Both the position numbers and the translations under genes were made by a program. A model generated the notes under the pieces. The model made no database searches, was not told where the DNA came from, and worked only from the letters and a program-made list of their open reading frames with translations. A stretch of 52,894 bases of DNA from a virus, in the IMG/VR virus record IMGVR_UViG_3300025138_000056, positions 1 through 52,894 of that record; one strand, 5' to 3'. This document shows, piece after piece, positions 1 through 52,894 of the stretch. Within the stretch, counting starts at the first letter, position 1. Each line of letters starts with the position of its first letter.

Positions 1-493
1 TACCAGTACCGGCTGTTCCTAAAAGATCAATTTGTGGTACGTCAGAAAAATAATCAGAAGAATATCTAAGCACACCAGTTGGTATATTAGTAAGTGTATC
101 AAATGTAGCTGAAATAACTGTATCTCGGAACATACCCTCGAATGTATATGTTCCAGATATATCTGCATATATTTCAGTATTTGGATCGTAGTAGCCACCA
201 TGTACTATGGTGAATGTATTTCCTGATACTAAAGTATCAGACAGCGCCTTTAAATAGTTCAAATCTTTTTTGGTTTGTGATGCAGTAAAATCTAATACAG
301 CACTATTTCCACTTATGATAACATTTGGAGTTGATGATGTTCTCTGATCAAAGTTTAGAAAATCATCAATTGAATTACCAACTTTAACACCGTAAAAATT
401 ACCGCCGGTGATGAACGTCTGCGAAAAGAACGCTCCCGTACCAGTTCGTTGTGTATTAAATTTGGATCTATTATTTCTATGTTGTTTTGACAT
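1..493 (-). CDS. Virion structural/fibre-like protein, partial (runs off window start)
   Basis: An open frame begins at an ATG read on the minus strand at 493-491 and stays open to base 1, so about 164 N-terminal residues are visible and the C-terminus is missing. The protein starts MSKQHRNNRSKFNTQRTG and continues with Gly/Thr/Ser-rich, beta-strand-like sequence (for example GGNFYGVKVGNSIDDFLNF). It has no signal peptide or membrane segment. It lies directly downstream of another minus-strand fibre-like gene (5-base gap), so the two are probably co-transcribed. The family is not recognised. A virion or tail-fibre-associated role is inferred from composition and neighbour only. Confidence 0.6.
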   Translation of the reverse strand, partial: MSKQHRNNRSKFNTQRTGTGAFFSQTFITGGNFYGVKVGNSIDDFLNFDQRTSSTPNVIISGNSAVLDFTASQTKKDLNYLKALSDTLVSGNTFTIVHGGYYDPNTEIYADISGTYTFEGMFRDTVISATFDTLTNIPTGVLRYSSDYFSDVPQIDLLGTAGTG

Positions 494-498
494 TCAAT

Positions 499-1878
499 TT
501 ATGATCCATGGAAGAATACATTCTGAGTGCTACTCGAATTAGTGAATAGATACACCTTATTTAAATTGTCACATTCAATGAATAGTGTTTCCGATGCCTC
601 TAGCGGATATCCCGATGCGAGGGCATCGGCTCCACCAGTTCCTGCAACATAAATGTAATCGCTATTGAATGGAGATGCCTTTACATTAACACCAGTGTGT
701 AATGGATATGTTCCAACTCCGGTAGAACCATTGACATTTCCTTGAGCAATATGTGTTACTCCAGCAGCTCCAATATCCACAACCATGCTACCAAAGTAAA
801 CTTCGCTGGGTTTAATTTGTCGAGTTATTGTAGTCAGTACAACATTTGCTCCAGACGCACCATGATTCTCAAACGCAGCAGTACCTCCTGTGAGAGCACT
901 ACCTAGTGCAGTGAATCCTAACCCCTCACCAGCAAGTTGATTTATTAGAGTGTTCAATTTGGTGTCGAACACACTTCCACCCGTGAGGGCAGTTACTAAG
1001 AGAGAGTCGTTGATATCAACACGTTTATTACCCGCCATGGATACATTAAGTATATTACCAGTTCCGGTAACAACCTCTAAAGCACCACCCTGCTCACCCT
1101 TGATCGTGATACTGTCACCAGAGGCTCCTTGAATTCTAAGTGGTCCTTGATCTCCGTTAGTAATACCAACAGTAAGTCCAACTGACACAGAGAAAGTCAA
1201 GCCTGCATTGACTACGTTCACGTTCATTGCATCACCAGAGTGACCGATGGTCGATCCATCTCCCGCGAATAGTTTGGTAAGAACTTTACCACCGAGATCA
1301 GATCCAAAAACAGAAATCGAGTCTGTTGCTGGTGAGAGTCTAGCAAATCCTACTGTACTACCAAGTACCTGTACTGAATCGGTGACATAATTTAGTTTAT
1401 TTCCACCTGTAACTTCTATTGGGGTACCGTTTGTTATACCCTGCACTCTTGGTGCTCGTCGTAGAGTATCAGAAAGGATCAGTACATCACCAGTCACTGC
1501 GACTGGGTACGAACCAGAAAATCCCTGAATTGTTCCTGTAATTCCAACTGGACTACCAGAAGTATCACCAGCGACAGCCAGATACATTACGGTATTTCCA
1601 GAGTTCCCACCAAATATATGGGCATTTGCAATGTAGAAATTGCCGGTACCATTAATTTGACCACCAGAAATTCCTATGTTAGAGGGTGCGCCATATATAG
1701 AAACAGGCATGGGATACGTCCCACTTACCCTATATCCACTATCTCGATCGCCCCATACAACTTTCATCATTTGAAGATGCGCGGCACTTCCACCTAGTAA
1801 GTTTGTGCCATAGTCGGTCGCTAAATCAGCCGTAGTTCCAACTGTCTGTATAACAATATTCGATGTGGTATCTGACAT
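499..1878 (-). CDS. Beta-rich virion structural / tail-fibre-like protein
   Basis: This 459-residue protein is dominated by short beta-repeat phrases rich in Gly, Thr, Val and Ser (for example ITGTIQGFSG, VSVGLTVGITNG, ITIKGEQGGALEV), typical of extended phage fibre or whisker proteins. The C-terminus (YPLEASETLFIECDNLNKVY then a short strand ending FFHGS) matches a small C-terminal beta module I recognise from many marine phage structural proteins. The start has a GGAG ribosome site about 10 bases upstream on the minus strand. It is divergent from gp33. No enzymatic motif is seen. A receptor-binding or decoration role is inference; a virion location is likely. Confidence 0.7.
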   Translation of the reverse strand: MSDTTSNIVIQTVGTTADLATDYGTNLLGGSAAHLQMMKVVWGDRDSGYRVSGTYPMPVSIYGAPSNIGISGGQINGTGNFYIANAHIFGGNSGNTVMYLAVAGDTSGSPVGITGTIQGFSGSYPVAVTGDVLILSDTLRRAPRVQGITNGTPIEVTGGNKLNYVTDSVQVLGSTVGFARLSPATDSISVFGSDLGGKVLTKLFAGDGSTIGHSGDAMNVNVVNAGLTFSVSVGLTVGITNGDQGPLRIQGASGDSITIKGEQGGALEVVTGTGNILNVSMAGNKRVDINDSLLVTALTGGSVFDTKLNTLINQLAGEGLGFTALGSALTGGTAAFENHGASGANVVLTTITRQIKPSEVYFGSMVVDIGAAGVTHIAQGNVNGSTGVGTYPLHTGVNVKASPFNSDYIYVAGTGGADALASGYPLEASETLFIECDNLNKVYLFTNSSSTQNVFFHGS

Positions 1879-1927
1879 GTTTATTTTATCTCCGGATTCT
1901 TTAATATATATAATAGAAAGATCTATC

Positions 1928-1956
1928 TTGATTTGTATTGACTTTTTTTATATAAT
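1928..1956 (+). promoter_or_regulatory. Sigma70-like promoter for gp33
   Basis: TTGATT (1928-1933) and a perfect TATAAT (1951-1956) are separated by 17 bases. Transcription would start near 1963, just before the TAAGGAG ribosome site of gp33. A second TTGACT at 1938 lies too close to the -10 box to act as its -35 element. This is a host-type promoter, as expected for a pre-late gene. Confidence 0.6.
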
Positions 1957-1976
1957 GGATAGGTAAGGAGATCAAA

Positions 1977-2204
1977 ATGATAGTTACAGATGAAGTTAAA
2001 CGAACCTTCTCTAAGGAGGTAGAAAATCACGTTATATCAAAGGGTGGTAGATATATGGATGCTGTTCTTATGAAATGTGATGATTATGAAATTGAACCTC
2101 AAGTTGCGGCTAAATTAATTTCTAGACCAATAATTGAGAAGATTCAAATCGAGGGTCAAGACATTAACTTGATACCAAAAGAAAAAAGTACACTTCCCAT
2201 TTGA
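1977..2204 (+). CDS. 33: Late promoter transcription coactivator gp33
   Basis: The 75-residue product aligns with the core of T4 gp33: here RYMDAV, then AAKLI, then IIEKIQ-E--D-NLI, against SYLEAT, FAKFI, IIEKIQ-E--D-NL in T4. In T4, gp33 binds the beta-flap of host RNA polymerase and links it to the sliding clamp so that gp55 holoenzyme initiates at late promoters. This version is shorter than T4 gp33 (112 residues) and lacks much of the N-terminal extension. It ends in STLPI where T4 ends in a hydrophobic clamp-binding tail (TLDFLL). A strong TAAGGAG site precedes the ATG. The stop codon lies in the loop of the downstream terminator. Confidence 0.85.
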   Translation: MIVTDEVKRTFSKEVENHVISKGGRYMDAVLMKCDDYEIEPQVAAKLISRPIIEKIQIEGQDINLIPKEKSTLPI

Positions 2205-2219
2205 CATGGGAGTTTTTTT
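2195..2219 (+). terminator. Rho-independent terminator after gp33 (overlaps gp32 promoter)
   Basis: TCCCAT (2195-2200) pairs with ATGGGA (2206-2211) around a 5-base loop TTGAC, extended by one T-G wobble and followed by seven T residues (2213-2219). The loop holds the gp33 stop codon and most of the -35 box of the next promoter. Confidence 0.7.
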
Positions 2220-2228
2220 GTGTATAAT
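2201..2228 (+). promoter_or_regulatory. Consensus sigma70 promoter for gp32
   Basis: TTGACA (2201-2206) and TATAAT (2223-2228) are both perfect consensus hexamers with 16 bases between them. The predicted start near 2235 gives a leader of about 70 bases containing two hairpins. The -35 box sits in the terminator loop, and the terminator T-run forms part of the spacer. Confidence 0.75.
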
Positions 2229-2237
2229 ATAACAAGA

Positions 2238-2282
2238 TCTGGGGAGTTCCCAGAGTCACTCATGTCCGGGGGAGTTCCTCGG
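2238..2282 (+). promoter_or_regulatory. Tandem GAGTT-loop hairpins in gp32 mRNA leader (putative translational operator)
   Basis: Two hairpins share the 10-mer GGGGAGTTCC, at 2241-2250 and 2269-2278 (28 bases apart). Hairpin A (2238-2254) is TCTGGG/CCCAGA with loop GAGTT. Hairpin B (2266-2282) is a six-pair stem with one G-T wobble, again with loop GAGTT. In T4, gp32 represses its own translation through a leader pseudoknot. These hairpins lie where such an operator would be, just upstream of the gp32 ribosome site (AAAGG). The protein that would bind them is not known. Confidence 0.6.
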
Positions 2283-2304
2283 GAAACATAGAAAGGTTAC
2301 AAAT

Positions 2305-3171
2305 ATGAGTTCATTTGACGATTTTAAGAAGAAGTCACGATCCAGCATTGATGATCTGACAAAGGCACTGGAAGAAACCAGTGGAACAACCAAGTCATAC
2401 AAAGACGAACGTTTCTGGAGACCAGAACTAGATAAGGCTAGTAATGGCTTTGCAGTCCTCCGCTTCCTCCCAACCCCACCAAACGAAGAGCTTCCATTCT
2501 CGAAGCTGTACTCACATGGTTTTCAGGGTAAGGGTGGTTGGTTCATTGAGAATTCGCGAACCACTCTCGGGGAAAAGGATCCTGTTTCAGAAATGAACAG
2601 CGAACTTTGGAACAGTGGTATTGAATCAGATAAGGATATTGCGAGAACCAGAAAGCGTAAGCTTCAGTATATCTCAAATATTCTTATTGTTAGCGATCCA
2701 GCTAATCCACAAAATGAAGGTAAGGTCTTCCTCTACAAGTATGGTAAGAAGATTTTTGACAAGATCCAAGAAGCAGCAAAGCCAGAGTTTGCTGATGAAG
2801 AGGCAGTTGATGTCTTCAACTTCTGGGAAGGCGCAAACTTCAAGTTGAAGGTTCGTCGTGTCGCAGGATTCATCAATTATGATAAGTCAGAATTTGATTC
2901 TGCTGCTGCTCTCTTTGATGGAGATGACGCTAAGTTGGAAGAACTTTGGAACAAGCAGTACTCCCTGACTGCATTTACCGATCCATCCAACTTCAAGTCA
3001 TATGATGAACTGAAGACTCGTCTTCAGGAAGTTATTGGTGAAGATATCCGTTCCACGGAATCTAGATCATCAACCGTTGAAGATGTCAGTAGTTCTGAAG
3101 TTAATTCCATTGATGACTCAAAGGATGAAACTGATGCACTGTCTTACTTTGAAAAGCTATCTCGGGATTGA
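2305..3171 (+). CDS. 32: Single-stranded DNA-binding protein gp32
   Basis: The 288-residue product has the gp32 layout. A basic N-terminal cooperativity segment (KKKSRSS near residue 8) is followed by the OB-fold core with FWRPELDKASNGFAVLRFLP, GGWFIENSRTT, and ISNILIVSDPANPQNEGKVF. An acidic Ser-rich C-terminal tail ends DALSYFEKLSRD. gp32 coats single-stranded DNA during replication and recombination and recruits partner proteins through its tail. The protein has no cysteine, so the T4 zinc site (His plus three Cys) cannot form. Synonymous codons are visibly C-ending compared with flanking genes, suggesting high expression. The promoter and structured leader are described separately. Confidence 0.93.
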   Translation: MSSFDDFKKKSRSSIDDLTKALEETSGTTKSYKDERFWRPELDKASNGFAVLRFLPTPPNEELPFSKLYSHGFQGKGGWFIENSRTTLGEKDPVSEMNSELWNSGIESDKDIARTRKRKLQYISNILIVSDPANPQNEGKVFLYKYGKKIFDKIQEAAKPEFADEEAVDVFNFWEGANFKLKVRRVAGFINYDKSEFDSAAALFDGDDAKLEELWNKQYSLTAFTDPSNFKSYDELKTRLQEVIGEDIRSTESRSSTVEDVSSSEVNSIDDSKDETDALSYFEKLSRD

Positions 3172-3185
3172 TGAAAGGTTAAATT

Positions 3186-3350
3186 ATGATTGAAAAGCTT
3201 CTGTATATCGCATCACTTCTTTCCATTTGTCTTTCAGTCTGGATTTACCAGACTAACCAGACACTTGGAATGTTCATCGGACTCTGGGTTCCTACCCTGC
3301 TTCTAATTGGAAGTAACTGTCCATGGAAAAGAGATCATAGCTGGGATTAA
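3186..3350 (+). CDS. Small two-segment membrane protein (54 aa)
   Basis: An ATG at 3186, preceded by GAAAGG, opens a 54-codon frame ending in TAA at 3348. The protein begins MIEKLLYIASLLSICLSVW, a first membrane-length hydrophobic stretch. A short polar turn (YQTNQT) and a second hydrophobic stretch (LGMFIGLWVPTLLLIG) follow, with a polar tail ending in KRDHSWD. It follows gp32 by 14 bases and shares its transcript, ahead of the terminator at 3370. Function is unknown. An inner-membrane location is inferred from hydrophobicity, and both holin-like and unrelated membrane roles are possible. Confidence 0.65.
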   Translation: MIEKLLYIASLLSICLSVWIYQTNQTLGMFIGLWVPTLLLIGSNCPWKRDHSWD

Positions 3351-3363
3351 TCAGAGAAATAGA

Positions 3364-3912
3364 TTAACCAAGGCGCGTTCTCCATTCGGGGTGCGCGCCT
3401 TTTCTATTTGCTCTTTTATTAGCACTCGAATTTACTGATAGTGGGCTTGGAATATCAAAGTTGTGATTATCAATTGATGCTCGACTTGATGCCATAGTTC
3501 CCTCGAGGGGTGATTGTCTCTGTACGGGTGCTGGTGTATATGCTTGATTTTTTAAATCAAACTCAAGTTGCTTGTTAATGTGAAGATTCTTACTTGTTTC
3601 AACTGTTAATGATTCATTTGTATCCATGTTCTCAAATAAAGGTGAATCTGGTAATGGATCTATCTTCGCATCTTCAATGTAACTAGACGCATTAGACAGT
3701 GATGTTGTGATAGAAGAAGGTACATCATCCACAACTTCATCCATGGAATCTACATTAGATGTGTAGCTAGTAATATCAACATCACTTAGTGTAGTTTCTT
3801 TAGAATTATTACCAATCATTTCTATATCAGATAAAGACTTCATATTTTCTATTGATTGTTTTGGATTGAACATGTCATCCTCATCAACTTTATTGAAACC
3901 AAATTTTTCCAT
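3364..3912 (-). CDS. Acidic, Ser-rich protein of unknown function downstream of gp51-like gene
   Basis: This 182-residue protein is the last gene of the minus-strand gp4 operon and starts one base after the gp51-like stop, with a good GAGGGG ribosome site. It is acidic and rich in Ser, Asp and Asn for most of its length (DVDITSYTSNVDSMDEVVDD), so much of it may be disordered. A basic C-terminus ends ANRKGAHPEWRTRLG. That last phrase recalls the HP-x-(W/Y)-R-x-RL opening of some phage tube or baseplate proteins, which raises the possibility of a truncated remnant, but this is weak. Position suggests baseplate hub assembly. The family is not recognised. Confidence 0.6.
   Translation of the reverse strand: MEKFGFNKVDEDDMFNPKQSIENMKSLSDIEMIGNNSKETTLSDVDITSYTSNVDSMDEVVDDVPSSITTSLSNASSYIEDAKIDPLPDSPLFENMDTNESLTVETSKNLHINKQLEFDLKNQAYTPAPVQRQSPLEGTMASSRASIDNHNFDIPSPLSVNSSANKRANRKGAHPEWRTRLG
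3370..3404 (+). terminator. Terminator of the gp32 transcript, inside the 3' end of the convergent gene
   Basis: AAGGCGCG (3370-3377) pairs with CGCGCCTT (3394-3401), followed by TTTCT on the plus strand. On the minus strand no T-run follows, so it should act only for rightward transcription. The stem codes for the C-terminal residues of the leftward 182-residue protein. Confidence 0.6.
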
Positions 3913-3913
3913 T

Positions 3914-4090
3914 TTATCCCCTCTCAGCTAATTTTTGTTGTATCTTCATATTTTCTTCTACTAGCGATGCCCTCAGTAATGCCAAGTAAATTTCTTTTTC
4001 CCACGGCATTAAATTTTCTAACTCGGTCAAACTGTACTTATGATTGTGCATAAGTTGAAAATTTAATATGTAAAAATCAGTTAAATTCAT
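3914..4090 (-). CDS. 51: Small baseplate hub assembly protein, gp51-like
   Basis: The 58-residue product starts MNLTDFYILNFQLM and contains SLTELENLMPWEKEIYLALL, which matches my memory of the small proteins annotated as baseplate hub assembly catalyst gp51 in marine T4-like phages. It is much shorter than T4 gp51 (about 250 residues), so equivalence in function is uncertain. I choose the ATG at 4090, which overlaps the gp26 stop as ATGA, over the longer in-frame start at 4108. Its place directly after gp26 supports a role in assembling the central baseplate hub. It also resembles short tail-assembly chaperones (PWE-IY-ALL). Confidence 0.6.
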   Translation of the reverse strand: MNLTDFYILNFQLMHNHKYSLTELENLMPWEKEIYLALLRASLVEENMKIQQKLAERG

Positions 4091-4800
4091 ATGGCTGAGG
4101 GCAAGCAAAAAAAATCAAACAGCCCTCGAATAAGTAATGTTTTCTCTTCTCCCAATTGCGTTTGATACTTTACTCTGTGTTCATGTCGAACAACTTTATC
4201 GTTTTCTTTTATTATCTTATTGTAGTCTGCTGGTAATAAATTATCCAATATTTCATTTTTTTGTTTAGTGTTCAGTGATTCACAGTCGATTACTTCGGTT
4301 TGAGTTTCTAACTTGGACATTAAGAATACAATTTCATCAAATTTAGTTTCAACAAAGGAAAAGCTTTTCTTAAAATCACCAAATGTATATTCTTTGAGTA
4401 GTATCTTTTTTGATCCAGTTAACGAAATAGTTTTTTTCTTGCTCAAGTTGGTTGTACATATATCATTTAAATCTAAGCTTACCTTTATCTTTTCTTTTGT
4501 TTCTGGACAGTTAAAATTTAAATCAACAACTTCACCTATTGATTTTTTTCTCAATTCCAGAAAAATATGCTCAACATCAACTAGGGGTAAGCTGTCAATT
4601 TTTCTTATGTTGCAACAAGAACTAATGATATTTTCTATCGCAGAAAGTTGATCTTTTCTATCTCCGTTTTGTTTGGAAAGTAATAGTATTTTTTCTTCTT
4701 TTACTAGAAAGGGTCTGTACTTTACCACCTTACCAGACGACGGTAATTTTGTTTCATATTCCGGTATTTCAGATTGTAACAATGTTTTATAATCGGTCAT
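4087..4800 (-). CDS. 26: Baseplate hub subunit gp26
   Basis: The 237-residue product has the gp26 signature near the N-terminus: YETKLPSSGKVVKYRPFLVKEEKILL, split as ETKLPSSGK and YRPFLVKEEKILL. A predicted alpha/beta region with VDVEHIFLELRKKSIGEVV follows, then a C-terminal helical part. T4 gp26 takes part in forming the central hub of the baseplate. An AGGAG ribosome site precedes the start. It is transcribed leftward with gp4, the tube-like gene and the gp51-like gene. Length is close to T4 gp26 (208 residues). Confidence 0.8.
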   Translation of the reverse strand: MTDYKTLLQSEIPEYETKLPSSGKVVKYRPFLVKEEKILLLSKQNGDRKDQLSAIENIISSCCNIRKIDSLPLVDVEHIFLELRKKSIGEVVDLNFNCPETKEKIKVSLDLNDICTTNLSKKKTISLTGSKKILLKEYTFGDFKKSFSFVETKFDEIVFLMSKLETQTEVIDCESLNTKQKNEILDNLLPADYNKIIKENDKVVRHEHRVKYQTQLGEEKTLLIRGLFDFFCLPSAI

Positions 4801-4811
4801 CTATACTCCTA

Positions 4812-5363
4812 TCACTGTCCAGGCATTTGAATTGTTTGTCCATTGAGTAAAACTTCAAATTTTCTATATCCAAAGTTAGCACTAAAAGTAAACGGTACTA
4901 TTTCTTCCACAGGTTTTAGATCTATAGGATAAAGAACTCGTGGGTAAGCTTCATAAAATATAACCTCTATATCTGGTTGCTCTGAATCATATCCAATTCG
5001 AACATGAATTTTAGATGCTGATGTACCCTCTTGATAAAAAAAGTTGGGTCCATTATCTGTTGCGAAAAATTCACTCCATCGATTTACAAGCTCATATGGA
5101 CTACCATTGATATTTTTAGACATAAAGAAGTTTATGAATAAACCTTGAATATATGTTTTTCTTTCTGGGATATACTTAATTGGACCAGTCACATCTCGCT
5201 GCTCAATCGTATTAACATCGAAACCCGGTAAGGTAGCTGAAAATACTGGTAGTCGTGTAATATTACCAACGGGCGAAAACAAATCAACTATAAATTGATT
5301 TTGTTTCAAATAACCATTATTAAAAATTCCCTGAGCTAATTCTGTTGTTGGATTGAGTGGCAT
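4812..5363 (-). CDS. Tail-tube-like baseplate protein (gp54-type tube initiator candidate)
   Basis: The 183-residue product has the tube-protein pattern seen in gp19 and in gp48/gp54: an early strand NQFIVDLFSP, then LPVFSATLPGFDV, a GPIKYIPERKTY turn, an LFINFFM strand and a late helix YELVNRWSEFF. A C-terminal FTFSANFGYRKFEV strand follows. Two other proteins in this window, at 30046 and 36387, share this pattern. In T4-like phages gp54 forms the first ring from which the tube polymerises. Its position between gp4 and gp26 fits a baseplate-tube adaptor, but gp54 identity rests on context and fold pattern rather than close similarity. Confidence 0.6.
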   Translation of the reverse strand: MPLNPTTELAQGIFNNGYLKQNQFIVDLFSPVGNITRLPVFSATLPGFDVNTIEQRDVTGPIKYIPERKTYIQGLFINFFMSKNINGSPYELVNRWSEFFATDNGPNFFYQEGTSASKIHVRIGYDSEQPDIEVIFYEAYPRVLYPIDLKPVEEIVPFTFSANFGYRKFEVLLNGQTIQMPGQ

Positions 5364-5366
5364 GTG

Positions 5367-5807
5367 TTATGTTCCTTTGAATAAGTCTTTTTCTGTGAGT
5401 ATTTTAAATTTCCATCCTTTATCTGAGCAAAATTTATTAGCAGATTTCCATTTTTCTTGGTTAACTGCATATGTTAATATTTCGTTTTGGAATGTTCTTG
5501 CCTTTTTCTTTCCCTTTTTAGGTTCAAGTGTTTGCTTATATGGTTTAACTTCTATTAGAAACGTATTAACTTCATTATCATGTCCCTTTATTTCTGCTAT
5601 AAAATCTGGGTAGTAACGATGCATTTTCTTGTCAACTGGGGATAAATAAGGAACTATAATCTCCTCACTTCCCCATCGTATAACATTCTGGTTGTTATCC
5701 ATGTATTTACACATTTTTCTTTCCCACGATGATCTACAAATAATCTTCGATGGATCACCGAGATATTTCTTTGTATTCTTGGGATTAAATTTTGTTTTAT
5801 ATGCCAT
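5367..5807 (-). CDS. 4: Head completion nuclease gp4
   Basis: The 146-residue product matches T4 gp4 in length (150) and motifs: CRSSWERKM (residues 24-32), GSEEIIVPYLSPVD, RYYPDF (65-70) and IEVKP (85-89). Glu29, Asp68 and Glu86-x-Lys88 make a PD-(D/E)XK-type endonuclease core like that of TnsA. In T4, gp4 acts with gp50 and gp65 to complete packaged heads before tail joining. It is the first gene of the leftward operon and has a GGGGA ribosome site that lies partly in a palindrome shared with gp48. Confidence 0.88.
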   Translation of the reverse strand: MAYKTKFNPKNTKKYLGDPSKIICRSSWERKMCKYMDNNQNVIRWGSEEIIVPYLSPVDKKMHRYYPDFIAEIKGHDNEVNTFLIEVKPYKQTLEPKKGKKKARTFQNEILTYAVNQEKWKSANKFCSDKGWKFKILTEKDLFKGT

Positions 5808-5816
5808 TACATTTCC

Positions 5817-5832
5817 CCAATATATATATTGG
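5817..5832. promoter_or_regulatory. 16-bp perfect palindrome between divergent gp4 and gp48
   Basis: CCAATATATATATTGG reads the same on both strands and fills the centre of the 39-base gap between two divergent structural operons. Its TATATATA core resembles the T4 late box TATAAATA on each strand, so it may serve as a bidirectional late promoter. One half overlaps the gp4 ribosome site. No other promoter fits in the gap. Confidence 0.4.
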
Positions 5833-5846
5833 TAAGGGAGAATTAA

Positions 5847-6653
5847 ATGGCCACAAATGCAATTGCTTGGGGTACCCCGGAGACGGTAGAGGCTCCATAT
5901 TGGATGTTATTTTCTTGTCATAATTATAGTAAGTTTTTTCAGGATAGAGCACCTTTAAATCAGCTATTGGGTGAAATTTTACTTCCGGGAACAATTGTTT
6001 CTCGTGGTACGATGAATCGATACAATGATGATGCTCCAATCCAAGAAGGATTTCAGCACCTTAGAAACGCACTAGGAAATAAAACCGGTGTTAGTGGTAA
6101 ACAGAATCTCGAAGATGAACTCAGGAATGTGACGGAGGGAGTCGCCCAACAAACATTCAATGATACATTTGGTAATATGCAACAAAGTCAAGGTAGAATT
6201 GACCTTCTTACCAGTGAATCTGTTTATATGGGTGCTTCACGAAGAAAATATCAATTAAACTGGAATTTAAAAACAGTTGCAAGTGTCGCTAACAGTGAAT
6301 TGGCAGCCCTTATAGGAAACACGTTCGAATCACTTTCTATGCCATCACCTCTACTCACTAGCGGTAATCTCATAGATGCAATATCTAGAATGAATCATCC
6401 ACCACTATGGCAGCTATCTGCTTGGGATGCAAGAAACAATAGTAACCAAACTGGATTTTGGTTGGGTCAACCCAAGCCATGCGCTTTGGTAGAAGTCGCA
6501 CATGGAATAGACACATCCAGATTTTACAGAACAGAAAATGCCTATTATCCATTTTCGTACAATATAGGATTAACCTTTGTAGAAATTGAAGGTGTGTTCA
6601 GAGATCCAGATGGTGGAATCATAAGCAGATCGGAATTGTTCAGCAGACTATGA
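5847..6653 (+). CDS. 48: Baseplate tail tube cap gp48 (gp48/gp54 family)
   Basis: The 268-residue protein ends in a strand-rich tube-like region (YPFSYNIGLTFVEIEGVFRD), the characteristic C-terminus of the gp48/gp54 tube-adaptor family. The middle part is helical and Gln-rich. It is immediately followed by gp53 with a 4-base overlap, as expected for a baseplate operon. T4 gp48 sits on the hub and caps the base of the tube. Length is below T4 gp48 (364 residues). It could be the gp54 counterpart instead, with the leftward 183-residue protein playing the other part. The ATG has an AAGGGAG site. Confidence 0.72.
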   Translation: MATNAIAWGTPETVEAPYWMLFSCHNYSKFFQDRAPLNQLLGEILLPGTIVSRGTMNRYNDDAPIQEGFQHLRNALGNKTGVSGKQNLEDELRNVTEGVAQQTFNDTFGNMQQSQGRIDLLTSESVYMGASRRKYQLNWNLKTVASVANSELAALIGNTFESLSMPSPLLTSGNLIDAISRMNHPPLWQLSAWDARNNSNQTGFWLGQPKPCALVEVAHGIDTSRFYRTENAYYPFSYNIGLTFVEIEGVFRDPDGGIISRSELFSRL

Positions 6654-7576
6654 CATACTTCAATTACTTACCAAAAATTAACTATACCTTTCCAGATGGT
6701 ACATCAAAAACTGTAGTTGACATTTATAAACGTGGACATATAAAAGAGCAAGATGGGATTTTTGATAAAATCTTAATTAAGGGTGGACAAAAACCAGAGC
6801 GTCTTGCAAATAATCTATACGAAGATCCAAATTTGTTTTGGCAGATACTATATGCTAATAATGTAATATCAAGAAATGATTGGGGATTAACTGATATAGA
6901 AATAAGTGATCTGTTTGCAAACTACTATAAGGGCTTCTCTTTTCATGTACTTGCAAAACCAGAACTGACACTACGACGAGGGGATATCATCACGGTAGCT
7001 ACATCAGGAGTGCCAGTAAACCCTAACGAATGGGCTATTGTTGATACATATGAACCAATCACAAGAAAAATAAATTCTCTTTACTTTACCGATGACTTCT
7101 TTACTTCACTAGAAGGTAGCGAAATCTTTATATGGAGACTGAGGAATGAAAATGTCGATGGTGATTTTTCTGATAGAATGGTTCAGATTTTTTCGTCCTC
7201 CAATATTGATTCGACATTTATTGTAAAGAAAATATCATCAATAGAAGCATCATTGCAACAATTTAAAAATGCGAGTGTAGAACAAGTAATATCTCCATAC
7301 AGAGAAACCGATGGTACAACACTTATAGACACATGGGAATTTGAATTTACTTCAGAATCTACTACTCTAATAACAAAATACATAAATGGAAATGAATTAC
7401 CCAATAACATATCTACAATTAATGTGCGTGATTATTTGGTAAATAATGAAATCCAAAAACGTGGGGTTTTTGTCCCCAAGAAAACTATTACAGCAAATAT
7501 AACAGATGCCTTTCGTATTGTGCTTAGTTCAACAAATGCACTTTCAACGTATGGTTCACTAACTTCTGTATCATGA
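6650..7576 (+). CDS. 53: Baseplate wedge subunit gp53
   Basis: The N-terminal third has the gp53 pattern: MTYFNYLPKINY, VVDIYKRGHIKE, and YEDPNLFWQILYANNVI, where the D-P-x-L-x-W-x-I-L-x-A-N-N motif is typical. Ribosome entry is probably coupled to the gp48 stop. At 308 residues it is longer than T4 gp53 (196); the extra C-terminal half is strand-rich and may replace a partner. In T4, gp53 clamps adjacent wedges together around the hub. The next gene, the putative hub, follows after 11 bases. Confidence 0.8.
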   Translation: MTYFNYLPKINYTFPDGTSKTVVDIYKRGHIKEQDGIFDKILIKGGQKPERLANNLYEDPNLFWQILYANNVISRNDWGLTDIEISDLFANYYKGFSFHVLAKPELTLRRGDIITVATSGVPVNPNEWAIVDTYEPITRKINSLYFTDDFFTSLEGSEIFIWRLRNENVDGDFSDRMVQIFSSSNIDSTFIVKKISSIEASLQQFKNASVEQVISPYRETDGTTLIDTWEFEFTSESTTLITKYINGNELPNNISTINVRDYLVNNEIQKRGVFVPKKTITANITDAFRIVLSSTNALSTYGSLTSVS

Positions 7577-7587
7577 GGGTATAAAAT

Positions 7588-10500
7588 ATGGCAGATAGCA
7601 AGGGCGACATTAAATGGCATGAATTTAAGATAAATGGATATGACATATCAACAGATCCGATGTTTCCATTTATATACAACGGTATGAACATAGAGCAATC
7701 TTTGTTTGAGGGTGGTGTTCGTGGAACTGTTATGTTGCGGGATGTCGATCCTATTGATTCATATGGAAATAAAATTCCATCAATAACACCATATCTAAAA
7801 ACTGGTGGAAAGTTAAAAATGGCATTTTCAACGCCAGATGTAGAAGACTCGTTCACTGAACTACAATTTTATATCACATCAATACAGTTGGTTACGAATC
7901 AAGTGCCTGGATTGTACCTACAGATGGGCGAATCAATGAATAGACTATACCAAGTTGATTTCACCTCATATGAGGATGCTCAGGTTTATCCAGAAGATAG
8001 AGAGTTTGGTGATGATGAGTGGGTAGGAACTATAGATCAATACGTATCCGACGAATTAGCCCCGAATTATTTTGATGGTAAACCATACGATTCACAAGCA
8101 TCTAACAGACAAACGACAGCAAAAGAACCCATGGAAGTGGATTCAACTAGAAACTGGGTTTGGTTACGTCCTCGGTATTTTTTATACCCATGGGGCAAAG
8201 TTGTTAAGGAATTGAATGTTGATCGATTGATCAACAATTTAGCAGAAAATGCAATAGACATAAAATTCAATTCACCAAACTATTTGTTCTGGCAAGACTT
8301 TGACAAATGGTATTTTAAAAGTATCACGTCTTTAATTAAAGAAAGATATTTGGAACGAAAGGGATATTGGAGATATCAACTATCCTCGGATGAGGGGAAT
8401 GTTTATAGATTTGATTCAATCAAAAGCGTAAAGGGATTTGATATTGATGATTTAACAAATTCCGGTGCGTTTGCTTCAAAATATAAATTGGTAGAACCAA
8501 ATTACAATAGCATATATGATGGTATTGGTAATGCTGATATCAAAGAAAGCGTATTGATAAATCATTTACCCGTACCAGAAGGAACTGATCTCGCAAACTT
8601 TAATAATCCTGCATGGAGTGATGACTATAGGGCACAAATAAAAGCAGGTGCGCAGTATCACGACACAGATCCAATTGGGTTTAAGTTACGAGAGCGAAAT
8701 GTAAATTTTGACTATAGATGTGATTTCCTTGGTCTTCCTGTTGGTCCATGTGCACCACAAAATCCAGAAGAAGAAGAAGGTGTTGATGATCTAGAAGCTT
8801 ACGCCACATACAAAAGAAATTCTGTTCTTATAGGAACGAATCCAGTTGCAGACTTAACAGATGAAACATTATTCACACCGGAAATAAATGAAGTATATGA
8901 TGATATTTACGGTTGGTTTAATTTTAGTCAATACAATAATCCATCCCCAACTATACATGATCAACATTCATATGTTGAAGGCAAAAATCAAGACATAATG
9001 TGGCAAACTATGTTTGATATAACACCACTTGATGCCAATCTGTTATATAGTTTAAGAACCATCAGATATAGGTTGAGGAAAAAGCGACTAGCATACTCAT
9101 TACTTTCCACCCTAAAACAACACTGGAATTATTATCGATATTCAATGTGTTGCTCACAGGTTCCAACAGATGATACTTCGGAGTCATTTGCTGTTTTGGT
9201 TGGTATAGAGACACCCGGAACATATACGAATGCAGAATCAGGTGAAGTACCAATTGGTGGTGGTCCAGTTCCGTATGAAACTGGTGGTGAGGAAGGCCCT
9301 GCTGACAACTCATATACGCATAGTGAATTACATTGGCCAATATACAGATATGCATTCTACCCAGTAGAAATAGTTCCTAAATGGGATCCGACTTTAAATT
9401 ATAATTCTACCACATCAACCGAAGAAGGTGGAAAAGACTTTCTAAGTAAACCATGTGACGGATATCACAGTGACGGTGCACCTAAGCGAGTATATGAACG
9501 TTATGATCAAACAACTTTGGCTCCATTGGGACCAGCTCAACCAAATGGTAAAGATAATTTATATCAACTAAATCACGATCACCTAGAATGGTTCAATATT
9601 AATCCAAATAAAAATGCAAACTATTATGCAATTCCAACAGGAATACAATTTGAACTTGAAACAGATGAGGAGTCAGGTGAAATACGTTCAACAAAACCAT
9701 TCCATATTGGATTTGATTTACCATTAGCTGCACAGGCAAGTGGAAATGTTTCTACTGATCCAGAAAATCAAACTTTTTCTGGTAATAGATGTAAAATTAA
9801 AGAAAGCACTATTGCTGGATCATTTAGTCGTGGTACAAACATTGCTTGGAATTTAAACGAACTTTCCAATTATTGGACATGGGTAAATCCGGGAATTAAT
9901 ATGTACGGTGAGGATTACCCAGATTATCCAGAAGCATTTTCTGTTATGCCTGTTGGAGCTGTCTTTGGTAAAAATCCAACTACAGCATCACCAATCGAAG
10001 AAATAAATGATCCGAATAATACAATAGCACCACCAGAAGAAACATATCGAGATGACGATTCACTGGAGAGTGAATTATTAGGAAGAATTGTTCGTCTGAC
10101 ACCAATTATACGATCAGAATATGAAATTCCTTTACCGTTCACTGAAGTCCCATGTTCAGGAGACGAAGATGATAAAGATGATGAAGATGATACTGGTGAT
10201 TCTGGAAACCAAAACACCAGCGTGTTTCCAGAATCAGTCAAAAATGAAAGTGGTGTTAGTAGAGAAAATGCAATCTTTATTATAGTTAATAAAATATTTG
10301 GTACTAATAATTTACCAAAACCATTTGGTGGTAAAAAAGAAGACCTATATGTTACGATAAAAGAAGAGGATGATGATAATTCTGATATTATCACGACTAG
10401 TTTCAAAAACTACGATCAAGATTGTGTGCTACCAATATCAACAGCAGATGTAGACGCTACCAATCAAGCAGTAGAAACCCCAATATACATTTTTGATGTT

Positions 10501-10599
10501 GAAAATGCCCACGATGGAAATTGTGAAGGTAATAAAAAGTTTGGTCCTTACATGAGTAAGTATCAATTACCAGAAGAAGACGAAGGAGACGAACCGTAA
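7588..10599 (+). CDS. Baseplate hub protein, gp27-like N-terminal part (1003 aa)
   Basis: The first 300 residues follow the logic of T4 gp27. An early strand block (IEQSLFEGGVRGTVMLRDVDPID) recalls the 'MRDSLYG' region. A second barrel region ends LYLQMGES, and a helical segment ends in SPNYLFWQDFDKWYF, like the gp27 segment with FVFVWQD. The remaining roughly 650 residues have no known family. They contain a Cys pair (MCCSQ) and a strongly acidic linker (GDEDDKDDEDD). The protein is about 2.5 times the length of T4 gp27 (391) and lacks the gp27 C-terminal barrel, which appears in the next gene. The stop overlaps the next start as TAATG, favouring coupled, near-equal synthesis. Confidence 0.65.
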   Translation: MADSKGDIKWHEFKINGYDISTDPMFPFIYNGMNIEQSLFEGGVRGTVMLRDVDPIDSYGNKIPSITPYLKTGGKLKMAFSTPDVEDSFTELQFYITSIQLVTNQVPGLYLQMGESMNRLYQVDFTSYEDAQVYPEDREFGDDEWVGTIDQYVSDELAPNYFDGKPYDSQASNRQTTAKEPMEVDSTRNWVWLRPRYFLYPWGKVVKELNVDRLINNLAENAIDIKFNSPNYLFWQDFDKWYFKSITSLIKERYLERKGYWRYQLSSDEGNVYRFDSIKSVKGFDIDDLTNSGAFASKYKLVEPNYNSIYDGIGNADIKESVLINHLPVPEGTDLANFNNPAWSDDYRAQIKAGAQYHDTDPIGFKLRERNVNFDYRCDFLGLPVGPCAPQNPEEEEGVDDLEAYATYKRNSVLIGTNPVADLTDETLFTPEINEVYDDIYGWFNFSQYNNPSPTIHDQHSYVEGKNQDIMWQTMFDITPLDANLLYSLRTIRYRLRKKRLAYSLLSTLKQHWNYYRYSMCCSQVPTDDTSESFAVLVGIETPGTYTNAESGEVPIGGGPVPYETGGEEGPADNSYTHSELHWPIYRYAFYPVEIVPKWDPTLNYNSTTSTEEGGKDFLSKPCDGYHSDGAPKRVYERYDQTTLAPLGPAQPNGKDNLYQLNHDHLEWFNINPNKNANYYAIPTGIQFELETDEESGEIRSTKPFHIGFDLPLAAQASGNVSTDPENQTFSGNRCKIKESTIAGSFSRGTNIAWNLNELSNYWTWVNPGINMYGEDYPDYPEAFSVMPVGAVFGKNPTTASPIEEINDPNNTIAPPEETYRDDDSLESELLGRIVRLTPIIRSEYEIPLPFTEVPCSGDEDDKDDEDDTGDSGNQNTSVFPESVKNESGVSRENAIFIIVNKIFGTNNLPKPFGGKKEDLYVTIKEEDDDNSDIITTSFKNYDQDCVLPISTADVDATNQAVETPIYIFDVENAHDGNCEGNKKFGPYMSKYQLPEEDEGDEP

Positions 10600-11486
10600 T
10601 GGCAAAAGAAAAGATAATATTTAAAAAGAAAGCCCAAGAAAAAAAGGTAAACGTAGAACCAATAATAATTGGTGAACACGAATACGTTTGTTTAAATAAA
10701 AGTGGACCCACAGATAACTCATCATGTGCGGAAGACGGTAAATGGGGAAACTTTATGAATGGAGATCCTCGGGTTGGTGATGCAGTAGATTATCTCCCCG
10801 AATATGAGGCTCTATGTAAGTGTCACAAACCTGAACATCTTGGTTCAGCAAGCGAATATCGAGATCCAGACGGCTTACCTCCGTTTGCAGATTTAGCAAC
10901 AAAAGTGCCACTTTTCCGTGAACCCATGAGAGATGAAATGGATTACGCTGAATTGGACATCGATGAATGTACGCAGATCAAAGCCATGTTTTCGGTAGAC
11001 GGTGATCCAGAAAATTATCTTGGTTGTATACCACCGTTACCAAATAGTCCATTAAATTGCGACTGCGATCATCCATATTCAGAAGACACTGATCAAAGTG
11101 GAGATGATGCCTATTTAAGAGATTCTAGATTTGCGGAGTATGTAAGAACCGCAAGGACGTATTCTACTTTTTGGGATACTCCAAGAAAAACACCGCTACT
11201 AAGAAAATCATTAATGAATCTCTACACAGCACAAATTGCTGTTGGATCAATGCCAGGAAATTTTAAATTAAAGGTTGGTGACTTTATTGAAGTGCAAGGT
11301 AGTTCAACCGCAGACGATAGTAATTCGTTAACAGGAACTTGGTTGGTTGCCAAAATAGTGTTTTCTATACCGTCAACCGGATTCCATAAAAATGTTGTTA
11401 CTTTGATTCGAGACACTAAAGGAACTTGGGATGAAAAAACAACATTACAGTCTAACTCCGAAGAAGAATTGTTCGGGGATTTATAA
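10599..11486 (+). CDS. Baseplate hub protein, gp27-like C-terminal barrel with Cys-rich N-terminus
   Basis: Residues from about 205 onward (LYTAQIAVGSMPGNFKLKVGD, then LTGTWLVAKIVF and NVVTLIRDT) match the closing barrel of gp27/gpD-type hub proteins, where a 'PG--I' strand is followed by an interface strand and a final strand. The N-terminal 170 residues carry Cys pairs (CLNK, CKCH, CDCDH) that could bind metal or form disulphides. The start overlaps the preceding stop by one base, so I infer that the two genes encode one split hub. It is followed at once by gp25. The exact function is not established. Confidence 0.6.
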   Translation: MAKEKIIFKKKAQEKKVNVEPIIIGEHEYVCLNKSGPTDNSSCAEDGKWGNFMNGDPRVGDAVDYLPEYEALCKCHKPEHLGSASEYRDPDGLPPFADLATKVPLFREPMRDEMDYAELDIDECTQIKAMFSVDGDPENYLGCIPPLPNSPLNCDCDHPYSEDTDQSGDDAYLRDSRFAEYVRTARTYSTFWDTPRKTPLLRKSLMNLYTAQIAVGSMPGNFKLKVGDFIEVQGSSTADDSNSLTGTWLVAKIVFSIPSTGFHKNVVTLIRDTKGTWDEKTTLQSNSEEELFGDL

Positions 11487-11489
11487 ATA
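11482..11489 (+). promoter_or_regulatory. Possible T4-type late promoter before gp25
   Basis: A perfect TATAAATA lies 7 bases before the gp25 ATG. The predicted start would fall on or next to the ATG, leaving no leader, and no clear ribosome site is present. It may therefore be chance AT-rich sequence. Confidence 0.35.
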
Positions 11490-11495
11490 TAACAT

Positions 11496-11918
11496 ATGAC
11501 AGTAGAAACAACATATTCTGATATAGATGTCAATCTAGCTAAAAATTCGTTTAGTGGTGATATATCAGTGAAAAAAGATTTACATGCTATACGACAATCA
11601 ATTCAAAATATATTATTAACCCGAGTAGGAGAAAAACCATTCGATCCTACTTTTGGTAGTGAAATTGACAACTTCTTATTTGAACAAGAAAACTCATTTT
11701 TAACTACCATCACACTAAAAAATAGAATGGAATCGTTGATCAATAAACTTGATCCGAGAGTTAAATTTCAAGATTTTAATATGTTAGAAGATCTTAGTGA
11801 TGGTGATACAGCTCACTTTGAATTGACCTATACAGTAAAAACTTTGGGTCAAGGATTAGATGATGGTGATACAACAGAAATTACAGATGGAATTACAATA
11901 ACAGTAGAGAGGGCTTAG
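11496..11918 (+). CDS. 25: Baseplate wedge subunit gp25
   Basis: The 140-residue product has the gp25/W-like family pattern: DLHAIRQSIQNILLTRVGEKPFDPTFGSEI, read as AIRQSIQNIL, then T-R-x-G-E-x-(P/F), then FG-S-I. A later LDPRVKF strand follows. In T4 (132 residues), gp25 joins gp6 and gp53 in the inner baseplate ring and helps trigger sheath assembly and contraction. It is followed by gp6 after one base, as in many myophages. Confidence 0.92.
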   Translation: MTVETTYSDIDVNLAKNSFSGDISVKKDLHAIRQSIQNILLTRVGEKPFDPTFGSEIDNFLFEQENSFLTTITLKNRMESLINKLDPRVKFQDFNMLEDLSDGDTAHFELTYTVKTLGQGLDDGDTTEITDGITITVERA

Positions 11919-11919
11919 T

Positions 11920-13716
11920 ATGTCTCAAATACAATTGGGAAGTCTAGATTATGATGAAATCAGGAATGAACTCAAAACTTTTCTTTCGGATCAAGAAGAA
12001 CTGAAGGATTATAATTTTGATGGTTCTATCATTTCAACTATTGTTGATTTGATGGCATACAATACAATGTACTATGCGTTCTATTCAAATATGCAGGCAA
12101 ATGAAGCATTTTTGGATACAGCACAAAGAACAGAATCCCTAATTTCTTTAGCAAAACCACTTGGTTATGTTGTACCTCATAGAAAAAGTGCAACCACTCA
12201 GATTACTCTTACCGGAACTTCGAGTTCTTCGAATGTAACATTTGGTAGATATGAACTACGTTTAACTGGATCTGATTCATCTGGAACAACTAGAGTTTTT
12301 TATAATCTAGAACCAATTACTCTTTCATCTTCAGCAACCCCAAGTGCAGTTGGAACTTTCTATGAAGCAAAAGAATTAGTTTTAGATGCACCAGTAAACG
12401 TAGATATTGATTCTCAGAAGTTCACCATCTTTGATACCACGGTAGATCCAATCGGAATACGAGTAAAAGTCAATGGTCGAGAGTGGAGAAAACAAGATGG
12501 AATTGATGCGGATTTAAACTCACTCAGTGAAGTTTATTTTGTTGAGCCAAGTAAAGATGGTTACGTAATTCGTATGGGTGGTTTAACAGAAATAGAATCT
12601 GGGCAAATTATTGGTAAAGGTGTAGGACCTGGAGATATAGTTGAAGTTACATACTTTTCTTCGAATGGGTCATTGGGTAACAATATTACTGGCATATTTG
12701 GTAATAGCAATGTGAATATACAGACAGCAGAAGCTAACAGCTTATCATCCGGTGGAGTGAATTCACCAAACCCAGACACGATTAAGTTCTTTGCTCCTAG
12801 ATTTTTTGCGACACAGAATAGAGCAGTTACCGCAGAAGATTACAGAACCATAGGATCTTCTTTATTGGGATTGGAAAATGATGCATCTAAAATAAATGTG
12901 TTTGGTGGTGATGATTTGGGTAATTTAGCACATCTCACATACACATCTGAGGAGGGAACTGCAATTACTGATCCAGAGTCAGATATCGCTGTCGGTTCTG
13001 CTGGAGAGGTTTATGTGTCATATCTAAATCCAGATGAAACAATTCCATCTGCATCAGAGCAGGGAATATTTTTCAATCAACTAAAAACTAAATCTGTCGC
13101 TGGATTATCTCTCAAATATTACCCACTAGAAAATGCAGAATTGGTAGTGAGGATCGGTGATCCAACACAATCAGAAATAGCTACATTTAATTCATTATTT
13201 CCAAATGGATATACAAACATAAATTCAGATGTGTTTGCAAATAATGGGGGTCGAGCATTTTCCTCGGCAACTTTAAGTATAGACGCAAACTTTAATAATC
13301 TAAATCAGAATAAACTATTCTTCAAGAATAAGTTGAATAAAAACCAACCACTAAGTATCACACCAGAATCATTCACTCCCCGACCAGAAAGCCCCCCTAA
13401 TGGTACTGGTTGGTTTGATTTAAGTGAAGTCATAGTCGGTGAGGCATTTCTACAGTCAGGTTCTGGTATGGTTTCCACCATATCGGCTGTGAAAGGTGAA
13501 ACTTTTTTCGGCACCTGGGTTAATACTGGGGGAACAATCGGACTTGTATTTTGGGATAGGGGTGAAATAAAACTAGATGCAATCGGTAACGCATCCATTG
13601 ATTACGGGAACCTCAGATGCAGTGTTGATGTTGACTTTAATGCACCAAGTCAAAATCAAACAATATACGCACCACACAATTTATATGTAACTTCTAAACT
13701 GGAAAACACACTGTGA
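11920..13716 (+). CDS. 6: Baseplate wedge subunit gp6
   Basis: The 598-residue product begins with the gp6/J-like signature: LDYDEIRNELKTFLS, YNFDGSIISTIVDLMAYNT, and ANEAFLDTAQRTESLISLAKPLGY. A late APRFFATQNRAVTAEDYRT motif is also typical. gp6 forms the inner ring dimer of the T4 baseplate. It is close to T4 gp6 in length (660), ends after a C-terminal domain of less certain relation, and overlaps the next gene as GTGA. Confidence 0.9.
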   Translation: MSQIQLGSLDYDEIRNELKTFLSDQEELKDYNFDGSIISTIVDLMAYNTMYYAFYSNMQANEAFLDTAQRTESLISLAKPLGYVVPHRKSATTQITLTGTSSSSNVTFGRYELRLTGSDSSGTTRVFYNLEPITLSSSATPSAVGTFYEAKELVLDAPVNVDIDSQKFTIFDTTVDPIGIRVKVNGREWRKQDGIDADLNSLSEVYFVEPSKDGYVIRMGGLTEIESGQIIGKGVGPGDIVEVTYFSSNGSLGNNITGIFGNSNVNIQTAEANSLSSGGVNSPNPDTIKFFAPRFFATQNRAVTAEDYRTIGSSLLGLENDASKINVFGGDDLGNLAHLTYTSEEGTAITDPESDIAVGSAGEVYVSYLNPDETIPSASEQGIFFNQLKTKSVAGLSLKYYPLENAELVVRIGDPTQSEIATFNSLFPNGYTNINSDVFANNGGRAFSSATLSIDANFNNLNQNKLFFKNKLNKNQPLSITPESFTPRPESPPNGTGWFDLSEVIVGEAFLQSGSGMVSTISAVKGETFFGTWVNTGGTIGLVFWDRGEIKLDAIGNASIDYGNLRCSVDVDFNAPSQNQTIYAPHNLYVTSKLENTL

Positions 13717-14594
13717 CACTATCCATTCTAGGAAATCCAGCCCACAACCCGTCCGCAGGTGCGAGTGCTTCAGCAAATCTTATCGTATTACGTGATAAGG
13801 TGGCATCAACATTACCAGATCAAAGAATTACTGCTCTTTTGCCACAATCAGAGATAGAACAAAGTTGTACAGGAAGACCACCCTTTGATGTTATGAGTCA
13901 ATTTCCAAGGTGGATACAAAAGAAACATAATGCTGGTGAAAGTAAACTAATTACTCTCATGGAGTATTACTACAAATGGTTATATTGTGAATTTGGTAGT
14001 GGATATGTTTTGGATGACAGAATGTTGTCAATACATGATGTGGATGAAACTACTGATGATTTTGTTGATCTTATTGCCAGAACATATGCCCCAGATCTAA
14101 AAGTCATAGAGGACATAGCATCAGTTTCCACAACTAGAGAATTTATAAAGAATATAAGAAAAGTATTCTACTCATCAAAGGGAACAAAACAATCAATATA
14201 TCATTTCTTTAACACATTATTTAAAGATTTTGTTTATGTTGAGATCTTATTTCCATCAGACAATTATACTTCAGATAGTTCAATTGATATTGGTGGTGGT
14301 ACCAATACAACAAATCCTTTCAGAACAAACTCATCATTATTAACTGATTCAAATCACAGACTAAATCAAGCAACCAATATACCAGGCAATATCATTGAGT
14401 TTGAAGCTGCTGGTCAGGCATCAAGCGAAATATTTACGTATAGTGTAAAGGCATATTTTACTGATTCCGAAACACCGTTGACAGATAAACAAAAAACCGA
14501 CATAGAATCTCTGTTCCGAAGACTAGTACACCCAGTAGGTACTAAGTTGAATTTTGAAATAAACACAACTAACTTAGTACGAAACATAGATTAA
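13713..14594 (+). CDS. Baseplate wedge-associated structural protein (gp7 position)
   Basis: This 293-residue protein starts with GTG in a GTGA overlap with gp6. A helical region (LITLMEYYYKWLY, then LSIHDVDETTDDFVDLI) leads to REFIKNIRKVFYSSKGTKQS and IYHFFNTLFKDFVYVEILFP. This K/R-x-FY-SKG-(T/S)-x-(K/Q)-S module recurs in baseplate proteins of marine T4-like phages. It is encoded where T4 has gp7 but is far shorter than T4 gp7 (1032 residues), so a simple gp7 assignment is not safe. A wedge role is inferred from motif and position. Confidence 0.6.
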   Translation: MTLSILGNPAHNPSAGASASANLIVLRDKVASTLPDQRITALLPQSEIEQSCTGRPPFDVMSQFPRWIQKKHNAGESKLITLMEYYYKWLYCEFGSGYVLDDRMLSIHDVDETTDDFVDLIARTYAPDLKVIEDIASVSTTREFIKNIRKVFYSSKGTKQSIYHFFNTLFKDFVYVEILFPSDNYTSDSSIDIGGGTNTTNPFRTNSSLLTDSNHRLNQATNIPGNIIEFEAAGQASSEIFTYSVKAYFTDSETPLTDKQKTDIESLFRRLVHPVGTKLNFEINTTNLVRNID

Positions 14595-14595
14595 T

Positions 14596-15123
14596 ATGGC
14601 ATATGCAGGTGGAAATAATAACGAAGTTACCCAAGGACCAGATTTAAATAATGTGGATCCTAATGATGGAAATAAAAAACCATCACTTGGAACAAGCTAT
14701 ATAAAATCATTTAGGAACTCAAGGGATCCAGTACTTGATGTTCGTGGTTCTGATTTTTCTATATTTGGTGCAGGTGGTTATGAAATTAAACCAGATACAA
14801 CAGGCACTGGTAATGGTGCATCTGGGGGTACTGGACTAAGTGAAATAACCATAATACACAATTATCTACCATACAAATTATCATCGACAACAGATCTTGG
14901 AATAACTGTGGGATGTTCTGGATCCGAATATCCGGGTTGGTCTGGTGGGGCCACAGGAGCTACATATAATGAAATCACATATGCACATCCAGATTGGTCA
15001 AGTACAATCATATCTGGATCTACCTTTGGGGCTATTTCTTTTGGTGATTTCTTTGTATTAACAGGAACATCGGAAAACGACTCAAGGCAATGTTGCTACT
15101 CATGTCCAGCGACTGGGTATTAA
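14596..15123 (+). CDS. Gly/Ser-rich structural protein of unknown function
   Basis: The 175-residue protein starts one base after the preceding stop and ends 11 bases before the gp8-like gene. It is rich in Gly, Ser and Thr with an Asn/Asp-rich N-terminus (GGNNNEVTQGPDLNNVDPND) and ends in a Cys cluster (RQCCYSCPATGY). The same kind of Cys clustering is seen inside the next gene product. The family is not recognised. Its place between two wedge genes suggests a baseplate component. Confidence 0.6.
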   Translation: MAYAGGNNNEVTQGPDLNNVDPNDGNKKPSLGTSYIKSFRNSRDPVLDVRGSDFSIFGAGGYEIKPDTTGTGNGASGGTGLSEITIIHNYLPYKLSSTTDLGITVGCSGSEYPGWSGGATGATYNEITYAHPDWSSTIISGSTFGAISFGDFFVLTGTSENDSRQCCYSCPATGY

Positions 15124-15134
15124 AGGAATAACGA

Positions 15135-16940
15135 ATGACTAGTAATAGAACAGTTACAAACTCAATGTCTTCCAGTAATGTTCTGGATGCATATAATATA
15201 ATTGGAACTGATGGCAGACATCAAGTTTTGTTCTTAGGTGGATATACAGGAACATCTCCAAACACAAATACAACTTATGACAGAAATATAATTTCCAATG
15301 AAATAAGTTTAGTAAAAAGAATAAAAAGGAATGATGTTGTTCCTGTGATACAACGAGTCGATTGGACATCAGGTTCACCATATAATTATTGGAACTCGCG
15401 TGCAGGTAATATAGAGGATGGATCATATTCATATTATGCTCTTGCTAGTAACGGTGTTGTATATCTCTGCTTAAGTAATAATGAAAAGAATCGGTCAGAT
15501 CTTTCAATGCAGATAGCATCAACTTCAGAGCCAAATCATATTCTGGGAATTGAAAAATATCCGGATGGTTATTCTTGGATGGCTCTTTTTAAGATAGACT
15601 ACACCCTCAATAAATTTTTAACTTCAAATTGGATACCAGTTCCAATACTAGAAAATTTATTTTCAGAAACAAATACTGGTAATAGTCTAGTTGGACTTGC
15701 CACTGATATTTGTGGATCGAGTGCTGGAGTTCTTGGTGCTTGCTGTTTGTACAATAAAAAGAAAGAATTTGATCCGATCACATCAGTTGAAATAACTGGT
15801 GGTAATCTATTCGATTGCTTCTCGTCAATGCCATGCTATCGATGTACAGAAATAGCAGATAGCCTGAACAAAAAACAAGTTTTCATACAAGGTGCAACAT
15901 GTGCCTCTTGCTCACCCACGACAGAAATACAGACATTGATTGAAAAAATCGATGCAAGAAGAAGTGATTATTCTAAAAATTCTACCATTATAACACAGAG
16001 GAATATACAAGAAGATTCAGAAACAAATGATGGTAGGATATTATCTGCATTTATAGATCTCTCCGGAATTTCCGCTGGTGCTCTAGTAACAACAGATCCA
16101 AGTCCACCAATCGATCTGAATAATGGTGGTGAAGAAGCAGACGTTAGACTCAGCACATATCCAATAATCGATCCCGATGATCGAACCAGAAAATATGTAA
16201 TCGACGGAATTTACATTAATAATCGCGGTAAGGGATATCATACCGTAAATCCATATGTAGATCCTGCTGGTAATTCACTTGCAAGTACTTTGTCATCCAG
16301 ACTCTTCATTAACTTAGATACAAAAGGTAGTCTCAGTAAGGACTTAGTGGAAATCCTCAATGTAAATAAGTTACTAACTAAAGTTTGCCTAACGTCAGAT
16401 GAAATTTCATCTGTTACCACAGATGCAACCCAAACTAAATTTAGTAGATTTGGAATTTTACAGCAAGTAAAGGATTCTAGTGGTAGAATAATCGGTCAAG
16501 GGTTAAATGCGAATGAAGGTTCGATAAAAAATGCTACTTACTTAGTTACGGCTTCATCGGGATCATCTACAACAGTACGAAAGGGTGAGCAATTATCCAC
16601 AGAACTCGCCGCGGCGAGATCGTTTGGATCACAACCATATCAAAATACCGGTAAAGTTGTTCAAGTAGAAACCACTGGTAGTACATCACACGTATTTAGA
16701 GTAATGACAGATAAAAATCTAAGTGTTGGAGAAAAATATTATATCACTAATGATGTGATAGCCGGAGGCATCCCATTTGGTGATACAGCACGTCTGTTTA
16801 CTATAACATCACTCGTGGAACCCGATGTAGATTTAGATTTGACAGAATCCAAAGTTCTCCACACAGGTAATACTAACATAAATATTACTGATGGTACTCC
16901 AAGAAAAGAATATTGTTTCGAATTTATAAAGGTTTTCTAA
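15135..16940 (+). CDS. 8: Baseplate wedge protein, gp8-like, with Cys-rich insertion
   Basis: The N-terminal 190 residues follow the gp8 pattern: an initial assembly segment, NDVVPVIQRVDWTSGSPYNYW, VVYLCLSNN, and EKYPDGYSWMALFKIDYTLNKFL followed by W-(I)-PVP. T4 gp8 (334 residues) has the matching VIPRRDW, VYRCLD and GDGYVWEYLF. Gp8 is a dimer in the wedge that contacts gp7 and gp10. This protein is 601 residues. It carries a Cys-rich insertion at about residues 197-261 (GACCLY, FDCF, PCYRC, TCASC) and an extra C-terminal region with DGIYINNRGKGY. Ribosome site AAAGGAA. Confidence 0.68.
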   Translation: MTSNRTVTNSMSSSNVLDAYNIIGTDGRHQVLFLGGYTGTSPNTNTTYDRNIISNEISLVKRIKRNDVVPVIQRVDWTSGSPYNYWNSRAGNIEDGSYSYYALASNGVVYLCLSNNEKNRSDLSMQIASTSEPNHILGIEKYPDGYSWMALFKIDYTLNKFLTSNWIPVPILENLFSETNTGNSLVGLATDICGSSAGVLGACCLYNKKKEFDPITSVEITGGNLFDCFSSMPCYRCTEIADSLNKKQVFIQGATCASCSPTTEIQTLIEKIDARRSDYSKNSTIITQRNIQEDSETNDGRILSAFIDLSGISAGALVTTDPSPPIDLNNGGEEADVRLSTYPIIDPDDRTRKYVIDGIYINNRGKGYHTVNPYVDPAGNSLASTLSSRLFINLDTKGSLSKDLVEILNVNKLLTKVCLTSDEISSVTTDATQTKFSRFGILQQVKDSSGRIIGQGLNANEGSIKNATYLVTASSGSSTTVRKGEQLSTELAAARSFGSQPYQNTGKVVQVETTGSTSHVFRVMTDKNLSVGEKYYITNDVIAGGIPFGDTARLFTITSLVEPDVDLDLTESKVLHTGNTNINITDGTPRKEYCFEFIKVF

Positions 16941-16941
16941 A

Positions 16942-18060
16942 ATGGCAGCTGACGATACCGATTACACAAAATTTCCGATAACCGCAAGAGACACAATCTT
17001 TGAGGTTGGTGACAGTACATTTCAAGTTGAAAATAAATTTCCAATGACAGACAACCCATACGGTAGTCGTCTTTCAAGTCAGATCGCACTCCCAATATCT
17101 GAAAGACAGAATACCAAGAATTATCATCTTCTTGGATTTGCTCCACAGCGAGCACTACAAGCTGAAGATCTCAACGAAATCCAAGAACGTTTCATGGTAA
17201 ATAATACGTTGACTCAGCAGATGTGGTCAAACTGGAATTCATTTAATAATATGCAAATGTGCGAGTTTGGTCCCGGTTGGTTTGGCACAACTCCATTACA
17301 CCCATATGAATGGAAATCAAACATTCGTTACTTGGACGAGTTCATATATGCACCCGGAAATGCTGATGATTTGATCTTTGAAAAACCCAAAAACTTAATT
17401 ACTATTGATCATAAGGAATTTTTCGATAATGCGCCAGGTGGCGGATTTAGATCGAACTATACCATACAGCTAACTCTTAACCCAGGCTGGTATTATATCA
17501 ATGATACGTACACAACATCATCAACTCACGACAGCTCTGGATTCAAGTATTGGTATTATCTTAAAGAAACAATACATTCAGAAGAAATTGTAGTTAATGT
17601 AACATACAGAATCGCGCCGTTCGGATACACGGTGACATCACCATCCCACCCAGAAGAAATTTATATTGAAAATAATGGTACTTGTGATGTACATGTAGAA
17701 CTTCCATTTGGAATTATTTTAGATGATATTAACTATGTGTCTGGTGGTGAATTTCAATCAGGTGATTCTGACTCTGGTGCAGATCGAGTCGAAATAAAGA
17801 TAAAACCAAAATTAGGATCTGGCACATCTTCTGATAGAACTCCATCATATATTGGATATGTTACATTCGAGACACCTTGCCCATTTCCTGGCTCGGGGGC
17901 TACTGTTGGGTTTATACGAGCGAAATACCTTAACAACGTAGCTCTAGATATATCTTCTCTTAATAGGGTAGATGGTATCGACTTAGATACAACGGGAGCG
18001 AGTAATCAGGAGAATTACGAAAACACAATCCTTCCTGATGCAACCACGGAGTTTATCTGA
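16942..18060 (+). CDS. Baseplate/tail structural protein, tandem paralogue A
   Basis: The 372-residue protein has AEDLNEIQERFMVNNTLTQQ, QMWSNWNSF and FGPGWFGTTPLHP in its N-terminal half, and the next gene repeats this block. The segment resembles a conserved N-terminal module of phage baseplate or fibre-attachment proteins ('LQAxELNEIQ'), which I link tentatively to the DUF4815 type. The C-terminal half is strand-rich with no recognised domain. It overlaps the next start by one base. A role in wedge periphery or fibre attachment is inferred from position between gp8 and the fibre genes. Confidence 0.6.
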   Translation: MAADDTDYTKFPITARDTIFEVGDSTFQVENKFPMTDNPYGSRLSSQIALPISERQNTKNYHLLGFAPQRALQAEDLNEIQERFMVNNTLTQQMWSNWNSFNNMQMCEFGPGWFGTTPLHPYEWKSNIRYLDEFIYAPGNADDLIFEKPKNLITIDHKEFFDNAPGGGFRSNYTIQLTLNPGWYYINDTYTTSSTHDSSGFKYWYYLKETIHSEEIVVNVTYRIAPFGYTVTSPSHPEEIYIENNGTCDVHVELPFGIILDDINYVSGGEFQSGDSDSGADRVEIKIKPKLGSGTSSDRTPSYIGYVTFETPCPFPGSGATVGFIRAKYLNNVALDISSLNRVDGIDLDTTGASNQENYENTILPDATTEFI

Positions 18061-19622
18061 TGTCTGTAGATATTACTAAGTTCCCTTTACTTGATTCCGA
18101 AAATACAAAACTACCTCTAGATGCTCCTCCGTATAGAAGTAGAATTAAAAATTTTTACGTTGAAGATGTTGATACCAAAAACTATATTGGAACTGCATTT
18201 CGTAATATTGGGGATATAATACAAGCAGGTGAGCTAAATGAAATTTATGAAAGACAACTTTTAAATGATACGTTAACACATCAGATGTGGTCAAACTGGT
18301 CATCATTTATATTCCCACCAGAAGGAACTCCACTTTCACCAGCCCCCAGTTTTGGTCCCGGTTGGGCTGGTACTACACCTCTATACCCTGGCGAGTTTGA
18401 TGCAAACTCAACTGCACTCTCTGGAGCTGAAGTGATTTTGGATTCTCGTCCATACTCACAAGTAGAAGCAGCGGTTCTTTTCAAAACAGTCGATGAAGGT
18501 AAGGGAGGTTATCTACAGTCAAATATAAAATTACTATTTAATACTGGATGGTACCTGATTAGTGATAATACCTTTGTAACACCGAAGCTTTTCACTGCTG
18601 GTGGTGCAACACAAACAACATTATATGATAGAGTTGTACAAGCAAGCGGATTAAAGCATTGGTATTACTTAGACACACCAATTCTTTTTGATGTAGCTCT
18701 ATCGGGAGAAGAAACTTCAACAGGAGAACTAATATCACCGAAATTAGAGAATACTGATATACCTGAGACACAATTGTTTTTAATGAACTATCGAGTTTCG
18801 GCTAAACATGTTTTTCAGATAGGGTCTCTAAATGTGACAGAAGAAAATCTTAATAAATTTATTACGAATGTACATGATGGTGCATATTTTGCCCTTGATC
18901 TTGCAAACAAATCATTATGTGAACACATAGATCCAATTAATTGTGATGAAAATACTAGTGATGGTACTGGTACCATACAGGACTCAAATCCAATACAAAC
19001 TACAGAAATAATAAATGATTCGTTTTTTGCAAATCCACTGAACACAGATCAGTCAGATGATGTAAATTCAAGAAGAGCGAAAATACAAGTTGTTCCTAGA
19101 TTTAGACATGCAAGAAATCATGACTTAAGTCCATCAAACTTCACCACCGATGAGGATTCAACTCAGACATCGGCAAGAAGCAGATCTACAAACATTTTAC
19201 TCGGTAATATGAATCTTGGTCAGCTATCTAACGATTTGAACACGAACACATTTCAAGATAAAGTTCCATCATATTCCTTATGTGTAAAATGTGAACCAAA
19301 TACAGAAGGAACAAAACTAGCTGTTAAAGATATACACGACTACATTATATCTACATGCGCAGTTGGGGGTAGTCTAATTACACCAGGCGATGATTTTAGT
19401 CTCGATACACTCAAGGAAAAACGAACTAATCTATTCCAACAAATCAAAGAAGGATTAACTCCTCGTTTTATAAATAACGTGAGGGTAAATGCAAAGATAT
19501 ATGATGTGGATACAGAAGGTGATTCAGATGCAGAAAATGAATGGAATAGCCATTTTTCTGAATTAACTGATGCAATCACAATAGTGGAAACCACAGACTT
19601 ACGACAAATAGAACCAATTTGA
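18060..19622 (+). CDS. Baseplate/tail structural protein, tandem paralogue B
   Basis: This 520-residue protein shares with its upstream neighbour the block AGELNEIYERQLLNDTLTHQ, QMWSNWSSF and FGPGWAGTTPLYPGE. The two also share a YY-L strand preceding their second halves (KYWYYLKET in A, KHWYYLDTP in B). It then diverges and is about 150 residues longer, ending in an acidic segment. An 18-base stretch (starting CAGATGTGG) is identical between the two genes, at 17218 and 18283. Function is unknown; both are probably baseplate-to-fibre parts. Confidence 0.6.
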   Translation: MSVDITKFPLLDSENTKLPLDAPPYRSRIKNFYVEDVDTKNYIGTAFRNIGDIIQAGELNEIYERQLLNDTLTHQMWSNWSSFIFPPEGTPLSPAPSFGPGWAGTTPLYPGEFDANSTALSGAEVILDSRPYSQVEAAVLFKTVDEGKGGYLQSNIKLLFNTGWYLISDNTFVTPKLFTAGGATQTTLYDRVVQASGLKHWYYLDTPILFDVALSGEETSTGELISPKLENTDIPETQLFLMNYRVSAKHVFQIGSLNVTEENLNKFITNVHDGAYFALDLANKSLCEHIDPINCDENTSDGTGTIQDSNPIQTTEIINDSFFANPLNTDQSDDVNSRRAKIQVVPRFRHARNHDLSPSNFTTDEDSTQTSARSRSTNILLGNMNLGQLSNDLNTNTFQDKVPSYSLCVKCEPNTEGTKLAVKDIHDYIISTCAVGGSLITPGDDFSLDTLKEKRTNLFQQIKEGLTPRFINNVRVNAKIYDVDTEGDSDAENEWNSHFSELTDAITIVETTDLRQIEPI

Positions 19623-19632
19623 GGAAAATTAA

Positions 19633-21786
19633 ATGGGCGTTGAAGACAATCTATTCGAAATAAATGAACTAGAGACTAGCGACACATTTCAAAGTTGGTT
19701 CACTAAAACTAACGCAGAAATTATTGCAAAGTTAAACAAACTAAAGATCTATGATCTAGAACTTTCAAACATTTCTGGTCTGAGTGGTTCAGTAGGAACT
19801 ACTGCGGCTGCAACTGGTACTGCCGGTAAACTAGAACTAAAACTACTACACACGATTCCACATGGACTAACCCTACAGGGTAACGCTACGATCACGGGTT
19901 CATTGGAAGCTGGTAGCTTTGCTGGTCCAAACTCATTCATTCTCAAAGGTCAAGTGATTGATGGTGTTACAGCAGCATTTGACTTCGGATCTTTTGTTCG
20001 AATGGATGCGTCAGGCTTAACCAAAGCAAAGGCAGACTCCGACACAAATGCAGAAGTTCTCGGTATGGTAACTGGTACATCAGACACCAGCATCACTCTA
20101 GCACAGAGTGGATCTGTCGATGGTTTGTTCTCACCTACAATGGTAACCGGTGGTATTTTCTTCCTAGATCCAACGGTTGCCGGTGGATTTACAGCAACAG
20201 AACCTAATGTAGCTGGTCAAGTATCAAAACCAGTTCTTATTGGAGCTTCTGGTGATACTAATGCTGTTCTTCTATCCATGAGAGGTCAGTTACTACAGGA
20301 TACTGGTACCGGCAATACAGGTGGATATGCAACACATAAAATTTATGTGAACACTGGATCAACTGATCACCATTTAGTCAAGGGTAAAGTTGTTGCATAT
20401 AGTCCAGATACGTTAACATTTACCGATGGTAGATCACAGTTCAATGGATTCTTCCTCTCGAAAGATGATAAAAACATCGATGATACAATTGGTATTGTTA
20501 CTGGACAACCAGCACCCGATACAATTGAAATTACAACATCAGGTCTTGCGGAAGGTTTACCCTCAGATTATGGTAGAGGTAAGTTATACATTTCTGGAGT
20601 GACGGGTGAACTACGAACAAATCCAGCTACAAATCGTAGAAAACTATTTGCAATAAACTACGATCCATCTAACAGCAACGGTATAGTTACAAATCAAGCT
20701 TCTGTTGCAGTAACAGATCTTCTTTCTGGATCATCACCCAATATATTAATCAACGGTAGTTTTGATTTATGGCAAAGATATCCAACTGGAACAACAATTA
20801 CTAGCGTTGACAGCATATATTCTGCCGACAGATGGGTACGTAACTTAAACGCCACCGGTGCTACGTTTTCTACTACATCATATATCAGAAGAAAAGAATT
20901 TGATGTTGATCAGGTTGACATCAAAGGAACTCCAAATTACTACTTACGAACGTTCAATGTAATCACGGGAGCTGTTACCGGAGATCACTTACACCTTGAA
21001 AATAGAATTGAAGATTCAAGAACACTAGCAAACGAAACTGCTACTGTGAGTGGGTACATTAGATCGGGTAGTGCAAAGTCAGTTCCAATCAGAATTAAAC
21101 AGGTATGGAACGGCGTTACTGGATCCGAATATAGCGGAGGAACTCTTTCATCATCCACTGATTGGGGATTCTTTAGTAGCACATTCACAGTCCCCGGAAT
21201 AACCGGAGCATCTGCGAATCCAGAGATTGCAGGGAATCATTACTTAGCATTGGCGTTTGATCTAACAGAGGCAACAAATACTTTCCATGATTTTGCACAA
21301 ATAAAATTGGAGCATGGAGATAAGACCACTGCATTCTTCCCCGTGAACGTAGATGAAGAACTAAGAAAATCTAGTAGGTATTATCAGAGAAGTTATAGAC
21401 TAGAAGAATTTACTGGTCAAGTTACTAAGGGTGGGAGTCAAGTTGATTCACATGTAGTTGAGTTTACACAGACACCATACAATGAAACATCATTCCGGTA
21501 TCCAGTTGCAATGAGAGCAACACCTCTCATTAAGATTTACTCACCAGATTCTGGAAATCAAGATGCTTTCAACTCACCAGCAAAGAGAGATTTGAGAAAC
21601 ACATCAGGAACAATTGCCTTTGATGGAACGGTTCGTATATGTGAGTCTGGTGTGACTGCGATTACCTCAATACAAACATCCAGAATTGCAACCAGATTTA
21701 AAATCCACGCCGGTGCGCATAAATTCGACACAATTCAATTACATTATGTTGCAGATGCAGACTATAATAACAACGTAACTACATAA
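19633..21786 (+). CDS. Tail fibre protein with carbohydrate-binding-like C-terminal region
   Basis: The 717-residue protein starts with an attachment segment (SDTFQSWFTKTNAEIIAKLN) common to fibre proteins of marine T4-like phages. A long Gly/Thr-rich beta region follows. From about residue 372 comes ILINGSFDLWQRYPTGTT, then SADRWVRN, a jelly-roll-like module found in phage fibres and glycan-binding proteins (N-G-x-F-x-W-Q-R ... A-D-R-W). The last part, with GVTAITSIQTSRIATRFK, is strand-rich. It has a GAGGA ribosome site and is followed by the collar-type gene. A receptor-binding role is likely but unproven. Confidence 0.75.
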   Translation: MGVEDNLFEINELETSDTFQSWFTKTNAEIIAKLNKLKIYDLELSNISGLSGSVGTTAAATGTAGKLELKLLHTIPHGLTLQGNATITGSLEAGSFAGPNSFILKGQVIDGVTAAFDFGSFVRMDASGLTKAKADSDTNAEVLGMVTGTSDTSITLAQSGSVDGLFSPTMVTGGIFFLDPTVAGGFTATEPNVAGQVSKPVLIGASGDTNAVLLSMRGQLLQDTGTGNTGGYATHKIYVNTGSTDHHLVKGKVVAYSPDTLTFTDGRSQFNGFFLSKDDKNIDDTIGIVTGQPAPDTIEITTSGLAEGLPSDYGRGKLYISGVTGELRTNPATNRRKLFAINYDPSNSNGIVTNQASVAVTDLLSGSSPNILINGSFDLWQRYPTGTTITSVDSIYSADRWVRNLNATGATFSTTSYIRRKEFDVDQVDIKGTPNYYLRTFNVITGAVTGDHLHLENRIEDSRTLANETATVSGYIRSGSAKSVPIRIKQVWNGVTGSEYSGGTLSSSTDWGFFSSTFTVPGITGASANPEIAGNHYLALAFDLTEATNTFHDFAQIKLEHGDKTTAFFPVNVDEELRKSSRYYQRSYRLEEFTGQVTKGGSQVDSHVVEFTQTPYNETSFRYPVAMRATPLIKIYSPDSGNQDAFNSPAKRDLRNTSGTIAFDGTVRICESGVTAITSIQTSRIATRFKIHAGAHKFDTIQLHYVADADYNNNVTT

Positions 21787-21800
21787 TTTAGGAAAAAATA

Positions 21801-23366
21801 ATGTCATCAAGTTTTAAAAACAACACAACCAACATAATAAAAGCTACTACAATTGGAACACGAATACTAGCTCAAGTTGGTCTTAACAGTGTAGAAGCAG
21901 GAACCACTGCTGGTGATGTTCTCAGGAATGGGTTTTCTGGTGGGACATCATTCTACTTTAGAGCAGGTGCAACAAGTGCCGCGGCATCTCGTGTATTTGG
22001 TGTTGTTGAGAATATTCGCGACAAAAATGTAGATATTGTTCTACAAGGATTAATGCAATATCCCAGCAGTTTAATAGCTGGTGCTCCAACCACTGAAAAT
22101 TTCTTCCTAAGTGCAGCGACAGCAGGTAAAATTCAAAGCTATGCACCAACCCCCGCTGGTCAGATATCAAAGAAAGTTCTACAGCAAACTACAGTAGGAT
22201 CGTTCAATGCAACTGTAATAGGCGCAAGCGATTTTGAATCTGGTGAAAATGTTGGAGCAGTACAAGCATCAAAGACAAGTGATGCACCAGTTGGTACTGT
22301 ACTACCATATCTTTCTGTTACTGGCAATACTGCTACAATTCCGGAGGGATGGGTAGATGGAACAACCATGCAATACTTGTCAGTGTCAGAATATCCTGAA
22401 TACAACACGCAGTTTGGTGATATTTTTGGATTCGAAGAAACACTAACACTATCGTTCCCAACGGCTACGTTCACCTCTAGTTTAGTTGGTACGCAAGTCG
22501 CTACTGATCAGGATAGCACAAACAAGCATGATCGTAGCACCGGGGGTGCTATTGTGACTAATGTTGATACAGTAAACAATAAATTAACAATCAGACAAAA
22601 TAAGTACAATAGAACATTATACTCTTCAGGTATAACTTCTGGATCAACACCATTATTTGAGTATTTCATTCCCTCGGATAATATTAATTTTGAAAATGGC
22701 AATTTAATAGGTTATATCAGCTCTGGTGTACTCGATAAAAATGCTACACCTCACATTAGACATAACACGAGCAATATGTCAGAACCATATTCTGTCGATG
22801 GAATGTGGCCACTCTATAGTACACCGGAAGCCGCAAACGCAGCAAGTCCAAATAATCCGGAAGGTATTGCGGGCAGCAATTACCATATTCACGGTGGTCG
22901 TCAATTTGGTAGTACTTATGGAACTCAGGAGGATCAGGGAGTAGCCTTCGGAGTTCTCGCGACCCATTTCCACAGTCACTATATGCCAAATGGCTTGAAA
23001 CTTGTAAATAATGATCTTAATACGGGAATCCATAATGAAGACGAATTACAATATCATGGGGCTACTTTCCCCGGTGGATCCATGTGGGATGGAACTCACA
23101 ATAATCCAGTTACTGATTATTTAATGAGACCGACTGGAGCTGCTATTCAAACTCTTTATACAATGAAGGTTAAGAACGTAGTAGCAGTAGACATTCCAAG
23201 TCAAGTTACAATACAGACTCTTAATGTTACTCATGGTCTTTCTGCTGGTTCAAGTGCTAATAATGTGGTGACAACTGATGTTGCCTTTGACGTACAGTGT
23301 ATGAAAAATAGACTACGTGATCTAGAAATCAGAATTTTGGGTTCTGAACAAAGTTGCACTCTATAA
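21801..23366 (+). CDS. Tail collar / short tail fibre-like protein (gp12-like C-terminus)
   Basis: The 521-residue protein has a beta-rich N-terminal half and a phage tail-collar-type segment (GTVLPYLSVTGNTATIPEGW, read as G-x-V-x-PY then P-x-GW). The C-terminal part has paired His motifs near residues 360 (YHIHGG) and 387 (HFHSHY). T4 gp12 uses HxH motifs to hold metal ions along its trimeric receptor-binding head. The end, with KNRLRDLEIRILG, is a predicted coiled coil. A second fibre or adhesin is the likely role. No chaperone is evident next to it. Confidence 0.7.
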   Translation: MSSSFKNNTTNIIKATTIGTRILAQVGLNSVEAGTTAGDVLRNGFSGGTSFYFRAGATSAAASRVFGVVENIRDKNVDIVLQGLMQYPSSLIAGAPTTENFFLSAATAGKIQSYAPTPAGQISKKVLQQTTVGSFNATVIGASDFESGENVGAVQASKTSDAPVGTVLPYLSVTGNTATIPEGWVDGTTMQYLSVSEYPEYNTQFGDIFGFEETLTLSFPTATFTSSLVGTQVATDQDSTNKHDRSTGGAIVTNVDTVNNKLTIRQNKYNRTLYSSGITSGSTPLFEYFIPSDNINFENGNLIGYISSGVLDKNATPHIRHNTSNMSEPYSVDGMWPLYSTPEAANAASPNNPEGIAGSNYHIHGGRQFGSTYGTQEDQGVAFGVLATHFHSHYMPNGLKLVNNDLNTGIHNEDELQYHGATFPGGSMWDGTHNNPVTDYLMRPTGAAIQTLYTMKVKNVVAVDIPSQVTIQTLNVTHGLSAGSSANNVVTTDVAFDVQCMKNRLRDLEIRILGSEQSCTL

Positions 23367-23382
23367 AATAGGAGATTAAATA

Positions 23383-23961
23383 ATGGGATGTAATTGTGGT
23401 AAAAATAAAAAGAAAAAACTGACAGAAGCTTTTAAAAAAGAAAACCAAAGTAAGTTGAGTATACGAAAATCTTGGCTAGATTTAACTAAAGAAGTTCGTA
23501 AACAATTAACTTTAGTTCAAAGCTTTGGACTTTCTATGTCATCTAGAGGTCTACGAAATAAAAAAATTGATGGTCCAACAAAGCAACTCAGAGTGCTCAG
23601 TTGTTTTGGTAATCAAAATATTGGTGGTGAATTAGTTCAATGTCCACATCTGATGGAAAGTGAAACTAAGAAAAAGCACTATTGTGGAAAGTGTGGTTGT
23701 GGTGATCGACCGGGGACACATTTGATTGCGGATGGAGAAAAGTACAGTAAATTAGATTACCCAGTTCTTTCATGTCCATTAAATATGCCGGGATTTACGA
23801 ACTACCAGCTAAGTGAAGAAAGTGAACAACTCCCACCAATGTCAAGGAAAGCGTACATAGACACGCAAATCAAAACTGCCGATATACAAAGAATATCCGT
23901 TACGGTTCCGGAAATGGATGATGATTCAGTAAAAGAGATCGAAGATCATCTCGAAAAATAA
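23383..23961 (+). CDS. Cys-rich putative metal-binding protein
   Basis: The 192-residue protein opens MGCNCGKNKKKKLTEAFKKE and has a central Cys cluster: CPHL, HYCGKCGCGDRPGTHL, then KLDYPVLSCPLNMPGF. The eight or so Cys/His positions in residues 86-130 look like a zinc or iron-sulphur site. The C-terminus is helical and acidic. I recall proteins of this form in marine T4-like phages but not a function. It sits between fibre and neck genes and precedes the late promoter of gp13. Structural and enzymatic roles are both possible. Confidence 0.6.
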   Translation: MGCNCGKNKKKKLTEAFKKENQSKLSIRKSWLDLTKEVRKQLTLVQSFGLSMSSRGLRNKKIDGPTKQLRVLSCFGNQNIGGELVQCPHLMESETKKKHYCGKCGCGDRPGTHLIADGEKYSKLDYPVLSCPLNMPGFTNYQLSEESEQLPPMSRKAYIDTQIKTADIQRISVTVPEMDDDSVKEIEDHLEK

Positions 23962-23976
23962 TCTTTTACCTGTTAT

Positions 23977-23984
23977 TATAAATA
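23977..23984 (+). promoter_or_regulatory. T4-type late promoter before gp13
   Basis: A perfect TATAAATA lies 17 bases before the gp13 ATG, followed by an AGGAGGT ribosome site. Spacing is right for a gp55-type late promoter starting the neck and packaging operon. Confidence 0.7.
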
Positions 23985-24001
23985 CAGAGTAGGAGGTAAT
24001 T

Positions 24002-24808
24002 ATGGCAGCTCCAAATTCCAAACAAAGTCTTATTGATTATTCTTTTAGGCGCCTAGGCGCTCCTGTAGTAGAAATAAACGTAGATATCGAACAAGCAGAA
24101 GAACGTGTGGACGATGCTCTACAGTTTTTCTCAGAGAGACATTTCGATGGTGTGGAAAGGGTTTACTTTGCATATCAAATGACTCAAGAAGATATGGACT
24201 TACAATATGTTGACACAAATAATATAGGTCCAGCAAATGGATCTGGTGGTGATGGTCCTCGTGGAAGAGATATATTATCCGTGGTCAGGGTATTTCCGTT
24301 CGGAGATCTCAGCACCACAAATATGTTTGATGTTCGCTACCAAATGGCACTAACTGATTACTTTGGTATCAATAGAGGTCTTGGTGCTCAAAGTTCAATG
24401 GGTATGGCTAGATTTTCATCTACCAAACAATACATTAACATGATACAGCAACTAATGGATCCAGAAAAGGCAGTCACCTTTAGTAAAGTAACAAATCGCC
24501 TTAAATTAGAAATGGATTTCAAACGAGATTTAAAAGCTGGGCAATACATAATAATAGAAGCCTTTGCAGCATTAAATCCAGACACATTTAGTGAAATATA
24601 CAATGATCGTTTACTCAAAGAATATACAACTGCACTCATAAAAAGACAGTGGGGTCTTAATTTAGCTAAATTTGATGGTGTCCAATTGCCCGGTGGAGTA
24701 ACTCTCCGTGGTGGACAAATATACCAAGAAGCCTTAGCTGAAATAGCTCAAATAGAACAAAGATTCTATTCTGAGTATGAACTTCCATCAGACTTCATGG
24801 TTGGGTAA
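24002..24808 (+). CDS. 13: Neck protein gp13
   Basis: The 268-residue product has the gp13 N-terminus: QSLIDYSFRRLGAPVVEINV, DIEQAEERVDDALQFFSERHFDG. The end of the protein (KRQWGLNLAKFDGVQLPGGV, RGGQIYQEALAEI) is also typical. T4 gp13 (309 residues) with gp14 forms the collar that closes the filled head and accepts the tail. It has a full AGGAGGT ribosome site and its own late promoter, and gp14 follows after two bases. Confidence 0.9.
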   Translation: MAAPNSKQSLIDYSFRRLGAPVVEINVDIEQAEERVDDALQFFSERHFDGVERVYFAYQMTQEDMDLQYVDTNNIGPANGSGGDGPRGRDILSVVRVFPFGDLSTTNMFDVRYQMALTDYFGINRGLGAQSSMGMARFSSTKQYINMIQQLMDPEKAVTFSKVTNRLKLEMDFKRDLKAGQYIIIEAFAALNPDTFSEIYNDRLLKEYTTALIKRQWGLNLAKFDGVQLPGGVTLRGGQIYQEALAEIAQIEQRFYSEYELPSDFMVG

Positions 24809-24810
24809 AA

Positions 24811-25746
24811 ATGGCAAGAAATCCTTACATACGCGATGTAAATTCAGAGCAAAAGCTCGTTGAAGACCTAACTATTGAAACAATAAAAGCAATGGGTAGG
24901 AATATGGTGTACATTCCTAGAAAATTGCAGAATGAAGACTTGTTATTTGGAGAAGACACAAACTCCAAGTTCAATGATGTTTATGATTTGGAGATGTATA
25001 TCCTTAATGTAAGTGGATTCGAGGGTGAGGGAGATTTAATTGCAAAGTATGGATTGGAAATAAAAGATAGAGCAACATTTGTTGTAGCCAGAAAAAGATT
25101 TACTGACGAAGTATCAGAAGCTGACGGATCTATTGATCGACCAAGAGAAGGTGATTTAATTTATTTTCCTCTAACAAAAGCTTTATTGGAAATAAATTTC
25201 GTCGAACATGAAAATCCATTTTATCAACTTGGATCCCTATACACATATACATTAATATGTGAAACATTCACATACAATAATGAAGAATTTAATACTGGAA
25301 TAGAAGATCTAGATGACATCTATAAGGACAGAAGAAAAACGACACGTTCTCTTGTTCTTTCTGGTTCGCCCATTGCAGAAGATACTACAGGAAATAGTGC
25401 TGGTAGTTTCTTCCAAGGGGAAGTATTATTCCAAGTTTCTGGGGAAGAAGGAGACACGTTCACAAATGCTTCTGCCACTGCTGATATTGTTGATTGGGAT
25501 GCGAACTCCAAGACTTTGTTGATAACAAACATTTCCGGAAATTTGATATACAATCAAACTGTAAAGGGTGCATCGTCTGGTGCAGAATACTTAATAGGCA
25601 CAGATGCAACCGCAGATATCATCATACCACATAATATTCAGGATAATGAATTCTTTGGTGATAATGAATCGATAGAACTAGAAGGAAATATAAAAGACAT
25701 AATTGATTTTAGCGACACTGATCCATTCTCGGAGGGTAATTTCTAA
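24811..25746 (+). CDS. 14: Neck protein gp14
   Basis: The 311-residue product has the gp14 pattern: SEQKLVEDLTIETIKAMGRN, VYIPRKL, DLLFGEDTNSKF, YDLEMYILNVSGFEGEGDLI, and FGLEIKDRATF-like YGLEIKDRATFVVARKRF. T4 gp14 is 256 residues; the extra length is an Ala/Gly/Thr-rich stretch in the C-terminal half. It acts with gp13 at the head-tail junction. Its stop overlaps the gp15 ATG by one base. Confidence 0.9.
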   Translation: MARNPYIRDVNSEQKLVEDLTIETIKAMGRNMVYIPRKLQNEDLLFGEDTNSKFNDVYDLEMYILNVSGFEGEGDLIAKYGLEIKDRATFVVARKRFTDEVSEADGSIDRPREGDLIYFPLTKALLEINFVEHENPFYQLGSLYTYTLICETFTYNNEEFNTGIEDLDDIYKDRRKTTRSLVLSGSPIAEDTTGNSAGSFFQGEVLFQVSGEEGDTFTNASATADIVDWDANSKTLLITNISGNLIYNQTVKGASSGAEYLIGTDATADIIIPHNIQDNEFFGDNESIELEGNIKDIIDFSDTDPFSEGNF

Positions 25747-26516
25747 TGTTCGAATATTATAGTAACGAAGCACTAAGAAAATTAGTTATTGGATTTGGAT
25801 CACTGTTTGATGATATTCTTGTATCCAAGGACAACAATCAAGGTGAATCAATACAAAAGATAAGAGTTCCTGTATCTTATGGTCCAAAAGAAAAGTTTAT
25901 TCAAAGAATCAGAGAGTTAAGTTCAATCTCAGATGAAGTTCGTTTACAAACAACCATGCCCAGACTTGGATTCGAACTCCTTGCACTTACCTATGATCCA
26001 ACGAGAAAAGCAAATAAATTAAGAAAAACTTCAAAAGTTTATGAAACAGGTTCAACAAGTTTTAGTTATTCTGAAGTTCCCTATATCGCATCATTTGGTC
26101 TGTATTCGTTCACTAGAAATGTAAATGAAAATTTACAAATAATTGAACAAATATTACCATATTTCCAACCAGAATTTATAATCTCATTAAACATAAATGA
26201 AGTTAATAAAAAAGTAGATGTACCAATCATACTTAACGGTCTAAGTGTAACTGAGGATTATGAAGGTGGATTCGAAACTCGCAGAAGTGTAAATACAGTT
26301 TTTCAGTTTACTGCAAAAACTTATGTGTATGGACCAGTTAAAACTAAACCAGTTATTACTGGTGTTACCGCTGAGATGTTTAACATATTGGGAGACATAG
26401 ACTACGGTGAAGTTGGATTCGCGTCACAATCTACATCAATTATTGGTACCACAGGAGGTCTAACTGGATCTAGTGGTGGCAGTTTCCTAAGAGGAGAGAA
26501 TTTCAATAATGAGTGA
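25746..26516 (+). CDS. 15: Tail sheath completion/terminator protein gp15
   Basis: The 256-residue product matches gp15 in length (272 in T4) and motifs: RKLVIGFGSLFDDILV, RVPVSYGPKEKFIQR, RLGFELLALTYDPTRK and YFQPEF. In T4, gp15 caps the sheath and tube and binds the neck. A short Gly/Ser-rich C-terminal tail has no known role. It overlaps the gp16 start by eight bases. Confidence 0.9.
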   Translation: MFEYYSNEALRKLVIGFGSLFDDILVSKDNNQGESIQKIRVPVSYGPKEKFIQRIRELSSISDEVRLQTTMPRLGFELLALTYDPTRKANKLRKTSKVYETGSTSFSYSEVPYIASFGLYSFTRNVNENLQIIEQILPYFQPEFIISLNINEVNKKVDVPIILNGLSVTEDYEGGFETRRSVNTVFQFTAKTYVYGPVKTKPVITGVTAEMFNILGDIDYGEVGFASQSTSIIGTTGGLTGSSGGSFLRGENFNNE

Positions 26517-26961
26517 TTCTAGTTATGATAAAATTTCTGATGCATTAGATACAACATTTGAGTCAAAAGAAATAGTAAAGAAAGAAATAAAAGAAATATC
26601 TGTATCAGAGGAAGATCGTTTCAAAAAAGACTTTTCTGATGTTCGAGCAAATATTCGTGAATTAATAGGTACAGGAAAGGAAGCTATTGATGGCATACTT
26701 AAAGTGGCTACTGAGGGAGACGCGCCTCGTGCTTATGAAGTCGTCTCCCAATTACTCAAGACGGTTTCGGAAATGAATCATGATCTTATTGATTTACACA
26801 AGAAAACCAAAGAAATTACCAAAGAAGAAGTTATACACAATACACAAAATTCAATCTATGTGGGATCAACTTCGGATTTGCAAGATCTGATAAATTCATC
26901 TCGAAGCAGAAAAAAAATTATACAAAATGAAAACATAATTGACCATGACGAACAAGCGTGA
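26509..26961 (+). CDS. 16: Terminase small subunit gp16
   Basis: The 150-residue helical protein lies between gp15 and gp17, as in T4 (164 residues). It contains the family segment DVRANIRELIGTGKEAIDGI, followed by PRAYEVVSQLLKTVSEMNHDLIDLH, the central coiled-coil region. gp16 forms rings that recognise concatemer DNA and regulate the gp17 motor. It overlaps gp15 and gp17. Confidence 0.88.
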   Translation: MSDSSYDKISDALDTTFESKEIVKKEIKEISVSEEDRFKKDFSDVRANIRELIGTGKEAIDGILKVATEGDAPRAYEVVSQLLKTVSEMNHDLIDLHKKTKEITKEEVIHNTQNSIYVGSTSDLQDLINSSRSRKKIIQNENIIDHDEQA

Positions 26962-28603
26962 CGGATACTTAGGAAACCCAAATCTAAAAGCAGCGGGTGT
27001 TGAATTAGACTATACTGAGGAGCAAGTCAAAGAATACATCAAATGCTCTCAGGATCCATCCTACTTCATTAAGAAGTACATCAAGGTAGTTTCTCTAGAC
27101 GAGGGATTGGTACCGTTTGGATTATACGACTACCAAGAGGACATAGTTGAAACTGTTCATAACAATCGTTTTGTAATCGCAAAATTACCTCGTCAGTCAG
27201 GTAAGTCAACCACAATTATTGCCTATATTTTACACTATATCATGTTCAATCAGAGCATGAGTGTTGCTGTATTGGCAAATAAACAATCTACTGCAAGAGA
27301 TATTTTATCTCGTCTAAAGTTAGCGTATGAATATCTTCCGCTGTGGCTCCAGCAAGGAATTGTAGAATGGAATAAAGGTAGCATTCAACTTGAGAATGGA
27401 TCAAAGATTCTTGCCTCTTCCACGTCAGCATCTGCGGTTCGTGGTGGTTCCTACAACATGATATTCCTTGATGAGTTTGCTCACGTTCCTGTACATATCG
27501 CAGAAGAGTTCTTTAGTTCTGTTTATCCAACTATTACATCCGGACAAACAACCAAAGTTCTGATGGTATCAACTCCAAACGGGTTAAACATGTTTTATCA
27601 CTTTTGGAGAGGAGCGACAAAGAAACAAGGTGAAGTGGGTAAAAATGAATATATTCCCATTGAGGTTCATTGGAGTAACGTTCCATTATATCCAAATGGT
27701 CCTCTTCGAGACGAAAAATGGAAACAGAAACAGATTGCAAACACAAGTGAGCAACAGTTTGAATCTGAATTCGAATGTGATTTTGTTGGTTCCACAAATA
27801 CCTTAGTAAACAGCGCAAAGCTAAAGTGTTTATCGTGGATAAGTCCTGTAGAAAAAACAAACGACGGTTTGATGGTATACGAACAACCCAAAGAAGGTCA
27901 TACGTATGTAATCACCGTCGATACTGCACGGGGGCAGGGTAAAGATTATAGTGCATTTATTGTTATAGACATCACAGATCCTCCATATAAAGTGGTTGCT
28001 AAGTTTAGAAATAATCTAATATCTCCCTTGGTATATCCGACAGTAATAAAGTCTGTAGCAGAAAAATACAACCAGGCATTCTGTCTTGTAGAAATCAATG
28101 ATATCGGTCAACAAGTTGCGGATATTTTACATCGCGATCTAGAGTATGAGCATGTATTAATGACAGTGTATAAAGGTAGATCTGGTCAACAAATATCTGG
28201 TGGATTTGGTGGGGGTAATACAAACCTTGGTGTTCGAACAACAACACCAGTGAAAAAGCTTGGTTGCTCTGTTCTTAAAAGTCTAGTTGAAAATGATAAA
28301 TTAATAATTGAAGACGTAGATACAGTAAATGAAATGATAACATTCGTGGCAAAAGGTCAATCTTTTGAGGCAGATGAGGGACACAATGATGATTTAGTCA
28401 TGTGTCTTGTTTTATTTGGTTGGTTGACAAGACAGGATTATTTCAAAAATCTGACAAATTTAGATATTAGAACAGATATTTACCATGAAGAAATGCAAAG
28501 AATAGAAGAAGAAATATTACCTTTTGGATATATAAGTACAGAAGATAACACAGAATCCTTCATTGATGAGAACGGGGACAAGTGGGAAAACCTCAATCCG
28601 TAG
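26945..28603 (+). CDS. 17: Terminase large subunit gp17 (packaging ATPase and nuclease)
   Basis: The ATG at 26945, within the gp16 3' end, is preferred over a TTG at 26939. The ATPase domain has Walker A RQSGKST (about residues 83-89) and Walker B MIFLDE (172-177). The coupling motif is VSTPNG. The nuclease domain starts TVDTARGQGKDYSA and has later acidic residues in EGHNDDLVMCL. A 552-residue length matches the family (T4 gp17 610). The protein translocates DNA into the prohead at the gp20 portal and cuts at headful. Confidence 0.95.
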   Translation: MTNKRDGYLGNPNLKAAGVELDYTEEQVKEYIKCSQDPSYFIKKYIKVVSLDEGLVPFGLYDYQEDIVETVHNNRFVIAKLPRQSGKSTTIIAYILHYIMFNQSMSVAVLANKQSTARDILSRLKLAYEYLPLWLQQGIVEWNKGSIQLENGSKILASSTSASAVRGGSYNMIFLDEFAHVPVHIAEEFFSSVYPTITSGQTTKVLMVSTPNGLNMFYHFWRGATKKQGEVGKNEYIPIEVHWSNVPLYPNGPLRDEKWKQKQIANTSEQQFESEFECDFVGSTNTLVNSAKLKCLSWISPVEKTNDGLMVYEQPKEGHTYVITVDTARGQGKDYSAFIVIDITDPPYKVVAKFRNNLISPLVYPTVIKSVAEKYNQAFCLVEINDIGQQVADILHRDLEYEHVLMTVYKGRSGQQISGGFGGGNTNLGVRTTTPVKKLGCSVLKSLVENDKLIIEDVDTVNEMITFVAKGQSFEADEGHNDDLVMCLVLFGWLTRQDYFKNLTNLDIRTDIYHEEMQRIEEEILPFGYISTEDNTESFIDENGDKWENLNP

Positions 28604-28614
28604 ATGTTATTTTG

Positions 28615-28622
28615 TCTAAATA
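28615..28622 (+). promoter_or_regulatory. Variant late promoter before gp18
   Basis: TCTAAATA differs from the late box TATAAATA at one base and lies 24 bases before the gp18 ATG, followed by a CGGAG ribosome site. It is one of few intergenic gaps in this operon. A promoter giving extra sheath transcript is plausible. Confidence 0.45.
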
Positions 28623-28646
28623 CAATAGTATCATCGGAGAAACAAA

Positions 28647-30035
28647 ATGCCCACAGATATCACTGTATCAGTAAATGATGAAAGATTTATAGTTCCTGCC
28701 CAGGAAACTTCGAGTGATTTTGTCGCTGGTTTTTTAACTAAAGTAGCTTTAAATGAATTAGTACGCGCTTTAGGAAATACTGCCGAAAGACAACAAGGGT
28801 ACTTAGTTGTACCTGACATATCAGACTGGTTTGCTAGACTAAATAACCCACTCGGTACTGATATGCTTACCGATGGACACGACACATATGCTGGTGGTCC
28901 AGATGCTGGATCGCACACAGAAGACGGAAATTCCACAGGTTCAAAATTAGATGGAAACAACCCCAGATGGCCATTCGGTCCAACAGGTGCTTGGGAACGT
29001 GAGTGGTATGCGGTACATAACTACCTTAAGTATGGTGGTTCTGCCGTGGTTGCTGGAACTGGATCAGTACAAAACACGAACACTCCAAGATCTACTTTAG
29101 TTGATTACTCAGATCAACTTGACGTTATATTTGCTGCAACTGGTGGAGCATCTGCAAATGTTGATATTTCACACATAGCAAACACCAGAACAGATGTAAT
29201 TGGTATTCTTGGTGCAGGATTTAGTGGTGACATAATAAACATAGCTGGTGGAGATGGAGTCTCTGGATTTTCTGGAGAAGGTGTGACGCATAGTCAGTAC
29301 ACATTTGCAGTTCCCGGCACTAAATACCACCTCAAGACATCTCAAAATATACAAGTAGAAACAGATTTTAATCTTCTACAAGAATCATTCCTCACACCTG
29401 ACATTGCTGGATGTTTCGCAAGAACCATGGTAGAAGGAAGATCATTCAAATCTCCTGCTGGTATGGAAAGAGGTAAGATTCTTGATGTTGTTAGAATAGG
29501 AAAAGTAATTAACGATAGTGAATATGATGCTCTATATAACGCAGGGGTAAACCCAGTTAGAACTTTCCCAGAAGGATCGTTTTTGTTCGGAGATAAATCA
29601 GGTGAAGCCGTTCCAGGCGATCCCACACTCCTCGGTTCTCCCGCCGCAGCAGGAGCTGTAACTACACCACCATCAATTGGTGGAGGTTTAGCTCCATCTG
29701 GTGTTGCAGTATTTACTAGAATAAATGTTGTTCGTACTTTCCTATATTTAAAGAATATATTAGGTGAGTCTGCTAGAAGATACCTGTTTGAAATAAATGA
29801 TGCTGCAACTAGACAGTCATTTATAAGCACAATTACTCCAATACTAAGAACCGTACAGGCTGGTAGGGGTATAAGTGATTTTAATATTGTTTGTGATCAA
29901 AGTAATAACACACAAGCAGTCATAGATGCAAATGAATTTGTTGTTGATGTATTCATTAAACCAACAAAATCCATCAACTTTATTAGACTAAGATTTACTA
30001 ATAAAGATAGCAACCAATCACTAGCAACGGAATAG
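28647..30035 (+). CDS. 18: Tail sheath protein gp18
   Basis: The 462-residue product lies between gp17 and gp19 as in T4. Its C-terminal part is the conserved sheath core: GVAVFTRINVVRTFLYLKNI, then RRYLFEINDAATRQSFISTI, FNIVCDQSNNTQAVIDANEF, VVDVFIKPTKSINFIRLRF. The N-terminal half is variable, with a segment on protruding loops. It is shorter than T4 gp18 (659 residues), so outer domains are reduced. It polymerises around the tube and contracts at infection. Confidence 0.88.
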   Translation: MPTDITVSVNDERFIVPAQETSSDFVAGFLTKVALNELVRALGNTAERQQGYLVVPDISDWFARLNNPLGTDMLTDGHDTYAGGPDAGSHTEDGNSTGSKLDGNNPRWPFGPTGAWEREWYAVHNYLKYGGSAVVAGTGSVQNTNTPRSTLVDYSDQLDVIFAATGGASANVDISHIANTRTDVIGILGAGFSGDIINIAGGDGVSGFSGEGVTHSQYTFAVPGTKYHLKTSQNIQVETDFNLLQESFLTPDIAGCFARTMVEGRSFKSPAGMERGKILDVVRIGKVINDSEYDALYNAGVNPVRTFPEGSFLFGDKSGEAVPGDPTLLGSPAAAGAVTTPPSIGGGLAPSGVAVFTRINVVRTFLYLKNILGESARRYLFEINDAATRQSFISTITPILRTVQAGRGISDFNIVCDQSNNTQAVIDANEFVVDVFIKPTKSINFIRLRFTNKDSNQSLATE

Positions 30036-30045
30036 GAGTGCGACA

Positions 30046-30558
30046 ATGACAGAATCTAGACTCTCGACATTTATTAATGAATTTAGAGGTGGTAACCGTG
30101 CGCACCGCTATGAAATTAGCGGATCAATTGGTGGCAATAATGATTTAAATAAATTTTTTGTGAGAGCGGTTAGTTTACCTCCATCACAAATTAATGAAAT
30201 TAGAATTCCATATAGAGGTAGAATTTTAAAGTGGCCAGGTGATAGAGTATATCAACCGTGGACAATCAGAATTCTAGATGAAAACGGATCCAATAATTTA
30301 TGGAAAGCTTTCCATGATTGGAGTGATGATATCAACAGTCACATTGAAAACAATAATGAACTAAATGTACTTGAAGATTTCACTAAAGATTGGATCATCA
30401 AACAGGTTGATGAGAATGAAGATACGATGAAAGAAATCAACTTAATTGGATGTTGGCCAAACTTAATTGGACCAATAGACATGGATGCAAATGCTGTTGA
30501 TACTTTAGTGGAATTTAACGTAGTTGTAAATTATCAATATTATGAAGTAACTAAGTGA
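30046..30558 (+). CDS. 19: Tail tube protein gp19
   Basis: The 170-residue product has the tube pattern: AHRYEISGSIGG, NKFFVRAVSLPPSQI, IPYRGRILKWPGDR, the WTIRILDE strand and LWKAFHDWSDDINSH. Length equals T4 gp19 (163) within a few residues. It stacks in hexameric rings to form the DNA conduit inside gp18. A TAGGAG ribosome site precedes it. Two other genes here (4812 and 36387) share this fold pattern. Confidence 0.9.
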   Translation: MTESRLSTFINEFRGGNRAHRYEISGSIGGNNDLNKFFVRAVSLPPSQINEIRIPYRGRILKWPGDRVYQPWTIRILDENGSNNLWKAFHDWSDDINSHIENNNELNVLEDFTKDWIIKQVDENEDTMKEINLIGCWPNLIGPIDMDANAVDTLVEFNVVVNYQYYEVTK

Positions 30559-30571
30559 ATAGGAGTATATT

Positions 30572-32113
30572 ATGGCATTAGACTTATTTGGTTTTACAAT
30601 AGGAAAGAAGTCTAAGGGTGAAGTAAAGACAGAAGCACTAAAGCAAGAATCTTTTGTCTCCCCTGACGAATATGATGGTTCGTATAATTTTGAAAGCGGT
30701 GGTGTCTTTGGGACATACGTCGATTTTTCTGGTGCAGTAAAGGATGAAAATTCCGCACTTTCGATGTACAGAACTATGGCACTTTATCCCGAAGTAGATT
30801 CTGCTATTGAGGATATTGTAAATGAAGCTATAGTTATTGATGAAGATCGAAGACCAATAAAATTGGATTTGGATCGTGTTGATATATCAGAAACAATAAA
30901 AAATAAGATATATGAAGAGTTCAATACAATACTCAAGCTTTTAGATTTTGGTAAAAAATCACATGAACTTTTTAGACGTTGGTATATTGATTCTAAATTG
31001 TTTTATCATATTGTAATAGACAAAACAGACCCAAGAAGAGGTATACAAGATCTAAGAGCAATCGATCCCCTGAACATCAAGAAGGTGAAAAAGGTACAGA
31101 AGGATAAGGAAGTACTTGGAACAGCAAAAGTTCCTATGGTAACCGGTGTTAATGAATTTTTTGTATACACAAACACCGATAAGCAATCTTCATATCAAAC
31201 CCCATCTACCGGAATTAAGATAAGCACAGATTCAATCTGCTATTGTCACTCCGGAATAATTGATGCCAATTCAAAACGAGTTGTTGGTTACCTACAAAAA
31301 GCAATTAGACCATTAAACATGCTTCGTCAAATTGAAGACGCAGTTGTAGTCTATAGAATTTCAAGAGCACCTGAACGAAGAATTTTCTACATTGATGTTG
31401 GTAACTTACCAAAACAAAAAGCAGAGCAATACCTAAGATCACTAATGAACAGGTATAGAAGTAAACTAGTATATAATCAGAGTACCGGTGAAGTTAGAGA
31501 TGATAGACGGCACATGTCGATGTTAGAGGATTACTGGTTACCACGAAGAGAGGGTGGTAGAGGAACTGAAATTTCAACTCTACCAGGCGGACAGAATCTA
31601 GGTGAAATGACAGACGTTGAATATTTACTTAGAAAAGTATACAATTCCCTGAATGTTCCAATTACTCGAATGATGCCACAGGATGGATTCAACTTGGGTA
31701 GATCAGCAGAAATAACCAGAGATGAAGTTACTTTCTTCAAATTCATCGAAAGACTCAGAATGAAATTTTCTTTGATGTTTCTACAGCTCCTTCGGGTTCA
31801 ATTGATTCTAAAAGGAGTCATGACTGAAGATGAATGGAATAGTATCCAAAGTGATGTATTCTTTGTGTTTGCAAAAGACTCGCACTTCAGTGAACTGAAA
31901 GAAGCTGAAATATTAAGAAACAGAATAGATATGGCAGCAGCACTTGAACCATTGGTTGGAAAGTACTATTCTACACGTTATATTCGTAAAAGTATACTAA
32001 AACAGACCGAAGAAGAAATTCGTATTATAGATACTGAGAACATGGCAGAATTAGCTAGTCAACCACCACAGCAAATGTTACCACCAGGTCAGGAACCGGG
32101 AATGATTCAATGA
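30572..32113 (+). CDS. 20: Portal vertex protein gp20
   Basis: The 513-residue product matches gp20 (524 in T4). Motifs are YRTMALYPEVDSAIEDIVNE, LFRRWYIDSKLFYH, YRISRAPERRIFYIDVGNLP, EDYWLPRREGGRGTEISTLP, and YNSLNVPITRM. The dodecameric portal nucleates head assembly and is the channel for packaging and ejection. Its stop overlaps the next ATG as ATGA. Confidence 0.95.
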   Translation: MALDLFGFTIGKKSKGEVKTEALKQESFVSPDEYDGSYNFESGGVFGTYVDFSGAVKDENSALSMYRTMALYPEVDSAIEDIVNEAIVIDEDRRPIKLDLDRVDISETIKNKIYEEFNTILKLLDFGKKSHELFRRWYIDSKLFYHIVIDKTDPRRGIQDLRAIDPLNIKKVKKVQKDKEVLGTAKVPMVTGVNEFFVYTNTDKQSSYQTPSTGIKISTDSICYCHSGIIDANSKRVVGYLQKAIRPLNMLRQIEDAVVVYRISRAPERRIFYIDVGNLPKQKAEQYLRSLMNRYRSKLVYNQSTGEVRDDRRHMSMLEDYWLPRREGGRGTEISTLPGGQNLGEMTDVEYLLRKVYNSLNVPITRMMPQDGFNLGRSAEITRDEVTFFKFIERLRMKFSLMFLQLLRVQLILKGVMTEDEWNSIQSDVFFVFAKDSHFSELKEAEILRNRIDMAAALEPLVGKYYSTRYIRKSILKQTEEEIRIIDTENMAELASQPPQQMLPPGQEPGMIQ

Positions 32114-32547
32114 ATTCTATAATAGGCAAAATTTTATCTTGTGTTATAAAAGAAGACAAAGAGAGTTTTAGCTCTCTACTTCGTGATGAAATTGCTGGTA
32201 GAATTCAGTCAGAAAGAAAGACTAGAATTCCGGATACAATTGAAGATGAAATTTTTTCGCCTAAAAATCATCAAACACTAAATATTAGTGAAGAACAATA
32301 TAAAGATTCAATTAAATTTATTCCAATTTTAAATGAACTTGCAAATAAAAAGGGTAATATTAGCGTAGTTTTTTCAGATGACAGCGAAGCCATAGTCACA
32401 TCAAGTGAAGTAGATAGCTTAATTAAATTACACGATTCTTTAAATGAAGAGAATCAAGTAATATTAAGATCATCGTTGGTTAGAAGTAAAGAATCATATA
32501 AAAGTTGCTCTAATTTTGCAAAGAAATATACCACAAAGAAAGGTTAG
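32110..32547 (+). CDS. Putative prohead core protein (gp67/gp68 position)
   Basis: The 145-residue protein lies between portal and protease genes, where T4 has gp67 and gp68 (T4 gp68, 141 residues). Its N-terminus (FSSLLRDEIAGRI and QSERKTRIPDTIEDEIF) reads like the short helical core proteins of marine relatives. It is rich in charged residues and ends in a basic Lys-rich tail (KKYTTKKG). Direct similarity to T4 gp68 is weak, so the call rests on size and position. Confidence 0.6.
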   Translation: MNSIIGKILSCVIKEDKESFSSLLRDEIAGRIQSERKTRIPDTIEDEIFSPKNHQTLNISEEQYKDSIKFIPILNELANKKGNISVVFSDDSEAIVTSSEVDSLIKLHDSLNEENQVILRSSLVRSKESYKSCSNFAKKYTTKKG

Positions 32548-32554
32548 AAGATAA

Positions 32555-33082
32555 ATGTCCAAATCTTTAAACATAATCCAAAGTATCATCGATGAAAACC
32601 TCATTGATGCCAAAAGAGAAACTCAAGCATATCTCAATGATATTCTATCCGAGTCACTCAACGAAAAATTCCAAGAAATTGCTCCAACCATCATTGGTGA
32701 AGAAAAAAGAAAAAAAGGTACTTACCGTAAAAAAGGTAAAAAGCACTCATGTGCAACTCACGCAGAACACGCCGAATGGGGTGAAGGAACTTGCATTAGT
32801 GAGAGTCATGCCAATCCAGATGAAAATGGTTTCGTCTCTTGGTATGACGTTGAGTTTGAACATGGTGTAGAAAGACGAGTTCCCACAGAGGATCTTAATA
32901 TTCTAGGCGAATCAATGCATGAACATACTGAAAATTCAGAAGGTGATACCTTATCAGAAAAACTGGATCGAGTCGGTAAAGAAGATGAAGACGTTGATAA
33001 CGACGGCGATAAAGATTCTTCGGACGAATACCTTGCTAAAAGAAGAAAAGTCATTGGTAAAGCAATGAAAACGAGAGGGTAA
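32555..33082 (+). CDS. Prohead-core-position protein with UvrD-Tudor-like domain
   Basis: The 175-residue protein has a helical N-terminus, a basic stretch (KRKKGTYRKKGKKHS), and then at about residues 68-118 a segment like the C-terminal Tudor/SH3-type domain of UvrD/PcrA helicases: HAEWGEGTCISE, then WYDVEFEHGVERRVPTEDL. A highly acidic segment (DEDVDNDGDKD) and a basic tail follow. Possible gp21 cleavage motifs of form (L/I)xE are visible: ILSES, ILGES and TLSEK. The position fits a scaffold or internal head protein. The role of the Tudor-like part is unknown. Confidence 0.6.
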   Translation: MSKSLNIIQSIIDENLIDAKRETQAYLNDILSESLNEKFQEIAPTIIGEEKRKKGTYRKKGKKHSCATHAEHAEWGEGTCISESHANPDENGFVSWYDVEFEHGVERRVPTEDLNILGESMHEHTENSEGDTLSEKLDRVGKEDEDVDNDGDKDSSDEYLAKRRKVIGKAMKTRG

Positions 33083-33086
33083 TCCA

Positions 33087-33734
33087 ATGAAATTAATCAC
33101 GGAAATGAACGAAGACGTTCAGTTGATCACGGAAAAGCGTGAAGATGGAACCAAGGAGTTTTATATCCGTGGTAATTTCATGCAAGCAGGTGTAAAAAAT
33201 AGGAATGGTAGAATATATGATAGAGATGTTCTAGGACCTGCTGTTGGTAAATATATGACCGAGTATGTTGAAAAAAATAGAGCACTCGGTGAGTTAAACC
33301 ACCCCACTGGACCAACCGTCAATTTAGACAGAGTTTCACATATCATCAAAGAAATGAACGCTGATGGTAACAACTTTGTTGGTAAAGCCAAAATTCTAAA
33401 CACCCCAATGGGTAAAATCGTACAAAATTTAATCGAAGAAGGTGCTTGTTTAGGAGTATCTTCTCGTGGTATGGGATCACTTAAGAAAAATAGTGAAGGT
33501 ATAAATGAAGTACAAAAAGATTTTATCTTATCTGCGGTAGACATTGTAGCTGATCCATCTGCCCCCGATGCTTTCGTTGACGGTATCATGGAAGGTAGAG
33601 AATGGATTTGGGACAATGGTGTTATTCGTGAAAAACAAATTGCACATTATGAACAAGTGATAAAAGAATCCAACAGACAAAATTTAGAAGAAAATGCAAT
33701 CCGGGTATTCAAAGATTTCATTTCTAAATTATAA
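33087..33734 (+). CDS. 21: Prohead core protease gp21
   Basis: The 215-residue product equals T4 gp21 in length (212) and has the family's catalytic regions: GELNHPTGP with His72, and CLGVSSRGMGS with Ser125/126. Between them lies VSHIIKEMNADG. It is a serine protease of the herpes-assemblin fold that cuts scaffold and capsid proteins after (L/I)xE during head maturation. It is followed by gp22 and gp23, its main substrates. Confidence 0.93.
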   Translation: MKLITEMNEDVQLITEKREDGTKEFYIRGNFMQAGVKNRNGRIYDRDVLGPAVGKYMTEYVEKNRALGELNHPTGPTVNLDRVSHIIKEMNADGNNFVGKAKILNTPMGKIVQNLIEEGACLGVSSRGMGSLKKNSEGINEVQKDFILSAVDIVADPSAPDAFVDGIMEGREWIWDNGVIREKQIAHYEQVIKESNRQNLEENAIRVFKDFISKL

Positions 33735-33739
33735 AAAAT

Positions 33740-33747
33740 TATAAATA
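33740..33747 (+). promoter_or_regulatory. T4-type late promoter before gp22
   Basis: A perfect TATAAATA lies 30 bases before the gp22 ATG, in the 43-base gap after gp21, followed by TAAGGAG. It would drive gp22 and the abundant capsid protein gp23. Confidence 0.7.
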
Positions 33748-33777
33748 ACAAAGAATAGGCTTTAAGGAGCACCTATA

Positions 33778-34749
33778 ATGGAAGATCAAACAGACATGGC
33801 CTCAGATAAAACTGAGGATAAGAAAAAGAGTAAAAAAGAAGTTATCTCCACTAAACGGCAAGGCGGAGATTTAGTCCGTGATGCATTAGGTGGTGGTGCT
33901 CATGATGCAGAGGGTAAAGGAACTATCCTACAGACCCTAGAGCCTGTTGCAAATGCACAAGCTGCTGTTAACATGGCATCGATTGCAACCCCAAAAATGG
34001 AAAGTGCCGATGTCGATGAGTGCATGGGAGCACTTTTCTCAGATGAAACTTTATCTGAAGAATTTGCATCTAAAGTTCGTGTTATCTTTGAAGCAGCAGT
34101 AAATGCAAAAATCGAAGATTATTCGAATGAAATTCACGAATCATATGATGAAGTAATCAAAGAGCAAATGGTTGATGTGGTTTCAAACCTATCAGAAAAG
34201 CTTGATGATTATCTAAACTACGTTGTCACTGAGTGGATGGAAGAAAATGAATTGGCAGTCGAACGAGGTGTCAAGTCTGATATTGCGGAAAGCTTTATCG
34301 ATGGAATCAAGTCACTGTTCGAAAATCATTACATTGATGTACCAAATGAAAGATACGATGTTTTAGATGAACTATTCGAAGCAAATGAACAATTACAGAA
34401 TCAACTCAACGAACAGATCGAAAAGAATGTTGATCTATTCAATGAATTGACATCTGCAAGAGCACAGGAAATTTTCTCTGAGTCAACTCAGGATCTAACT
34501 GATACTCAGAAAGAAAAATTCATTGATCTTGCAAAGAACGTTGCCTACGAAGATGAACAATCATTCGCAGGAAAACTACATGCCCTTAAGGAAAATTATT
34601 TCCCAATCCAACCAGAGGGTATTTTAACCGAATCAGTTGATACTATGTTAGAGGAAGGTACTACACCAGTAACTTTCAATGATTCATCTATGAATGCATA
34701 TGTAAATCATCTAGCTAATCAAATGAAACATCAAAAGAAATCAGATTAA
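33778..34749 (+). CDS. 22: Prohead core scaffold protein gp22
   Basis: The 323-residue protein is mostly helical and strongly acidic, with a family region LSEEFASKVRVIFEAAVNAK, then YLNYVVTEWMEENELAVERG, then FIDGIKSLFENHYIDVP. T4 gp22 is 269 residues. Several LxE/IxE sites (for example TLSEE, NLSEK) suit digestion by gp21 after head assembly. The N-terminal 70 residues are a basic/Ala-rich stretch. It is followed by gp23 after 25 bases with a strong ribosome site. Confidence 0.92.
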   Translation: MEDQTDMASDKTEDKKKSKKEVISTKRQGGDLVRDALGGGAHDAEGKGTILQTLEPVANAQAAVNMASIATPKMESADVDECMGALFSDETLSEEFASKVRVIFEAAVNAKIEDYSNEIHESYDEVIKEQMVDVVSNLSEKLDDYLNYVVTEWMEENELAVERGVKSDIAESFIDGIKSLFENHYIDVPNERYDVLDELFEANEQLQNQLNEQIEKNVDLFNELTSARAQEIFSESTQDLTDTQKEKFIDLAKNVAYEDEQSFAGKLHALKENYFPIQPEGILTESVDTMLEEGTTPVTFNDSSMNAYVNHLANQMKHQKKSD

Positions 34750-34774
34750 TTAAAACACTAAGGAGACAATAATA

Positions 34775-36289
34775 ATGTCTAATTTTGATACTACTACACC
34801 CTTTGACTCATTATGTGAGAAGTGGGAACCACTTCTAGAGCATGATAGCGTCGAAGCAATTTCAGATCCCTATCGTAAGAAGGTTACCGCAGCTCTACTT
34901 GAAAACCAAGAAAGAGCAATCAATGAGCAGAATCTAAGCGAAGCTGCTCCAACTAACAGCATGGGTGCTGGTGCTTTCGGTTATACCGATGGTGGCGGCG
35001 TTCCTAGTTCCAGATCGACTGCCCTTCAGGGTTACGATCCCATTCTCATCAGCCTCGTCCGTCGTGCTATGCCAAACCTAATGGCTTACGATCTTGCTGG
35101 TGTTCAGCCCATGAGCGCACCTACCGGACTCATCTTTGCGATGAGATCTCGTTACGGTAAGGCTCGTGGACAAGCCGGTAGTGCACAAAACGAAGCACTC
35201 TTCCAAGAACCATTCGCAGTGTTCTCGGGTGGTGGTACTGGTACCACTGCTGGACAACCTTCTGCTGGTTATGGTAAGACTGGTGGAATTCATCAGACCG
35301 ACGATCAACGAGGTGACAACGGTGGACCTACCGCAGCAAACTCTGCTGCTACTGGTGTTAAGCCCATCCTCAACGATGGTACTCGCGGTCAGGACTTCTC
35401 TTCTCAGAACTTTGAAATGTTCAGAGGTATGCTTACCAACGCTGGTGAAGCACTTGGTTCATCCAGTAACCCAGAGTTTGCTGAAATGAACTTCACCATT
35501 GAAAGAATCGCTGTTGAAGCAAGAACTCGCGCCCTCAAGGCAGAGTACACCACTGAACTCGCTCAGGATCTCCGAGCAGTCCATGGTCTCGACGCTGAAA
35601 CTGAACTTGCTAACATTCTTAGCACTGAGATTCTTTCTGAGATCAACCGTGAACTCATTCGTACTCTCTACTACAAGGCTAAGGTTGGATGTCAGCAGAA
35701 CGACATTAACGGTTCAGGTATTTATGACCTAAACATAGATTCCGATGGTCGTTGGAGTGCAGAACGCTTCCGTGGACTCATGTTCCAGATTGAGCGTGAA
35801 TGTAACACCATCGCTAAGGAAACTCGTCGTGGTAAGGGTAACTTCATCGTCGTTTCCGCCGATGTCGCAAGTGCTCTCGCAATGGGTGGTTTCCTCAACA
35901 TCTCACCTGCAATCAACCAGCAGCTAGAAGTTGATGACACCGGTAACACCTTCGCAGGTATCCTCAATGGTAGAATTAGAGTCTACATTGATCCCTACGC
36001 AGCAACTGACTCAATCACTGATACCAACTTTGCTAACTTCTGCCTAGTTGGTTACAAGGGAACCAGTCCATATGACGCAGGTGTATTCTACTGCCCATAC
36101 GTTCCCCTCCAGATGGTGAGAGCGGTTGATACCGGTAGCTTCCAGCCCAAGATCGGGTTTAAGACCCGCTACGGCATGGTTAGCAACCCATTCGCAGAAA
36201 CTGTGGATATTGCTCAGTCTGGTGGTAACCAGTACTACAGACTCTTCGCAGTCAAGAACCTCCACGGTAACACTGGTTTCGGACTCTGA
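34775..36289 (+). CDS. 23: Major capsid protein gp23
   Basis: The 504-residue product is a clear gp23 (521 in T4): SLVRRAMPNLMAYDLAGVQP, GLIFAMRSRYG, FEMNFTIE-like AEMNFTIERIAVEAR, RALKAEYTTELAQDLRAVHG, and a C-terminal VGYKGTSPYDAGVFYCPYVP. An N-terminal propeptide of about 56 residues is expected, ending at the gp21-type site LSE/A (residues 54-57). Codons favour C-ending synonyms far more than neighbouring genes, fitting very high expression. A TAAGGAG site precedes it and a strong terminator follows. Confidence 0.97.
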   Translation: MSNFDTTTPFDSLCEKWEPLLEHDSVEAISDPYRKKVTAALLENQERAINEQNLSEAAPTNSMGAGAFGYTDGGGVPSSRSTALQGYDPILISLVRRAMPNLMAYDLAGVQPMSAPTGLIFAMRSRYGKARGQAGSAQNEALFQEPFAVFSGGGTGTTAGQPSAGYGKTGGIHQTDDQRGDNGGPTAANSAATGVKPILNDGTRGQDFSSQNFEMFRGMLTNAGEALGSSSNPEFAEMNFTIERIAVEARTRALKAEYTTELAQDLRAVHGLDAETELANILSTEILSEINRELIRTLYYKAKVGCQQNDINGSGIYDLNIDSDGRWSAERFRGLMFQIERECNTIAKETRRGKGNFIVVSADVASALAMGGFLNISPAINQQLEVDDTGNTFAGILNGRIRVYIDPYAATDSITDTNFANFCLVGYKGTSPYDAGVFYCPYVPLQMVRAVDTGSFQPKIGFKTRYGMVSNPFAETVDIAQSGGNQYYRLFAVKNLHGNTGFGL

Positions 36290-36331
36290 TTTAGAGTAAA
36301 ACTCCAGAGTTTGAATAAAAATTTAATAAGA

Positions 36332-36363
36332 GTGGGAGTCCTTCGGGACTCCCGCTTTTTTTA
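36332..36363 (+). terminator. Strong rho-independent terminator after gp23
   Basis: GGGAGTCC (36334-36341) pairs with GGACTCCC (36346-36353) around a TTCG tetraloop. The stem is extended by T-G and G-C pairs and followed by eight T residues. It separates the capsid operon from the next late promoter, which starts one base later. Confidence 0.9.
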
Positions 36364-36371
36364 TATAAATA
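36364..36371 (+). promoter_or_regulatory. T4-type late promoter before the tube-like gene
   Basis: A perfect TATAAATA directly abuts the T-run of the gp23 terminator and lies 15 bases before the ATG at 36387. A CGGAG ribosome site follows. Confidence 0.7.
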
Positions 36372-36386
36372 ATACGGAGAACCAAT

Positions 36387-36947
36387 ATGCCCCTAACAGG
36401 ACCAGCCGAACTTCTTCATAGTTCAGACATAAGAAAGCCCAGTACAAATAATTACTTAGCTACGAATTATTTTCAGTTTGTTTTAGGTAGAGCACCGCTA
36501 TTGACATATTTCTGTCAATCTGTTAATCTACCATCATTAACAATTGGATTTGCTGATGTCCCAGTAGCGGGTATCGGTGTTCCGTTTAGAAATCCTGTAG
36601 GAAGATACTCATACGAACAAATGACAGTTTCATTTATTGTAGACGAAGAAATGAAAAACTGGAGAGAAATACACGATTGGATGCGATCGTTAAGTACAGC
36701 AGAATCAATGGGAAACCAAAAAGATGCTGAGGTGATTCCACACGAAGAAAAATTCGATACGGCAACTTTAATTATAATGAATAGCGCATACCAACCAAAT
36801 ATTAGAGTTACGGTAAATGAACTCTTTCCTGTAGGTATCAGCGGAATTCAATTTTCATCGGTATCGGTTGATACCGAACCAGTCGTGGCTACAGCCACCT
36901 TTGCATACACTTCTTATAAGGTAGAAGATATATCAAATGAATCTTAA
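36387..36947 (+). CDS. Tail tube-like completion protein (gp3 candidate, gp19 paralogue)
   Basis: The 186-residue product follows the gp19 pattern closely: YFQFVLGRAPLLTYFCQSVN, LPSLTIGFADVPVAG, YSYEQMTVSFIVDEEMKNW and IHDWMRSLSTAES. In marine T4 relatives the gene between gp23 and uvsY is often annotated as gp3, the tail completion protein (176 residues in T4). Similarity here is to the tube fold, so a tube-end or completion role is reasonable, but gp3 identity is not proven. It overlaps uvsY by 11 bases. Confidence 0.65.
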   Translation: MPLTGPAELLHSSDIRKPSTNNYLATNYFQFVLGRAPLLTYFCQSVNLPSLTIGFADVPVAGIGVPFRNPVGRYSYEQMTVSFIVDEEMKNWREIHDWMRSLSTAESMGNQKDAEVIPHEEKFDTATLIIMNSAYQPNIRVTVNELFPVGISGIQFSSVSVDTEPVVATATFAYTSYKVEDISNES

Positions 36948-37371
36948 TGAACTACGTGAAATGGTTTCTAATGATATAATCATTGATGAAACAAATTTAG
37001 ATCAAGAATCCCTAAAGACACCACAACTACATAACAAATATCTAATTTTCTTCGGTGATGAAAAGTTAATATTAAAAAAACTAGAAACTGATCTTAGAGG
37101 TTTAAGGAAGGTAAAGTGGTTATATTATACCGGTAAATTGTCTGAAGAAGAATTAGCTGAACATGGTTGGGAACCTTTTGATTATCATGTATTGAAAACC
37201 GATGTTGATCGATTTATAAATGCAGATGATCAAATAATTACACTAGAAAATAGAGTAGCATTCCAAAAGGAAAAGGTTGATTACCTAGAGAATGTCATCA
37301 AGATAGTCACAGGTAGACAGTGGAATATAAAGACTGCTCTAGACTGGTACAAATTTACCAGTGGTGCATAG
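36937..37371 (+). CDS. uvsY: Recombination mediator UvsY
   Basis: The 144-residue product matches T4 UvsY in size (137) and motif: MNLNELREMVSNDIIIDETN, LDQESLKTPQLHNKYL, and a C-terminal helix with ENVIKIVTGRQWNIKTALDW. UvsY loads UvsX recombinase on gp32-coated single strands. It is followed by uvsW, as in T4. The stop codon sits in a small inverted repeat that also spans a late-promoter-like box. Confidence 0.88.
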   Translation: MNLNELREMVSNDIIIDETNLDQESLKTPQLHNKYLIFFGDEKLILKKLETDLRGLRKVKWLYYTGKLSEEELAEHGWEPFDYHVLKTDVDRFINADDQIITLENRVAFQKEKVDYLENVIKIVTGRQWNIKTALDWYKFTSGA

Positions 37372-37387
37372 TGCATAAATACTATGC
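37366..37387 (+). promoter_or_regulatory. Inverted repeat around a late-promoter-like box before uvsW
   Basis: GCATAGT (37366-37372) and ACTATGC (37381-37387) form a perfect 7-pair stem ending at the uvsW ATG. The 8-base loop plus one stem base contains CATAAATA (37374-37381), one change from the late box. uvsW is a late gene in T4, so a promoter here is expected. The hairpin would only form in read-through mRNA from uvsY. Confidence 0.45.
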
Positions 37388-38899
37388 ATGAGTGATTTAA
37401 TTATTAAACCTGTAGACTCCGTTCATATTTACGTGGAGTGTGAAGAAAGCTTAGCCAAAGAACTAAACGAGTATTTTACATTCCTTGTACCAAATTATCA
37501 ATTTACTCCTGCATATAAGAAGAGAAAATGGGATGGACAAATTCGATTGTTCAACCTTTACAGTCGTAGAATATATACTGGTCTACTAAACTATATAATA
37601 AAATTTGCTGTTGACAGAGGTTATTCGTGTGAAAATCAAGTCACAAATGAAAGCACAATAACAAAAGAAGATATGTTAAATCTACTCACTAGCCTAAAGG
37701 TTAGTGCAAATGGTGAAAAAATAGTACCACATGATCACCAAGTAAAAGCAATATATCACGCATTAAAGAAAAATCGATCTCTACTATTATCACCAACTGG
37801 TAGTGGTAAGTCCTTGATCATATATTACTTAATGAGATATTATCTTGATAATATCGAACCAGATAAAAAGATACTAATAATAGTACCGACTACAGGTTTG
37901 GTATCACAGATGTATAATGATTTTAAAGATTACTCATCAAAAGATACATGGGATATTTCAAAAAACGCACATGTTATCTTTTCCGGTCAAGATAAAGTAT
38001 CAAGCAAAAGAATTATAATTTCAACATGGCAAAGTATATACAAAATGCCTATAGAATACTTTGAGAATTTTTCTGTTGTTTTTGGGGACGAGTGTCATTT
38101 GTTTAAAGCTAAATCTTTAACCTCACTTATGGCTAAAACAAAACACTGCCCATATAAAATAGGTATGACAGGAACTCTGGATGGATCACAGACCCATAAA
38201 TTAGTAATTGAAGGATTATTCGGACCAGTCTTTAATGTGGTAAAGACAAAAGAGTTGATGGAGAAGCAATTACTTTCAAATCTTTCAATCGATTGTATAA
38301 CATTACAGTATAATCAGGACTCCATAAATGAAATAAAAAAAGCTAAGTATATGGATGAAATTAAATGGTTAACACAAAAGAAATCCAGAAATAATTTTAT
38401 AACAAACTTATGCTGTAAATTAAAAGGTAATACACTGCTACTTTTCAATTATGTTGAGCAGCATGGAATTCCTTTATATGAAGACATAAATAAAATGTCC
38501 CCTGATGATAAAGTTTTTCTTATTCACGGAGGCACGGATACGGAACAAAGAGAAAGGATACGGAATATAGTTGATGCAGAATCTAAAGCTATTCTTGTCG
38601 CGTCTTATGGAACCTGCTCTACTGGTATTAACATTAGGAATATTAACAATATTGTTTTTGCTTCGCCTTCTAAATCTGTGGTGAGAGTACTACAATCAAT
38701 TGGTAGAGGTCTACGTAAAACAAAAACTAAAGATAAAGTAAAATTATATGATATTTCGGATGATCTATCACATAAAAGCTACAGGAACCATACGTTAAGA
38801 CATCTGGACGAAAGAATCAAGATATATACTAATGAAGAATTCAATTATGAAAAGTACAACGTCCGTATAGAAGGAGATACTCATGAGCAACTCTTATAG
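37388..38899 (+). CDS. uvsW: RNA-DNA and DNA helicase UvsW
   Basis: The 503-residue product matches T4 UvsW in length (503) and motifs: an N-terminal YKKRKWDGQIRLFN domain, Walker A SPTGSGKS (135-142), DECH (234-237), GMTGTLDG, and the C-terminal helicase motif QSIGRGLRKTKTKDKV. This superfamily 2 helicase unwinds R-loops and branched DNA, shutting off origin replication late in infection. An in-frame ATG four bases upstream is out of phase. It overlaps the next start by 17 bases. Confidence 0.95.
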   Translation: MSDLIIKPVDSVHIYVECEESLAKELNEYFTFLVPNYQFTPAYKKRKWDGQIRLFNLYSRRIYTGLLNYIIKFAVDRGYSCENQVTNESTITKEDMLNLLTSLKVSANGEKIVPHDHQVKAIYHALKKNRSLLLSPTGSGKSLIIYYLMRYYLDNIEPDKKILIIVPTTGLVSQMYNDFKDYSSKDTWDISKNAHVIFSGQDKVSSKRIIISTWQSIYKMPIEYFENFSVVFGDECHLFKAKSLTSLMAKTKHCPYKIGMTGTLDGSQTHKLVIEGLFGPVFNVVKTKELMEKQLLSNLSIDCITLQYNQDSINEIKKAKYMDEIKWLTQKKSRNNFITNLCCKLKGNTLLLFNYVEQHGIPLYEDINKMSPDDKVFLIHGGTDTEQRERIRNIVDAESKAILVASYGTCSTGINIRNINNIVFASPSKSVVRVLQSIGRGLRKTKTKDKVKLYDISDDLSHKSYRNHTLRHLDERIKIYTNEEFNYEKYNVRIEGDTHEQLL

Positions 38900-39515
38900 G
38901 ATTATCAAGCTGAAAAGCGGAGATGACGTTATAACAAGAATTAAAGGTAAAGAAAACGGCAAACTTATAGTCGAAACACCTATGATTTTTAAGTCAACAA
39001 TAGTAAATGATTTTACGGGCATTCCTAAAGAAGTTACCGTATTACAAAAATGGGCTAAATATTCAACTAATAAAGAAGTTAAAATTCCAGAGGATTTTAT
39101 CCTTACATATTTAACTCCCATGGAAGATGCCATTTCTCTTTATAATTTAGAGAAAAATAAAGAATATACAGAAACAAAAATTAAAAAGCAACTTCCCCCT
39201 AGTAATAATGACATGATCAGAAAGCTTCTTGATGATATGATTGATCACAAATCAAATCATAATCCGGAAGACGGACCAGCTGGTCCTGATGCTGTATTTA
39301 AATTTATTGGTAGCAATAAAGATATAGAAGATATGCTAGAAAAATTCAATCTTGATATGGAATTTATGGATGATTCATTTTACGATGATGAAATGGAAAT
39401 ACCATTCGAGCAGATAAGTGAAAATGAATATACTGGGGATGATGTTAACCATCCTGATTATGGTAATAGATGGACTGATTGGGATTTTGATCTAACAGAT
39501 TTCAATAGTAACTAA
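38883..39515 (+). CDS. LSm-like conserved marine T4-phage protein
   Basis: The 210-residue protein has an N-terminal Sm-like beta pattern: RIIKLKSGDDVITRIKG, LIVETPMIF, then VLQKWAKYSTNKEVKIPEDFILTYLTP. I recall this L-x-SG-(E/D)-D-(V/I)-I form in hypothetical proteins between uvsW and gp55 of marine relatives. The C-terminal half is acidic and Asp/Asn-rich (DDSFYDDEMEIPFEQ). It overlaps uvsW. RNA binding is suggested only by the Sm-like pattern. Function is unknown. Confidence 0.65.
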   Translation: MSNSYRIIKLKSGDDVITRIKGKENGKLIVETPMIFKSTIVNDFTGIPKEVTVLQKWAKYSTNKEVKIPEDFILTYLTPMEDAISLYNLEKNKEYTETKIKKQLPPSNNDMIRKLLDDMIDHKSNHNPEDGPAGPDAVFKFIGSNKDIEDMLEKFNLDMEFMDDSFYDDEMEIPFEQISENEYTGDDVNHPDYGNRWTDWDFDLTDFNSN

Positions 39516-39602
39516 GTATTATTAATAGAGTATTAATTACTATTACCTTTTCTCTCCACACAGTGGATTATAAGTCACTTTAAGTATTTGTCAAGTATTT
39601 TC

Positions 39603-39630
39603 TTGATTAATTTTTAGAAATGGATAAAAT
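39603..39630 (+). promoter_or_regulatory. Possible sigma70 promoter before gp55
   Basis: TTGATT (39603-39608), 16 bases, then TAAAAT (39625-39630) lie in the 121-base gap before gp55. Transcription would start at or beside the ATG. No ribosome site is visible upstream of that ATG. The rest of the gap is AT-rich with no other clear element. Confidence 0.35.
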
Positions 39631-39636
39631 GTATAC

Positions 39637-40146
39637 ATGAGTAAAAAACCAACACATTATATAGATAACGAAAAGTTTTTTCAGGAAATGTCCGAATGGA
39701 AAAAGCTAGTAATCGAGGCAGAGGCTATAGGGGAAAAACGACCACCAATCAATAATTATGTTGGTAAATGTTTTCTTGATATAGCTATACATCTTGCACA
39801 GAAACCTAACTTTACAAATTATCCATACAAGGATGAAATGATAAGTGATGCCATAGAAAATTGTCTTTTGTATGCTCACAATTTCAATCCAGAAAAATCA
39901 AAGAATCCCTTTTCATATTTTACGCAAATAACATATTATGCCTTTTTGCGAAGAATAGAAAAAGAAAAGAAGCAACAATACATCAAGTTTAAGATAACCG
40001 AAATGCATGATGATGGAACATTATCATCTTGGTTTAAAACCAATTATTTTGAAAAAGATAATACTACGGATGCTATGAAGGAACACTTTAATATTTCCGA
40101 CACAGATCTGGAAAGATTAACACCAAAAAAGAAAAAGAAAAAATGA
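39637..40146 (+). CDS. 55: Late sigma factor gp55
   Basis: The 169-residue product resembles T4 gp55 (185 residues) in its sigma region-2-like core, roughly residues 66-114: DAIENCLLYAHNFNPEKSKN and PFSYFTQITYYAFLRRIEKE. It has the N-terminal PPINNYVG segment, and the core binds host polymerase and recognises TATAAATA. The C-terminus ends LTPKKKKKK, without the hydrophobic clamp-binding tail known in T4 gp55. No ribosome site is seen before the ATG. It overlaps gp47 by ATGA. Confidence 0.88.
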   Translation: MSKKPTHYIDNEKFFQEMSEWKKLVIEAEAIGEKRPPINNYVGKCFLDIAIHLAQKPNFTNYPYKDEMISDAIENCLLYAHNFNPEKSKNPFSYFTQITYYAFLRRIEKEKKQQYIKFKITEMHDDGTLSSWFKTNYFEKDNTTDAMKEHFNISDTDLERLTPKKKKKK

Positions 40147-41198
40147 AAGTTGCAATAGTTAATGATACTCATTTCGGAGCAAGAAATGATTCGTCTATTT
40201 TTCTAAGCTATTTTCTAGAGTTTTTTCAGGATCAATTTTTTCCATACTGTATAGACAATAATATTGATCACGTTATTCATTTAGGTGACTTGATGGATAG
40301 ACGAAAATTTGTTAACTTCAACACTCTACATGAAGTTCGAACAAAGTTCTTTAATTCTCTTGAACATAATAAAATTAATCTTCATTGTACTATTGGTAAT
40401 CATGATACATTCTATAGAAATACCAATGAAATAAACTCACTCAAAGAATTATTCGATGATAAGAATGAGTTTTTTCATTTGTACGAAGAGCCTACATCAG
40501 TTCAGTTCGACAGTTTGTGTGTTGGTTTGGTACCATGGATAAACAATACAAATCGCGATAAATGTGAAGAGTTTCTACGGACTTGCTCTTGCCCTATAAT
40601 TGGTGGACATTTTGAACTAAATGGCTACGAAGTTATGCGGGGAGTTAATTTTAGAAATGGTATGTCAGATAAATTACTTCAGAGATTTGAGATGGTTTTG
40701 TCCGGGCATTTCCATAGTAAGAGTAGTAAAAATAATGTGTATTACTTGGGTACTCAATATCAGATAACATTCAGTGATCTACATGACACAAAAGGATTTC
40801 ATGTATTAGATACTGAAACTAGAGAACTACAATTTGTAGAAAATAATAGAAGAAAATTCTATCATATAGAGTATGATGATACAGATGCGAAGTCATTGTC
40901 GGGTGTAGATTTCAATTTATATAAAGATTGTTACGTCAAAGTAATAGTAAAGAATAAAAACAAAAGAAAAGTATTTGATTCATTTTTAGATAAGTTATAT
41001 CAACATAAAGTTATTGATGTTACCGTAGTTGAGGATATGAGTGATTTTGTTATTGAAGAAGAATCGATCGATATGGCTAAAGATACTCTTACTATTATCA
41101 ATGATGAGATTGATCATGATGATAATATTGAAGAGAAGGGAAAAATAAAGCAAATAATTCGTGAGCTTTATATGGAAGGTTTGAGTTCTTGGGAATAG
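40143..41198 (+). CDS. 47: Recombination endonuclease subunit gp47 (SbcD/Mre11-like)
   Basis: The 351-residue product carries the metallophosphoesterase motifs in order: NDTHFG (7-12), GDLMDRR (48-54), GNHD (85-88) and GHFHS (near 188). T4 gp47 is 339 residues. With gp46 it forms an Mre11-Rad50-type exonuclease that resects ends for recombination-dependent replication. The start lies in an A-rich stretch without a ribosome site, so translation probably depends on coupling to gp55. gp46 follows after one base. Confidence 0.95.
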   Translation: MKVAIVNDTHFGARNDSSIFLSYFLEFFQDQFFPYCIDNNIDHVIHLGDLMDRRKFVNFNTLHEVRTKFFNSLEHNKINLHCTIGNHDTFYRNTNEINSLKELFDDKNEFFHLYEEPTSVQFDSLCVGLVPWINNTNRDKCEEFLRTCSCPIIGGHFELNGYEVMRGVNFRNGMSDKLLQRFEMVLSGHFHSKSSKNNVYYLGTQYQITFSDLHDTKGFHVLDTETRELQFVENNRRKFYHIEYDDTDAKSLSGVDFNLYKDCYVKVIVKNKNKRKVFDSFLDKLYQHKVIDVTVVEDMSDFVIEEESIDMAKDTLTIINDEIDHDDNIEEKGKIKQIIRELYMEGLSSWE

Positions 41199-41199
41199 T

Positions 41200-42915
41200 A
41201 TGCTAGTATTCAAAAAAGTAAAGTTTAAAAACTTCGGTTCCTTCGGTAATATATTTACAGAAATAAATCTGGACAGATATAATACCGTTCTTGTGTCAGG
41301 TAAAAATGGTCATGGAAAATCATTTGCTTTACTAGACTCAATTACATTTGGATTGTTTGGTAAGCCTTTTAGAAAGGTAAACATTCCACAACTGACTAAT
41401 AGTATAAATCAGAAAGATTGTATTGTTGAAGTTGAATTTGCAACACCGAAACATTCCTACCGAATTGTTCGTGGATTGCACCCAAAGGTTTTTGAAATTT
41501 ACAAGGATGGGGATCTGCTACCACAGAATGCAAAAGCAAAAGATTATCAGATAATGTTAGAAGAACAAATTTTACGTATGAACTACAAGTCATTTATGCA
41601 GATAGTTATTTTAGGTTCTTCTTCGTTTGTTCCCTTTATGCAATTATCTAACAATGACAGAAGGGAAGTCATTGAAGATATTTTAGATATTAAAATTTTT
41701 AGTGTGATGAATTCTTTACTCAAGGTTAAGCTATCACAATTGAAAGAGAATTTAAATGAAATTGAAAACAAGATCACGATCTCGAAAGAAAAAATCAACC
41801 TACAAAAGAGTCATGTCGAAACCCTTGAAAATAAAAGTCAAGAAAGTATCGAAAAGAATAAAAGTAAATTACAATCACTCATCGATGAGGGGAAAGATAA
41901 ACAGGAAAAAATTACCTCGATATCAGAGAAGATTGAGACCATTCGTACAGAAACACCTGACAAGGAACAGTTTCTAACTAGCTTGAAGGGCATTGAAAAA
42001 ACAGAAAATCAAGTTGAAGGTGACCTCAAACGACTACGTAAAGAAATTTCTTTCTATTCGTCTAATAGTAATTGTCCTTCATGCAAGCAGGAAATCGATG
42101 AAAATTTCAGACAAAAAACTCTTGATGAAAAAGAATTAAAGAAAGATAATCTAGATTCAAGATTAGCTGGTATTGAACAGTTGATCAATGAAACATCTGA
42201 ACGTATAGATGATATAAACAAAAAAGAAGATGAAATACGATCACAGGAAAATATAATACTTGAACAAAAGAGTATGATTAAATCATTGTTTTCTCAAATT
42301 CAATATATTGAACAAGAAATAACAGATCTAGAAACTAATAATGGTAATATAGATGAAGAAAAAGATAAGCTATATGAGTTTTGTGAGACTCAACAAAAAA
42401 CTGTGGAAGAAAAAGATAATGTCCTAAATCAAAAGTATAATTACGATGTTGTATATGGCTTACTAAAAGACGCTGGAATTAAAGGTAAAATCATCAAATA
42501 CTATTTACCAATCATTAATAAGTTAATCAATAAGTATTTGTCTTCTATGAATTTCTTTGCCAATTTTGCTTTAGATGAGGAATTTAACGAAACAATTAAA
42601 AGTCGTCATAGAGACACGTTTAGTTATATGAGCTTTAGTGAGGGAGAGAAACTTAGAATTGATTTAGCATTGATTTTGTCTTGGCGAGAAATTGCTAAAC
42701 TTAAGAATAGTGCTAGTTGTAACTTACTGATACTTGATGAAGTTTTTGATTCTTCTTTAGATGCTATGGGTACTGATGATCTTATGAAGCTATTAGATGA
42801 TCTGTCTATAAATACTAATATATTTGTTATTAGTCATAAATCAGATCAGTTGGCAGATAAATTTTCGAACTACCTTACGTTTGAGAAGAAGAATAATTTT
42901 AGTAGGATAAAGTAA
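41200..42915 (+). CDS. 46: Recombination endonuclease subunit gp46 (SbcC/Rad50-like)
   Basis: The 571-residue product has Walker A SGKNGHGKS (33-41), a QIVILGSSSFVPFM segment, long coiled-coil arms with a zinc-hook CPSC near residues 292-295, the ABC signature FSEGEKLRIDLAL near 477, and Walker B LLILDEVFDSSLDA near 510. T4 gp46 is 560 residues. It is the ATPase partner of gp47. The stop is followed after three bases by the PLP-enzyme gene. Confidence 0.95.
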   Translation: MLVFKKVKFKNFGSFGNIFTEINLDRYNTVLVSGKNGHGKSFALLDSITFGLFGKPFRKVNIPQLTNSINQKDCIVEVEFATPKHSYRIVRGLHPKVFEIYKDGDLLPQNAKAKDYQIMLEEQILRMNYKSFMQIVILGSSSFVPFMQLSNNDRREVIEDILDIKIFSVMNSLLKVKLSQLKENLNEIENKITISKEKINLQKSHVETLENKSQESIEKNKSKLQSLIDEGKDKQEKITSISEKIETIRTETPDKEQFLTSLKGIEKTENQVEGDLKRLRKEISFYSSNSNCPSCKQEIDENFRQKTLDEKELKKDNLDSRLAGIEQLINETSERIDDINKKEDEIRSQENIILEQKSMIKSLFSQIQYIEQEITDLETNNGNIDEEKDKLYEFCETQQKTVEEKDNVLNQKYNYDVVYGLLKDAGIKGKIIKYYLPIINKLINKYLSSMNFFANFALDEEFNETIKSRHRDTFSYMSFSEGEKLRIDLALILSWREIAKLKNSASCNLLILDEVFDSSLDAMGTDDLMKLLDDLSINTNIFVISHKSDQLADKFSNYLTFEKKNNFSRIK

Positions 42916-42918
42916 TAC

Positions 42919-43680
42919 ATGACAAGTCTTTTTGATACTGATTTGATAACCGATATTGGTAACTGGAAAGATCCGTTTCCTGCTCCCGTGATAGAAGAGC
43001 ATGATGGATTTATGGTAGTACGTGATGATTTACTTGACGGTGGATCAAAAATGCGTTTCGCTGATTATTTAATTAAAAGTCAACCGGAGATAGAAGAATG
43101 GGTATATGGGAGTTCTCCCGCAACTGGGTACGCACAGATTTCTCTTTCGTACTTATGCCGCAAATATGGTAAAAAATCAGTCATATTTATGGCTGAAAGG
43201 GCATGGGACAAGTTGCATGATTATCAGATAGAAGCACTAAAAGCTGGTGCTGATATGAAATGGGTTTCTAATGGTATGCTGTCAGTGACAGAGAAAAGAG
43301 CAAGAGATTATGTTGGACAAGATCCAAAAGTGCGTAGATTGCTTCCTATTGGTTTTGACCATGACACTGTTATCGCTTCTATTGTTAGGGTTGCTTTATC
43401 AATCGATGTTCGACCTAACGAAGTATGGACAGTTGGGTCCAGTGGGACTCTCACCAGAGGTCTACAACTCGCATGGCCAGATGCGGACTTCCATTGTGTT
43501 ACTGTTGGACACAAAGGAAACTACGGGAAAGCAAAACTATACCAATGCGAACTCCCTTTCAATAAAGAAACAAAAGTAAAGCCACCATTCCCATCTGCAC
43601 CGACATATGATGCAAAGGCTTGGGAGTTCATCAAAGAACACGCTTCTCCGGGGGCTTTATTTTGGAATGTTGGTGCTTGA
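42919..43680 (+). CDS. PLP fold-type II enzyme homologue (ACC deaminase / D-cysteine desulfhydrase-like)
   Basis: The 253-residue protein has the features of fold-type II pyridoxal-phosphate enzymes. VVRDDLLDGGSKMRFADYL contains the expected Schiff-base Lys in GGSK-x-R. A substrate-loop-like segment reads YGSSPATGYAQISL, then CRKYGKKSVIFMA. The phosphate-binding glycine loop is WTVGSSGTLTRGL. The pattern is nearest to ACC deaminase/D-cysteine desulfhydrase (GGNK-R and GSGGT). It is shorter than those enzymes (about 330 residues), ending FWNVGA. It lies after gp46 and before a DNA methyltransferase with its own promoter. The substrate is unknown; a part in DNA base modification or amino-acid metabolism is speculation. 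Confidence 0.7.
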   Translation: MTSLFDTDLITDIGNWKDPFPAPVIEEHDGFMVVRDDLLDGGSKMRFADYLIKSQPEIEEWVYGSSPATGYAQISLSYLCRKYGKKSVIFMAERAWDKLHDYQIEALKAGADMKWVSNGMLSVTEKRARDYVGQDPKVRRLLPIGFDHDTVIASIVRVALSIDVRPNEVWTVGSSGTLTRGLQLAWPDADFHCVTVGHKGNYGKAKLYQCELPFNKETKVKPPFPSAPTYDAKAWEFIKEHASPGALFWNVGA

Positions 43681-43704
43681 CAATATATTTTGTATTGGTA
43701 TAAT
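43677..43704 (+). promoter_or_regulatory. Consensus sigma70 promoter before the methyltransferase
   Basis: TTGACA (43677-43682) and TATAAT (43699-43704) are both perfect, with 16 bases between, identical in spacing to the gp32 promoter. The -35 box overlaps the stop of the PLP-enzyme gene. Transcription would begin within about two bases of the ATG at 43713, and no ribosome site is visible, so the message may be leaderless. Confidence 0.7.
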
Positions 43705-43712
43705 AGCGTGTC

Positions 43713-45293
43713 ATGAAAAAGTTCTACGAAAGAAATGATTATGTAATTAATAGTGACGTGAATGTAATGTTCGAAGATCTTCTTTCTATGACCGCTTCTG
43801 AGTTCGAGGGATGGGTCGTCCGTATGCGAAAAGTGATAACGTATGCGTGGGACACATACGGATGCCCCCCTCGAACCGGAAAAAATAAAACTAATATCAT
43901 TGATTCATTCAATAAACTCGCTGAATATCCTGTACATCAGTTTACTCAAACAGATCAACTTTCCGATATTGATGATGATATTATCATGAACAAATCTCGT
44001 GCTGGTGTAGAAGTAGATCAGTGGTTTTCTAACATGTTCAAAACAAGAATAAATTACAATGAAAAAGATGACGGATATTCTATATACGATTTGGTTGCTA
44101 ATCATGATTATCTCGGGCGTGTCATACGTGGTGCTTCTAGGCACTTACGACGGGATTCGTTTTATAGTCATGCGCTCTCTGCAATCAAACATAGTAAAAA
44201 ATATTCTATCGTAGATGTCTCTTCAGGTGAAGAGTGGATGAAAATTTATTTTGAATACCCTGAGCTGTTTAAGGGGTATGACTTTATGTTAGAAGAAGTA
44301 AAACTTAGAGATGGATTGAATACTAGTTACTTTCAGTTGGAACAGTCTGATATCTTACAGCTAACAAATGATCAAGTTACTGAGTGGAGAGATCTACTCT
44401 CATACCGTCATCATTCAACTTTTGATATTGAAAATGTGTCCAATGAAAAACTTTATGCTATCCGAATTTACAAAAAAGGAAATAGGATATTTCCTTCTGG
44501 TTTTAAGTGTTTTAGAATTGGTTATATACAGCCTGCTGTTAATTTTCCTCCTATGACGGCTAAATACCTTTATGAAAGGTTTACCAATGATATCAAGTCA
44601 CAGGAAACAATTAAAATCTTTGACCCTAGTTCAGGTTGGGGTGGTAGAATTCTTGGCGCTATGTGTTGTCGTGATGATCGCAATATTCTTTATATTGGCA
44701 CTGATCCCAATCCTGATAATTTCTACGATACTGGCGATTCTAAATATTCTGCTGTTGCTGATTTCTACAATACTGAAACGTATCGCGGAAATCCCTTCTT
44801 CAGTTCAACAAATAATTACGAGCTATATCAATTAGGATCTGAAGAAATTCACAAGGATGTTAATTTCCAAAAACATCGGGGATCAATTGATTTGATATTT
44901 ACTTCACCTCCATATTTTAATAGGGAAGCATATAGTGAAGATGGGAACCAGTCATATAAGAAGTATGGTTCATCATATGAATCATGGCGAGATGGATTTC
45001 TTCGTCCTACATTGAAGAATTGTGTTGACTGGTTGGGTTCCGAACGTTATCTTCTTTGGAACGTAGCAGACATAAAAGTAAAAGACAATTATCTACCACT
45101 TGAAAATGATTCACGAAAAATTCTAGAAGAATATGGAATGGTATATAAATACACATTAAAAATGGCAATGGAATCTATGCCCGGTCAAAATAGATTGGAC
45201 GAGAATGGTATTCCTAAATGTAAAAACTACTGTAAAGTAAATGATCGTTACCTCAAATATGAACCTGTGTTTGTTTTCTGGAAACCACAATGA
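43713..45293 (+). CDS. DNA methyltransferase (N4-cytosine or N6-adenine type) with extra N-terminal domain
   Basis: The 526-residue protein has an AdoMet-binding motif FDPSSGWGGRILGAM near residue 302 and catalytic motif TSPPYF near 396. SPPY is usual for N4-cytosine and some N6-adenine enzymes. Motif order is AdoMet site then catalytic site. About 290 residues precede the catalytic domain, with AWDTYGCPPRTGKNKT near residue 50 and FRIGYIQPAVNFPPMTAKYL just before motif I. No restriction enzyme is adjacent, so it is an orphan that might protect phage DNA. It overlaps the next gene by ATGA. Confidence 0.85.
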   Translation: MKKFYERNDYVINSDVNVMFEDLLSMTASEFEGWVVRMRKVITYAWDTYGCPPRTGKNKTNIIDSFNKLAEYPVHQFTQTDQLSDIDDDIIMNKSRAGVEVDQWFSNMFKTRINYNEKDDGYSIYDLVANHDYLGRVIRGASRHLRRDSFYSHALSAIKHSKKYSIVDVSSGEEWMKIYFEYPELFKGYDFMLEEVKLRDGLNTSYFQLEQSDILQLTNDQVTEWRDLLSYRHHSTFDIENVSNEKLYAIRIYKKGNRIFPSGFKCFRIGYIQPAVNFPPMTAKYLYERFTNDIKSQETIKIFDPSSGWGGRILGAMCCRDDRNILYIGTDPNPDNFYDTGDSKYSAVADFYNTETYRGNPFFSSTNNYELYQLGSEEIHKDVNFQKHRGSIDLIFTSPPYFNREAYSEDGNQSYKKYGSSYESWRDGFLRPTLKNCVDWLGSERYLLWNVADIKVKDNYLPLENDSRKILEEYGMVYKYTLKMAMESMPGQNRLDENGIPKCKNYCKVNDRYLKYEPVFVFWKPQ

Positions 45294-45970
45294 TATCTCA
45301 AACCGCATGTACACTTGAAACTTGGATAGACGAATATATCACTGCTCTTCAAACGAATAGTAATGTTGTTCGTAAAAATGTAAAAAGTTTGATTCGCACT
45401 AATAGAGTAAAGTCAAGAGAAGCTAAAAAAATCTCAGAACATTTCAATCGTCTTTTAGAAGAAGTTAATTGTGTATTGAACAATACAGATGAGGATTTGG
45501 CTGAGGGGTGGTCATATCTAAACCACACAAAGCTAAATCGACTTCAGGGATATCTCGAAACAATTGTTGATGAGTTTAAAATCGCTGGAACAATTAAACG
45601 AAGAAAGAAAAGAATTTCACCTGAAAAAATGGTAAAATCTTTGAAATATCTTGATGTATTTTCTGGTATTCGTAGTGCAGATCCATCCGATATAATCGGT
45701 GCAAAGCAAGTATTACTTTATAATACAAAACAAAAGAAGATTTCTTTGTATTCGTCGGCTTCTGGATTTCTTGTCAAGGGGAGTACACTACAAAATTTTG
45801 ATTCTGGTATGGTTAAGAATTGCGGAAGAAAAGATATCCAGTGGCTAAAGCTATTGAGTGGTTGTCATGTTTCTAAGCTAACCAATGAGATAAATACATT
45901 ACGAGCCAAAGAACAAATTGCCACTGGTAGAGTGAATAAAGATACAATTATACTGAGAATTATGAAATGA
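45290..45970 (+). CDS. Conserved marine-phage hypothetical protein
   Basis: The 226-residue protein is translationally coupled to the methyltransferase by ATGA. Residues 75-190 hold AEGWSYLNHTKLNRLQGYLE, KRRKKRISPEKMVKSLKYL, and AKQVLLYNTKQKKISLYSSA followed by LVKGSTLQNFD. I recognise this W-x-(F/Y)-L, basic linker, then YNTK-x-(R/K)-(K)-(L/I)-x-x-Y and (S/L)-VKG-(T/S)-(T/S)-L-x-NFD as a protein common in marine myo- and podophages. No catalytic motif is visible. Lys/Arg-rich linkers suggest nucleic-acid or capsid interaction, which is a guess. Confidence 0.7.
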   Translation: MISQTACTLETWIDEYITALQTNSNVVRKNVKSLIRTNRVKSREAKKISEHFNRLLEEVNCVLNNTDEDLAEGWSYLNHTKLNRLQGYLETIVDEFKIAGTIKRRKKRISPEKMVKSLKYLDVFSGIRSADPSDIIGAKQVLLYNTKQKKISLYSSASGFLVKGSTLQNFDSGMVKNCGRKDIQWLKLLSGCHVSKLTNEINTLRAKEQIATGRVNKDTIILRIMK

Positions 45971-46305
45971 AATATAACTCAATTAACACAATTGCGGGAT
46001 TCGATAGGTTAACGTATCGTGGCGAATTTAGAATAAATGACACAAAAGGCTCACACTTACTATATGATCGCGGTGATATTGTTCTGTATGAAGGTAAGAC
46101 GTACATAGCTAATGCAAATGTTTCTGGCGTATTTCCCGCCTTCGACAAAGAAACTCGATGGTATTGTTTGGCAGGAAATTCTGTTTTCATACAGAAAGAA
46201 ACTCCACTTGGTGGTAATGGTGGAGATGAATGGTTTAACTCATCCACAGGCAAAACATATCGCTATCTTAAAGATAGCTCGGGTGAGCAGTGGGTTGAAA
46301 TTTAA
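45967..46305 (+). CDS. Small carbohydrate-binding-like protein
   Basis: The 112-residue protein has two short modules. Residues 15-70 (TYRGEF, LYDRGDIVLYEGKTYIA, W-Y-CLAG) resemble CBM5/12-like chitin/glycan-binding domains with the Y-x-x-GD-x-V-x-Y-x-G-x-x-Y core. Residues 80-112 (GDEWFNSSTGKTYRYLKDSS, then QWVE) match a small repeat common in phage structural proteins (W-(Y/F)-x-x-x-TG-x-x-Y-x-Y, then QWVE). It sits out of place between hypothetical and replication genes, coupled to the preceding gene by ATGA. A fibre or decoration role is inference. Confidence 0.65.
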   Translation: MKYNSINTIAGFDRLTYRGEFRINDTKGSHLLYDRGDIVLYEGKTYIANANVSGVFPAFDKETRWYCLAGNSVFIQKETPLGGNGGDEWFNSSTGKTYRYLKDSSGEQWVEI

Positions 46306-46322
46306 TAAAAAAGGACTTTACA

Positions 46323-46514
46323 GTGAGCAGTAATAATGATAAAATGAATAAGAATAGTTATGATAATGAACATCATGAATATTCAGACGTAAAGAAACAG
46401 AAAAACAAAAAAAGAAATAAAAAACGAAGGCATCTTTCTAAGGATTTACTTAGAGATGTAAGAAATGGAAATATAGATTATGACTCATTTGAAGAATGGA
46501 GCGAATTTCAATGA
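46323..46514 (+). CDS. Small basic protein upstream of the sliding clamp
   Basis: The 63-residue protein starts with GTG and has AAGGA seven bases upstream. An N-terminal Asn/Asp-rich part is followed by a dense Lys/Arg stretch (KKQKNKKRNKKRRHLSKD), and the C-terminus ends YDSFEEWSEFQ. No family is recognised. Its stop overlaps the gp45 start as ATGA, so it is coupled to clamp synthesis. Nucleic-acid binding is likely from charge, but no partner is known. Confidence 0.55.
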   Translation: MSSNNDKMNKNSYDNEHHEYSDVKKQKNKKRNKKRRHLSKDLLRDVRNGNIDYDSFEEWSEFQ

Positions 46515-47182
46515 AACTCTCTAAGGGAACTCTTTCGGTTCTAAAAAACTATTCGTCTATTAATACGAATATTCTTGTCCAGCCAGGTTCTAAAATCAAA
46601 ACAATCACACCAGCAAAGAATCTTCTTTCAGAGGCTCTTGTTGAAGAAGTATTTTCAACTGAATTTGGTATTTGGGATCTACCTAAGTTTTTGGGTACGG
46701 TCTCTCTTTTTGCTGATCCCGATTTTGAGTTTAATGAAAAGTATGTTCTCATTAAGAGTTCTAGTGGTTCATGTGTCAAGTATTATTATGCAGAACCATC
46801 TCTCCTTACCGTACCAACTAAACAGTTGGAAATGCCTACGGCTGTTGTGAGTTTTAAGTTAACCGAATCCATTTTTAATGAAATTATGAGATCAGCATCT
46901 GTGTTGCAACTTCCTGATCTTGCCATTCGATCTGATTCTGGTAAAGTGATCGCTGTTGTGTTTGACAAGAGTGAGCCAACTAGCAATGACTACTCGATCG
47001 ATCTTGGTGATCATGATGGTGTTGGTGAATTTGATTTTCACTTCAAGATCGATAACCTGAAGTTTCTTCCCGGTGAATATGAGGTTGATATTAGCAATAA
47101 GATAGTAAGTCAGTTTACGAATATCAGCAAGTCAGTTACGTACTGGGTTGCATTAGAATCCACTAGTACATATAGCGAGTAA
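46511..47182 (+). CDS. 45: Sliding clamp gp45
   Basis: I choose the ATG at 46511 (ATGA overlap) over the upstream in-frame start at 46496. The 223-residue product aligns with T4 gp45 (228): MKLSKGTLSVLKNYSSINTN against MKLSKDTTALLKNFATINSG; later IDLGDHDGVGEFDFHFKIDN and the YWVALESTSTYSE end also match. The trimeric ring tethers DNA polymerase and, in T4, activates late transcription through gp33 and gp55. Confidence 0.95.
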   Translation: MKLSKGTLSVLKNYSSINTNILVQPGSKIKTITPAKNLLSEALVEEVFSTEFGIWDLPKFLGTVSLFADPDFEFNEKYVLIKSSSGSCVKYYYAEPSLLTVPTKQLEMPTAVVSFKLTESIFNEIMRSASVLQLPDLAIRSDSGKVIAVVFDKSEPTSNDYSIDLGDHDGVGEFDFHFKIDNLKFLPGEYEVDISNKIVSQFTNISKSVTYWVALESTSTYSE

Positions 47183-47186
47183 TATA

Positions 47187-48119
47187 ATGTCAGGTTTGTT
47201 TGTTGAGAAATATCGTCCAAGAACGATAGATGATTGTGTATTATCAGAATCACTTAAAACTACATTTAGAGATCTTGTTAAGAGTGGTGATTGTCAGAAT
47301 TTACTTTTAACTGGTGGTGCTGGATGTGGAAAGACAACCATTGCTCGTGCTTTGTGTAATGAGTTAGACGCAGATTACATTTTAATTAATTGCTCTGAGG
47401 ATGGGAATATTGATACCCTCAGAACTAAAATTCGCACTTTTGCCAGCACAGTTTCTATTAGTGGTGGTAAAAAGGTTGTTATCCTAGACGAGTTTGACTA
47501 TAGTAATGCACAAAGCATTCAGCCTGCTCTTCGTGGTGCAATTGAAGAGTTTGCTAGTAACTGTAGATTTATTATCACATGTAACTATAAGAACAGAATT
47601 ATTTCACCTATCCATTCTAGGTGTACAAACATAGAATTCATTATTCCATCTGATGAAAAGCCAATACTTGCGGCACAGTTTATGGAAAGAGTTCAGTACA
47701 TCCTAAATCAAGAGGGAATTCGATATGAAGATCCTGTTCTTGCACAATTGATAACTAAGTATTTTCCTGATTTTCGGCGTGTTCTAAATGAATTGCAGCG
47801 ATATTCGGTAGCCGGAATCATCGATGTTGGAATCTTGTCGCAGATTGGTGAACTCCAAGTCAAGGAGCTTGTCACATCAATGAAAGATAAGAATTTCACT
47901 GAGGCTAGGAAGTGGGTTGTTTCAAATCTAGATAACTCACAAACTGAATTGTTCCGAAAAATATACGATGGTTTGTATCAACATATGGAATCATCGTCTA
48001 TTCCGCAAGCAATTCTAATTCTAGCCGATTATCAACACAAAGCTGCCTTTGTAGCAGATCAAGAAATTAATTTAACGGCATGTATTGTCGAGCTTATGAT
48101 GGAGTGTAAATTTAAATGA
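47187..48119 (+). CDS. 44: Clamp loader large subunit gp44
   Basis: The 310-residue product (319 in T4) has EKYRPRTIDDCVL, Walker A GGAGCGKT (43-50), Walker B ILDEFD (99-104), the SRC motif (144-146) with FIITCNYKNRI, and the C-terminal helical collar. It is an AAA+ ATPase that, with gp62, opens gp45 and loads it on DNA. Its stop overlaps the next start (ATGA), which is a GroES-like gene and not gp62. Confidence 0.95.
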   Translation: MSGLFVEKYRPRTIDDCVLSESLKTTFRDLVKSGDCQNLLLTGGAGCGKTTIARALCNELDADYILINCSEDGNIDTLRTKIRTFASTVSISGGKKVVILDEFDYSNAQSIQPALRGAIEEFASNCRFIITCNYKNRIISPIHSRCTNIEFIIPSDEKPILAAQFMERVQYILNQEGIRYEDPVLAQLITKYFPDFRRVLNELQRYSVAGIIDVGILSQIGELQVKELVTSMKDKNFTEARKWVVSNLDNSQTELFRKIYDGLYQHMESSSIPQAILILADYQHKAAFVADQEINLTACIVELMMECKFK

Positions 48120-48412
48120 AAATTGTACCATTAGGTGATTTAGTCGCTATCCAACTTTCTTCTCCACCACCAACCACCAGTGCTGGTATTCATTATACTC
48201 CTAGAGATAATCCGAGTTACGGTAAAGGTGTGGTGGTTGGAATGGGCCCCGGTCAAATTAGATCTAAGGGGTGGGTATATCCTGTAGAATTTAAGGTGGG
48301 AGATTGTGTGATTTTTGATAAGCGAGATGGATATAACATAGTGAGTGGTAAAGTTATGATTGAAGCGGAAAGGGTTGTCGCAGTCATAGATGAGAGTATG
48401 GAAATAGAATGA
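48116..48412 (+). CDS. GroES-like co-chaperonin
   Basis: The 98-residue product aligns along its length with bacterial GroES (97): MKIVPLGDLVAIQ for the first strand, TTSAGIHYTP for the mobile loop, GKGVVVGMGPGQ for the roof strand, FKVGDCVIFDKRDG for the core, and VIDESMEIE at the end. T4 uses gp31, a distant GroES analogue, to fold gp23 inside GroEL. In the loop, the usual GroEL-binding tripeptide IVL (IIL in gp31) is replaced by IHY. The gene sits between gp44 and gp62, overlapping both by ATGA. Confidence 0.88.
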   Translation: MKIVPLGDLVAIQLSSPPPTTSAGIHYTPRDNPSYGKGVVVGMGPGQIRSKGWVYPVEFKVGDCVIFDKRDGYNIVSGKVMIEAERVVAVIDESMEIE

Positions 48413-48798
48413 AACTTTCGGACTATTTGAACTCAATAAATTATACTAAAAGTGATTTATTTGATACAGAGGATCATACTGTTGAAAAGGAGTATGTCCC
48501 CTTTGTTGTCAATAGATGTCTATCTTACTTTCCAGATACAATCTTGTATGTGAATCAAATGAACCAGTATTGTTCCCTCGATAAGAATATGCAGTTTGAC
48601 TATCTTAGATTGTCGATCAGGAAGAGGAAGAGATTTAGTAAGTGGCTAAAGAGGGAATCCGTTGAGGATCTAGATCTGATAAAGGAATACTTTAGCTACT
48701 CTGATGCAAAAGCCAGAGAAGCCCTGAACATTCTCACCCCAGAAGACATCGATGAAATTAGACAAAATAGCTATAGAGGGGGTAAAAAACCTATATAA
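48409..48798 (+). CDS. 62: Clamp loader small subunit gp62
   Basis: The 129-residue product has the gp62 pattern. An N-terminal SDYLNSINYTKSDLFD segment leads to EYVPFVVNRCLSYFPDTILY, then MNQYCSLDKNMQFDYLRLSI, RKRKRFSKWLK and a C-terminal helix VKEYF-like LIKEYFSYSDAKAREAL. T4 gp62 is 187 residues, so this is a short form like those of marine relatives. It completes the gp44/gp62 loader. RegA follows. Confidence 0.88.
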   Translation: MKLSDYLNSINYTKSDLFDTEDHTVEKEYVPFVVNRCLSYFPDTILYVNQMNQYCSLDKNMQFDYLRLSIRKRKRFSKWLKRESVEDLDLIKEYFSYSDAKAREALNILTPEDIDEIRQNSYRGGKKPI

Positions 48799-48835
48799 TG
48801 TAGTTAAATTCTTTTTTATGGAATTGGGAGTTATA

Positions 48836-49243
48836 ATGTGTGAAGAAGATGACATTTTTCAAGGTTTGGGTATAGAGATAACTCTAAAAGAGAAAGAAGA
48901 CTTTCTCAAGGTCAGAGAAACTTTGACTAGAATAGGTGTATCCTCACGTAGAGAGAATAAACTATTTCAATCTTGTCATATTTTACATAAAAGAGGTCGA
49001 TATGCTATAATGCATTTCAAAGAACTTTTTACTTTGGATGGATTGGACAGTGACATATCGGATGCTGATATAAAAAGAAGAAATACTATAGTGAATTTAT
49101 TATTGGAGTGGGATTTAGTAGATACAGATGAAGAAGATTTATTTAAAGATAACCTTGGAAGTCTAGCCCAAATAAAAATAATTTCACATAAAGACAAACA
49201 CAAATGGGAATTAATACCTAAATATCATATAGGTAAAAAATAA
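48836..49243 (+). CDS. regA: Translational repressor RegA
   Basis: The ATG at 48836 follows a GGGAG ribosome site by five bases and is preferred over in-frame starts at 48752 and 48818. The 135-residue product aligns well with T4 RegA (122): IEITLKEKEDFLKVRETLTR, KLFQSCHILHKRGRY, HFKELFTLDG, and KDKHKWELIPKYHIGKK. RegA binds ribosome-entry regions of early messages, including its own. It has an N-terminal extension of about 14 residues compared with T4. In T4, gp43 follows; here a glycosyltransferase gene does. Confidence 0.95.
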   Translation: MCEEDDIFQGLGIEITLKEKEDFLKVRETLTRIGVSSRRENKLFQSCHILHKRGRYAIMHFKELFTLDGLDSDISDADIKRRNTIVNLLLEWDLVDTDEEDLFKDNLGSLAQIKIISHKDKHKWELIPKYHIGKK

Positions 49244-49267
49244 TTTTAACAATTGGAGATTTATATT

Positions 49268-50059
49268 ATGGAAACCCCCGTGAAACCCAAGTTACTAATC
49301 AAGGCTCCCACAAGAGCAAGACCAGATAAATTTAAAGAAGTATTCACCATGTATGTGGAATACCTGTCAAATAACTACCCAGTTAAATTTGTAATTACAT
49401 GTGATACTGATGATGAAACTATGAATAACCCGGAGATGCGTTCATGGTTTGATTCTATGTCAACGTCTGTTCAGAAAAATGGTCATACATTAGAATATCA
49501 TTATGGAGACTCAAAAAACAAGATCGAAGCCGTGAATGCAAACATGGAAGATCAAGAGTTTGATATTCTTTTGTTGTTTTCTGATGATATGATTCCCAAA
49601 GTTGCTGAGTATGATGAAGTTATTATCAAGACAATGGAATACATTTACAATGACGCTGAGCCTGGTGCGCTTAACTTCAATGATGGTTATAGATCAGACT
49701 GGCCAGCTCTGATGACACTTACTGTTATGAGTTATGATTTATATAATAAGTTTGGTTACATCTACAATCCAGAGTATGTTTCAATTTGGGCTGACAATGA
49801 ACAAACACTAGCATGTAGAATGATGGGTAAGTTAGCTGATGTAAATTTGTGTATAATTAGACATGAGTGGGTACCGGGGAATCATGCAGCAGCAGACGAG
49901 CTTCATCAGAGAAATGAAGATCCATCTCTTTACAGGAAAGACGAAGAAGTGTTTAGAAAGAGAATGGAAAATGATTTTGATATACCAGAAAAGGATATTA
50001 AATTTAAAGTCGCTCTAAATGAAGAGTCACAATTTACAATGGTAGAAAATAGTGGTTAA
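49268..50059 (+). CDS. Glycosyltransferase-like protein (GT-A fold candidate)
   Basis: The ATG at 49268, after GGAG, is preferred over a TTG at 49253. The roughly 263-residue protein begins KLLIKAPTRARPDKFKEVF, with YPVKFVITCDTDD and ILLLFSDDMIPKVAEYDE, the nucleotide-sugar-binding and acidic metal-binding regions of GT2-type enzymes. A later IWADNEQTLACRMM segment and RHEWVPGNH resemble the acceptor region of the same type. It starts a cassette of sugar-transfer genes right after RegA and overlaps the next. Donor and acceptor are unknown. Confidence 0.7.
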   Translation: METPVKPKLLIKAPTRARPDKFKEVFTMYVEYLSNNYPVKFVITCDTDDETMNNPEMRSWFDSMSTSVQKNGHTLEYHYGDSKNKIEAVNANMEDQEFDILLLFSDDMIPKVAEYDEVIIKTMEYIYNDAEPGALNFNDGYRSDWPALMTLTVMSYDLYNKFGYIYNPEYVSIWADNEQTLACRMMGKLADVNLCIIRHEWVPGNHAAADELHQRNEDPSLYRKDEEVFRKRMENDFDIPEKDIKFKVALNEESQFTMVENSG

Positions 50060-50867
50060 GTATTTGTTATATACAAACGAGGGTGCTAGTGATATGGCAC
50101 TTAATTGTGTGTATAGTATGATTGTGTCTGGAATTAATAAAGACGACATACTTGTTTATACAATTGATCAGGAAACAAAAGAAAAATTTTCTGAGTATGA
50201 TTTAAATGTAACAAAACTAGATGCGTCACAGCCGTTGGGTGCCTCTGATCTACATCCGAGTGATGACTATCAGGATTGGAATACGAAGGGGTTTCATCGC
50301 GTTGTTCATTACAAGATAAAGGCTATAATTGATTCCCTTAACACTGGACATGATATATTTTATCTAGACACCGACAATGTTATCTTTGTAGATCCAACTG
50401 AATTTGTTGAGTCAAATTCCGAAGATATTGATATTTTAATTCAAGATGATTCTGATGTACATGGTAGATGGAAGAGTTTGTGTACCGGTGTTGTTTTCAT
50501 TAAATCGAATAGCACAACCAAACAGTTCTATGAGAAGTGTCTTGAGCTTCATTTAAAAAATATTGAGCTTGATAAATCGACTGGTGATCAAGCAGCCTTT
50601 AATCAGATACTTTTGGAAAAAAATATGCATGGTTTGAGTGATCTCAATGTTTCTGTTTTACCACATAAACTTTTTCCTAATGGTCAAGTATATTTTGAAA
50701 CTGACATGAACAATGAAAGTCCTTATCTTCTCCACAATAATTACATAAGTGGGTTGGAGAATAAGATTCGGAGATTCAAAGATAATAACTTTTGGTTCAT
50801 TGATAATGATAATTTTTATAATGTGTTAAGTGAGAAAAATAATGAGCAAATTAAAACTACATCTTGA
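50052..50867 (+). CDS. Nucleotide-sugar transferase-like protein
   Basis: The 271-residue protein starts at GTG, overlapping the previous stop. It has a GT-A-type DxD motif in IFYLDTDNVIFVDPTEF, then CTGVVFIKSNSTTKQFYEK and STGDQAAFNQILLEK. This D-x-D, TG-V, and DQ-x-x-FN order fits nucleotide-diphospho-sugar transferases (PF03407-like). The last part has HKLFPNGQVYFETD. A role in glycan addition is likely; the sugar cannot be named. Confidence 0.72.
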   Translation: MVKYLLYTNEGASDMALNCVYSMIVSGINKDDILVYTIDQETKEKFSEYDLNVTKLDASQPLGASDLHPSDDYQDWNTKGFHRVVHYKIKAIIDSLNTGHDIFYLDTDNVIFVDPTEFVESNSEDIDILIQDDSDVHGRWKSLCTGVVFIKSNSTTKQFYEKCLELHLKNIELDKSTGDQAAFNQILLEKNMHGLSDLNVSVLPHKLFPNGQVYFETDMNNESPYLLHNNYISGLENKIRRFKDNNFWFIDNDNFYNVLSEKNNEQIKTTS

Positions 50868-51846
50868 CGTAGGAAAAATTGACTATCCTGAACTCAAGGC
50901 GAAGAACGAATTGGTATTCGCACTTCCTTTTTTGAATGAAAAACAATTTCAGTACTTCAACAATTTCATACTAAATCCACATGAGGATTCTAGATTTCTT
51001 ACTGTTTTTCAGGAGGGAACAAAGTATGTTGAACTCACTTCGGTTGAGGATTGTGACTATGTTTTACTTCCATTTAAGTGGAAAACAACACAGATGAAAC
51101 AGGCTGACGGAAGACCGTCAGCAGAACGTTATATTAAACTTGCAAAAGATCATGGTAAAAAACTATTAGTTCTTTTTGAAGACGATTATGCAGGTCCGTT
51201 GAATCTAAGTCCAGATGAGGGTATTGTGCTTAGGACTTCATTCTTTAAATCAACAAAGAAAAGTAATGAATTTGCTCTACCGGTTTTTAGGTGTGATAGG
51301 TTTCAAGGTAAATATATTGAAACAAAGCCAAATAAACCTAGTGTTGGTTTTTGTGGATTTTTTCATTCAGAAGCACATGGAATTCGTCGATATGCGCTAC
51401 ATTGTCTGGAAGAAGATAGTAGGGTGCATACCGATTACATTATACGACTTTCTTTCTGGGCGCAAGGTTTGCCTAGACCTGTTGCGATAAAGGATCACTA
51501 CACCAACATCACTAATAATATGTTTAACTTGTGTTCCCGTGGTGCAGGTAATCATTCGATGCGATTATATGAAGTTTTATCTATGGGGAGAATACCAATT
51601 CAGGTGGATACTGATTGTGTCTATCCATTTGAAGATAAAATTAATTGGAACGATCACTGCGTCATGGTTCCTGAAAAGAATATACATAATATTGGTGATT
51701 ATGTGATAGATTTTTATAATTCACATAGTGACGCTGAATTACTTGAAATGCAGATACGAAATCGAAAAATGTGGGAGAAGTATCTTTCTCCACTCGGTTT
51801 CATCAAAAATGTGAAAGAGGCTTTTTATGATCCACCCAGTAAGTAG
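50842..51846 (+). CDS. Exostosin-family (GT47-like) glycosyltransferase
   Basis: I choose the ATG at 50842 over a GTG at 50830. The roughly 334-residue product has the exostosin C-terminal domain: NKPSVGFCGFFHS, then LCSRGAGNHSMRLYEVLSMG, RIPIQVDTDCVYPFED, and a final NIGDYVIDFYNSH. These are the family's C-P-x-G, R-(L/F)-(Y/W)-E, G-x-(I/V)-P and PF-(E/D) positions. It overlaps both neighbours. The natural substrate in the phage is unknown. Confidence 0.75.
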   Translation: MSKLKLHLDVGKIDYPELKAKNELVFALPFLNEKQFQYFNNFILNPHEDSRFLTVFQEGTKYVELTSVEDCDYVLLPFKWKTTQMKQADGRPSAERYIKLAKDHGKKLLVLFEDDYAGPLNLSPDEGIVLRTSFFKSTKKSNEFALPVFRCDRFQGKYIETKPNKPSVGFCGFFHSEAHGIRRYALHCLEEDSRVHTDYIIRLSFWAQGLPRPVAIKDHYTNITNNMFNLCSRGAGNHSMRLYEVLSMGRIPIQVDTDCVYPFEDKINWNDHCVMVPEKNIHNIGDYVIDFYNSHSDAELLEMQIRNRKMWEKYLSPLGFIKNVKEAFYDPPSK

Positions 51847-52804
51847 TTATCCGTACATAACCTCATATACTTTCCGACACGCATGTGACTGGGCTATAAT
51901 GACAAGTCGAGATACTCCACATGTGATGAAGATGGGTAGTGGAATAGATCCAGATGAAGTAAAAGCTGGAAATCGTCTTTATATTATAACTGAGGGTCTA
52001 CCTTTCTTTCTAAATGAAATTGAACCAAAGATCAAAGTTCCATACTTTTTGGTTACTGGAAGAAGTGATGTTCCAGTTGATATAGATTTGATACCACATG
52101 TTCTGCGGGATAATTTAATTCATTGGTATGCTGTTAATGTTAACCTAGAAGAAAATAATCCTAGAATCACTCAAATTCCTCTTGGGGTTGATAATGCAAA
52201 TTGGAATGGTGATAATAATCCTCAAACTGATGTTACTTTATTCTTTGACGTAAATCAGGATAAAATTCAAATTGAAAATGATATATTAATATCATTCCAG
52301 AGACATACTAATACACATCAACGAAATCGATGCTATGATTATTTTAATGATAAACTAAAGGAAAATTGTACTTTCCGAGAATATACTAACGAAAATCGTC
52401 TAGACAGACAATTTTTGCGAGACTATTACACTCAGATCAAACAGCATAAATTTAATGTGTGCCCTCCCGGTGCGGGATTTGATTGTCATAGAATCTGGCA
52501 AACTTTAATGTTAGGATCTTTTCCCATTGTTAAGAATAGTTGGGCATGGAGAGAATTTCAAGATCTTCCAGTGTGGTATGTCAAGAGATTTAGTGACGTA
52601 ACCAAAGATAACATCGATAAAAAATACGAAGAAATATCTCGCAATCTAGAGGCAGGAAACTATAATCTAGACAAGATTAAATTTGATTATTGGAAACAGG
52701 TGATGGACAATGACAGACTCAATTTCTATAGAAACTATAAGAAACCAAATACAGGATCTTCAATTCAAAAAGCCTTTAGCATCGACCAAATTCCTACTAG
52801 CTGA
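51827..52804 (+). CDS. Exostosin-like glycosyltransferase, second copy
   Basis: The 325-residue product has the same family end: FNVCPPGAGFDCHRIWQTLM, LGSFPIVKNSWAWREFQDLP, VWYVKRFSDVT. The N-terminal half holds IPLGVDNANW and a short ISFQRHTNTHQR segment. It is distantly related to its upstream neighbour. A GAAAGAGG site precedes the ATG. Two such transferases side by side suggest consecutive steps on one glycan. Confidence 0.72.
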   Translation: MIHPVSSYPYITSYTFRHACDWAIMTSRDTPHVMKMGSGIDPDEVKAGNRLYIITEGLPFFLNEIEPKIKVPYFLVTGRSDVPVDIDLIPHVLRDNLIHWYAVNVNLEENNPRITQIPLGVDNANWNGDNNPQTDVTLFFDVNQDKIQIENDILISFQRHTNTHQRNRCYDYFNDKLKENCTFREYTNENRLDRQFLRDYYTQIKQHKFNVCPPGAGFDCHRIWQTLMLGSFPIVKNSWAWREFQDLPVWYVKRFSDVTKDNIDKKYEEISRNLEAGNYNLDKIKFDYWKQVMDNDRLNFYRNYKKPNTGSSIQKAFSIDQIPTS

Positions 52805-52894
52805 TTTGGAAATTGGTGGTTTTGGTGCGATGGTTGCGAGAAGGAAACTTCTCATGCAGATTGGTTATGCCACCAATAGGACTGTTGTATTCAG
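52710..52894 (+). CDS. Possible fucosyltransferase-like or other sugar-transfer gene, partial (cut by window end)
   Basis: An ATG at 52710, overlapping the previous gene by 95 bases in another frame, opens a frame that stays open to the window end (about 61 residues). It reads MTDSISIETIRN, then FLLADLEIGGFGAMVARRKL, then MQIGYATNRTVVF. The G-G-F-G-A followed by a helix and Y-A-T-N-R-T-(L/V)-V is like the N-terminal GDP-binding start of FUT8/NodZ-type fucosyltransferases. That match is from memory over a short stretch. The cassette context supports a sugar-related role. Confidence 0.5.
   Translation, partial: MTDSISIETIRNQIQDLQFKKPLASTKFLLADLEIGGFGAMVARRKLLMQIGYATNRTVVF

Follow-up and report, generated by a model that had tools for sequence, protein, structure and literature searches.

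Twin hairpins with a shared loop in the gp32 mRNA leader of a clade of T4-like phages: a conserved RNA element and candidate translational operator

What do two hairpins with the same loop do in front of the gene for a single-stranded DNA-binding protein? The question is raised by a virus record of 52,894 bases (here the window, analysed at its full length), a fragment of a T4-like phage. In the leader of its gp32 gene a first-pass annotation had noticed two hairpins that share a GAGUU loop and its core, lie 28 bases apart and differ in their stems, and this description holds in the sequence (2238–2282). In T4 and RB69, gp32 is a translational repressor of its own gene, acting through a leader structure that serves as the nucleation site for binding beside the ribosome site (PMC535899, PMC3014915), and how T4 gp32 chooses its own mRNA, despite binding single strands without sequence preference, has been described as unclear (PMC535899). 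We followed the leader through relatives of the phage.

The leader is compact (Table 1). The predicted transcription start falls just 5′ of hairpin 1, and hairpin 2 directly adjoins the Shine–Dalgarno region. Each loop is embedded in the 10-mer GGGGAGTTCC (2241–2250 and 2269–2278, exactly 28 bases apart), of which the window holds no other copy; 0.02 are expected by chance and two copies arose in none of 100 shuffles, so that the scattered copies that would have spoken against the annotation are absent. Both hairpins are contained in the minimum-energy fold of the leader (−25.3 kcal/mol), the z-score of which (−2.07) is modest alone; the decisive evidence for the pair is covariation in relatives rather than this score.

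Table 1 Features of the gp32 leader and related genes in the window
Feature	Position	Strand	Evidence
gp33-like late-transcription coactivator, upstream gene; stop codon overlaps the promoter	1977–2204	+	Pfam PF16805, E 5.7e-16
Sigma70-type consensus promoter, TTGACA-16-TATAAT	2201–2228	+	12/12 hexamer matches
Hairpin 1: stem TCTGGG (2238–2243), loop GAGTT (2244–2248), CCCAGA (2249–2254)	2238–2254	+	6 Watson–Crick pairs; single-hairpin model (R2) match 2236–2256, 26.9 bits
Inter-hairpin spacer, variable in sequence	2255–2265	+	Loop-to-loop distance in relatives
Hairpin 2: stem CCGGGG (2266–2271), loop GAGTT (2272–2276), CCTCGG (2277–2282)	2266–2282	+	6 pairs, one of them G–U; R2 match 2264–2284, 26.4 bits
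Purine-rich ribosome-binding region, AGAAAGG at 2290–2296, reaching the start codon	2283–2304	+	Sequence; in relatives, purines enriched downstream of hairpin 2
gp32, single-stranded DNA-binding protein; gene behind the hairpin pair	2305–3171	+	Pfam PF08804, E 1.6e-49; PHROG 224 (single-strand DNA binding protein), E 3.8e-113
RegA homologue	48872–49234 (region 48752–49243)		Pfam PF01818, E 6.9e-40

Several features of this leader are local. Three features overlap within 35 bases (2194–2228): the gp33 end, a terminator-like hairpin with seven T behind it, and the perfect consensus promoter. The sequence ACUCAU (2258–2263) can pair with AUGAGU (2305–2310) at the gp32 start codon, which would enclose hairpin 2 and the ribosome site in one larger structure in the window and its closest relatives; masking of the start codon was rejected as a general feature of the element, as this pairing is common only to those close relatives. 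A leader peptide running through hairpin 2 (ATG TCC GGG GGA GTT CCT CGG GAA ACA TAG, 2262–2291) was likewise discarded, the corresponding frame in leader L008 being stopless and running into gp32.

Protein-similarity searches of viral contigs supplied the relatives of gp32; together with loci from a motif scan and from phage records, they amount to 288 gp32 loci, in which 170 leaders are distinct. Loci from the motif scan, which is biased toward the motif, were kept out of the covariation alignment, a MAFFT alignment, folded with RNAalifold, of 65 distinct leaders that came from the protein searches and include that of the window. The consensus fold is exactly the two hairpins. Nine of its 11 base pairs have changed on both sides, with covariation at five of the six pairs of hairpin 1 and at four of the five consensus pairs of hairpin 2, and the result is the same for single hairpins taken as ungapped sets. 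Pairing is kept in 99.0% of pair cells, compared with 73.8% after shuffling and 37–56% with partners slid; the 65 leaders were picked from those with a detected hairpin, which favours this percentage but much less so the amount of compensating change. Because compensating mutations preserve the pairing, the twin hairpins are a real and conserved RNA element, and the covariation that the first-pass annotation had asked for in relatives is present. The 715 pair cells contain 23 G–U pairs and 3 A–C mismatches, a bias that favours the sense-strand RNA, the mRNA, as what is conserved.

With a hairpin defined as at least five pairs carrying a loop that fits [GUA][AU]G[UAG]N, 101 of the 170 leaders have two hairpins, 15 have one, one has three and 53 have none; a few loci from the motif scan enter these counts, as they do the anatomy (101 leaders) and promoter (113 leaders) counts given below. 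Two of the single-hairpin leaders, L357 and L270, look like chance matches on inspection. In the tree of gp32 proteins (FastTree, for which only local support values are available), one clade of 114 rows (local support 97) takes in every one of the 95 two-hairpin rows, 13 rows with a single hairpin and six without any. By this sampling, the hairpin pair is the mark of a single large gp32 clade, whose T4-like phages are known here from metagenome contigs only. Nested within the clade is a group of five loci (L347, L348, L350, L352 and L353) without the element, in which the leader is very short and the −10 box nearly touches the ribosome site.

Comparison of the 101 two-hairpin leaders separates what is fixed from what drifts. 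The loop consensus is [G/U]-A-G-[U/A]-N, in which the A and G are essentially invariant, as is the G–C pair that closes the loop, while the stems drift; the second pair of hairpin 2 is G–C or A–U, and the first loop base is U in about half of second hairpins. The operator-like character claimed for the element, with the loop rather than the stem sequence conserved, is borne out by these leaders. Across relatives, the GAGUU loop of the annotation has to be widened to the consensus above and extended by a conserved AG 5′ of hairpin 2. This AG is unpaired, lies 8–9 nt before loop 2 and is found in most relatives (A 91%, G 95%); the window has only its G, at 2264. Hairpin 1 is also preceded by an unpaired AG, which is more weakly conserved. 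The distance from loop to loop is 28.0 ± 1.7 nt despite the variable sequence of the spacer, and that from loop 2 to the ATG (26.9 ± 3.8 nt) is more variable. A promoter with at least 9 of 12 matches ends 4–20 nt before the first stem base in 92 of 113 related leaders. In the subclade of L009 and L019 both hairpins are kept, hairpin 1 directly follows the gp33 stop codon and there is no promoter in between; a translational role is therefore favoured over one at the 5′ end or in transcription.

The element is restricted to the gp32 leader. R1, a covariance model built on the complete element, finds one strong site per contig, always before gp32, in 12 of 12 contigs (32–157 kb). In the window, itself included among the 65 rows from which the model was built, the site scores 63.7 bits (E 2.2e-18). 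Among 84 loci from later protein searches, some on contigs close to ones already used, 19 match, all at the gp32 leader, and loci fetched after the model was built score 24–69 bits. R1 has no match in 19 annotated phage records (cyanophages, pelagiphage, Vibrio, Stenotrophomonas and T-even phage) or in three contigs without hairpins, a search made with the same tool as that of the 12 contigs, with no positive control of its own and with stricter filtering of large records. The model of a single hairpin (R2) finds the hairpins nowhere else in the window, and over the other contigs it adds a few weak sites beyond gp32 leaders; the three best of these (24583–24603 and 20945–20964 of contig G012, and 40690–40710 of G010) lie inside coding sequence and were judged to be chance. 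A GGAGUUC hairpin in the gp32 leader of S-PM2 was considered as a further instance and judged a coincidence, as S-H9-1 has an unrelated loop there. A blastn search of one leader against phages gave no match, and a search of binned genomes for the host found no gp32 relative.

How, then, does the element relate to known leader RNAs? Its closest counterpart is the gene 32 operator of T4 and RB69, with which it shares the gene, a leader site upstream of the ribosome site, a structured 5′ portion ahead of the ribosome-binding site and the proposed outcome that gp32 limits its own translation. The T4 and RB69 operator consists of a 5′ pseudoknot of about 28 nt and UUAAA repeats, whereas here a fixed pentaloop core is carried by each of two simple stem-loops. 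The covarying structure comprises two nested hairpins of 11 pairs in all, the two GAGUU loops lack mutual complementarity and, by eye, any conserved partner, UUAAA or UAAA repeats between hairpin 2 and the ATG are absent from the window and are no conserved feature of the clade, and R1 has no match in the genome of the T-even phage RB14. These observations agree with the annotation, to which the T4 architecture was not evident here. The operator of gene 43 (DNA polymerase) in T4 and RB69 is similar in being a leader hairpin with a conserved top and loop: its top bases, including the loop, are identical between phages, and its length and outer bases differ (PMC3014915). It is, however, one hairpin with a UAAC-containing loop, rather than two with an AG-core pentaloop before gp32. 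STAXI motifs are also tandem small RNA structures near genes for single-strand-binding proteins (PMC2864571), but they are pseudoknots, often with UUCG loops, near several types of gene; the manA and wcaG motifs of T4-like cyanophages are likewise leader RNA elements known mainly from marine metagenomes and T4-like phage DNA (PMC2864571), but have other structures and metabolic target genes. Rfam release 15 gave no match at the gathering threshold in the window or ten relatives, and none that was meaningful in 2100–2400 at E values up to 1. No description was found in full-text literature, a coverage that leaves out most subscription papers and all bioRxiv preprints. The element is apparently undescribed, and by analogy it may work like the gp32 and gp43 operators, although not as the T4 gp32 pseudoknot.

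We propose that the twin hairpins are a cis-acting, translational RNA operator in the gp32 mRNA leader, most likely read by gp32 itself, and give this reading a probability of roughly 0.55. It is suggested by the same gene and position as in T4, the fixed loop on exchangeable stems and the hairpin set against the Shine–Dalgarno region. What is observed is two RNA structures with a fixed loop at a fixed spacing, their restriction to gp32 and their retention without a local promoter; repression of translation, with gp32 as the most likely reader, is proposed by analogy. In the proposed mechanism, the two stem-loops would display the same G–C-closed loop about 28 nt apart to a protein that recognizes the loops and probably also the unpaired AG immediately upstream of hairpin 2. 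Since the Shine–Dalgarno region lies directly against the 3′ end of hairpin 2, protein bound there would deny the 30S ribosomal subunit access to the start site of gp32. When more gp32 is made than is engaged on single-stranded DNA, the surplus would bind both hairpins and then spread or bridge to the ribosome-binding site, shutting off its own translation.

The same operator could instead have another reader, such as RegA, a phage protein specific to the clade or a host factor, with gp32 levels set by timing or the state of the host. This is a lesser but serious possibility: a loop recognized by its sequence suggests a dedicated RNA-binding protein, and both the window and three relatives that have the element code for RegA. 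(In the window its gene adjoins clamp-loader-like and clamp-like replication genes.) RegA, which the first-pass annotation had put forward, is nonetheless an unlikely specific reader, being equally present in relatives without the element. In T4 it acts on many unstructured start sites (PMC3014915), and an operator of that kind would lie, unstructured, at several early start codons; the element is structured, is upstream of the ribosome site and occurs once per contig. For any general regulator more than one site per genome would be expected, and no leader other than that of gp32 carries the element.

Readings without a loop-reading repressor fare less well. It is known that leader hairpins of this kind can stabilize mRNAs. 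As the first stem lies 4–20 nt downstream of the −10 box in 92 of 113 leaders, hairpin 1 is there at the mRNA 5′ end or close to it, and two terminal hairpins might shield gp32 mRNA against decay or hold its ribosome site accessible. We consider this unlikely, as it leaves unexplained the invariant AG of the loop, the conserved 5′ AG, the fixed spacing and the retention of the hairpins between two genes without a local promoter. Many loops contain GGAG (GG-GAGUU), the sequence cut by the endonuclease RegB (PMC3014915), and the hairpins might present it for cleavage by a phage nuclease of that type. GGAG is in hairpin 1 of most leaders but is missing from about half of second hairpins, and no RegB gene was found in nine partial contigs of the group and its relatives by a search that does find RegB of RB14, which makes cleavage very improbable. 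Equally improbable is a DNA element, with the inverted repeats recognized at the gp32 promoter by a regulator of transcription: the repeats do adjoin the promoter in most leaders, but their arms drift freely with complementarity kept, what is conserved is the loop, which is not palindromic, G–U is favoured over A–C (23 to 3) and the hairpins persist where there is no promoter. Chance similarity of two hairpins, to which the z-score of the single-sequence fold would leave room, is ruled out for practical purposes by covariation, conservation across the clade and model matches down to E 1e-22.

Some observations weigh against the preferred reading of a gp32-read operator. Two hairpins are dispensable, because 13 members of the clade carry one and six carry none. 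Covariation between gp32 residues and loop type is strong in raw form and vanishes after correction for independent pairs, a test of low power. The literature searched on gp32 reports no preference of any gp32 for simple hairpin loops. The element is also unchanged whether gp32 keeps or lacks its zinc-ligand cysteines, and loss of these ligands was rejected as a correlate, as both states occur with and without hairpins. The cysteines that are zinc ligands in T4 gp32 are replaced (S, D, S) in gp32 of the window and many relatives, and other gp32 proteins of the hairpin clade keep the C-x7-C-x2-C pattern; judged from these proteins, it seems that the ligands disappeared or returned on several occasions.

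Leaders outside the clade have features of their own. Sister clades without hairpins have short, unstructured tandem repeats of CGUACA before the ribosome site (L078, L287 and L296; about 60 nt before the gp32 ATG), and cyanophage gp32 leaders have unstructured AAUCC-type repeats at the same place (L204, L370 and L372); their spacing of about 10 bases is an impression by eye. These repeats may be gp32 targets of another kind, and unstructured repeats at the same place would be expected if all these leaders were gp32 targets. No photosystem reaction-centre gene was found in the window and eight contigs of the hairpin group (50–157 kb, incomplete), and two cyanophage controls have it; the hosts of the group may not be cyanobacteria.

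We suggest, tentatively and at somewhat less than even odds, that here a single-stranded DNA-binding protein reads two identical hairpin loops at a fixed distance, unlike the mode of T4, and that autoregulation has evolved different RNA codes (hairpin pair, unstructured repeats and pseudoknot) at the same spot in T4-like lineages. The element adds to these viruses a conserved RNA that is missing from Rfam. For the recognition of mRNA by gp32, the hairpin clade offers a target that is small and sharply defined: two hairpins of 17 nt whose loops have an AG core, conserved on stems that are interchangeable across more than 100 distinct leaders, so that the question could be addressed with short RNAs and one protein.
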